A DNA stretch of 34,412 bases, taken from Myxococcota bacterium. GTDB lineage: Bacteria > Myxococcota > JAJVIH01. Numbering within the stretch: the first letter of the stretch is position 1; each line of letters opens with the position of its first letter. Location: contig JAJVIH010000075.1 in the NCBI GenBank assembly GCA_022072125.1, forward strand, positions 1-34,412. The letters are read 5' to 3'. Shown piece after piece: positions 1 to 34,412 of the stretch. The notes beneath the pieces are model-generated. The model worked only from the letters and a program-made list of their open reading frames with translations, was not told the DNA's origin and searched no databases. A program made the translations under genes and the position numbers.

Positions 1-1
1 G

Positions 2-127
2 CCGGCCAAACCCGCATGCAACTGTTCCGCGGGACCGGTCCGGAGCGGCGCCGCGGCGGCGTGGTGGATGGCGCTGCTGATCCTGCCGGCGCTGGCGGCG
101 CGGCGGCGGAAAACGGCGGTTTCATGA
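2..127 (+). CDS. C-terminal end of a MYXO-CTERM surface protein (partial)
   Basis: Only the last 41 codons are in the window; the gene begins to the left. The visible tail has a Cys-x-Cys pair (CNCSAG), a hydrophobic stretch (AAAAWWMALLILPALAA) and a basic end (RRRKTAVS), then stop. This order matches the MYXO-CTERM sorting signal of Myxococcota, which is thought to be processed by a myxosortase so that the protein is held at the cell surface. The TGA stop overlaps the ATG of the zinc-ribbon gene (ATGA), so the two are probably translated together. Nothing can be said about the main domain of the protein. The frame is open from the window edge and the tail pattern is clear, but the piece is short. 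Confidence 0.72.
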   Translation, partial: PAKPACNCSAGPVRSGAAAAWWMALLILPALAARRRKTAVS

Positions 128-522
128 ATTGCCCGGTCTGCAAACTGCCGCTGTTGACGGTCGAATTTCAGGGCGTGGAAGTGGATTATTGCGCCCGCGG
201 GCATGGCCAGTGGTTCGATGAGGGGGAAATCGAGGCCGCCTTTGATGCGCCGGGAAGCATGGTGCGGGCGGATCTCCAGGCCCCGAAGGGCAGGCGGCGG
301 TGTCCGCGCTGCCATGCGCCGATGCGCATCCAGTTTCCCGCGGAAGGGCTGGAGCTGGATGTTTGTCCCCACGGCCACGGCTTGTGGTTTGACGCGGGTG
401 AGTTACATTCGCTTCTGGAAAAGCTCCAGCGTCTCTCCGGGCGAACCCCGGACGGGATGAAGGCTCTGCTCGAACGCATACCTGCCCTGTTCAGGAGGGA
501 AAATCCATGGGCCTCTGGATAG
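124..522 (+). CDS. Tandem TFIIB-type zinc-ribbon protein
   Basis: A 132-residue soluble protein with two zf-TFIIB-like modules. Module 1 has C3-x2-C6, then C23 and WFDEGEI; module 2 has C60-x2-C63, then C81 and WFDAGEL. In the usual family the last half is Cys-x2-Cys-x-Gly-x-Trp. Here the fourth Cys is Gly in both modules (CARGHG and CPHGHG) and a His follows it, so each module probably binds zinc through three Cys and one His. The start at 124 is chosen because it gives an ATGA overlap with the upstream stop and begins right at the first CxxC; an in-frame ATG at 16 would add an unconserved Gly/Ala-rich stretch. The end overlaps the start of lemA by 16 bases. Its role is unknown; small zinc ribbons of this kind may bind nucleic acid or protein. 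Confidence 0.8.
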   Translation: MNCPVCKLPLLTVEFQGVEVDYCARGHGQWFDEGEIEAAFDAPGSMVRADLQAPKGRRRCPRCHAPMRIQFPAEGLELDVCPHGHGLWFDAGELHSLLEKLQRLSGRTPDGMKALLERIPALFRRENPWASG

Positions 523-1061
523 TTCTCGGTGTCGTGGTTCTTGGCGCGATCTTCGTGATCGCCATTTACAACGGTCTTGTGACCATGCGGAACCAGGTCA
601 AGAACGGCTGGACCCAGATTGATGTGCAGCTCAAGCGGCGCTACGACCTGATTCCCAACCTGCTGGAGACGGTCAAGGGCTACATGAAGCACGAACAGCA
701 GGTGCTGGAAAACGTCACGAAATTCCGTTCGCAGGCGATGGGCGCCCATTCAGCCGGCGAGCGCATCGAGGCGGAGAACCAGCTTTCGCGGGCCCTCGCC
801 AACGTGATGGCGGTGGCGGAAAATTATCCGGAACTGAAAGCCAACCAGAATTTCCTGGCCCTGCAGGAGGAGCTGACTTCCACGGAAAACCGGATTGGCT
901 TCTCCCGCCAGCACTACAACGACACCGTGATGCAGTACAACAACAAGCGTCAGGTGTTTCCCAATGTGATCATCGCCGGCATGTTCAACTTCGGCGAGGA
1001 GCCGTACTGGCAGATCACCGACGCCGCCGAGCGCGCCGCCCCCAAGGTCAGCTTCGCCTGA
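507..1061 (+). CDS. lemA: LemA family membrane protein
   Basis: This 184-residue protein has one N-terminal membrane helix (residues 3-22) and a long helical extracytoplasmic domain. Conserved LemA features are visible: NxWxQIDVQLKRRYDLIPNL near residues 33-52, a YPELKAN segment at 107-113, and the end motif with FPN, FN and a final aromatic/acidic stretch. Length fits the family. LemA proteins are often encoded beside M48/HtpX-type membrane proteases or TPM-domain proteins, as here, where the M48 gene follows 13 bases after the stop. The biochemical role of LemA is not settled. The start ATG at 507 lies inside the end of the zinc-ribbon gene and has a purine-rich GGAGGG just upstream. Confidence 0.95.
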   Translation: MGLWIVLGVVVLGAIFVIAIYNGLVTMRNQVKNGWTQIDVQLKRRYDLIPNLLETVKGYMKHEQQVLENVTKFRSQAMGAHSAGERIEAENQLSRALANVMAVAENYPELKANQNFLALQEELTSTENRIGFSRQHYNDTVMQYNNKRQVFPNVIIAGMFNFGEEPYWQITDAAERAAPKVSFA

Positions 1062-1074
1062 TCCGGACCCAGCC

Positions 1075-2268
1075 ATGTGGGAACTGGTCCGCCGCAACCA
1101 GATCAAATCGCTCTGGCTGGTGGTGTTCATGGGCGCCCTGCTCATCCTCACCGGATGGGCGGCTGGCGAATGGTTCGCCCCCGGCTCCGGCGCGGCGGGG
1201 GTGGCGATCGCCGGTTTTCTCGCCGTCATCCTGTTCCTGATCAGCTATTTCGCCGGCGGGGATATCCTGCTCGCGCTCGCGGGGGCCCGTCAGGTGGAAA
1301 AGCAGGATGCGCCGCAGCTTTACAATATCGTCGAGGAAATGCGCATCGCATCCGGCCTGCAGGCCATGCCGCGCATGTATATCATGGACTCTCCGGCCGC
1401 CAACGCCTTCGCGGCGGGCCGCAACCCGGAGGAGTCCGTGGTCGCGGTGACCGAAGGGTTGTTGCGCATCTGCAACCGCGAGGAGTTGCAGGGGGTCATC
1501 GCCCACGAGATGGCCCACATCAAGCACAGGGATATCCTCTTCATGACCCTGCTGGCGGTGATGGCGGGCGCCATCAGCATCATCGCCGATTTCATGTCCG
1601 AGCGCTGGTGGCTGCGCAGCCGCATTTCCTCGCGCGACAGCGATGACAACAAGGCGGCGGCGGTGGTGATGATCCTGGGACTCGTGCTGATCATCTTCGG
1701 CGCGCTGGCCGCCCGCCTGATCTGGTTCGCCGCCAGCCGCACCCGCGAATACCTCGCCGACGCCGGCGCGGCCGTTTTCACCCGCAATCCCGAAGGACTC
1801 GCCAGCGCGCTGGAGAAGATTTCGTCGAGCATCGCCGGGCATGAACTCCCTGTTCCCAAGGTCGCGCAGGCGATGCTGATCGCCGGCGCCAACCTGTTTT
1901 CCACCCATCCCCCCATGGCGAACCGGATCAACATCCTGCGCCAACTCGCCGGCGGCGGACAGGTCAGTTATCAGGCGTACGCCATGGCCCTGCGCGCGGC
2001 GGGAGGACGCTCCGGCATGTTTCCCGCGGCGGCCCTGAAGGAGCCCGCCCTGCCCATCGCCAGCCTGACCCAGCGCGAGCGGGGAACGCCGCCGCCCGCC
2101 AATCTGCGGCGTGAAACGCTCGACGCCGCCCGCGTGCGCGCCGGATACCGCATGCACGCCTGCGAATGCGGGGCGAAGATCAAGATTCCGGCGCGCATGC
2201 CGCCCGGGCTTTCGCTGTCATGCCCCGTGTGCGGCCGCCCGGTGCGCTCCGGTCCGGATCGCCCCTGA
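1075..2268 (+). CDS. M48 family membrane zinc metalloprotease with C-terminal zinc ribbon
   Basis: A 397-residue HtpX/Ste24-like protease. Two membrane helices lie near residues 13-31 and 41-60. The catalytic zinc motif HEMAH is at 144-148, and the third ligand is probably E225 in SRTREYLAD. FSTHPPMANRI near 275-285 is the usual late M48 motif, and further hydrophobic segments lie at about 153-175 and 195-222. Beyond the family's usual end there is a linker and a small Cys4 module (C363, C365, C383, C386), not part of standard HtpX (about 290 residues). Such enzymes cut misfolded or damaged membrane proteins. It closes the operon with lemA and the zinc-ribbon protein; the shared presence of zinc ribbons in the first and last gene suggests a functional link, which is inference. 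Confidence 0.9.
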   Translation: MWELVRRNQIKSLWLVVFMGALLILTGWAAGEWFAPGSGAAGVAIAGFLAVILFLISYFAGGDILLALAGARQVEKQDAPQLYNIVEEMRIASGLQAMPRMYIMDSPAANAFAAGRNPEESVVAVTEGLLRICNREELQGVIAHEMAHIKHRDILFMTLLAVMAGAISIIADFMSERWWLRSRISSRDSDDNKAAAVVMILGLVLIIFGALAARLIWFAASRTREYLADAGAAVFTRNPEGLASALEKISSSIAGHELPVPKVAQAMLIAGANLFSTHPPMANRINILRQLAGGGQVSYQAYAMALRAAGGRSGMFPAAALKEPALPIASLTQRERGTPPPANLRRETLDAARVRAGYRMHACECGAKIKIPARMPPGLSLSCPVCGRPVRSGPDRP

Positions 2269-2403
2269 ATCCCGCGTGATGAATCCGCAAGAAGCCCGCC
2301 CGCTTCCTGTCCGCCGTTCTCTTTCCAATGGCCGGACACGGGCGCCCCGATCGCGGAAGCCGGCGGGCAGCGGCTGGAAGATGCGCGCTCAGGGCGAATC
2401 GGG

Positions 2404-2409
2404 TAGTAT
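2404..2409 (+). promoter_or_regulatory. Possible -10 element before the S74-type lipoprotein
   Basis: TAGTAT stands out in a GC-rich stretch and would start transcription about 33 bases before the ATG at 2449, leaving room for the ribosome site in CTGGAGG. No convincing -35 hexamer lies 17 bases upstream, so this is a weak call. The 180-base gap 2269-2448 holds nothing else I can identify. Confidence 0.3.
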
Positions 2410-2448
2410 TGCGAACATGGGGGTCCAACTCATTCTGGAGGCGCGGCG

Positions 2449-3252
2449 ATGAAACCGGTTTGGATGCTGGCATGCATGGGGATGGTTCTGGCCGCATGCA
2501 GCGACAGCAAATCAGGAGATGGCGGAACGGGCGGCGCCGCGGCGGACGGCGGGCCGCGCGACGCCGCATCCGATGGCGGGTCCTGCGAGGGAGTGGCTTG
2601 TCCGGCCATTCAGCCCATTTGCAAGGATGGCGAAGTGGTGGGTGTGAAACCGGGCGAATGTTGCCCCTCCTGCATTCCCGCGCCGGACGGCGGGACGGCG
2701 GACACCGGCGGCAAGGCGCTGAAATATTATTCCACCTGCGGCGATCCGGTCTGCTCGTCATGGAAGGAGAAACCCGGCGTGGCGCTCTGTACCTCGCAAA
2801 AGGAAGGGGCCGCCTGCGCGAAAGCGGGCGAGGAATGCGATCCGAAGAATGACTGCAACGCGCTGTTGCGCTGCGCGGACGCCGACCCGCGCCAGCAAAC
2901 CGGCGGTTGTCCCATCTCCCGGCGGGAGTTCAAGAAGGACATCCGCTACCTCGACCGGCAGGACATCGCGAAGCTGCATGAATCGCTCCTCGGCCTGCGC
3001 CTGGCGGCGTGGAAATACCGGGAGCAAGCAGACAGCCGCGAGCGGTTGGGCTTCATTCTGGAGGATCATCCGGACTCACCCGCTTCCGACCTGGAGCATG
3101 ACCGGGCCGATCTTTATGGCCTGATGTCCATGGCGGTGGGCGCCTTGCAGAGCCAGGCCCGCGAGATCGAGGCCCTGCGCCGGGAAATCCGTGTCCTGCG
3201 CGAACGGGAGGATGCACCCCTCTGCTCCAGCGCGCCGCCCGCCGGAAAATAA
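2449..3252 (+). CDS. Cys-rich lipoprotein with C-terminal S74-type chaperone domain
   Basis: A 267-residue lipoprotein: signal peptide with lipobox LAAC (C17), a Gly/Asp/Ala linker to residue 44, and a Cys-rich part at 46-75 with the spacing CP...P.C...GECCPSC, which resembles a small VWC-like knot. A second Cys-rich segment runs from 97 to 154. Residues 154-255 look like the peptidase S74 (intramolecular chaperone auto-processing) domain of tail-spike proteins: SRREFKKDI at 157-165 keeps the Ser-x4-Lys spacing of the self-cleavage dyad (S157, K162), followed by LHESLLGLRLAAWKY, LGFILED and a final coiled coil (232-252). In phage proteins this domain trims itself after trimer folding. Here it is short and sits on a lipoprotein. 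Start ATG follows a good GGAGG. Confidence 0.75.
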   Translation: MKPVWMLACMGMVLAACSDSKSGDGGTGGAAADGGPRDAASDGGSCEGVACPAIQPICKDGEVVGVKPGECCPSCIPAPDGGTADTGGKALKYYSTCGDPVCSSWKEKPGVALCTSQKEGAACAKAGEECDPKNDCNALLRCADADPRQQTGGCPISRREFKKDIRYLDRQDIAKLHESLLGLRLAAWKYREQADSRERLGFILEDHPDSPASDLEHDRADLYGLMSMAVGALQSQAREIEALRREIRVLREREDAPLCSSAPPAGK

Positions 3253-3278
3253 TCCGGACGGGTTCCGGGTTGTCCGGA
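3253..3278 (+). terminator. Possible weak stem-loop after the lipoprotein stop
   Basis: TCCGGAC (3253-3259) pairs with GTCCGGA (3272-3278) directly after the TAA stop. There is no T-tract, so it may be only a 3' stabilising hairpin. It lies in the convergent gap before nagZ. Confidence 0.25.
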
Positions 3279-3378
3279 GCCGGCGCGGCGCATGGCGTTC
3301 CGCCGGTCTCTGGTTTCCGTTGCAAGGGGAGGAGGATGGAGCCCACGGCGCGAATCGTCCGCCGGCGGGATGGACGCC

Positions 3379-4461
3379 TTATTCCGAATCCTTGATCCAG
3401 ACGGCGATGCGATCCTCGATCGCCTGTTGCTGCCAGGAGCCAATCAATTTTTCCGGCAGGGGCTGTTGCTTGAGCAGCGGCTTGAGCGCGGTGTCAATGC
3501 GGTGCAGCGAAGCCTTGATGCGATCCTCGGGAATCTTGCCGTCTTCCACCGCGCGGGTCAGCGCCTCGATCGCCTGTTCCTGCCGTTCCTGATCGGCGCA
3601 GGCCAGGAACAGATCCACGCCGGCGTGAACGCCGCGGATGACGATTTCCTCCACCGGGAAATGGTTGGCGACAGCCTTCATGTCCAGGTCATCCGACACA
3701 ATCACGCCATGGAAATTCATCTTGTTGCGCAGCAGGCCGGTGAGGATGCGCTGCGAGAGCGTGGCGGGGTAATTGGGATCCAGCGCCGGATATTTCACGT
3801 GGGCGGTCATCAGCATGTCCATGCCCGCCTGGACCGCCATTTCGAAGGGTGCGATTTCGGTCTTCATCAGGCGCTCCAGCGGGTGATTCACCACCGGCAG
3901 TTCCAGATGCGAATCCTGGAAGGTGTCGCCATGTCCGGGGAAATGTTTGCCGCATGGCAACACGCCCGATTTGCGCAGCCCCTGGAAAAACGCGATGGCG
4001 AGTTGCGCGACCTTGAGCGGATTGGATGAAAACGCCCGGTCTCCAATCACCGTGTTGGCGGGGTTGGTGAAGACGTCCAGCACCGGCGCGAAATTCACAT
4101 TGAAGCCCAGTTCGCGGAGTTCAAGTCCCTGAAACTCGGCCACCGCGCGAACCAGCCCGCTGTGCTTGATATTGCCCAGCCGCCGCATGGGCGGCAGGTT
4201 GATGAACGGCGGTTTCAACCGCGCCACCCGGCCGCCTTCCTGATCCACGCCGATCATCAAGGGAAGCGCGTTGTGGCTGTAGGAGCCCAGTTCGCTGTTC
4301 AACTCGCGCACCTGCTCCAGGCTCTGGATATTGCGCGAAAACAGGATGACGCCGCTGATCTGGTTGCGCACCAGCAACTTCATCAACTGGGTGTCCACCT
4401 CCGGACCGGGAAAGCCGGCCACAAACAGGCGTCCGACGTGGTAGGATATTTCCTTTTTCAT
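3379..4461 (-). CDS. nagZ: Beta-N-acetylhexosaminidase NagZ (GH3), cell-wall recycling
   Basis: This 360-residue glycoside hydrolase family 3 enzyme removes GlcNAc from GlcNAc-anhydroMurNAc-peptides in the cytoplasm during peptidoglycan recycling. Visible motifs are LMIGVDQEGGRVARL (68-82), NFAPVLDV (123-130), the substrate loop KHFPGHGDT (172-180) with the acid/base His H178, and SDDLDM (256-261) with nucleophile D257. No signal peptide is seen, as expected. I use the ATG at 4461 because it forms an ATGA overlap with the stop of the upstream acyl-CoA dehydrogenase; an in-frame ATG at 4482 would add seven residues. The pairing with a fatty-acid enzyme is not typical of nagZ and probably only reflects shared transcription. 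Confidence 0.95.
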   Translation of the reverse strand: MKKEISYHVGRLFVAGFPGPEVDTQLMKLLVRNQISGVILFSRNIQSLEQVRELNSELGSYSHNALPLMIGVDQEGGRVARLKPPFINLPPMRRLGNIKHSGLVRAVAEFQGLELRELGFNVNFAPVLDVFTNPANTVIGDRAFSSNPLKVAQLAIAFFQGLRKSGVLPCGKHFPGHGDTFQDSHLELPVVNHPLERLMKTEIAPFEMAVQAGMDMLMTAHVKYPALDPNYPATLSQRILTGLLRNKMNFHGVIVSDDLDMKAVANHFPVEEIVIRGVHAGVDLFLACADQERQEQAIEALTRAVEDGKIPEDRIKASLHRIDTALKPLLKQQPLPEKLIGSWQQQAIEDRIAVWIKDSE

Positions 4462-6158
4462 GCCCGGCCGAACGGATGGCAAACCGTGTCATACTCACCA
4501 CGGATGGCATCCAATGACAACGCTTCGCCGGTGACGAACAGGGAAATGTACCATTCCGGAACGAGTGCGGAACGGCGATCGCCGGGCGACGCCAGCGCGC
4601 ACAACAGGCTCGCCTTCATCAGGTGGGCGGCCTGTGGGGCCAGCCGGCCGGCCAGCAACTGGGCTTCTTCCGCCGAAGCCTTGCCGGATTCCGCCAGTTG
4701 GCTTTCCACGCGCGCGGCGGCTTCCGCCAGCGCCCGCAGGCTGGAAGGGGACACCAGTTTCGCCTCGCCGGCGCGCCGCAGGCAGGCGCGGACTTCGCCG
4801 GCTAGCGCCTCGCCGGCGCCCTCCTTGTGCAGCCCGCGCAGGAAATCCAGCTTCTGGATGTGGGCGGAGCCTTCCCAGATGGGCAGCACATGGGCGTCGC
4901 GGAGCAGCCGGGTGGTCACGAATTCGTTCACGTAGCCATTGCCGCCCAGGATATCCATGGCGGCCCAGGTGAAGCGCACCGCCTGATCCGCGGTGGTCAG
5001 TTTGCACAAGGGGGTGAGGGCGCGCACCAGCCGCTGTTCCCCGGCGTCGCCCGCGTCGCCGCGATCCAGAGCGTGAACGCAGCGGAAGACCAGCGCCATC
5101 GCCCCTTCGTATTCCAGATGAAGCTGGATGAGCTGTTCGCGCATCAGCGGATGTTGTTCGATCAGCGCGCCAAACGCGGAGCGGCGGGCGCAGTGGACCA
5201 GCGCCTCGTTCAGGGCCCGGCGCATGCACGCCAGCGACGCCACCGAGTTGTAGAGCCGCGACAGGTTCACCATCTCCGCCATGGTCTTGAAGCCGTGATC
5301 CAGACGGCCGATGGCGCGCGCGGCCGCTCCCTCCAGGGTGACTTCGCCGGTGGGCATGCTGCGCGTGCCGAATTTGTCCTTGAGGCGGTTGATCCGGTAG
5401 CGGTTGGGAGAGCCGTCCGGCAGGCGGCGGGACAGCAGGAACAGCCCCAGTCCGCGCGTGCCCGGCGGCGCGCCTTCCGGCCGCGCCAGCACCAGAATCT
5501 GATCCGCGTGGACGTTGGAGCAGAACCATTTGTCCCCGTGCAGCCGCCAGTGTTCGCCATCCCGGACCGCGCGGCAGGTGTTGGCGCCCACGTCGGATCC
5601 GCCCTGCTTCTCGGTCAGGAACATGGCTCCCTGGTGCAATTGTCCGTAGTCCCGGCTGACCAGATGGGGAATCACCTCGCGCTGGATTTCCGGCGCCGCG
5701 TGCCGCGCCAGCACGCGGGCCACGCCGTCGGTCATGCAGATGGGGCAATACAATCCCTGTTCCGACTGGGCGAAGACATATCCCTGGGCGAATTTGACGA
5801 GATGCGGCAGCGGATGCTCCACCCCGCCCAGCGCGGCGGGGTAATAATTCCCGATGATCCCCTCGCCGTAGGCCAGGCGCACCAGTTCCTCGTAGGCGCG
5901 GGAGCGGCGGATTTCATCCACCCGCTCGCCAAAGCGGTCATAGGGGATATGAACCGGGCCGTCGCGATCGGCCTCGTCGGCCAGATCGGCGCCGCGGGTT
6001 CCCGCCAGTTCGCCCATGCGAACGAGCAGGGGACGCGCCTGGTCCATCAGCGAGGCGCCGCCGAAATGCAGGAGAACCCGCTGCAGGACCGCGTCGGTCT
6101 CGAAATAGTTGAACCCCCGGGCGCTGGTGATGCGGTTGGCAGGCAAGGCTTGACTCAT
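4458..6158 (-). CDS. AidB-like acyl-CoA dehydrogenase
   Basis: A 566-residue FAD enzyme of the acyl-CoA dehydrogenase family, closest by motif to the AidB branch. LTEKQGGSDVGANT is at 181-194, HGDKWFCSN at 207-215, then RLKDKFGTRSMPTGEV (258-273) and ILGGNGYVNEF (403-413). LPIWEGSAHIQ (425-435) places the usual catalytic-base Glu at E429. The N-terminus (FNYFETDAVLQRVL) also resembles AidB, which binds DNA in E. coli; whether this one does is unknown. AidB-type enzymes are longer than ordinary short-chain dehydrogenases (about 380 residues), as here. The start at 6158 has a GGGAG 10 bases upstream. It is divergent from the aldehyde dehydrogenase gene, 72 bases apart, so both may answer to one regulator. 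Confidence 0.9.
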   Translation of the reverse strand: MSQALPANRITSARGFNYFETDAVLQRVLLHFGGASLMDQARPLLVRMGELAGTRGADLADEADRDGPVHIPYDRFGERVDEIRRSRAYEELVRLAYGEGIIGNYYPAALGGVEHPLPHLVKFAQGYVFAQSEQGLYCPICMTDGVARVLARHAAPEIQREVIPHLVSRDYGQLHQGAMFLTEKQGGSDVGANTCRAVRDGEHWRLHGDKWFCSNVHADQILVLARPEGAPPGTRGLGLFLLSRRLPDGSPNRYRINRLKDKFGTRSMPTGEVTLEGAAARAIGRLDHGFKTMAEMVNLSRLYNSVASLACMRRALNEALVHCARRSAFGALIEQHPLMREQLIQLHLEYEGAMALVFRCVHALDRGDAGDAGEQRLVRALTPLCKLTTADQAVRFTWAAMDILGGNGYVNEFVTTRLLRDAHVLPIWEGSAHIQKLDFLRGLHKEGAGEALAGEVRACLRRAGEAKLVSPSSLRALAEAAARVESQLAESGKASAEEAQLLAGRLAPQAAHLMKASLLCALASPGDRRSALVPEWYISLFVTGEALSLDAIRGEYDTVCHPFGRA

Positions 6159-6188
6159 GATAGAACTCCCGCGTTCCGGGTAAGAATC

Positions 6189-6199
6189 ACAAAGTTTGT
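6189..6199. promoter_or_regulatory. Palindrome in the divergent promoter region
   Basis: ACAAAGTTTGT is a perfect 5-bp inverted repeat around a central G. It sits nearly in the middle of the 72-base gap between the two divergent starts (6158 and 6231), in an AT-rich patch that contrasts with its surroundings. It could be an operator shared by both genes; no regulator gene is nearby. Confidence 0.35.
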
Positions 6200-6230
6200 A
6201 TCGCACCCCGGGAAAGGTGTCACGGTCAAA

Positions 6231-7721
6231 ATGGAGTTGCGCGGCAACTATATCAACGGTTCGTTCGGCGGCGCGGAAACCGCCGATCTTCTGCTGGAAC
6301 GCGAGGACCCGGCGGTGCTGGACGCGCCGCCCGCCCTGATCCCGGAAATCCGCGCCGACACGGACCGCGCGGTGGAAGCGGCGCGCGCCTCCTTCCGCGC
6401 CTGGGCCCGCCGCCCGCTGGAGGCCCGCATCGCCGCCGTGCGCTCCCTCTGCGCGGCGATGAAAAAGCGCCAGGAGGACATGGCCCAGGCCATCTCCCTC
6501 GACATGGGAAAACCGCTGTGGGAGGCGCGGCAGGAGGTCTCGACCGCTGTCGCCAAGGGAGCGGTGTCCATTGACGAAGGGCTTTCCCACACCCGGAATT
6601 TCCAGCCGCGGGGCCTGGACGGCGAATGCCTGTTCCGTCCCCATGGGGTGGCGCTGGTGCTGGGGCCGTTCAATTTCCCGGTTCATCTGCCCAACGGGCA
6701 TATCCTGCCGGCCTTGCTCGCTGGAAACACCATTGTCTTCAAACCCAGCGAAAGCGCGCCGCGCAGCGCCCAGGTCTACGCCGAATGCTGCCACGAGGCC
6801 GGCCTGCCGCCGGGCGTGTTCAACCTGGTGCAGGGGAGCGGGACCACCGGCGAGGCGCTGGTGCGGCATCCCGGCGTGGACGCGGTGATGTTCACCGGCA
6901 GTTACCAGGTGGGACGCGCCATCCAGCTTGCGCTGATTGACCGGCCGGGATGCATCGCCGCGCTGGAAATGGGCGGAAAAAACGCGGTGATCGTGATGGA
7001 CGACGCCGATCTGCGCCTCGCCGCCGCGGAGATTTTCACGGGCGCCTTCCTGACCAGCGGGCAACGCTGCTCGGGAACCAGCAGGGTGATCGTGATGGAG
7101 CCGGTGCGCTCGCGCCTGGTCAACGGCCTGCGCAACATGATCGAGAGCGTCCGCATCGGTTCGCCGCTGGATGAAACCGTTTTCATGGGGCCGCTGGCCA
7201 CCCGGCGGGGATACGAAAACTTCATCGCGCGCCGCCACATGGCCGCCAATGAAGGCGCCATTCCGCTCTGCGAGGGCGGCGTGATGACCGCCGCGGCCGA
7301 TGGCTATTACGTGCGGCCCTCCATGCATATGGTGATGGAGCGCAACCCGGAGAGCCTGTATCAGCGCGAGGAGTTGTTCGGTCCCGACATCGCCATCCAT
7401 GGCGTCACCTCGCTGGACGAAGCCATCCAGATCGCCAACGACAGCGACTACGGCCTGGCGCTCTCGGTCTTCACCAAACGCCGGGATGTTTTCCAGGAGG
7501 TCCAGATCAGCGGCCGCGCGGGCGTCATCAACTGGAACCGCTCGACGGTGGGGGCCTCGGCGCGGCTGCCATTCGGCGGCGTGGGCAAGTCGGGCAACCA
7601 CCGTCCCGCCGCGTTGTTCGCCTCGCAATATTGCGCCTGGCCCGTCGCCTCCATGTGGCGCCCGGAGGGAGATCAGTCCCTGACCTCTTATCCCGGCATG
7701 ACATTGCCCGGGGCCCTGTAA
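6231..7721 (+). CDS. AstD-like aldehyde dehydrogenase (succinylglutamate-semialdehyde dehydrogenase type)
   Basis: This 496-residue NAD(P)-dependent aldehyde dehydrogenase has GPFNFPVHLPNGH (145-157; N148 is the oxyanion Asn), VFTGS (220-224 region), LEMGGKN (245-251; general base E246) and SGQRCS (276-281; catalytic C280). AstD-specific features are the HLPNGHILPALLAGN stretch and the end motif GVGKSGNHRPAALFASQYCAWPVAS. AstD oxidises N-succinylglutamate semialdehyde in the arginine succinyltransferase pathway. No other ast genes are in the window, so the real substrate may differ. The ATG at 6231 has GGAAAGG about 13 bases upstream, a rather long spacing; the frame is open far upstream, but that part is antisense to the neighbouring gene and not protein-like. 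Confidence 0.85.
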   Translation: MELRGNYINGSFGGAETADLLLEREDPAVLDAPPALIPEIRADTDRAVEAARASFRAWARRPLEARIAAVRSLCAAMKKRQEDMAQAISLDMGKPLWEARQEVSTAVAKGAVSIDEGLSHTRNFQPRGLDGECLFRPHGVALVLGPFNFPVHLPNGHILPALLAGNTIVFKPSESAPRSAQVYAECCHEAGLPPGVFNLVQGSGTTGEALVRHPGVDAVMFTGSYQVGRAIQLALIDRPGCIAALEMGGKNAVIVMDDADLRLAAAEIFTGAFLTSGQRCSGTSRVIVMEPVRSRLVNGLRNMIESVRIGSPLDETVFMGPLATRRGYENFIARRHMAANEGAIPLCEGGVMTAAADGYYVRPSMHMVMERNPESLYQREELFGPDIAIHGVTSLDEAIQIANDSDYGLALSVFTKRRDVFQEVQISGRAGVINWNRSTVGASARLPFGGVGKSGNHRPAALFASQYCAWPVASMWRPEGDQSLTSYPGMTLPGAL

Positions 7722-7802
7722 GCGAGGTTTTCCATGGCGGAACGCCCGTTTCACCCGCCAGCATGTACGATCACACGCGCCTGATTCAGGAGACACCCCG
7801 TC

Positions 7803-9101
7803 ATGAGCCACAACCGGTACGTCCGCTCCCATGAACTGATGGCCCGCGCGGTCCGCTGCATTCCCGGCGGCGTCAACAGCCCCGTGCGCGCGTTCCGCGC
7901 GGTGGGCGGCAGTCCGGTGCTGATCGCTTCCGCGCGGGGCGCCTGGCTGACCGACGTGGATGGCGCCCGCTACGTGGATTACGTGGGCGCCTACGGACCG
8001 CATATCCTCGGGCACAACCATCCGGAGGTCGCCGCCGCCGCCGCCCGCGCCGCCGCGGACGGATTTTCCTTCGGCGCCAGCACGGAAGCCGAGGTGATGC
8101 TGGCCGAGGCGATTTGCGGCCGGGTTCCATCCGTGAAGATGGTCCGGCTGGTCAATTCGGGCACCGAAGCCGCCATGTCGCTGCTGCGGGTGGCGCGGGC
8201 CTTCACCAAACGCTCGCTGGTGGTGAAATTTGACGGACATTATCACGGCCACTGCGACTCGCTGCTGGTCGCGGCGGGTTCCGGCGCGGAGACCCTGGGC
8301 GTTCCCGATTCCCCCGGCGTGCCGGGAGAACTGGCGAAACTGACGGCGGTGCTGCCCTGGAACGATGAAAAGGCCGCGGCGGATTTTTTCCGCGCCCATG
8401 GCCAGGATGTCGCCTGCGTGATCGTCGAACCCATCGCCGGCAACATGGGCGTGGTTCCCCCCGCCCCGGGATTCCTGCAACTGCTGCGCATCCTGACCGC
8501 GCAATACCGCGCCATCCTGATCTTCGACGAGGTGATGACGGGCTTCCGCGTGCATCCCGGCGGCGCGCAGGCGCTGTTTGGAATCACGCCCGACCTGACC
8601 GCCATGGGCAAGGTGATCGGCGGCGGCCTGCCTCTGGCCGCCTATGGCGGGCACGAACAGATGATGGCCCTGGTGGCGCCGCTGGGTCCGGTCTATCAGG
8701 CAGGCACCCTGTCGGGGAATCCGCTCGCGGTGGCGGCGGGATTGGCGGCGCTGCAGGCGTTGACCCCCGCGGTGTATGAGCGGCTGGAAACCACTTCCGC
8801 CGCGGTGGCGGAAATCCTCTCCGGCGAGGCGAAAGCCGCCGGAGTTCCGGTTCAGGTGCAGCGGGCGGGCTCCATGCTCACGCCGTTTTTCAGCGAGCGG
8901 CCGGTCAACAACATCCAGGACGGCCGGGCGTGCCATCTGGCGCGCTTCCGGGCGTTTTTCCAGGCGTTGCTCGACAATGGCGTATTCATCCCGCCCAGCC
9001 AGTACGAGGCGTGGTTCGTTTCCGCCGCTCACGACGGCCAGGCGCTGGAGCATACGCGCGCCGCCGTGCGCAAGGCCATGCAGGCCGCCGCCGCCGGGTG
9101 A
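7803..9101 (+). CDS. hemL: Glutamate-1-semialdehyde 2,1-aminomutase HemL
   Basis: A 432-residue PLP enzyme that converts glutamate-1-semialdehyde to 5-aminolevulinate in the C5 route to haem. Motifs: CIPGGVNSPVRAF (19-31), NSGTEAAM (118-125), DGHYHGH (144-150), EPIAGNMG (209-216), FDEVMTGFR (241-249) and MGKVIGGGLP (268-277), where K270 should form the Schiff base. YQAGTLSGNP follows. Full length for the family. The ATG at 7803 has AGGAGA seven bases upstream. It follows the aldehyde dehydrogenase after 81 bases on the same strand; no other haem genes are next to it. Confidence 0.96.
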   Translation: MSHNRYVRSHELMARAVRCIPGGVNSPVRAFRAVGGSPVLIASARGAWLTDVDGARYVDYVGAYGPHILGHNHPEVAAAAARAAADGFSFGASTEAEVMLAEAICGRVPSVKMVRLVNSGTEAAMSLLRVARAFTKRSLVVKFDGHYHGHCDSLLVAAGSGAETLGVPDSPGVPGELAKLTAVLPWNDEKAAADFFRAHGQDVACVIVEPIAGNMGVVPPAPGFLQLLRILTAQYRAILIFDEVMTGFRVHPGGAQALFGITPDLTAMGKVIGGGLPLAAYGGHEQMMALVAPLGPVYQAGTLSGNPLAVAAGLAALQALTPAVYERLETTSAAVAEILSGEAKAAGVPVQVQRAGSMLTPFFSERPVNNIQDGRACHLARFRAFFQALLDNGVFIPPSQYEAWFVSAAHDGQALEHTRAAVRKAMQAAAAG

Positions 9102-9225
9102 TGCGCGCGACCGCGATGAAAGTCCGGAGTCCCACGGCGGATGTGGAATGGCGCCGCGCGAAACCACCTCCACGATCTTGGCCGGGCGGGCGTTCCGTGA
9201 GAAATTGATCGCCCGCGGACAATCC

Positions 9226-9690
9226 ATGAACCATGCGCTCTCATATCCACCCGGTCCGGTATTGGCGCTTGACGTGGGTTCCAGAACCATCGGAACCGCC
9301 GTCAGCGACGCGGGCGGGACCATCGCCAGTCCGCTGAAGGTCATCGAACGCAAGAGCATCGCCAGGGACTGCGAGGCGATACTGCGGTTGATGGCCGGTT
9401 ACGAAGCCCGGCTGGTGGTCATTGGCCTGCCGCTGAACATGAGCGGATCCGAGGGCGGCGCGGTCAAACGCAGCCGGGATATCGGCCAGGCGCTGGCGGC
9501 GGCCGGGGCCGCCGTTGAATATGAAGACGAACGCATGAGCACCCAGGCGGTGGAGCGCATGCTGATTGGCGCGGATGTCAGCCGCCAGAAGCGGAAGGAC
9601 GTGGTGGACAAACTGGCCGCGTGTTACATCCTGCAGGGATATCTGGATCGCATCCGCACCGCCCGCGCGGAAGGGGGGGAAGAACCGTGA
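9226..9690 (+). CDS. ruvX: RuvX/YqgF family Holliday-junction resolvase-like protein
   Basis: 154 residues with the RNase H-like YqgF fold: LALDVGSRTIGTAVSD (13-28, first catalytic Asp D16), VIGLPLNMSGSEG (65-77), YEDERMSTQAVERML (99-113) and RKDVVDKLAACYILQGYL (123-140, late Asp D128). In E. coli the family is involved in 16S rRNA 5' processing, and in mycobacteria it resolves Holliday junctions. The start at 9226 gives a normal length; an upstream in-frame ATG near 9148 would add about 26 residues and neither has a strong ribosome site. The stop overlaps the GTG start of mltG (GTGA), a common gene pair in proteobacteria-like genomes. Confidence 0.92.
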   Translation: MNHALSYPPGPVLALDVGSRTIGTAVSDAGGTIASPLKVIERKSIARDCEAILRLMAGYEARLVVIGLPLNMSGSEGGAVKRSRDIGQALAAAGAAVEYEDERMSTQAVERMLIGADVSRQKRKDVVDKLAACYILQGYLDRIRTARAEGGEEP

Positions 9691-10847
9691 AACGCTGGCT
9701 GCTGGCGGCCGCGGTGGCGTTCCTGGCGCTGGGGCTCGCCCTGGCGGCCGCGATTTTCTTCACGCATCCATCCAGCCCGGATCGCTTCGGCCATTCGCCG
9801 CTGCGCAAGGCGCTGGATGTGGCCTGGGCGAAATACGACCGGCGCAACATCTCGGAAAAGGTCAAGGCGCCCCATGGCGCGGCTGGATCCACCCGGGTGG
9901 TGTTCATTCCCCGGGGAACCGAACTCAAGGACTTGGTGCGCCTGTTGAAGGAAGCAGACCTGATTGGCGACGACAAGGCGCTGTACGCCTACCTGCGCCA
10001 CCTGCGTCCCGAACTGGCCAGATTCCAGGCGGGCGAATACGAATTGCCGCGGGGCAAATCCGCCCTGGAGTTGATGGACATCCTCGGCGACAAGGCCCAG
10101 CAGTATCAGAAGAAATACAGGGTCACCATCCGCGAAGGGTTGCGCATTGACGAAGCGGCGAAGGAAGCCGCGGCCCTGGAACTGGTCCAGGACAAGGCCG
10201 CCTTCGCCGCGGCGTTCGAGCGGTTGGCCCGCTCCCCGGAAACGGCCAGGCAACTGGGCGTTCAGGCGGATTCCCTGGAGGGCTACCTGTATCCATCCAC
10301 CTATGAATTCCGCAAACCCTTCCCCGGGGCGCCGGAAGAAGCGGCCCGCGCGGTGATCCACACCATGGTCGAACAATGGCGGAAGCTGTTCACCAGGGAC
10401 ATCGAGGAAAAGGCGAAGGCCATGGGACTGGATCGCCGCCAGTTGATGACCCTGGCCAGCATCATTGAAAAGGAATCCGGCGTCAGTTCCGAACGCGGCA
10501 AGATCGCCAGCGTCTTCCACAACCGCCTGAAAAAGGGCATGAAGCTGCAAACCGATCCCACCATCATTTATTCGCTTCTGCTGGCCGGCAAATGGGACGG
10601 CGATATCCGGAAGGAACATTTCACCTTCGATCACCCCTACAATACCTATATGATCAAGGGCCTGCCGCCGGGCCCCATCGCCAGCCCCTCGATTGACGCC
10701 ATCCGCGCCGCCGCGGCGCCGGAAAAAACGCCTTACCTCTTCTTTGTCGCCAAGGGAGACGCCAGCGGCGAACACAATTTCTGTCCCGACGAGGAATGCC
10801 ACATGCGCATGGTGGAAAAATATGTGGCGGCGCAGCGCAAAAAATAG
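9687..10847 (+). CDS. mltG: Endolytic murein transglycosylase MltG (YceG)
   Basis: 386 residues from a GTG start that overlaps the ruvX stop and follows a strong GGGGGGAAG. One membrane helix (3-25) anchors it; a LysM-like part spans about 70-130; the YceG catalytic domain follows. Motifs: LEGYLYPSTY (197-206), LASIIEKESG (256-265) with catalytic Glu E261, VFHNRLKKGMKLQTDPT (276-292), YNTY (318-321) and GLPPGPIASPS (325-335). MltG cuts nascent glycan strands and so sets their length. The last motif is unusual: instead of the common HxFSxTxxEHN end it has GEHNFCPDEECHMRMV (361-376) with two Cys (C366, C371). Function is still well supported by the rest. Confidence 0.95.
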   Translation: MKRWLLAAAVAFLALGLALAAAIFFTHPSSPDRFGHSPLRKALDVAWAKYDRRNISEKVKAPHGAAGSTRVVFIPRGTELKDLVRLLKEADLIGDDKALYAYLRHLRPELARFQAGEYELPRGKSALELMDILGDKAQQYQKKYRVTIREGLRIDEAAKEAAALELVQDKAAFAAAFERLARSPETARQLGVQADSLEGYLYPSTYEFRKPFPGAPEEAARAVIHTMVEQWRKLFTRDIEEKAKAMGLDRRQLMTLASIIEKESGVSSERGKIASVFHNRLKKGMKLQTDPTIIYSLLLAGKWDGDIRKEHFTFDHPYNTYMIKGLPPGPIASPSIDAIRAAAAPEKTPYLFFVAKGDASGEHNFCPDEECHMRMVEKYVAAQRKK

Positions 10848-10959
10848 GGTTCGCCAGCGCCCCGTCGCCCCCGCGGACAGGCCCGGGGACCATCGCGGCC
10901 CGCCGCGGCGCCTGGATTGCGGATGTGGTTCAGCCCCCGCGGGTCTTCAGTCCATATTC

Positions 10960-10989
10960 TTGAACCAGCCCTGAAGGCTGCGGTACGAT
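10960..10989 (+). promoter_or_regulatory. Sigma-70-like promoter for the response regulator, possibly leaderless
   Basis: TTGAAC (10960-10965) and TACGAT (10984-10989) are 18 bases apart. Transcription would begin about one or two bases before the ATG at 10998, so the mRNA may be leaderless; indeed no ribosome site precedes that ATG. The spacer contains a perfect inverted repeat, CAGCC-ctgaa-GGCTG (10966-10980), in operator position. Confidence 0.45.
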
Positions 10990-10997
10990 CCGGACCG

Positions 10998-12473
10998 ATG
11001 GCTCAGGACACCGTACTCATAGTGGACGATGATCCGCTGGCGCGCGCGCAATTCCGGGACGCCCTGAAGGATGGCGGCTGGCGCATCATCGAAGCCCCCA
11101 ACGGCGAGGAGGCCCTGCAGACCGCGATGATGGAATCCATTGACGTGGTGTTGCTGGACCTCGTGATGCCGCGCATGGGGGGGCTGGACCTGATCCCCAT
11201 TCTGTCCGCCATGACCGACCGTGTGGAAGTGATTGTGGTGACCGGTCTGATGGATGTGGAGCCTGCGGTCAAGGCCATGCAGGCGGGGGCCCGCGATTAC
11301 CTGACCAAGCCCATCAATCCGGAAACCCTCCGCTTTTCGGTCAAGCACGCGCTGGAGGCCCACCACCTCTACAAGGAAAACGAAGAACTCAAACATTTCG
11401 TGCGGCTCTTCGATTCCTTCCAGAAAATCGGCGCCTGTGTGGACGCGCGGCAGTTGCCGGTCATCACCAACCAGGCGTTGACGGCGGAGTGCGGGGCCGG
11501 AATCGCCATCACCTACCGGCTGGCCGGGGAGGGCGCCGATGCGCCGGTATGCACGGGGCTCTCTCCGGAAGAGGGGCGCGCCGCCGTCAACAAACTGGCG
11601 GGAACCGGCGTACTGCCCATGGCCCCGGACTTTCTGGTGGATGCGCTGCCGCCCGCCAGGGGCAGGGATTTGCCCTTCCTCTTCGCCCGCCCCAACGATG
11701 AATACCACATGCTGTTGGTCCGTTATTCCAGCGGCCAGGTGGATTACGGCGGCACGTTGTTGATGCGGCCCGGACGCCCCTTCACCCGCAATGAAATCAT
11801 GCGGGCCTCGCTGTTGCGCGCGCAGATTCTCAACTCCTGGTCCGCCGCGCTGCGGCTGGAGGACGCCCGCAAGGCCGCCTACCTGGACAACCTGACGGGG
11901 CTCTACAACGCCCGCCAGCTTGAGGAATCCGTACCGCAGTGGGTGGATCGCCACAAGGCGGACGAGACCCCGTTCTCCATCCTGTTTCTCGACGTGGACC
12001 GCTTCAAACACGTCAATGACACCTATGGCCACCTGATCGGCAGCCGCCTGCTGGTGGAGGTGGCGAGCGTGCTCAAGCGCTGCATCCGCGGCGAGGACGT
12101 GGCGGTGCGCTATGGCGGCGATGAATTCGTGCTGCTGCTCGACCACGCGGATACCGAAATCGCCATGCGGGTGGCGGAGCGCATCCGCAAGTCCATCGAG
12201 TCCCACCAGTTTCTCTCGCGCGAGAAGGTGGAGCTGAAAATCACCGCGTGTATCGGCGTGGCGACCTTTCCCGTCCATGCGGACACCGGCGCCCAGATTC
12301 TGCACGCCGCGGATGAGGCGATGTACCGCGGCAAACGCGGCAACCGGAACTCGGTTTTTCTCGCCGACCACATCAGCAAGGACACCCTGGGGGAAACCCT
12401 GTTCGAGCGCGACAGCAAACAGGCCGCGGACACGGAGTCCGCCGCGGATCCCGTTCCCGCCGCCGGAGAATAG
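10998..12473 (+). CDS. Response regulator with GGDEF diguanylate cyclase domain
   Basis: 491 residues. Receiver domain 4-122: acidic pocket VDDD (9-12), phospho-acceptor D54 in LLDLVMP, K104 in LTKP. A middle region, 130-285, begins with a helix and may be a divergent GAF-like sensor; I do not recognise it with confidence. The GGDEF domain runs from about 295 to 458, with DNLTGLYNARQLEE, FLDVDRFKHVND and an intact GGDEF at 373-377. The inhibitory I-site RxxD is present (RGED, 364-367) at the normal five-residue distance. So it should make c-di-GMP from GTP when phosphorylated and be product-inhibited, much like PleD/WspR types. No partner kinase is adjacent. An upstream in-frame ATG at 10917 exists, but the receiver domain starts at 10998. 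Confidence 0.93.
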   Translation: MAQDTVLIVDDDPLARAQFRDALKDGGWRIIEAPNGEEALQTAMMESIDVVLLDLVMPRMGGLDLIPILSAMTDRVEVIVVTGLMDVEPAVKAMQAGARDYLTKPINPETLRFSVKHALEAHHLYKENEELKHFVRLFDSFQKIGACVDARQLPVITNQALTAECGAGIAITYRLAGEGADAPVCTGLSPEEGRAAVNKLAGTGVLPMAPDFLVDALPPARGRDLPFLFARPNDEYHMLLVRYSSGQVDYGGTLLMRPGRPFTRNEIMRASLLRAQILNSWSAALRLEDARKAAYLDNLTGLYNARQLEESVPQWVDRHKADETPFSILFLDVDRFKHVNDTYGHLIGSRLLVEVASVLKRCIRGEDVAVRYGGDEFVLLLDHADTEIAMRVAERIRKSIESHQFLSREKVELKITACIGVATFPVHADTGAQILHAADEAMYRGKRGNRNSVFLADHISKDTLGETLFERDSKQAADTESAADPVPAAGE

Positions 12474-12527
12474 CCGGAAGGCGATACCCGGTGGCGGGAG
12501 CCATTCGCCCATGTTATTCAACAACCC

Positions 12528-13346
12528 GTGAACGTGACCGCCACCCACAGCCTGATTTACGCCACCGGCCCCCGGGAGTTGCGCAAGCTGGGCCGGTATG
12601 CGGCGCTCTCGCTGCTCGCGCATGGAGCGGCGGCGGCGCTGGTGGTGTTCTTCTCCGGACTGGAGTTCGAGACAACCCCGCCGCCGCCCCAGACGATCAT
12701 CCCCATCCAGATCGCCCGTTTTGGTCCCAAACGCCCGCCCGGGGCGCTGGAGCGCATCGCCACGGCGCCGCAACCATCGGACAAGGCGGCCATCCCCGCG
12801 CCGCCGGACAAGGCGAGGACGGATATCAAGGCCACGGCCCCGGAGAAGGATGATCGCGTGGCGCTGGACAACGCGGATAACAAACCCAAGGCGGAGAAAA
12901 CGCCGCCCGCCGCCGCCGCCATGGATCTGAAGGCGGCCAAAAGCCTGTTTGATACGGGCGTCAAGGAATTGAAGGAGAAGGCGGAGCGCGAAGGGCGGTC
13001 CATGATGGCTTATGGCGACCCGGACGGCTTTCTGGACGGCGACTCGGATGTGAATAGCCCGGGCAGCCGCTACATGAAGGACGTGGGGGAGTTGATCAGC
13101 AGGCTGTTCAACCCTCCTTCATTCATCTCGCCGGTGGAATTGCTGCGGCTGGAGACCCTCGCGCGCATCACCATCAACGCGGACGGCAAGGTGACTTCCA
13201 TGGACCTGCGGAAACCTTCGGGCAACGGCCATTTCGACAGCGCCTGCCTGAACGCCATCAAGCAGGCGAGCCCGCTTCCGCCGCCGGACAAGGCGCTGGT
13301 CAAATACCTGGCGCAAGGGGTGACGGTGTCCTGCACCAAGCGTTAG
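12528..13346 (+). CDS. TonB/TolA-like protein with C-terminal TonB-type domain
   Basis: 272 residues from a GTG start. Short cytoplasmic N-terminus, one membrane helix (25-43), then a Pro/Lys/Ala-rich periplasmic linker (50-130) starting with PPPPQ. The C-terminal domain, 180-270, has ARITINADGKVTSMDLRKPSGNGHFDSACLNAIKQASPLPPP, cut here to its key points: a beta hairpin followed by the F-D-x-A-x-x-x-A-I helix and the PLPPP turn typical of TonB C-terminal domains. Such proteins reach through the periplasm to outer-membrane partners. No exbB/exbD or tolQ/tolR is in the window. The ribosome site is weak; a GTG at 12534 is an alternative start. Stop TAG at 13344. Confidence 0.85.
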   Translation: MNVTATHSLIYATGPRELRKLGRYAALSLLAHGAAAALVVFFSGLEFETTPPPPQTIIPIQIARFGPKRPPGALERIATAPQPSDKAAIPAPPDKARTDIKATAPEKDDRVALDNADNKPKAEKTPPAAAAMDLKAAKSLFDTGVKELKEKAEREGRSMMAYGDPDGFLDGDSDVNSPGSRYMKDVGELISRLFNPPSFISPVELLRLETLARITINADGKVTSMDLRKPSGNGHFDSACLNAIKQASPLPPPDKALVKYLAQGVTVSCTKR

Positions 13347-13386
13347 CCAGGGGCTTTTTCTCCTGCCGCAGCGGAGCATTTTGACG

Positions 13387-13410
13387 CACCCGGTTAAAAA
13401 AACCGTGGTG
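13387..13410. repeat. Imperfect inverted repeat upstream of the sigma-54 promoter
   Basis: CACCCGGTT (13387-13395) faces AACCGTGGTG (13401-13410), separated by an A-run; the arms match except for one extra T. Its position, about 100 to 120 bases before the -24 element, is where enhancer-binding activators of sigma-54 promoters often sit. It might also be the end signal of the TonB-like gene, but there is no T-tract. Confidence 0.4.
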
Positions 13411-13504
13411 AAAATCCGTGACCGGGCTGCGGAAAATCCGCCATCCCCTCCCAATGAGTGAAATACAAGAGGTTGTTTTTTCATCATATTTTATCATGGC
13501 CGGG

Positions 13505-13521
13505 TTGGCACGGAGCTTGCT
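13505..13521 (+). promoter_or_regulatory. Sigma-54 (RpoN) -24/-12 promoter
   Basis: TTGGCACGGAGCTTGCT gives TGGCAC (13506-13511), five bases, then TTGC (13517-13520): an essentially perfect -24/-12 element with correct spacing. Transcription would start near 13532, leaving a leader of about 115 bases before the lipoprotein ATG at 13648. An AT-rich patch lies just upstream (13470-13498). The gap 13347-13647 contains this promoter and the inverted repeat but no gene that I can support. Confidence 0.75.
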
Positions 13522-13647
13522 TGACATTGCGGGCGCGTTGCGGCATGAAGCGCGCCGCGAATCGAACGGATGGCAGCCCTTGCGTTCCTCGCGAAAGTGG
13601 TTACACCTCAAGGGCTTTTTCGAGAGCAACCATTTCAGGAGGAATCC

Positions 13648-14547
13648 ATGCAGAAGCACTCTCGTAACTGGCTCGCCACGATTTTCGCGTTGGCGGCCTC
13701 CCTGTCCTTGGCCATGGTTGTCACCGCTTGCGGCGACGATACATCGGGCGCTGATGGCGGAACCGGCGACGCGGGCGCCAAGGGCGACGGCGGAACCACG
13801 GGTGACGCGGGCGGCGGTGGCGGTGGCGGCGGTGAAACCCCGAAGAACGTCAAGCTGGAAAACGGCGACAAGACCCTGATGGTCATGTGGGACAAGCCCA
13901 TGACCGATGGCGAACTCACCTTGAAGGTGTGGAAGGTCAAGGGCGCCGACGGCATGGGAATGGCCAAGCCGGAAGAAGACACCACCCTGAAGCCCGTGGT
14001 GGACAAGGCCGCCAACAAGGCCGAAATTCCGGGCGTCACCAATGGCGTGACCTACAAGGTTTCGGCCATGATCGGCTCGGGAACCCCGGCTGAAAGCAAC
14101 GAAAACACCCCGTTCTTCTCGGCTTCCAACGTCGAGCTGAACAAGCGCGCCACCACCGCGGTGAGCTGCGTGGTTCTCAACCCCGCCACCGGCATTTCGG
14201 CCAAGGCCTGGCCGGGCGCCACCAAGACCGACGCGGACTGCGCCATTGGTTTTGTCAGCGACGACCTGTTGCTGCAGGCCGGCGGATTCTTTGACGGCGG
14301 CGTCAAGGTTCAGAAGGCCGACAAGTGGCTGGACGACGCCCCCACCAGCGGCTACACCATGACCCTCGAAACCGACGACACCAAGCTGAAGCCCGAAGCC
14401 GCGGCCAAGGCGGGCATCTGGTACTTCGAGGGAACCAAGGGCGGCAAGAAGCACTACTTCGCGGTGGAAGTCGCCAGCGCCGCCGCTGGCAAGCTGACCG
14501 CCAAGGTTGTGCGCTTCCAGTCGCAGCCGGATCAGCCGAACCTGTAA
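13648..14547 (+). CDS. Sigma-54-linked lipoprotein with FN3-like domain
   Basis: A 299-residue lipoprotein with an ideal AGGAGG ribosome site (13637-13642). Lipobox VTAC (C28) is followed by a Gly/Asp/Thr spacer (residues 29-63). Residues 65-160 look like a fibronectin type III-like fold: KNVKLENGDKTLMVMW, then EIPGVTNGVTYKVSA, the usual late-strand motif. A second domain (165-299), with two Cys at 174 and 198, is not recognised. Codon use is strongly biased (AAG, GCC, ACC, GGC), which suggests high expression. A sigma-54 promoter lies upstream and an intrinsic terminator follows, so it is probably a single-gene unit. The role is unknown; likely an abundant cell-envelope protein. Confidence 0.85.
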   Translation: MQKHSRNWLATIFALAASLSLAMVVTACGDDTSGADGGTGDAGAKGDGGTTGDAGGGGGGGGETPKNVKLENGDKTLMVMWDKPMTDGELTLKVWKVKGADGMGMAKPEEDTTLKPVVDKAANKAEIPGVTNGVTYKVSAMIGSGTPAESNENTPFFSASNVELNKRATTAVSCVVLNPATGISAKAWPGATKTDADCAIGFVSDDLLLQAGGFFDGGVKVQKADKWLDDAPTSGYTMTLETDDTKLKPEAAAKAGIWYFEGTKGGKKHYFAVEVASAAAGKLTAKVVRFQSQPDQPNL

Positions 14548-14569
14548 TTCCACGGGTTTGCGATCTTTC

Positions 14570-14602
14570 AAAACCCCCGCCCCAAGCGGGGGTTTTGTTT
14601 TT
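14570..14602 (+). terminator. Intrinsic terminator of the FN3-like lipoprotein
   Basis: AAAACCCCCGC (14570-14580), loop CCCAA, GCGGGGGTTTT (14586-14596), then GTTTTTC: an 11-bp stem with T-tract, 23 bases after the stop. The right arm and tail share 16 identical bases with the terminator near 24522-24548. Confidence 0.92.
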
Positions 14603-14735
14603 CTCCAGAACCGGAACAACGCCTTTGTCAGCCCCCGGCGCCCGGCTTGATAAGGGTTGGGCCGCGGCCGGTTGATTTGGACCACGCGGGGTGGCGGGCA
14701 GGGCGTCCAGACCACTATTCCTCACAGGCTGTCCG

Positions 14736-15245
14736 ATGAAGCTGTTTGTCCCGTTTTTTTCCCGCCCTGCCCAGGGCGCCGTCGCAGGCGGCGCGGCGCT
14801 GGCCGTTTTCGCCCTGGTTTCCCTGGCGGAAGGACAGGAGGGCCAGCCGCACCAACCGGCATCGCCCGGACCAGCCACCGGAACCATCCGGGTCGAGATC
14901 AGGGGATTCAAAAACGACGCGGGCAAGGCGCGGGTGGCGTTGTTCCGCTCGAAGGAAGGATTCCCGGGAAAGAAGGAAGCGGTGTTTCGCGGCGCCGATC
15001 CGTTCATCCGCAACGGCCAAGCGCTGGTGGAATACGCGGATATCCCGGTGGGGGCGTACGCCATCGCGGTATTCCACGACGAAAATATGAACGAGGACCT
15101 CGACACCAACTGGCTGGGCATTCCCGCTGAAGGGTATGGCTTTTCCAACAACGCGCGCGGACATTTCGGCCCTCCCGGCTTTGACAAGGCCAAAATTGTG
15201 CTAAAAGCACCCCGTCTGGATACGCGCATTGATGTGGACTACTGA
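14736..15245 (+). CDS. DUF2141 family exported protein
   Basis: A 169-residue protein with an N-terminal export signal (hydrophobic residues 15-32). The mature part has the DUF2141 pattern: TIRVEIRGFKNDAGKARVALF (start), a PVGAYAIAVFHDENMNEDLDTN centre and GIPAEGYGFSNNARGHFGPPGF near the end, ending in a basic/acidic strand. The family is predicted to form a small beta-sandwich in the periplasm; its function is unknown. The start at 14736 has no clear ribosome site. The next gene begins 15 bases after the stop, so the two are probably an operon. Confidence 0.85.
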   Translation: MKLFVPFFSRPAQGAVAGGAALAVFALVSLAEGQEGQPHQPASPGPATGTIRVEIRGFKNDAGKARVALFRSKEGFPGKKEAVFRGADPFIRNGQALVEYADIPVGAYAIAVFHDENMNEDLDTNWLGIPAEGYGFSNNARGHFGPPGFDKAKIVLKAPRLDTRIDVDY

Positions 15246-15260
15246 GCAAGGCGGCAGGAC

Positions 15261-16088
15261 ATGGCGGACAAGGACGGATTGAAACACGCCCAGCGGGCGG
15301 ACCTGATCATTTCCCGCTACGGCCGGCATTTCGCCGGCCACAACCGCGCCACCCGCGACCTGCGGATGCTCCGGGAAATGCTGCAGGATTTGAAGGCGGC
15401 CCATACGGATATCCTCAAGGCGGCGCGGCGCGGCTCTTCGGCTGAACTGGATCGGCGGCTGGGCGTGGTGAAACACAACCTGGAGATATTCCAGGCGGAG
15501 ATCGGGGAAATTGAACAGGCTTTCGCCATGGGTTCCCCGCGGGAACAGAGTTCAGCGGCGGCGGATCGCGCCAACAACCAGTTCGCGCTCTACCGCCTGC
15601 ATTTCGCGGGGCGCCCGCGCAACACCCGGCGGCCGGCCCTGTTGATCCGAATGATTGGAACGCTGGAGGATGTGCTGGATCACATGAACCGCCTGAAGGA
15701 ACCGCTTCCGGACGACGAGACCCTGCGGGAGAATATCCGCATCGTCTCCAACTCCCTGGAAACCTACCGATCGGAAAGGGAACAGATCCGCGAGGCGAGG
15801 CGCGACCTGAGCACCACCCAACTGGCGGATTTCCTGGGCGGCGAGGCCAACCAGATTTTCGAGGAATATGGCCGGAATTACGCCAGCCAGGACCGGACCA
15901 CGCGCGATCCAAAACGGCTGGGGGAGCTGGCGGACCTGCTGGGCGAGATTGAAAAGCAGATGACGGAGATTCACGAGAAGACCCTGTCGCCCACAAACGA
16001 GCACAACCTGGCGATTGTCCGCGACAACCTGACCCTGTATGAGAAGGAATACGAGGCGATTCTGGAAGCCCGCAAAAACGTCAACTGA
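15261..16088 (+). CDS. Unrecognised helical protein built of three copies of a ~76-residue repeat
   Basis: 275 residues, no signal peptide or membrane helix. I do not recognise a family. Three copies align by eye: residues 13-88, 104-180 and 195-271. Each begins with Ala-Asn/Asp, then Y-x3-(H/N)-(F/Y)-A, R-x-T-R and a helix rich in Leu; each ends with N-L-x-(I/Y)-x3-(E/I)-x-I-x-(E/Q)-A. Examples are RYGRHFAGHNRATRD, YRLHFAGRPRNTRR and EYGRNYASQDRTTRD. The whole is charged and predicted to be all-helical, so a bundle or solenoid is likely. It lies 15 bases after the DUF2141 gene. It may be a scaffold or binding protein; nothing in the sequence names a function. Confidence 0.8.
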   Translation: MADKDGLKHAQRADLIISRYGRHFAGHNRATRDLRMLREMLQDLKAAHTDILKAARRGSSAELDRRLGVVKHNLEIFQAEIGEIEQAFAMGSPREQSSAAADRANNQFALYRLHFAGRPRNTRRPALLIRMIGTLEDVLDHMNRLKEPLPDDETLRENIRIVSNSLETYRSEREQIREARRDLSTTQLADFLGGEANQIFEEYGRNYASQDRTTRDPKRLGELADLLGEIEKQMTEIHEKTLSPTNEHNLAIVRDNLTLYEKEYEAILEARKNVN

Positions 16089-16148
16089 TGCGGTCTGACC
16101 ACTGACGCCTTCACGGGGGCGGCGCCAGCCCCGGAACCGCTCAAAGCC

Positions 16149-16177
16149 TTGACTGGGCTGGAGTTGAGTGTTACTTG
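16149..16177 (+). promoter_or_regulatory. Possible sigma-70 promoter of the TRL-like lipoprotein
   Basis: TTGACT (16149-16154) is a good -35; 17 bases on, TACTTG (16172-16177) is a poor -10. It would give a leader of about 50 bases before the ATG at 16234. Confidence 0.3.
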
Positions 16178-16233
16178 TGCGCGCGCCAATCGGCAAAAGT
16201 TGTTTTTTCCTCAACCATGATCAGGAGAGAATC

Positions 16234-16563
16234 ATGCTCAAGAAGATCGGTTTGCTCGCCACCTGTCTGTCCCTGTTCGGTCTGGCCTCGTGCGCCGGCT
16301 TTGCTTTCAACAGCCGCGGCGTCACCAACGCCGGCATCTTCAACAGCACCTCGGCCAACGAGCGCGTGACTGAAAACGCCATCGGCTCCAAGACCGGCGA
16401 AGGCTGCGCGATGTCCATTCTCGGCATTGTCACCCTCGGCGACGCTTCCGTGCGCGAAGCGGCCAAGAAGGGCGGCATCTCCAAGGTGGGCACCGTGGAT
16501 CACAACCACATGAACATCCTGGGCGTGTACGCCAACTACTGCGTGGTTGTGTCCGGCGACTGA
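16234..16563 (+). CDS. TRL-like family small lipoprotein
   Basis: 109 residues, start supported by AGGAGAG. Lipobox LASC with C20. The mature part has the TRL-like family pattern: SKTGEGCAMSILGIVTLGDASV, a helix REAAKKGGI, then VDHNHMNILGVYANYCVVVSG. The family is small, named after a tRNA-associated locus, and has no known biochemical role; members are usually outer-membrane or periplasmic lipoproteins. It ends before a clear terminator and faces the convergent lipoprotein gene, so it is a single-gene unit. Codon use is biased towards preferred codons, which points to good expression. Confidence 0.85.
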   Translation: MLKKIGLLATCLSLFGLASCAGFAFNSRGVTNAGIFNSTSANERVTENAIGSKTGEGCAMSILGIVTLGDASVREAAKKGGISKVGTVDHNHMNILGVYANYCVVVSGD

Positions 16564-16588
16564 TTTCCGCCAGCAGCACACGCATCGC

Positions 16589-16620
16589 AAAGGCCGCCTC
16601 CGGGCGGCCTTTGTTGTTCG
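16589..16620 (+). terminator. Intrinsic terminator of the TRL-like gene
   Basis: AAAGGCCGCC (16589-16598), loop TCCG, GGCGGCCTTT (16603-16612), then GTTGTT: a perfect 10-bp stem, 25 bases after the stop. Confidence 0.88.
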
Positions 16621-16753
16621 CGCTCACGAACCGCGCCGCGAGCGGAAGACCGGTTCATCCGGGCGCTTCCCCATTCCCCGCGGGTGTAGTCCGCCCGTGA
16701 AAGCGGCGCTCAGGCAAGCAATCACGCCTCCTGACCGGGCGGAAGCTGGCTCA

Positions 16754-17737
16754 TCAGGGAGCGGCGGCGGGGCAGGCTTTGGCCAGCACATCCAGCTTAT
16801 ATTTGGCGGCGAATTCCCGGCATGAGGGAACCGGCGGCAACTCGATGCTCTTCTTCGCGGTGATCGCCACTTCAAATTTCTTCATGGTGAGTTTCCAGGC
16901 GGCCAGGCGATCGGGCGGCGGACAATCCTTCGCTGCGTCGAATCCGGGCACATTGCTCAGCGCCAGCACGCAGGGGCCGAACACCTTCGCCGCGCCCACG
17001 GCGTCGGCCCCGTTGCCGGTATCCACGACGCGGTACAGGTTTTTGTACCCCACCCCCAACGAGGATGCGCCGTTGAGCGCCTTGGTCAGATGGGGAATAT
17101 CTCCCGCCGTCACGGTGACCAATTCCCCCGGGGCGATCACCATGGCTCCGCTGGCGCCGCCCGGACGCAGCGCCACAAACCCGATGGCCGTGGATTCGTC
17201 CCACGCCTCCGCCAGTTTGGCCTCGCCCGCGTACAGGCGGAATTCCGTGGGGGTGGAGACCAGTTCCTTCGTCTCGTTGGCCAGCACCATGGTCATGACG
17301 ACACGGGTGATCTGAACCTGTTCGCGCGCCAGCGCGGCGAAACGCCCGCCCACGTCCGCGGACAGCACCCCCGGCTGCAGGATTTCCAGCGACGCCTGTT
17401 TGAGCTTTGACTCCAGGGCGGACACGCCGGAATCCAGCAGCGGCCGCACGGCGCCCTGGGCGATGGCGGGCACGCCCAGCGCCCCCAATTGTCCGGCGAC
17501 GGAATCCGCCAGGCCTGAAGCGGTCAGATCGGTGGGGTAGATGGGTAAATCCACGGGCAGCAACGGGATGGTGAACGTGGTTTCCACGGCGGGCGCGGTG
17601 ACGCCGCCATCCTCGAAACGCGGCAGTTCAAATTTCAGTTCCGCGCAGGAGAACAGCAGGACAGCGAGGGCCGGCGCCGCGCCCGCGGCCATCCGGCGGA
17701 CAGGCGCCCGGGGACAGGATTTGAACCAGGTATTCAT
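16754..17737 (-). CDS. Putative lipoprotein of unknown function
   Basis: 327 residues. A basic N-terminus (KSCPRAPVRR), hydrophobic stretch and LLFSC (C31) suggest a lipoprotein, although the lipobox is not ideal. No known domain is recognised. The mature part is rich in Ala, Val and Pro, with likely beta strands: a hydrophobic segment of repeated Leu/Pro (TIPLLPVDLPIYPTDL, 69-84), and one with a string of strand-like sequences between 150 and 240. Four Cys occur in the C-terminal third (CVLAL, DCPP, SCRE, KACP). The start ATG at 17737 has GGGG upstream. It lies 125 bases downstream of the histidine kinase on the same strand, across a large hairpin, so it may or may not be co-transcribed with it. 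Confidence 0.7.
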   Translation of the reverse strand: MNTWFKSCPRAPVRRMAAGAAPALAVLLFSCAELKFELPRFEDGGVTAPAVETTFTIPLLPVDLPIYPTDLTASGLADSVAGQLGALGVPAIAQGAVRPLLDSGVSALESKLKQASLEILQPGVLSADVGGRFAALAREQVQITRVVMTMVLANETKELVSTPTEFRLYAGEAKLAEAWDESTAIGFVALRPGGASGAMVIAPGELVTVTAGDIPHLTKALNGASSLGVGYKNLYRVVDTGNGADAVGAAKVFGPCVLALSNVPGFDAAKDCPPPDRLAAWKLTMKKFEVAITAKKSIELPPVPSCREFAAKYKLDVLAKACPAAAP

Positions 17738-17790
17738 GTCCCCGCGGTAACACAGGGGCGGCCCATCGCGCCAGCCGGCCCCGCCGCGCC

Positions 17791-17844
17791 GGCGCCGCAT
17801 GAACATCATTCCCGCGCGTTGACGCGGGATGATCGGGCGGCGCC
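17791..17844. repeat. 54-base compound hairpin between kinase and lipoprotein genes
   Basis: Outer arms GGCGCCGC (17791-17798) and GCGGCGCC (17837-17844) pair perfectly over 8 bp. Nested inside, ATCATTCCCGCG (17805-17816) pairs with CGCGGGATGAT (17823-17833) with one bulged base. The loop is CGTTGA. No T-tract follows on either strand, so it is not an ordinary terminator; a REP-like element, an mRNA-stabilising structure or an attenuator are possible. Confidence 0.6.
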
Positions 17845-17862
17845 TTCAACCTGGATGCGGCC

Positions 17863-19080
17863 TTACGCCTCCTTGCGGTCGTTGACGGCGCCTTCCTTCA
17901 GTTCCGCGCGTTGCAGGCCGAACGAACAGCGCACGATGGTGCCCTTTGGTTCGCGCCGCTCGATGATCAGCTTGCCGCCCGCGGCCCGTGCGCGTTCGCG
18001 CATGTTGGTCAGGCCGTAGTGTCCCGGCGGCAGTTTGTCCAGGTTGATGCCCTTGCCATCATCCACGACGGTCAGTTCGCCGCCGTTGACGAAGAAGACC
18101 GCCAGCACCCTGGCCTCGGTGGCTTCCGCATGGCGGGCCACGTTGGTCAGCGCCTCCTGCAGGATGCGGAACAGGTTCAACTGCACCTCGGATCGCATGG
18201 GCGGCGGCAGCCCATGGACTTCAAACTCGACCTTGAGACCGTATTTCTGTCCCAGGTTCAGGCAATAGTCCTCCAGCGCGGGCACAAGCTGGAAATCATC
18301 CCGCATCATGCTGATGGAGCGCCGCAATTCGTCGGCGGTCAGTTCGGCGTTCTCGCGCAGTTCCTTCAATTCGGCGGTCAGTTCGGGATCCTGGCTCAGG
18401 CTCTTCAGGTATTCGGCCTGGATGATCAGCCCGGTCAGGGCCGCTCCCACGCCGTCGTGGATCTCCCGCGCCAGGCGGTTGCGCTCCTCGGCGACGGCGA
18501 GATCGCGCTGGTTGCGCTGCAGTCGCAGGAGTTCGGCGTGGCTCGCCTCCTCGCGCTGGTTGAGGTAGACGATCACATACACCACGATCAGGTTGAGCGC
18601 GCTGTAGTAGAGCAGAAGAAAGGAATCCGCGTACCCCACCGTGCGGCTGTAGACGATTTGCAGCGCCGCCAGCGGCAACGCGAGCAATGGCGGCAAAATG
18701 GCGATGGGCCGGGGAAACAGCAGCGCGAAAAAGATCGTCGAGATGATCTGCGTGGGCAACACCGGGCTGTACAGTCCGCCCGACACCCCGATCATGTAGA
18801 TCACCGTGGCCAGGTCCACGCCCAGGGTCACCACGGTCACCGCCTTGCCCAGCCATGCACGGTCGAGCACGGCGATGTTGATGGCGGCGTAGGTGGCCAT
18901 GAACAGCAGCCACACCCACCCCGCCGGAGAACCGGCGCCGAATTTCGCCTGCAGGTCTTCGTTGAGCAGAATCAGCACCCCGAGCAGGATGAAAGCGATG
19001 CGCGAGAAAAACAGCGCCCGCCCCCGCGCCATGAAGCGCGCATGCCGCCACTCGGGAGATGTGATCAGGGGATCTTCCAC
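17863..19080 (-). CDS. NarL/DesK-type sensor histidine kinase
   Basis: A 405-residue membrane kinase. Six hydrophobic segments lie between residues 24 and 173 with little periplasmic sequence, so it may sense the membrane or a small ligand. The HisKA_3 part has EERNRLAREIHDGVGAALTGL with the phospho-acceptor H208. The ATPase part has the N box QEALTNVARHA (308-318), DDGKGI (340-345) and HYGLTNMRERA (354-364). Partners of this class are LuxR-type response regulators; none is in the window, so it is an orphan here. The GTG at 19080 is the longest start; an ATG at 19032 (MARGRALFF) is an alternative, and neither has a strong ribosome site. It is divergent from the glycosyltransferase gene, 144 bases apart. 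Confidence 0.92.
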   Translation of the reverse strand: MEDPLITSPEWRHARFMARGRALFFSRIAFILLGVLILLNEDLQAKFGAGSPAGWVWLLFMATYAAINIAVLDRAWLGKAVTVVTLGVDLATVIYMIGVSGGLYSPVLPTQIISTIFFALLFPRPIAILPPLLALPLAALQIVYSRTVGYADSFLLLYYSALNLIVVYVIVYLNQREEASHAELLRLQRNQRDLAVAEERNRLAREIHDGVGAALTGLIIQAEYLKSLSQDPELTAELKELRENAELTADELRRSISMMRDDFQLVPALEDYCLNLGQKYGLKVEFEVHGLPPPMRSEVQLNLFRILQEALTNVARHAEATEARVLAVFFVNGGELTVVDDGKGINLDKLPPGHYGLTNMRERARAAGGKLIIERREPKGTIVRCSFGLQRAELKEGAVNDRKEA

Positions 19081-19224
19081 GCGAGGGAAACGCTAAGCCA
19101 TGGTTCATGCGGGCGCAAGGCGGCTGGGATGCGGCGCGTCGGCGCTTGCGCGGGGCGAACGGCGGGCGATGGCTTGCCATCACACCAGCCGTATGGTTTT
19201 TTCCCGCGCGCGCATTCCAACGCC

Positions 19225-20454
19225 ATGCGAATCTTCTTTTTCACCGATCATTTCCGCCCCGAACCCAGCGCCCCCGCCGCCCATGTGTATGAACGGGCGC
19301 GCTATTGGGCGCGCTGGGGCCACGATGTCACCGTGATCTGCGCCACGCCCAATTTTCCCGATGGGGCCGTCTATCCGGGTTATGGCAACCCCTGGCGCTT
19401 TGAGGAAAACATGGACGGCGTGCGGGTGCTGCGGGTCAAGACCTACGTGACCGCCAACAAGGGTTTCGTCAAACGCACCCTCGATTATATGTCGTACATG
19501 GGCTCCGCGTTCGTGAACGCCCTGCCGGAACGCAAGCCCGATGTGGCGATCTCCACTTCGCCCCATATTTTCGCGGCCATTGGCGGGTTGTCCTACGCGC
19601 TGGCGCGCCGGGTTCCCCACGTGCTGGAGGTGCGCGACCTGTGGCCCGGCTCCCTGCCCGCCACCATTGGACTTGCAGGCAGGCTGCTGTACCGCCCGGT
19701 CGAGCAGGTGGAGTTGAACGTGTACCGTCAATCCACCCTGATCATGCCGCTCACCCACGCCTTCAAGGAGGACATGGTGGCGCGCGGCGTGCCCGCTTCC
19801 AAGGTGGAGGTGGTGATCAACGGCGCCAACCTTGAATTGTTCACCCCGCGGGAACGGGACGCGGAGTTGTCCTCCAGGCTGGGACTCGATGGAAAATTCG
19901 TGGTCAGTTACCTGGGCACGCTCGGACTGGCCAGCGGCCTGCTGAATGCGGTCGAGGCGGCGGAATTGCTGCGGGACACGCCCTTCCGTCTGTTGCTGGT
20001 CGGCTCGGGGGCCATTTATGATCAACTGGCGGAGCGCATCCGGTCCGCGGCGGCGGGAAATGTCATCCTGCTGGGCCGCCAGCTCAAGGAAGAAATTCCC
20101 CGCTACTGGAGCGTGACCGATTTGTCGCTCATCCACCTGGAGAACAATCCGGTGTTCAAAACCGTGATCCCATCGAAAATTTTTGAATCCATGGCGATGG
20201 GCAAGCCGATCCTGTATGCGGTTCCGGAGGGAGAGGGTTCATCCATCGTCCGCAGGCACGATGCGGGTGAGATCGTTCCGCCGGGCGACCCGCGCGCGCT
20301 GGCGGACGCCATCCGGCAGTTGATGAACAACCCGCGGCGGCTGCGCGGAATGGCGGACAATTCGCTGCGCGCCGCGCCCGGATATTCGCGGGAAAAACAG
20401 GCGCGCCGCACGCTGGAAGTGCTGGAGCGCGCGGTGCGGGAGTATTCCGGATGA
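19225..20454 (+). CDS. WbuB-like family 4 glycosyltransferase
   Basis: 409 residues, GT-B fold of family GT4. The N-terminus MRIFFFTDHFRPEPSAPA is a typical first strand. FPDGAVYPGY is at 44-53 and EVRDLWPGSL (135-144) is a signature of WbuB-type L-fucosamine transferases of O-antigen and capsule clusters. Late motifs are YLGTLGLASGL and VIPSKIFESMAMGKPILYAV, the nucleotide-sugar end with the E-x7-E-like pattern. It should add a deoxyamino-sugar or similar residue to a lipid-linked sugar on the inner membrane. ATG at 19225 begins exactly at the conserved strand. It overlaps the next gene by ATGA and starts the three-gene polysaccharide module. Confidence 0.9.
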   Translation: MRIFFFTDHFRPEPSAPAAHVYERARYWARWGHDVTVICATPNFPDGAVYPGYGNPWRFEENMDGVRVLRVKTYVTANKGFVKRTLDYMSYMGSAFVNALPERKPDVAISTSPHIFAAIGGLSYALARRVPHVLEVRDLWPGSLPATIGLAGRLLYRPVEQVELNVYRQSTLIMPLTHAFKEDMVARGVPASKVEVVINGANLELFTPRERDAELSSRLGLDGKFVVSYLGTLGLASGLLNAVEAAELLRDTPFRLLLVGSGAIYDQLAERIRSAAAGNVILLGRQLKEEIPRYWSVTDLSLIHLENNPVFKTVIPSKIFESMAMGKPILYAVPEGEGSSIVRRHDAGEIVPPGDPRALADAIRQLMNNPRRLRGMADNSLRAAPGYSREKQARRTLEVLERAVREYSG

Positions 20455-21428
20455 AAACGGTTCTGGTCACCGGCGCCACGGGATTCGTTGGCAAATTCGT
20501 CTGCGAACGGCTGCTGGCGGATGGATGGTCCGTGCGCGCGGCCGTGCGCGATCCCGCCAGACAGCCGCCCCCCGGCGTGCAATCCATTCCCGTGGGCGAT
20601 ATCGGCCCGGACACGGAATGGTCCAAAGCCCTGGATGGGGCGGATGCGGTGATTCACCTGGCCGCCCTGGCCCACCAGGTGGGCGCGAAGGGCGAGGAAC
20701 TCCGCCGGGCCTTTGATCGCGTCAACGCGGATGGAACGCGCGCGCTCGCCCGCGCCTGCGCCGCATCGTCCGGCGTTCGCAGGCTGGTCTTCGTCAGCTC
20801 CATCGGCGCCGTGGCGACGCTCTCTGAAACCGTAATCACTGAATCAGCCGCGCCCAGTCCGGACAGCGATTACGGCCGCGGCAAGCTGGCGGCGGAACAG
20901 GCCGTGCGCGACGAACTCCGGAACAGCCGTTGTGGATTTGTCATCATCCGTCCGCCGCTGATTTACGGGCCCGGCAACCCCGGCAACATGGCGCGGCTGC
21001 TTTCCCTGCTGAAAACCGGCGCGCCGCTGCCCCTGGCCGGGGTCCGCAACCGCCGCTCCTTCCTGTACGTGGAAAACCTGTCCGATGCGCTGGTCCGCTG
21101 CATCGAAAGCCCGGGCGTGGCGGGGAAGACCTATGTCATTCGCGACGGCGAAACCTGTTCGACGCCGGAATTGCTGCGGCTGCTGGGCGAGGTTTCCGGC
21201 CGTCCCGCCCGGCTGTTCTCCGTTCCCATGGCGGTGATGAACGGCCTGGCCGGCGTGGGCGATATGTTGTCCGCCATCGCGGGACGTTCCGTGGGCCTGG
21301 ACACCTATTCGCTGGAACGCCTGACCGGCTCGCTGGAGGTGGATGACTCCGCGCTGCGGCGCGATCTTCCCTGGACTCCGCCCTTCTCCATGCGGGAAGG
21401 GCTGCGGCGCACCTTCGGCCAGCCATGA
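20451..21428 (+). CDS. NAD-dependent sugar epimerase/reductase (extended SDR)
   Basis: A 325-residue extended SDR enzyme. Cofactor loop VTGATGFVG (6-14), VIHLAA (67-72), catalytic S116/S117 in FVSSIG, and the YGRGK dyad (Y141, K145). Late motifs RPPLIYGPGNPGNM and RRSFLYVENLSDAL are usual for sugar-nucleotide epimerases and 4-reductases. In gene order and type it matches WbpV of Pseudomonas and WreQ of Rhizobium, which reduce a 4-keto-6-deoxy-N-acetylhexosamine to QuiNAc or FucNAc next to a WbpL/WreU transferase. An exact substrate cannot be told from the sequence. ATGA overlaps on both sides show tight translational coupling. Confidence 0.88.
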   Translation: MKTVLVTGATGFVGKFVCERLLADGWSVRAAVRDPARQPPPGVQSIPVGDIGPDTEWSKALDGADAVIHLAALAHQVGAKGEELRRAFDRVNADGTRALARACAASSGVRRLVFVSSIGAVATLSETVITESAAPSPDSDYGRGKLAAEQAVRDELRNSRCGFVIIRPPLIYGPGNPGNMARLLSLLKTGAPLPLAGVRNRRSFLYVENLSDALVRCIESPGVAGKTYVIRDGETCSTPELLRLLGEVSGRPARLFSVPMAVMNGLAGVGDMLSAIAGRSVGLDTYSLERLTGSLEVDDSALRRDLPWTPPFSMREGLRRTFGQP

Positions 21429-22444
21429 AATCCGATCCGGCCATCATGGCGGCGGCGGCCGCGGTATTCACGGCCACGGCCGGTTTGACCGGCCTGGTGC
21501 GCGGCTTCGCGCTGCGGCGGGGCATGATGGACATCCCCAACGAGCGCAGTTCCCACGGCATTCCCACCCCGCGCGGCGGCGGCGTGGGATTCGTGATTGC
21601 GATCCTGGCCGCGCTGGCGGCGCTGTGGGCCATCCATCGCATTGAAACGCCGTTGTTCCTGGCGCTGGCCCCGGGGGGGGCGCTCATCGCGCTGGTGGGC
21701 GTGGTGGATGATCGCAGGGGGTTGTCCGCCGGCGTGCGGCTTGGCTTTCACCTGGCGGCGTGCGCGTTCTCCCTGTGGATATTGGGCGGCATGCCGCCGC
21801 CGCGGGTGGGGAACGCCGTGATTGAATGGGGCTGGGCGGGCCATCTGATCGGCCTGGTGGGCATGGCCTGGCTGGTCAACGCCTTCAACTTCATGGACGG
21901 TATTGACGGCATCGCCGGCGTGGAGGGCCTATGCCTGGGCGCCGGCATGGCGGCGCTGGCCTTTGGATTCACGGGCGGGGGGGCGGCCGCCGGGCTGATC
22001 GCGGCGGCGGGCTGCGCGGGTTTCCTGCTGTGGAACGCCCCGCCGGCGAAAATTTTCATGGGGGACGTGGGCAGCGGTTTCCTGGGATATATTTTCGCCG
22101 TGCTGCTGATTGCCGGGGCTCACGCCAGTCCATCGGGAATCTGGACCGGGCTGATTCTCTGGTGCGTCTTCGCCGCGGACGCCACGTTCACGCTGGTGCG
22201 GCGCATGATCCGGCGGGAGAAATTCACCGCGCCCCACCGCTCGCACGCCTACCAGAAGGCTTCCCGGCGCTGGAGCCACCGCGCAACCACGCTCGCCACG
22301 GGCCTGATCAACCTGGTGTGGCTGACGCCGCTGGCGGCGCTGTCGGCGGCGTGGCCCGGTTGGGGCGCGGCGTTGCTGGCCCTGGCGATCGCGCCGCTGG
22401 CGGGAGTCTGGGTCTGGCTTCGCGCCGGAACCCCGGGAGACTGA
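21425..22444 (+). CDS. WbpL/WecA-type undecaprenyl-phosphate sugar-1-phosphate transferase
   Basis: A 339-residue polytopic protein of the MraY/WecA family with about ten membrane helices. Signatures are DIPNERSSHGIPTPRGGG (36-53), VVDDRRGL (93-100; Asp pair D95, D96), NAFNFMDGIDGIAG (152-165), FMGDVGSGFLG (211-221) and HRSHAYQ (271-277; the cytoplasmic loop that helps choose the sugar). It moves a sugar-1-phosphate (GlcNAc, QuiNAc or FucNAc type) from a UDP-sugar onto undecaprenyl phosphate and so starts an O-antigen or exopolysaccharide unit. It ends the ATGA-coupled trio. A WbpM-type dehydratase that would feed it is not in the window. Confidence 0.93.
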   Translation: MKSDPAIMAAAAAVFTATAGLTGLVRGFALRRGMMDIPNERSSHGIPTPRGGGVGFVIAILAALAALWAIHRIETPLFLALAPGGALIALVGVVDDRRGLSAGVRLGFHLAACAFSLWILGGMPPPRVGNAVIEWGWAGHLIGLVGMAWLVNAFNFMDGIDGIAGVEGLCLGAGMAALAFGFTGGGAAAGLIAAAGCAGFLLWNAPPAKIFMGDVGSGFLGYIFAVLLIAGAHASPSGIWTGLILWCVFAADATFTLVRRMIRREKFTAPHRSHAYQKASRRWSHRATTLATGLINLVWLTPLAALSAAWPGWGAALLALAIAPLAGVWVWLRAGTPGD

Positions 22445-22544
22445 AGCCGCCGCTCTCCAGCCTGGAGCCTGTTTCCGGCTTCTCCATTCAGACCAAACCC
22501 GGGATGAACGCGCCCTCCGCCGCGCCTGTTGGCCGGGAAGCCGC

Positions 22545-22790
22545 TCAGGGGCCGTATTCCCAGGTGTCGTCGAGGCGGCTGCTACTGATCCTGTCCAATC
22601 CCCCAAACAATACGGTGCGCTGGCGAGCGACATCGAACACCATCGCGTGACTACCACGCTTGGGCGGAGAGGTGGATGGGGTGCGTTGCGTCCAGCCCTT
22701 GCAATCCGTGAGCAGGGAGGTGTCCGGCGAACAGGCGCAAAGGCTCAGGGCCAGGACGGACAACAGCAATGTTGGGAAAAAGTCCTTGAT
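22545..22790 (-). pseudogene. Remnant of a Kelch-type lipoprotein
   Basis: The frame has a signal-peptide-like stretch (KDFFPTLLLSVLALSLCAC), then CKGWTQRTPSTSPPKRGSHAMVF and RQRTVLFGGLD ... LDDTWEYG, one Kelch blade of the type common in myxobacterial secreted proteins, where many blades follow. Here a stop comes right after the first blade. A GGGGAG ribosome site lies eight bases before codon ATC at 22790, exactly where an ATG would be expected (then Lys-Asp-Phe-Phe), so the start codon may be lost. Alternatively translation begins at ATG 22880 with 30 unlike residues. No later Kelch blade is found in the other frames of the next 100 bases. I read it as a decayed or truncated gene; a short real protein is not excluded. 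Confidence 0.5.
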
Positions 22791-22880
22791 CTCGAAAACT
22801 CCCCGGGCGGCGGAGTTCAAAACCAACCGGTTGAAAGTTCGTACCGCGATTCGCACAGGGCGGCAAACACCGCGCATCAT

Positions 22881-23152
22881 GTCCGGTCAACCATCCAGAC
22901 GGACGCGGGGAAAAAAATTTTCACCCGGCCGTGGTTGACATGCGGGGGGAGTCGCAACCCGCCCGGGAAAACTGGCGCTTGGCGGCGATGGGCTGGCGGC
23001 CAATCCATGCATCGCCGCGCCGGCGGAAGGAATATGTACTGACCGGCGTGTCTTCGTCATCCGCCCCGCCGGCAAGAGCCGTGGCGGAGACTTGCCGCCG
23101 CATGGCAGGATGATGATATGAAAGATGCGGGACCGCCGTATCAGAACAGGGT
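22881..23152. other. Gap without a supported gene
   Basis: Between the Kelch remnant and rtcB I see no convincing gene. There is an A/T run (GGGGAAAAAAATTTTCACC near 22909-22925) and a TTGACA at about 22936-22941 without a matching -10. The rtcB promoter should lie here or just before 23153. Confidence 0.4.
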
Positions 23153-24421
23153 ATGAACAGATTCACCGGACCCTTCGCCATGCAGCGACCCCCCAGCGAT
23201 TCAGGATACGAACTGATTGAAAACCCCGGAGGCCATCCCCTGAAGGCGTGGACGCGCGGGGTCCCTTTTGAAGACGAAGCGCGGAATCAGTTGATGCACG
23301 CCGCCGCGCTGCCGATCATTCACCGCTGGGTGGCGGTGATGCCCGATGTTCATGCGGGAATGGGCTCGGCGGTCGGCAGCGTGATCCCCACGCTGAAGGC
23401 GATCATCCCCGCGGCCGTGGGCGTGGACATCGGCTGCGGCATGATGGCCGCCAAAACCAGCCTGCGGGCCGGCGACCTGCCAGACAACCTCCGGCCCCTG
23501 CGCGACGCCATCGAGCGGGCGGTTCCCCATGGCCGCACCAACAACGGCGGCCCGGGCGACAAGGGCGCATGGCGGCGTCCGCCGCGCCAGGTGATGGAGA
23601 TGTGGCTGCGTCTGGAAAGCGGATACAAAACCATCATCGAAAAGCATCCGGGACTCAACCGCGGATCATCCATCGAACATCTGGGGACGCTGGGAGGCGG
23701 CAATCATTTCATTGAATTGTGTCTGGATGAATCCGGAGCCGTGTGGATCATGCTGCACTCGGGTTCGCGCGGGCCGGGCAACCGCATCGGCGGTCATTTC
23801 ATCGAGTTGGCCAAGGCGGATGTGAAGCAATGGAACGTCCATATCCCCGGCGTCAACCTGGCTTATCTCCGGGAAGGCAGCCGCCATTTCGATGAATATG
23901 TATTCGCGGTGCAGTGGGCCCAGGAATACGCCCGCGCCAACCGGGAGTTGATGATGTCCGCCATTGTTTCGGCCCTGCGCGGGCTGGACCAACTGCCGCC
24001 ATTCCAGGCGGCGCTGGAGGCGGTGAACTGCCATCACAATTATGTCGCGGTGGAGCGGCATCATGGCGAGGACGTGTACGTGACGCGCAAGGGCGCCGTG
24101 CGCGCGGGACCGGGAGACCTGGGGATCATCCCCGGAAGCATGGGCGAGCGTTCCTTTATCGTCCGCGGCAAGGGCAATCCGGAGAGCTTCCACAGTTGCA
24201 GCCATGGCGCGGGCCGCGTCATGAGCCGGACCGAAGCCCGCAAGCGGTTTACGCTGGCCGATCACATCGCCGCGACCGCCGGCGTGGAATGCCGGCGGGA
24301 TAAAGAGGTGCTGGATGAAACTCCCGGCGCCTACAAGTCCATTGACGCCGTCATGGCCGCTCAGGACAGCCTGGTGGAGGCCGTTCATACCCTCAAGCAG
24401 GTGCTCTGCGTGAAGGGGTGA
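23153..24421 (+). CDS. rtcB: RtcB RNA-splicing ligase
   Basis: A 422-residue 3'-phosphate/5'-OH RNA ligase using GTP and Mn2+; it repairs cleaved RNA or tRNA. Nearly every family motif is present: MPDVHAGMGS (63-72; D65, H67), AAVGVDIGCGM (87-97; C95), VPHGR (124-128), LGGGNHFIE (180-188; N184, H185), LHSGSRGPGN (201-210), NCHHNYV (292-298), TRKGAVRA, IIPGSMG and SCSHGAGR (348-355), where H351 is the guanylylated His. The C-terminal KG end is normal. Neither archease nor rtcA is adjacent, and no sigma-54 rtc promoter is seen, unlike the E. coli locus. ATG 23153 has a close AGGG; ATG 23180 is an alternative start. Confidence 0.97.
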   Translation: MNRFTGPFAMQRPPSDSGYELIENPGGHPLKAWTRGVPFEDEARNQLMHAAALPIIHRWVAVMPDVHAGMGSAVGSVIPTLKAIIPAAVGVDIGCGMMAAKTSLRAGDLPDNLRPLRDAIERAVPHGRTNNGGPGDKGAWRRPPRQVMEMWLRLESGYKTIIEKHPGLNRGSSIEHLGTLGGGNHFIELCLDESGAVWIMLHSGSRGPGNRIGGHFIELAKADVKQWNVHIPGVNLAYLREGSRHFDEYVFAVQWAQEYARANRELMMSAIVSALRGLDQLPPFQAALEAVNCHHNYVAVERHHGEDVYVTRKGAVRAGPGDLGIIPGSMGERSFIVRGKGNPESFHSCSHGAGRVMSRTEARKRFTLADHIAATAGVECRRDKEVLDETPGAYKSIDAVMAAQDSLVEAVHTLKQVLCVKG

Positions 24422-24520
24422 GCGGCGGCATGCTCCTTCCACGCGGGAGGTCCGGCGCCCATGCCCTGCCGGGGCTACCAGACAAGGGGCCGGTCCGGCG
24501 GATATCTTGTCCACGCAAAA

Positions 24521-24548
24521 CAAAACCCCCGCTTTTGGCGGGGGTTTT
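24521..24548 (-). terminator. Intrinsic terminator of the TDTGG-repeat lipoprotein
   Basis: Read on the minus strand: AAAACCCCCGC, loop CAAAA, GCGGGGGTTTT, then GTTTTGC. The 11-bp stem and a T-rich tail lie 22 bases after the lipoprotein stop. It may also slow readthrough from rtcB on the plus strand, where the tail is less T-rich. Confidence 0.9.
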
Positions 24549-24569
24549 GTGTGTGGAACAACGATGGAC

Positions 24570-25436
24570 TTACTGCTTGTCGTAGGTCACATCGAATTCA
24601 ACCACGCATTCCTTCGCGCCGGCGACGGAAGGCAGGTTGGTCAGGTAGATGCGGGCCTTGCCCGTGCCCTTGGCGGCCGTCCAGGTGATGGAGCCGGTCT
24701 CGATCGAGATGATATCCATCTGCTGCTTGTTGGAATCGCAGCTCATGGTGATCGCCTTTTTGGTCGTGCCGGTCTGCACCTGCTTGCCTTCCTTGGTCTT
24801 GTAGTCGCACTCGCCCTTCCAGCCGGCGCCCACGGGGGCCGCCGCTTCCTTGGTGACATTGCCGGGCTTGGTGCGCTTGTCCGCCGACTGGATCAGGTTC
24901 GGGCAATCGCTCTTGGTGGTCGTCAGGGTGCGCACCCAGGTTCCTTCCAGCTTGATGCCCGGATCGGCCTTTTCATCGCAGGCGGGCACCTTGCAGGCCT
25001 TGGTGGCCGGATCGATCATCGAATCCAGCGAGGGAGGCCAGTCGCCGGTTCCGCCGCCGGTGTCCGTTCCGCCGCCCGTATCCGCGGGCGCGGTGTCGGC
25101 GGGGCCGGCGTCCATGTCCGGACCGGTATCCGTGGCTCCACCCGTATCCGTGGCGCCCCCGCCGGTATCCGTGGTTCCACCACCGGTATCCGTTCCGCCG
25201 CCCGTGTCGGTGGTTCCACCGCCGGTATCGGCCGCGCCCCCGCCGGTGTCGGCGGCGCCGGCGTCGGGAGTGGCGGTTCCAGAGTCAGGTTTGGTTCCGC
25301 CGCCGGGTTTGCCCGCGTCGGCGGCGGCGTCGCTGGTTCCGCCCGCGTCGGATGTTTCGCTGTCGCCGCAGGCGGTCATCATCGCCACGGCGGCCAGCGC
25401 GGCCAGCAACGAGATCAAACGGATGGATTTGGACAT
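24570..25436 (-). CDS. Lipoprotein with TDTGG-repeat linker, unknown function
   Basis: 288 residues. Signal peptide with lipobox MTAC (C23), followed by an Asp/Ala/Gly/Thr spacer and a run of the six-residue unit TDTGGG with variants (residues 62-131), about eleven units, probably an extended stalk in the cell envelope. The C-terminal part (132-288) is a compact domain with six Cys (C148, C153, C178, C210, C233, C277), likely disulphide-bonded, and a final beta strand pattern; no family recognised. The ATG at 25436 is preferred over the one at 25451 because AAAGGA lies eight bases upstream of it. Upstream is a TTGACA promoter-like element and downstream a clear terminator, so it is a single-gene unit. 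Confidence 0.85.
   Translation of the reverse strand: MSKSIRLISLLAALAAVAMMTACGDSETSDAGGTSDAAADAGKPGGGTKPDSGTATPDAGAADTGGGAADTGGGTTDTGGGTDTGGGTTDTGGGATDTGGATDTGPDMDAGPADTAPADTGGGTDTGGGTGDWPPSLDSMIDPATKACKVPACDEKADPGIKLEGTWVRTLTTTKSDCPNLIQSADKRTKPGNVTKEAAAPVGAGWKGECDYKTKEGKQVQTGTTKKAITMSCDSNKQQMDIISIETGSITWTAAKGTGKARIYLTNLPSVAGAKECVVEFDVTYDKQ
25044..25253. repeat. Short tandem repeat coding TDTGGG
   Basis: An 18-base unit, with variations, repeats through this stretch inside the lipoprotein gene (forward strand reads like GGTATCCGTGGTTCCACC). Copy number may vary between strains through slippage. It is protein-coding and not a CRISPR array, because the units are adjacent with no unique spacers. 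Confidence 0.7.
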
Positions 25437-25490
25437 GGTTTTTCCTTTCATTGCGCCGGACCTTCCGGCGTCCAGCGCCCCACGGGGGGG

Positions 25491-25519
25491 ATTTGTGTCG
25501 AAAAAGCGTACCGTGTCAA
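25491..25519 (-). promoter_or_regulatory. Possible promoter of the TDTGG-repeat lipoprotein
   Basis: On the minus strand a consensus TTGACA (25519-25514) is followed after 17 bases by ACAAAT (25496-25491), a weak -10. Transcription would begin about 50 bases before the ATG at 25436. Confidence 0.4.
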
Positions 25520-25560
25520 GAAGATGACAATCTCCGCTCCGAATCCGGCCTCCTCCCGCC

Positions 25561-28212
25561 TCAAGGCAATACGGAAGACGGGTCCAGCCAGGTGGTCAGG
25601 TTCTTGCGCAGCGAAGCCGCGACATCCTGCATCTGCGGCGGACGGCCCAGTTCCACCGCCATCGAGGTCACCGCGCGATCCTTGATGCCGCAGGGCACGA
25701 TATACTCGAAATGGGCCAGGTTGGGCGTCACGTTCAGCGCCGCGCCATGGGAGGACACCCCCTTGAAGAGGTGGAAGCCCAGGGCCACGATCTTGCGGTC
25801 GTTCACCCACACCCCCGGATGTTCGGGGTCCCGCTTGCCGGTGATTTTGAACTCGCCCAGCGTGTCAATCATCGCCTGCTCCACGCGCGAGACAAAATCC
25901 GGCACGCGGAAGCCGCGGCGGCGGTAATCAATCACCAGGTAGACCACCATCTGGCCCGGGCCATGGTAGGTGACATCGCCGCCGCGCGTGGATTTCACGA
26001 GCTGGATGCCGCGCTTTTGCAGCAGGTCTTCATCCGCCAGCAGGTTTTCCGGCGCGGCGCGGCGGCCCAGGGTGATCACGGGGGGGTGTTCGAGCAGGTA
26101 AATCGCCTCGGGGGCCTTTTCCTCGATGACCAGATCGCGGCGTTCCTGCATGACCGTCATCGCTTCGTCGTAGCCGATCAGCCCCAGTTCAAACCATTCG
26201 ATGGGGCCGTTGAAGCCGGCCGCGGGCGTCTCCGCCGTTTCGGCGGGCGCGGCGGCTTCCGGCAAGGCGGATGGAGCGCCGGACTCCGCCCCGGTGGTGA
26301 CCGATTCATTGCGGCTTTCCGAGGGCGCCGCTTCCGTCATGTCCGGGGGCGGAGCCACCGGCGCGCGTCCCAACGGCTTGAAAGAGGGATTGCTGTCCGC
26401 GCGCGGGACCGCGGCGCGGTCTTCTTCCGGAGCCCCGGCGCGCTGGCGATCACCGCGATCCGCGCGGTCGCCACGGTCAAAACGATCATTGCGGTCGCGG
26501 CGATCCCGTCCGCCTTCCCGTTCGGGGCGTTCGCTCCGTTCCGGACGTTCGGGGCGATCCGCGCGCTCTCCCCGCTCGGGGCGATCATTGCGATCCCCCC
26601 TGTCCGCGCGTTCGGGGCGTTCCCAACGGCCGCCTGCTTCGGTTGGGGCCGCTTCGGCCGCGCGCGGGGCCAATCCGCTGGCGGCGTGCAGGCGCTCGAA
26701 CAATTCTTCATCCAGCACCTTCAGACCGCCCGCCGGGGCGGTGAAAGCAACCCCCAGGGTTTCCATGCGGCGGATCAGCCAGTCTCCCGTATAACGGAAA
26801 ACGGGCGCGCCCGCGCGCGCGCAGGCCTGGACGGCGCTGTCCTGGAATCCATTGAGCGACAGCACCGCCGCCACCGCGGCGTTGCGTTCGGCCAGCAGCG
26901 ACAGGAACTTCTGGATATCGCGGTCCGCCAGTCCCTCGGTCCGCCGGGACACGTAGACGGCGGCGTTGAGCTTTTCATCTCCGGAAGACCAGGCGGTGCT
27001 CATCTCCCATGAATCCTCGCGGCTCCAGTTGAGGGCGAAGCCCTGATAGCCCGACAGCGCCAGCACATGCTGGGCCAGCGCCAGGAAGATGTCGCCATGC
27101 AGGCCGTTCAGCCGCTGGATGGCGCGGAAGCGGTTGGCGCCAATCAGGCGGCGCTGGGCTTCCGCGGCGGCGCGGGCCAGGCGCTGGGTCTGCTCGTGTA
27201 CAAACCAGGTGGTCAGTTCGACCGCCGGGGCGGCGTTCAGCCGGAGTTCCGGCAAATCGCCGGCTTCGCGCGCCGTCTGCTCGTGCCGCAGAATGGCGAA
27301 GACAAGCGCCGCCTCGGCGGACCCCGCCGGCGGCAGCACGCCCTCCTCCCGGAGAGCGCGGGCGCATTCCTGCAGCGGAACCGGATTGCGGAAGGGGCTG
27401 GCCCGCAACATGCGGATCAACGCCTCGGCGATGGGGTTCGCGGGTCCCTCGGGAGCGGCCTGAAACTCCATGCGGCGCGGCCGGTCGCCGCGATCCCCGC
27501 GATCGAAGCGATCGCTCCGATCATTGCGGTCGCCGCGGTCGAAACGGTCATTCCGTTCATTGCGATCGCGGTCGCCGCGTTCGCGATCCGGGCGATCCCC
27601 GCGATCATTCCGGTCTCCGCGATCGCCGCGTTCATAACGATCGCCGCGATCCCGGCCTTCGCGGGGGCGGTCCTCGCCGCGTTCGCGGTTGTTGTCGCGA
27701 TCGCGGAAGCCTTCGCGTTCGCGGGTGCGTTCGCGCTGGGGCGGCGGGCTTTCCGGCGCCGGGACGGCGGCGGGCTCTCCATCCACGGGGGCCGGGGTTT
27801 CCGCGGGCGCGGCGGCGGGCTGTTCAATGGAGACCGCTTCCGCGGCCTTGGCGGCGGCGGCCTGCTCGGCCATCTGCCGTTCATATTCCTTGATGCGCTG
27901 GTTGGCCTCGCGGGCGCGGCGTTCGTTTTCCCGCATGCGGGCATCCTCTTCCTGGCGGCGGGCGCGATCGGCCAGCATCTCCTCGCGGATGGAGTCATCC
28001 AGGCTGTAGATGCCCGGCTTGACCTCGACGAGCAGGCGCTTGTCCCCCGGCCGCTGCATCAGGGCCTCCAGGCGGGCCCCCATCACGGCTTCGGGCGATT
28101 TGCCCACATGCGAGAGCAGGTTTTTGCGGACGGCGATTTCAGCGATTTTTTTGTAGTGGAGCGGACGGCCTGCTTCCAGCAGGACCTCCACGGCGGCGTC
28201 GGTGAATGTCAT
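25561..28212 (-). CDS. HARE-HTH / Arg-Asp repeat / Mrr-like pseudo-nuclease / LipB fusion
   Basis: One open frame of 883 codons, numbered from ATG 28212. Residues 1-72 are a HARE-HTH winged helix (AGRPLHYKKIAEIAV, then VEVKPGIYSL). Residues 78-130 are a charged helix, 160-247 an Arg/Asp block of GDR/NDR units, and 362-492 an Mrr-type nuclease-like fold (LSGYQGFAL ... GDWLIRRMETLGV). There the usual QxK of the active site is Tyr-Val-Ser (S422), so activity is probably lost. Residues 529-592 are a second Arg/Asp block and 600-668 a Pro/Ala/Glu linker. Residues 669-883 are a full octanoyltransferase LipB: RGGDVTYHGPGQ (743-754), K807, H822 and catalytic C841 in VPCG. LipB moves octanoyl from acyl carrier protein to lipoyl domains. 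An in-frame ATG at 26340 could make LipB alone, but its ribosome site is weak. ATG 28212 is preferred to TTG 28236. Confidence 0.8.
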   Translation of the reverse strand: MTFTDAAVEVLLEAGRPLHYKKIAEIAVRKNLLSHVGKSPEAVMGARLEALMQRPGDKRLLVEVKPGIYSLDDSIREEMLADRARRQEEDARMRENERRAREANQRIKEYERQMAEQAAAAKAAEAVSIEQPAAAPAETPAPVDGEPAAVPAPESPPPQRERTREREGFRDRDNNRERGEDRPREGRDRGDRYERGDRGDRNDRGDRPDRERGDRDRNERNDRFDRGDRNDRSDRFDRGDRGDRPRRMEFQAAPEGPANPIAEALIRMLRASPFRNPVPLQECARALREEGVLPPAGSAEAALVFAILRHEQTAREAGDLPELRLNAAPAVELTTWFVHEQTQRLARAAAEAQRRLIGANRFRAIQRLNGLHGDIFLALAQHVLALSGYQGFALNWSREDSWEMSTAWSSGDEKLNAAVYVSRRTEGLADRDIQKFLSLLAERNAAVAAVLSLNGFQDSAVQACARAGAPVFRYTGDWLIRRMETLGVAFTAPAGGLKVLDEELFERLHAASGLAPRAAEAAPTEAGGRWERPERADRGDRNDRPERGERADRPERPERSERPEREGGRDRRDRNDRFDRGDRADRGDRQRAGAPEEDRAAVPRADSNPSFKPLGRAPVAPPPDMTEAAPSESRNESVTTGAESGAPSALPEAAAPAETAETPAAGFNGPIEWFELGLIGYDEAMTVMQERRDLVIEEKAPEAIYLLEHPPVITLGRRAAPENLLADEDLLQKRGIQLVKSTRGGDVTYHGPGQMVVYLVIDYRRRGFRVPDFVSRVEQAMIDTLGEFKITGKRDPEHPGVWVNDRKIVALGFHLFKGVSSHGAALNVTPNLAHFEYIVPCGIKDRAVTSMAVELGRPPQMQDVAASLRKNLTTWLDPSSVLP
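26437..26628. repeat. Second Arg/Asp-rich coding repeat block
   Basis: Codes for repeated DRGDR, DRNDR and RPER units between the nuclease-like part and the LipB linker. It resembles the first block at 27472-27735 in sequence, suggesting duplication or shared slippage. Confidence 0.6.
27472..27735. repeat. First Arg/Asp-rich coding repeat block
   Basis: Tandem short units (GDRGDRNDR and similar) encoded by CGC/GAC-type codons after the helical part. Low-complexity, highly charged and probably disordered; a candidate for RNA or DNA contact or condensate formation. Confidence 0.65.
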
Positions 28213-28232
28213 GTGCGGTGATTCCCATGTGC

Positions 28233-28967
28233 TCAAACCCCGAGAAACAGGCGTTTGGCGAAATTGGGGTGGAGTCCGGCGGCGAGGATCTTGCTGGCCT
28301 GCGCCTTGATGTCGTACTCCACCCTCCGGTATTCGAAGATTTTCTTTTCGGTGTCGAAAATTCCGTAGCAGGAGCGGTTGTCATAATCCCTTGGCTGTCC
28401 CACGCTGCCGACCGTGATGACATACGTATATCCGCGGCGGATGCCGAACGTGGAAGGCAAGACTTCATTCACGCCCAGTGTGGACAACGCAAACACCTTC
28501 GTCAGGTGGGAATGGCCAATAAAAACGACGGGCGCCAGTTCATTGAGATGCGGCTCGATGGCCCGCGCCTGCTCCGGCGAGAAGATGTACTCAAACTCGG
28601 CGGGTTGCACCGGCGACCCATGGCAGCACAGCACGTCCTCTCCCACCCGGTGGGTATAGGGGCGCTGGGACAGCCATTGCATGTGATCCAGCGAGATGTT
28701 TCTCGCGCACCAGTCGAGTGAATGGCGCGCCGCCTCGTAATAAAACGAGTAGTCCATCTTGCCGGCCACGGCGGCGTCATGGTTGCCCATCAGGCAGACA
28801 CAGCCCAGATCACGGATGATCTGGATGCATTCCCCGGGGTTGGCGCCGTATCCGACAATATCGCCCAGGCAGATCATCTGATCCACCCCCTGCGATTTCA
28901 TGTCTTCGAGGACCCTGGTCAGGGCTTCGACGTTGCCATGAATATCGGAAAACAAACCAAGCCGCAT
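28233..28967 (-). CDS. Calcineurin-like metallophosphoesterase
   Basis: A 244-residue two-metal phosphoesterase. Metal ligands: D8 and H10 (FSDIHGN), D36 (GDIVGYG, 35-41), N62 and H63 (GNHD), H116 (CHGSP), H152 and H154 (GHSH). The GDIVGYGANPGECI stretch and the overall size match a bacterial YfcE/ApaH-like group whose substrates are often unknown (nucleotides, protein phosphates or phosphodiesters). ATG 28967 puts the first strand at the very start; a GTG at 29048 would add 27 unconserved residues. The fused HARE-LipB gene begins 20 bases after this stop, so the two are probably one operon. Confidence 0.92.
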   Translation of the reverse strand: MRLGLFSDIHGNVEALTRVLEDMKSQGVDQMICLGDIVGYGANPGECIQIIRDLGCVCLMGNHDAAVAGKMDYSFYYEAARHSLDWCARNISLDHMQWLSQRPYTHRVGEDVLCCHGSPVQPAEFEYIFSPEQARAIEPHLNELAPVVFIGHSHLTKVFALSTLGVNEVLPSTFGIRRGYTYVITVGSVGQPRDYDNRSCYGIFDTEKKIFEYRRVEYDIKAQASKILAAGLHPNFAKRLFLGV

Positions 28968-29018
28968 GAACAGGCGGTCCAGCTCGCCGGCGCCAGGCGT
29001 TCGCCAGGAACACAAATT

Positions 29019-29041
29019 CGCGGAGCACACTTCGCTCCGCG
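29019..29041. repeat. Perfect 8-bp hairpin upstream of the phosphoesterase gene
   Basis: CGCGGAGC (29019-29026), 7-base loop, GCTCCGCG (29034-29041). It lies 52 bases before the ATG at 28967, so it could be a leader hairpin or mark the promoter region. No T-tract follows. Confidence 0.45.
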
Positions 29042-29217
29042 GTTCCACAGGTCAGCCTTTTGGGCGCTCCCATGATGACTGGATGGCAGCATAACGGCGG
29101 TCCAGGGTGGGGTCAAATGGATATGCAGGAAAGAGTCAAAAAATAGACTCTGACGGCTCCCGGACATGCCGCCGCCGGGACATGCCGTCACGGCTGACCT
29201 TGGCCATGGCGGCCATC

Positions 29218-29868
29218 CTACTTCGGCAAAGGGGTCAGCACATAGTCCACGCCGCCGCGTCCATGGCATCCGGCGCAGAGTTGCACGCCCAGGCCGTCCG
29301 CCACGAGTTTGGAGTCGTCGGTGGTGCTGAGCACCTCGTACCAGTACCAGCCTTTGCCGCCTGCGCTGTCATCCTGAACCTTCAACTCCACCGCCCAGCC
29401 GGTCAGGGTGGTCCCGTCGGCGGCGTACAGTTCCTTGACCGCCCCGGCGCCCCGGGGATGAGCGGACATGTTCTTTTCCAAGGACCCCGCCAGAATCGCG
29501 TTGAACCAGGTGCGCACCTTGCCGTGCGGGCCGCCCGAGGGATGCACCTCCGGTTCCGCCTTGAAATTCATGTATTTTTTTGCGGTCAGGAACGCCCACA
29601 ACGCCCCCGCCTCGCCGGGAATCACATCAGTGGGGCCGGGACCTCCGCCATCGCCGCCGGTTGCGCCGCCATCGCCGGGCGGGGGAGGCGAGGCGTCCTT
29701 GTCCATGCCGCCGGCGTCTTTCATGCCGCCGCTGTCCTTCATCATGTCGCCGGAATCCTTGCCGCCCCCGCTATCCGCGAGGGCCGCGGCGTCGCCGCTG
29801 CTGGAAGAACCGCCGCAGGCGGTCAGGGTCAAGAGGGACAAGATAATGCTCAGGGCTGGATATCGCAT
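29218..29868 (-). CDS. P460-like haem c lipoprotein
   Basis: A 216-residue lipoprotein: lipobox LTAC (C18), a Ser/Gly/Asp/Met linker (residues 19-82), then a domain of about 130 residues ending in the haem-binding motif CAGCH (C198, C201, H202), followed by GRGGVDYVLTPLP. EPEVHPSGGPHGKVRTWFN (105-123), GAVKELY and GWYWYEVL give the pattern of the cytochrome P460 fold, where the CxxCH also lies near the C-terminus. P460 proteins oxidise hydroxylamine or bind nitric oxide; whether this one does is open. The ATG at 29868 is six bases after GGAGG; the first ATG at 29874 touches the ribosome site and is less likely. Confidence 0.75.
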   Translation of the reverse strand: MRYPALSIILSLLTLTACGGSSSSGDAAALADSGGGKDSGDMMKDSGGMKDAGGMDKDASPPPPGDGGATGGDGGGPGPTDVIPGEAGALWAFLTAKKYMNFKAEPEVHPSGGPHGKVRTWFNAILAGSLEKNMSAHPRGAGAVKELYAADGTTLTGWAVELKVQDDSAGGKGWYWYEVLSTTDDSKLVADGLGVQLCAGCHGRGGVDYVLTPLPK

Positions 29869-30141
29869 GGCCATCCTCCGGGTTTGGGCGCGAACCTTTG
29901 CATATTCATACGATTCCGGCGGCCCGGCTGTTACACGGCCCGGCCGGTTTTTTCGCCCTGTGATGGTCTGGGTGATGGGTTGACCCGGTCCCCGCGCCAT
30001 GAACGGCTCGCGTCCGGCGCCGATCCATCGCCATCCTCCCCGCTCTTTCCTGGAATCATGGGGGGATGGCGGCGGTCCGGCCCATCCCGTGAAATTGCTC
30101 CCGGCGCGGCGGGATGCGAAACTGCCCGCCAGGGAACGGGT

Positions 30142-31491
30142 ATGCAATCATCCCAACCATCCTGGGCGGTGCGCCTGCGGCTGCCCTTCGTGCTGACCGT
30201 GGCGGTGCTGTTGGCGTGGCTGGCCATCCGCCTGGCGCCTGTATTGTACCCCGCGTACCTGGGCATGGTGCTGGCCTTCGCCCTGGATGCGCCGGTCACC
30301 GCGCTGGAAGGCCGCGGCATCTCCCGGTCCATGGGCGTGCTGGTGATCATGGCGGTGTTCAGCATCGCCATTCTGGTGTTTGGTTTCTACGCGGCGCCCA
30401 TTCTGGCGGCGGAAATCACCGATCTGGCCACGCGCTTTCCATCGTATATCCAGGGCGTGCAGGTATTTGTTTTCCAGACCGCCATTCCGTGGCTGAACCA
30501 GCATTTGCGCCTTCACATCCCGGAAAACATCAATGAACTGCAGGAATTGCTCGGCGACGACATCAAACAGTCGGTCTCCGACCTGCTGTCGGTTTCGGGC
30601 GCCGGAGTGGGCGCGGCGGCGCGCGGGGCCTTTGGCGTGGTGGGAACCGTCTTCCAGTTGGCGTTGACCCCCCTGTTCATGTTTTTCTTTCTGAGGGACT
30701 TCGCCGAGATCAAGGGAAAGGTGGTGGAACTCGTGCCGCCCCGCTACCGCAACAAAACGCAGGACATTGGACATGAAGTGCTGGACGCGCTCTCCGGCTA
30801 CTTCCGCGGGATGTTCCTGGTGGCGGTCTGCCTCGCCTTCATCTATTCCATCGGATTGTCCATCGTCGGCCTGAAGATGGCGATGCTGATCGGCATCCTC
30901 ACCGGCATGATGTATTTCATTCCCTATGTGGGCGTGGCGATTGGCCTGATCCTGTCGCTGCTGATGTGCGTCATTCACCCCAACGGCTGGGGGCAGGTGA
31001 TTGGCGTGCTGGCCGTGTTCGGCGTGGCCCAGGTGGTGGAAGGATTTTTCCTGACCCCGCGGCTGGTCGGCAACCGCATCGGGTTGTCGGACTGGCAGGC
31101 CATTCTGGCGGTGTTTTCCTTCGGCGCCTTGCTGGGATTTGTCGGCGTGGTGATCGCCCTGCCGGTGACCGCGGTGGCGAAAATCCTGGTGAAACGGCTC
31201 TTCGCCGCCTACCGCGCCAGCGATCTCTTCGACGAAACCGAGGACTCCGACCCCGCCGGCTGGCTGCTGCCGCCGCCCCGCCGCAACACCCAGACCTTCG
31301 TCCGGACGCCTTCGCCCGATGCTCCATCCGGCGCCGCGCCCGCGGCGGATGCTCCACCACCCGCCGTGGAATCCGGCCAACCGCCGGCCCCCGGGGCGGA
31401 AACACCCGCCTCCGCCGCGGGCGAATCCTCCTCCCAGAACGCTCCGGGCGGCACGCCGCCGCTGGTCCAGCCCCACCGCACCGGCGGATGA
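30142..31491 (+). CDS. AI-2E family transporter (PerM-type membrane protein)
   Basis: A 449-residue polytopic membrane protein. Hydrophobic helices lie at about 15-50, 62-92, 160-185 and 215-345. The family motifs include TPLFMFFFLRDF (mid-protein), GYFRGMFLVAVCLAFIY, GMMYFIPYVGVAIG and VVEGFFLTPRLVGNRIGL, with the usual LxxAxxxFGALLGFVGVVIALP near the end. The family includes TqsA, an AI-2 exporter, but most members have other or unknown substrates. A Pro/Ala/Ser-rich cytoplasmic tail of about 75 residues (375-449) goes beyond the usual end and looks disordered. ATG 30142 follows AGGGA. It is divergent from the P460-like gene, 273 bases apart; the gap must hold both promoters but I see no clear boxes. 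Confidence 0.92.
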   Translation: MQSSQPSWAVRLRLPFVLTVAVLLAWLAIRLAPVLYPAYLGMVLAFALDAPVTALEGRGISRSMGVLVIMAVFSIAILVFGFYAAPILAAEITDLATRFPSYIQGVQVFVFQTAIPWLNQHLRLHIPENINELQELLGDDIKQSVSDLLSVSGAGVGAAARGAFGVVGTVFQLALTPLFMFFFLRDFAEIKGKVVELVPPRYRNKTQDIGHEVLDALSGYFRGMFLVAVCLAFIYSIGLSIVGLKMAMLIGILTGMMYFIPYVGVAIGLILSLLMCVIHPNGWGQVIGVLAVFGVAQVVEGFFLTPRLVGNRIGLSDWQAILAVFSFGALLGFVGVVIALPVTAVAKILVKRLFAAYRASDLFDETEDSDPAGWLLPPPRRNTQTFVRTPSPDAPSGAAPAADAPPPAVESGQPPAPGAETPASAAGESSSQNAPGGTPPLVQPHRTGG

Positions 31492-31646
31492 CCGGCCGTT
31501 TCCCGGCCCGCGCCGCCGCACGCCTGGACAGGGAGAAACATCCGCCGCCGCCGGATGGCGATCGCCCCGTCACGCGCAGGGGGTTTTGCGCGGGAGTCCG
31601 CCGGTTTGTATGATGCCGCCCCTGAATCGCGGGCGGAGCCTTCTGC

Positions 31647-33542
31647 ATGACCACTCCTCATTACCCGATCATCGTGATTGGCGGCGGCCACGCGGGCCTG
31701 GAAGCCGCCCTGGCGTGCGCGCGCATGGGACAACACACCCTGCTGCTCACGGGCAATATCGAAATGATCGGCCATATGCCGTGCAATCCCGCCATCGGCG
31801 GCATCGCCAAGGGGCATCTGGTGCGCGAGATTGACGCCCTGGGCGGCGAAATGGGCCGCGCAGCCGATCGCACCGGCATCCAGTTCCGCAGGCTCAATAC
31901 CGCCAAGGGTCCCGCCGTGCGCGCCACCCGCGCCCAGATTGACAAATGGCGGTACCGCCAGCTGATGACCCGCACGGTCATGACCACGCCCAACCTGACC
32001 GTCAAGCAGGCCAACGTGGAGTCGTTGCTGCTGGCGCCCGGCGCCGCCCGCGTGCGCGGCGTGCGCACCCATCTTGGCCAGGAAATCCTTTGTCAGGCGG
32101 TGGTCGCCACGCCTGGAACCTTCCTCAACGGACTGACCCACACCGGCGAAAACAAGCGCGATGAAGGACGCGCCGGCGAGCCGCCCGCGCGCGGGCTTTC
32201 CGCCTCGCTGCGCGCCGCCGGATTTGAAATGGGCCGCCTCAAAACCGGCACCTGCCCCCGCCTGGACGCCCGCACCATTGATTTTTCACGCCTGGAAGCC
32301 CAACCCAGCGACAACCCCATTCCGCTGTTCTCGTTCGACGGCGAGGGCCCGTTTCTGGAACAGCGGGTCTGCCACATCACCTGCACCACGCCGCGCACCC
32401 ACGGGATCATCGGCGAAAACCTTCACCGTTCGCCCATGTTCAGCGGCCAGATCAAAGGCGTTGGGCCGCGTTATTGTCCCAGCGTCGAGGACAAAATCCA
32501 CCGCTTCCGCGACAAGGAACGCCACCAGATTTTCCTGGAGCCCGAGGGACTCGACAGCATCGAAATCTATCCCAATGGCCTGTCCACCAGCCTGCCGCTG
32601 GATGTGCAGGAAGCCTTTGTCCGCAGCATTCCGGGGCTGGAAAACGCGGAAATCATCCGCCCGGGATACGCCGTGGAATACGATTTCGTGCAGCCCACCC
32701 AGCTCAAACACACGCTGGAGACCAAGGCCGTCGCCGGCTTGTTTCTGGCGGGCCAGATCAACGGCACCAGCGGCTACGAGGAGGCGGCCGCCCAGGGGCT
32801 TCTGGCGGGAGTCAACGCGGCGCTGCAGGTTCAGGAACGCGAACCCATCACCTTCGGACGCGACCAGGCCTATATCGGCGTGCTCGCCGATGATCTCGTG
32901 ACCCTGGGCGCCGACGAACCCTACCGCCTCTTCACCTCCCGCGCGGAGTTCCGCCTGCTGCTGCGCGAGGACAACGCCGATGTCCGCCTGCGCGAAACCG
33001 GCCGCCGCCTCGGCCTGATTGACGATATCCGCTGGGCGGCGTTCAACCGCCGTCTGGAGGCCATGGCCCGCGGCCGCGAGGTGCTGGAGAAGACGCGCAT
33101 CAATCCCACCGCGGAAAACCAGCGGAGGCTCGAAGAACTCGGCATTCCGCCCATTGATGGTCCGGCGTCCCTCGACCGCATCCTGCGCCGCCCCGGCGTG
33201 CGCTGGGAGCAGGTGGCCGCGCTGGATGATCGCCTGTGCTCCCTGAGCGGTCCCGGCGCCGAAACCCTGGCGACCGATATCATCTATGCGGCCTATCTGG
33301 CCCGGCAGGAGGAAATGGCCTTCCGCGCGGAAGAACTGGACGCCGTGCGCATTCCGCCGGAAATGAACTACGGCGCACTGGCGGGTCTGTCCGCCGAGGC
33401 GGTGGCCCGGCTGGAGCGCGTGCGTCCGGAATCGCTGGGCCAGGCCTCCCGCATTCAGGGAATCACCCCGGCGGCGCTGTCGGTGCTGCATATCTTCATC
33501 CGGTCGGGCAAGGGCCTGCACGGCGGCGGCGTCCGGGAGTAG
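31647..33542 (+). CDS. mnmG: tRNA uridine 5-carboxymethylaminomethyl modification enzyme MnmG
   Basis: A 631-residue FAD protein which, with MnmE, adds the carboxymethylaminomethyl group to the wobble uridine of several tRNAs. FAD loop [12 protein letters not shown] (10-21), [27 protein letters not shown] (44-70; shortened here to its sense: the conserved Cys-Asn-Pro flavin/methylene-THF site), [18 protein letters not shown], and [19 protein letters not shown]. The C-terminal domain ends with the [22 protein letters not shown] pattern that contacts MnmE and tRNA. Length is normal. mnmE, rsmG and parAB, often nearby, are not seen in the window. Start at 31647 has GGCGGAG upstream. Confidence 0.96.
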
Positions 33543-33620
33543 TCCGCGGCCATTCATCCCCCCTCTCCCCCACTCCACTCTCAACAACGGGCGTTTTCTC
33601 CTCCGCCCGCTTTCGCTTGC

Positions 33621-33637
33621 TATTTGGTTGTCAAATA
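33621..33637. repeat. AT-rich palindrome downstream of mnmG
   Basis: TATTTG-GTTGT-CAAATA is a perfect 6-bp inverted repeat in an otherwise GC-rich gap (33543-33744) between two convergent genes. It may be a protein-binding site or a boundary of an inserted segment. A T-run (33660-33665) follows 22 bases later, but the stem is too weak and distant for a standard terminator. Confidence 0.4.
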
Positions 33638-33744
33638 CCTTCCGCGGGATCGCCCGGGATTTTTTCGTCAGGTCCGCGAGAGAGAAAGCGCCGCGAGGTA
33701 AAATCCTCCAGGCGATCCTTGCACGCGCCGCGCGGATGCGGCGC

Positions 33745-34412
33745 TCAGGCCATCGCCGGCGTATATCCCGCGCGCGGCCCGATCATGAACTCCAGCGCGC
33801 GCAACTGCGCCCCCAATCCGATCTCCTCCGCGATGCTCCGCCACGGAATCGCCGGGCGCGTCTCCCGCGATTTTCGCTTCTTCGCTTTTTGCACATCCGG
33901 CGCCCACGCCGCACGCCGCATCACGAACTCCGGAAACACCGCCGCGAGCGGAATTTTTTTCTGCCGCGCGTGCGCGATGGCGTCGGTCATCATCTTCACC
34001 TCGCGCGTGGTGAGTTTCTTTTCGGCCGCGTAGCAGACCATTTTCACGCGGTCGTTGTGGCGCTCCATCCGCGAGATATAGAGGTGCTGCAGCAGGCCGA
34101 GTTGTTCGCGCGGCCCTTCCGGCATCTCGCGGAAATGCCGGTAAATCGCCACCGCGCGGCGAATCAACCCCCAGCGCATGCCGAGAATGGGATGCTGGAT
34201 GAACGCGCTCCGCCCGAAGAGCGACGCGCGCGTGTCGTCGCGCTCGAACGAGTCATCGTTGGCGAGAAAGAGATCGGACCACGCACATTTTCCCACCGCG
34301 AGCGCGCGATAGAGCGGCTTGCGGAAATGCGAGAAGACGCGCTCGTCTTCACTCAACAACTCCTGATACGGATCGTGCTCGACCAGCCATTCCGGCAGCA
34401 ACGGCCACTCAC
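33745..34412 (-). CDS. Unrecognised protein, cut by the right edge
   Basis: At least 218 residues on the minus strand; the frame is still open at the window end (codons before TTG 34401 read Glu-Trp-Pro), so the true start is outside. No family is recognised. It is charged and mostly helical, with acidic N-terminal (EHDPYQELLSEDERVF) and basic C-terminal parts (KAKKRKSRETRPAI). One middle section (KLTTREVKMMTDAIAHARQKKIPLA) looks like a helix-turn-helix or ParB-type helical segment, but that is only an impression. The base and codon use, with many CGCGCG and TCGC runs, differs from the neighbours and may mean transfer. It converges on mnmG. Confidence 0.6.
   Translation of the reverse strand, partial: EWPLLPEWLVEHDPYQELLSEDERVFSHFRKPLYRALAVGKCAWSDLFLANDDSFERDDTRASLFGRSAFIQHPILGMRWGLIRRAVAIYRHFREMPEGPREQLGLLQHLYISRMERHNDRVKMVCYAAEKKLTTREVKMMTDAIAHARQKKIPLAAVFPEFVMRRAAWAPDVQKAKKRKSRETRPAIPWRSIAEEIGLGAQLRALEFMIGPRAGYTPAMA

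Follow-up and report, generated by a model that had tools for sequence, protein, structure and literature searches.

Does a single bacterial gene join a lipoylation enzyme to a DNA-binding-type protein and, if so, what would such a protein do? The gene in question lies on a contig from a Myxococcota bacterium (GCA_022072125.1, JAJVIH010000075.1), of which we analysed the whole stretch of 34,412 nucleotides, hereafter the window. It occupies positions 25561..28212 of the minus strand as one frame of 883 codons plus stop, with an ATG start whose MTF beginning is kept in homologues. From the N- to the C-terminus the frame encodes a HARE-HTH domain, a charged linker, a second winged helix, an Mrr-type fold, an RGDR-repeat tail, an Ala/Pro-rich joint and a LipB octanoyltransferase domain. 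A preliminary description had proposed one frame of this length holding a HARE-HTH, an Mrr-like fold and a complete LipB with its catalytic Cys and Lys; the frame proved to be uninterrupted, and each of the parts was confirmed by Pfam, NCBIfam, alignment or structural models.

The HARE-HTH domain (residues 1-72; 27997..28212, minus strand) matches Pfam PF05066 with an E-value of 1.9e-14 and a score of 54.2 bits, above the cut-off of 25.9, and is 64% identical to that of L003, a homologue from another Myxococcota genome. It is followed in the translation by a coil, an Ala/Pro-rich stretch and a first RGDR-repeat linker (residues 73-252; 27457..27996, minus strand), and homologues carry a charged low-complexity linker at the equivalent place. 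RGDR-type repeats form two tracts, at residues ~161-252 and 521-605, on either side of the middle region; the second (26398..26652, minus strand) occupies the position of the charged C-terminal tail in the unfused homologues L004, L041 and L042.

The middle region was modelled with AlphaFold using seven sequences. Residues 260-333 (27214..27435, minus strand) show the winged-helix-like element order H-H-H-E-E of a second, HARE-like winged helix, which fits a weak second HARE-HTH match in homologue L042. Residues 340-485 (26758..27195, minus strand), with pLDDT mostly ~80-95, correspond by model, Foldseek and alignment to an Mrr/restriction-endonuclease fold without the catalytic motif. The modification-dependent endonucleases MspJI and AspBHI take the top Foldseek ranks, with TM-scores that are low because each chain aligns only in part; searches of PDB sequences with the middle domain gave chance matches to ribosomal proteins or none. 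In the window protein the Pfam Mrr match is sub-threshold (E 0.21 with the whole protein, 0.039 with the domain alone) and Mrr_cat reaches 12.2-14.5 bits against a cut-off of 21, a cut-off that six homologues of equivalent arrangement (L003-L006, L041 and L042) pass. An alignment of these six with the window protein revealed that the catalytic D...[EQ]xK is gone in all seven; the window protein reads SWEMS...AVYVSRR, with YxS at the QxK position. The motif is intact in two HARE-Mrr proteins, L040 (GGVDV...VVQAKRH) and L043 (GGIDV...AIQVKRY). Because D...QxK is lost in every member, the HARE/inactive-Mrr group is, judging by sequence, a non-nuclease family. Its Myxococcota members L003-L006, L041 and L042 combine the HARE-HTH, the second winged helix and the inactive Mrr fold with long acidic or basic low-complexity stretches. 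The window protein thus shares with HARE-HTH plus Mrr restriction endonucleases an N-terminal HARE-HTH followed by an Mrr-type fold in equal order, whereas it lacks D...QxK and has long charged linkers, an extra winged helix and an appended LipB.

The LipB domain itself (residues 669-883; 25564..26208, minus strand) was assigned by Pfam, TIGR00214 and alignment. LplA-B_cat matches residues 681-872 with an E-value of 2.8e-42, and TIGR00214 (lipB) scores 156.1 bits, above its cut-off of 83.55. Lys807 (25792-25794, minus strand) and Cys841 (25690-25692, minus strand) align with those of free LipBs and of the LipB structure entry 2qht, the RGGDVTYHGPGQ motif is present, and LipB-type lipoyltransferases are the closest among solved structures. 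The domain is 33-44% identical to the other LipBs examined. In having the whole domain, both catalytic residues and the RGGDxTYHGPGQ motif, the window copy is a LipB (TIGR00214, PF21948) like any other; it differs in lying C-terminal to a DNA-binding-type protein of ~665 residues, whereas the usual LipB is a free protein of ~215-240 residues.

How widespread is this arrangement? No other genome in the comparison belongs to the host's order, and the relatives share only the phylum with it. LipB was found in 16 of 18 relatives, in none of them fused to HARE, and HARE proteins occur apart from LipB in four of the 18. A separate peptide-pattern scan of genome contigs located four HARE-Mrr loci. 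No HARE-LipB fusion was found in the 18 relatives or in three further homologue genomes, a thin sampling; a plasmid search returned free LipBs only, literature searches found no report of such a fusion, and it is known from one genome only. Two relatives (G007 and G014) encode a LipB followed in one frame by a Nudix-like domain, the latter assigned by eye (L011 and L013).

The HARE-Mrr gene of L003 (REDH01000043.1, Myxococcota) terminates in TGA and, after 9 nt, the ATG of a lipB gene follows, all in one frame. The other three HARE-Mrr genomes have their LipB elsewhere. The preliminary description had taken homologues that are always split as a sign against the fusion; every homologue found so far is indeed split, so that the fusion is local to the host lineage rather than false, and it is probably lineage-restricted. 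Its claim of a true fusion as opposed to a frame error was upheld, and is strengthened by the unfused L003 pair.

In the trees, the window LipB groups with the L003 LipB with moderate support (91/82) and long branches. For the HARE-Mrr half the sister was not resolved, with no significant grouping with any homologue (45/4). An origin of the window LipB by recent duplication of the other LipB of the host was rejected, as the AU test excludes a clade of the two (p 0.017). Since L003 has the pair unfused and the two LipBs group together, the reading we favour, and consider reasonably probable, is that two once adjacent genes have truly fused, giving a LipB end that would transfer octanoyl and a non-nuclease front end that would bind DNA or RNA polymerase. 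Against this account we weighed the single genome, the 45/4 support of the HARE-Mrr half and the long branches of both LipBs. The upstream parent gene would have encoded the HARE-HTH, charged linker, second winged helix, inactive Mrr fold and charged tail, and the downstream parent would have been lipB. As judged from gene order and trees, the simplest reading would be that HARE and lipB genes formed an old pair, which most lineages lost or split up and the host lineage fused; transfer of the pair and independent pairing are the alternatives.

Upstream of the fusion gene by 20 nt lies a calcineurin-like metallophosphatase (28233..28967, minus strand), and the two genes are probably co-transcribed. 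In L042 a 53% identical metallophosphatase precedes the HARE gene by 2.4 kb, and because of this shared neighbour the HARE half has probably kept its ancestral location, where LipB joined it. Near the fusion gene, at 24570-25451 and 29218-30147 (both minus strand), the window also encodes two lipoprotein-like proteins that contain stretches rich in Asp/Thr/Gly and match no Pfam family. Rfam matched no RNA element in 25000-29500. In relative G007, a gene that looks BirA-like by eye (L041:3053-4072) is located downstream of the HARE gene, a few genes away.

Is the fusion protein made whole? The Ala/Pro-rich joint (residues 606-668; 26209..26397, minus strand) contains two in-frame candidate starts, ATG625 (26338-26340) and TTG650, and there is some chance, though a limited one, that the frame is continuous while LipB is produced mainly as a separate protein starting at one of them, which would leave the fusion partly nominal. 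Both are possible starts because no accepted start in the window has a clear Shine-Dalgarno sequence either, and LipB is encoded separately in L003. Against this, the L003 LipB begins ~17 residues ahead of its domain as compared with ~47 for ATG625, no stop lies ahead of the candidates for translational coupling, and the codon preference for frame 0 persists in the joint. This preference was assessed with a codon-usage model trained on those window genes that have Pfam support: frame 0 ranks first of the forward frames between residues 401 and 775, other than at 561-605, the RGDR repeats, and over 601-668 it is preferred only modestly. The "normal coding composition" ascribed earlier to the linker therefore holds only in part: at 561-605, frame +1 scores equal to or above frame 0.

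The lipoylation genes of the host bear on what the protein could control. Besides the fusion gene, the scanned genes of the window included none recognised as a lipoylation gene; elsewhere the host genome encodes a second, distantly related LipB beside recA, and two lipA (L002, L035 and L036; contigs C20, C53 and C1). The fusion is therefore not the sole octanoyltransferase; if it does tie central carbon flux to nucleic-acid binding, as the preliminary description proposed, its control would extend to no more than a part of lipoylation. In the L003 genome lipA is present and no second LipB was found, which suggests that a LipB of the fusion type can serve as the only LipB.

BirA consists of a winged HTH joined to a biotin ligase, and the window protein likewise has, in architecture only, a DNA-binding winged helix N-terminal to a cofactor transferase. 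By analogy, its LipB end could sense the supply of octanoyl or lipoyl groups and alter DNA binding by the HARE/winged-helix end, with lipoylation or central-metabolism genes as targets that it may regulate. Such a lipoate counterpart of BirA, reporting octanoyl/lipoyl status to transcription, possibly for one of two LipA/LipB sets, is possible by this likeness of architecture, and we assign it a small chance. LipB is grouped with BirA in a single cofactor-transferase family (PMC10332631), and the duplication of lipA and lipB in the host makes a specialised LipB copy plausible. On the other side, linkers of ~150-190 residues speak against tight allostery, as the lack of recognised lipoylation genes among the scanned neighbours speaks against such a regulator. 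The window protein also differs from BirA in its HTH family, its extra Mrr fold and its very long linkers, and its enzyme is a transferase whereas that of BirA is an ATP-using ligase. As its catalytic domain is a LipB and not that of a biotin ligase, the protein is not a BirA and is at most BirA-like in working.

A second comparison concerns the front end. The RNA polymerase delta subunit is composed of a HARE-HTH and an acidic tail, and the window protein similarly begins with a HARE-HTH followed by a charged low-complexity stretch, one that is strongly acidic in L003. It is unlike delta in being much longer, in its further domains and in the mixed-charge RGDR composition of its linker.

A sequencing or assembly artefact is unlikely, since codon usage prefers frame 0 along most of the joint and the fusion gene has no exact DNA repeat longer than 16 nt, a length short enough to argue against a repeat-driven k-mer chimera. 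We give slight credence to such an artefact, be it a lost stop, an indel or a chimera within the RGDR repeats. The host genome is a draft assembly of 78 contigs, and frame +1, besides its scores over 561-605, stays open between about residue 497 and an ATGA at 625. Yet frame 0 encodes RGDR repeats of the first-linker type up to 605, frame +1 scores -9 to -14 past 605 and is poor from 591 to 625, where an indel followed by an ATGA overlap would need it, and gene order and strand are shared with L003.

A defence or restriction protein carrying LipB as effector or sensor is very improbable, and the link to defence suggested earlier finds no support: the protein is related in sequence to Mrr, and PADLOC matches PDC-S02 and mREase_IV in homologues L003/L004, but the nuclease motif is lost throughout the family while intact in L040 and L043, PADLOC finds nothing in the window protein, and no defence genes were recognised among the neighbours scanned. 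A phage origin was rejected, with no PHROG match and no relatives among viral contigs. A chance open frame was rejected because the two domains lie on one strand in one frame and L003 has the pair as well. Long open frames do arise cheaply in this GC-rich genome. A spurious frame of 1633 codons at 4458-9359 (minus strand) served as a comparison case: only its residues ~1070-1633 are a gene (an AidB-like acyl-CoA dehydrogenase), and the remainder seems to run antisense to other genes, among them one that is HemL-like (7803-9101).

Taken together, the fusion is real and built of known parts. Most likely, as its domains suggest, disordered linkers tie an active LipB to a protein that is no nuclease and associates with DNA or RNA polymerase. 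The protein would be made whole; its LipB end would move octanoyl from acyl carrier protein via Cys841 and Lys807 to lipoyl domains, and its front end, to go by domain type, would bind DNA or RNA polymerase without acting as a nuclease. The disordered linkers would let both ends work largely independently, so that localisation or co-production may be the main effect. Fusions and tightly spaced gene pairs hint at functional partnership, and the fusion together with the L003 pair is a hint that the HARE/inactive-Mrr protein works with lipoylation. Should regulation be involved, the protein would parallel BirA on the side of lipoate; otherwise it still illustrates clearly how adjacent genes can fuse by way of a disordered tail.
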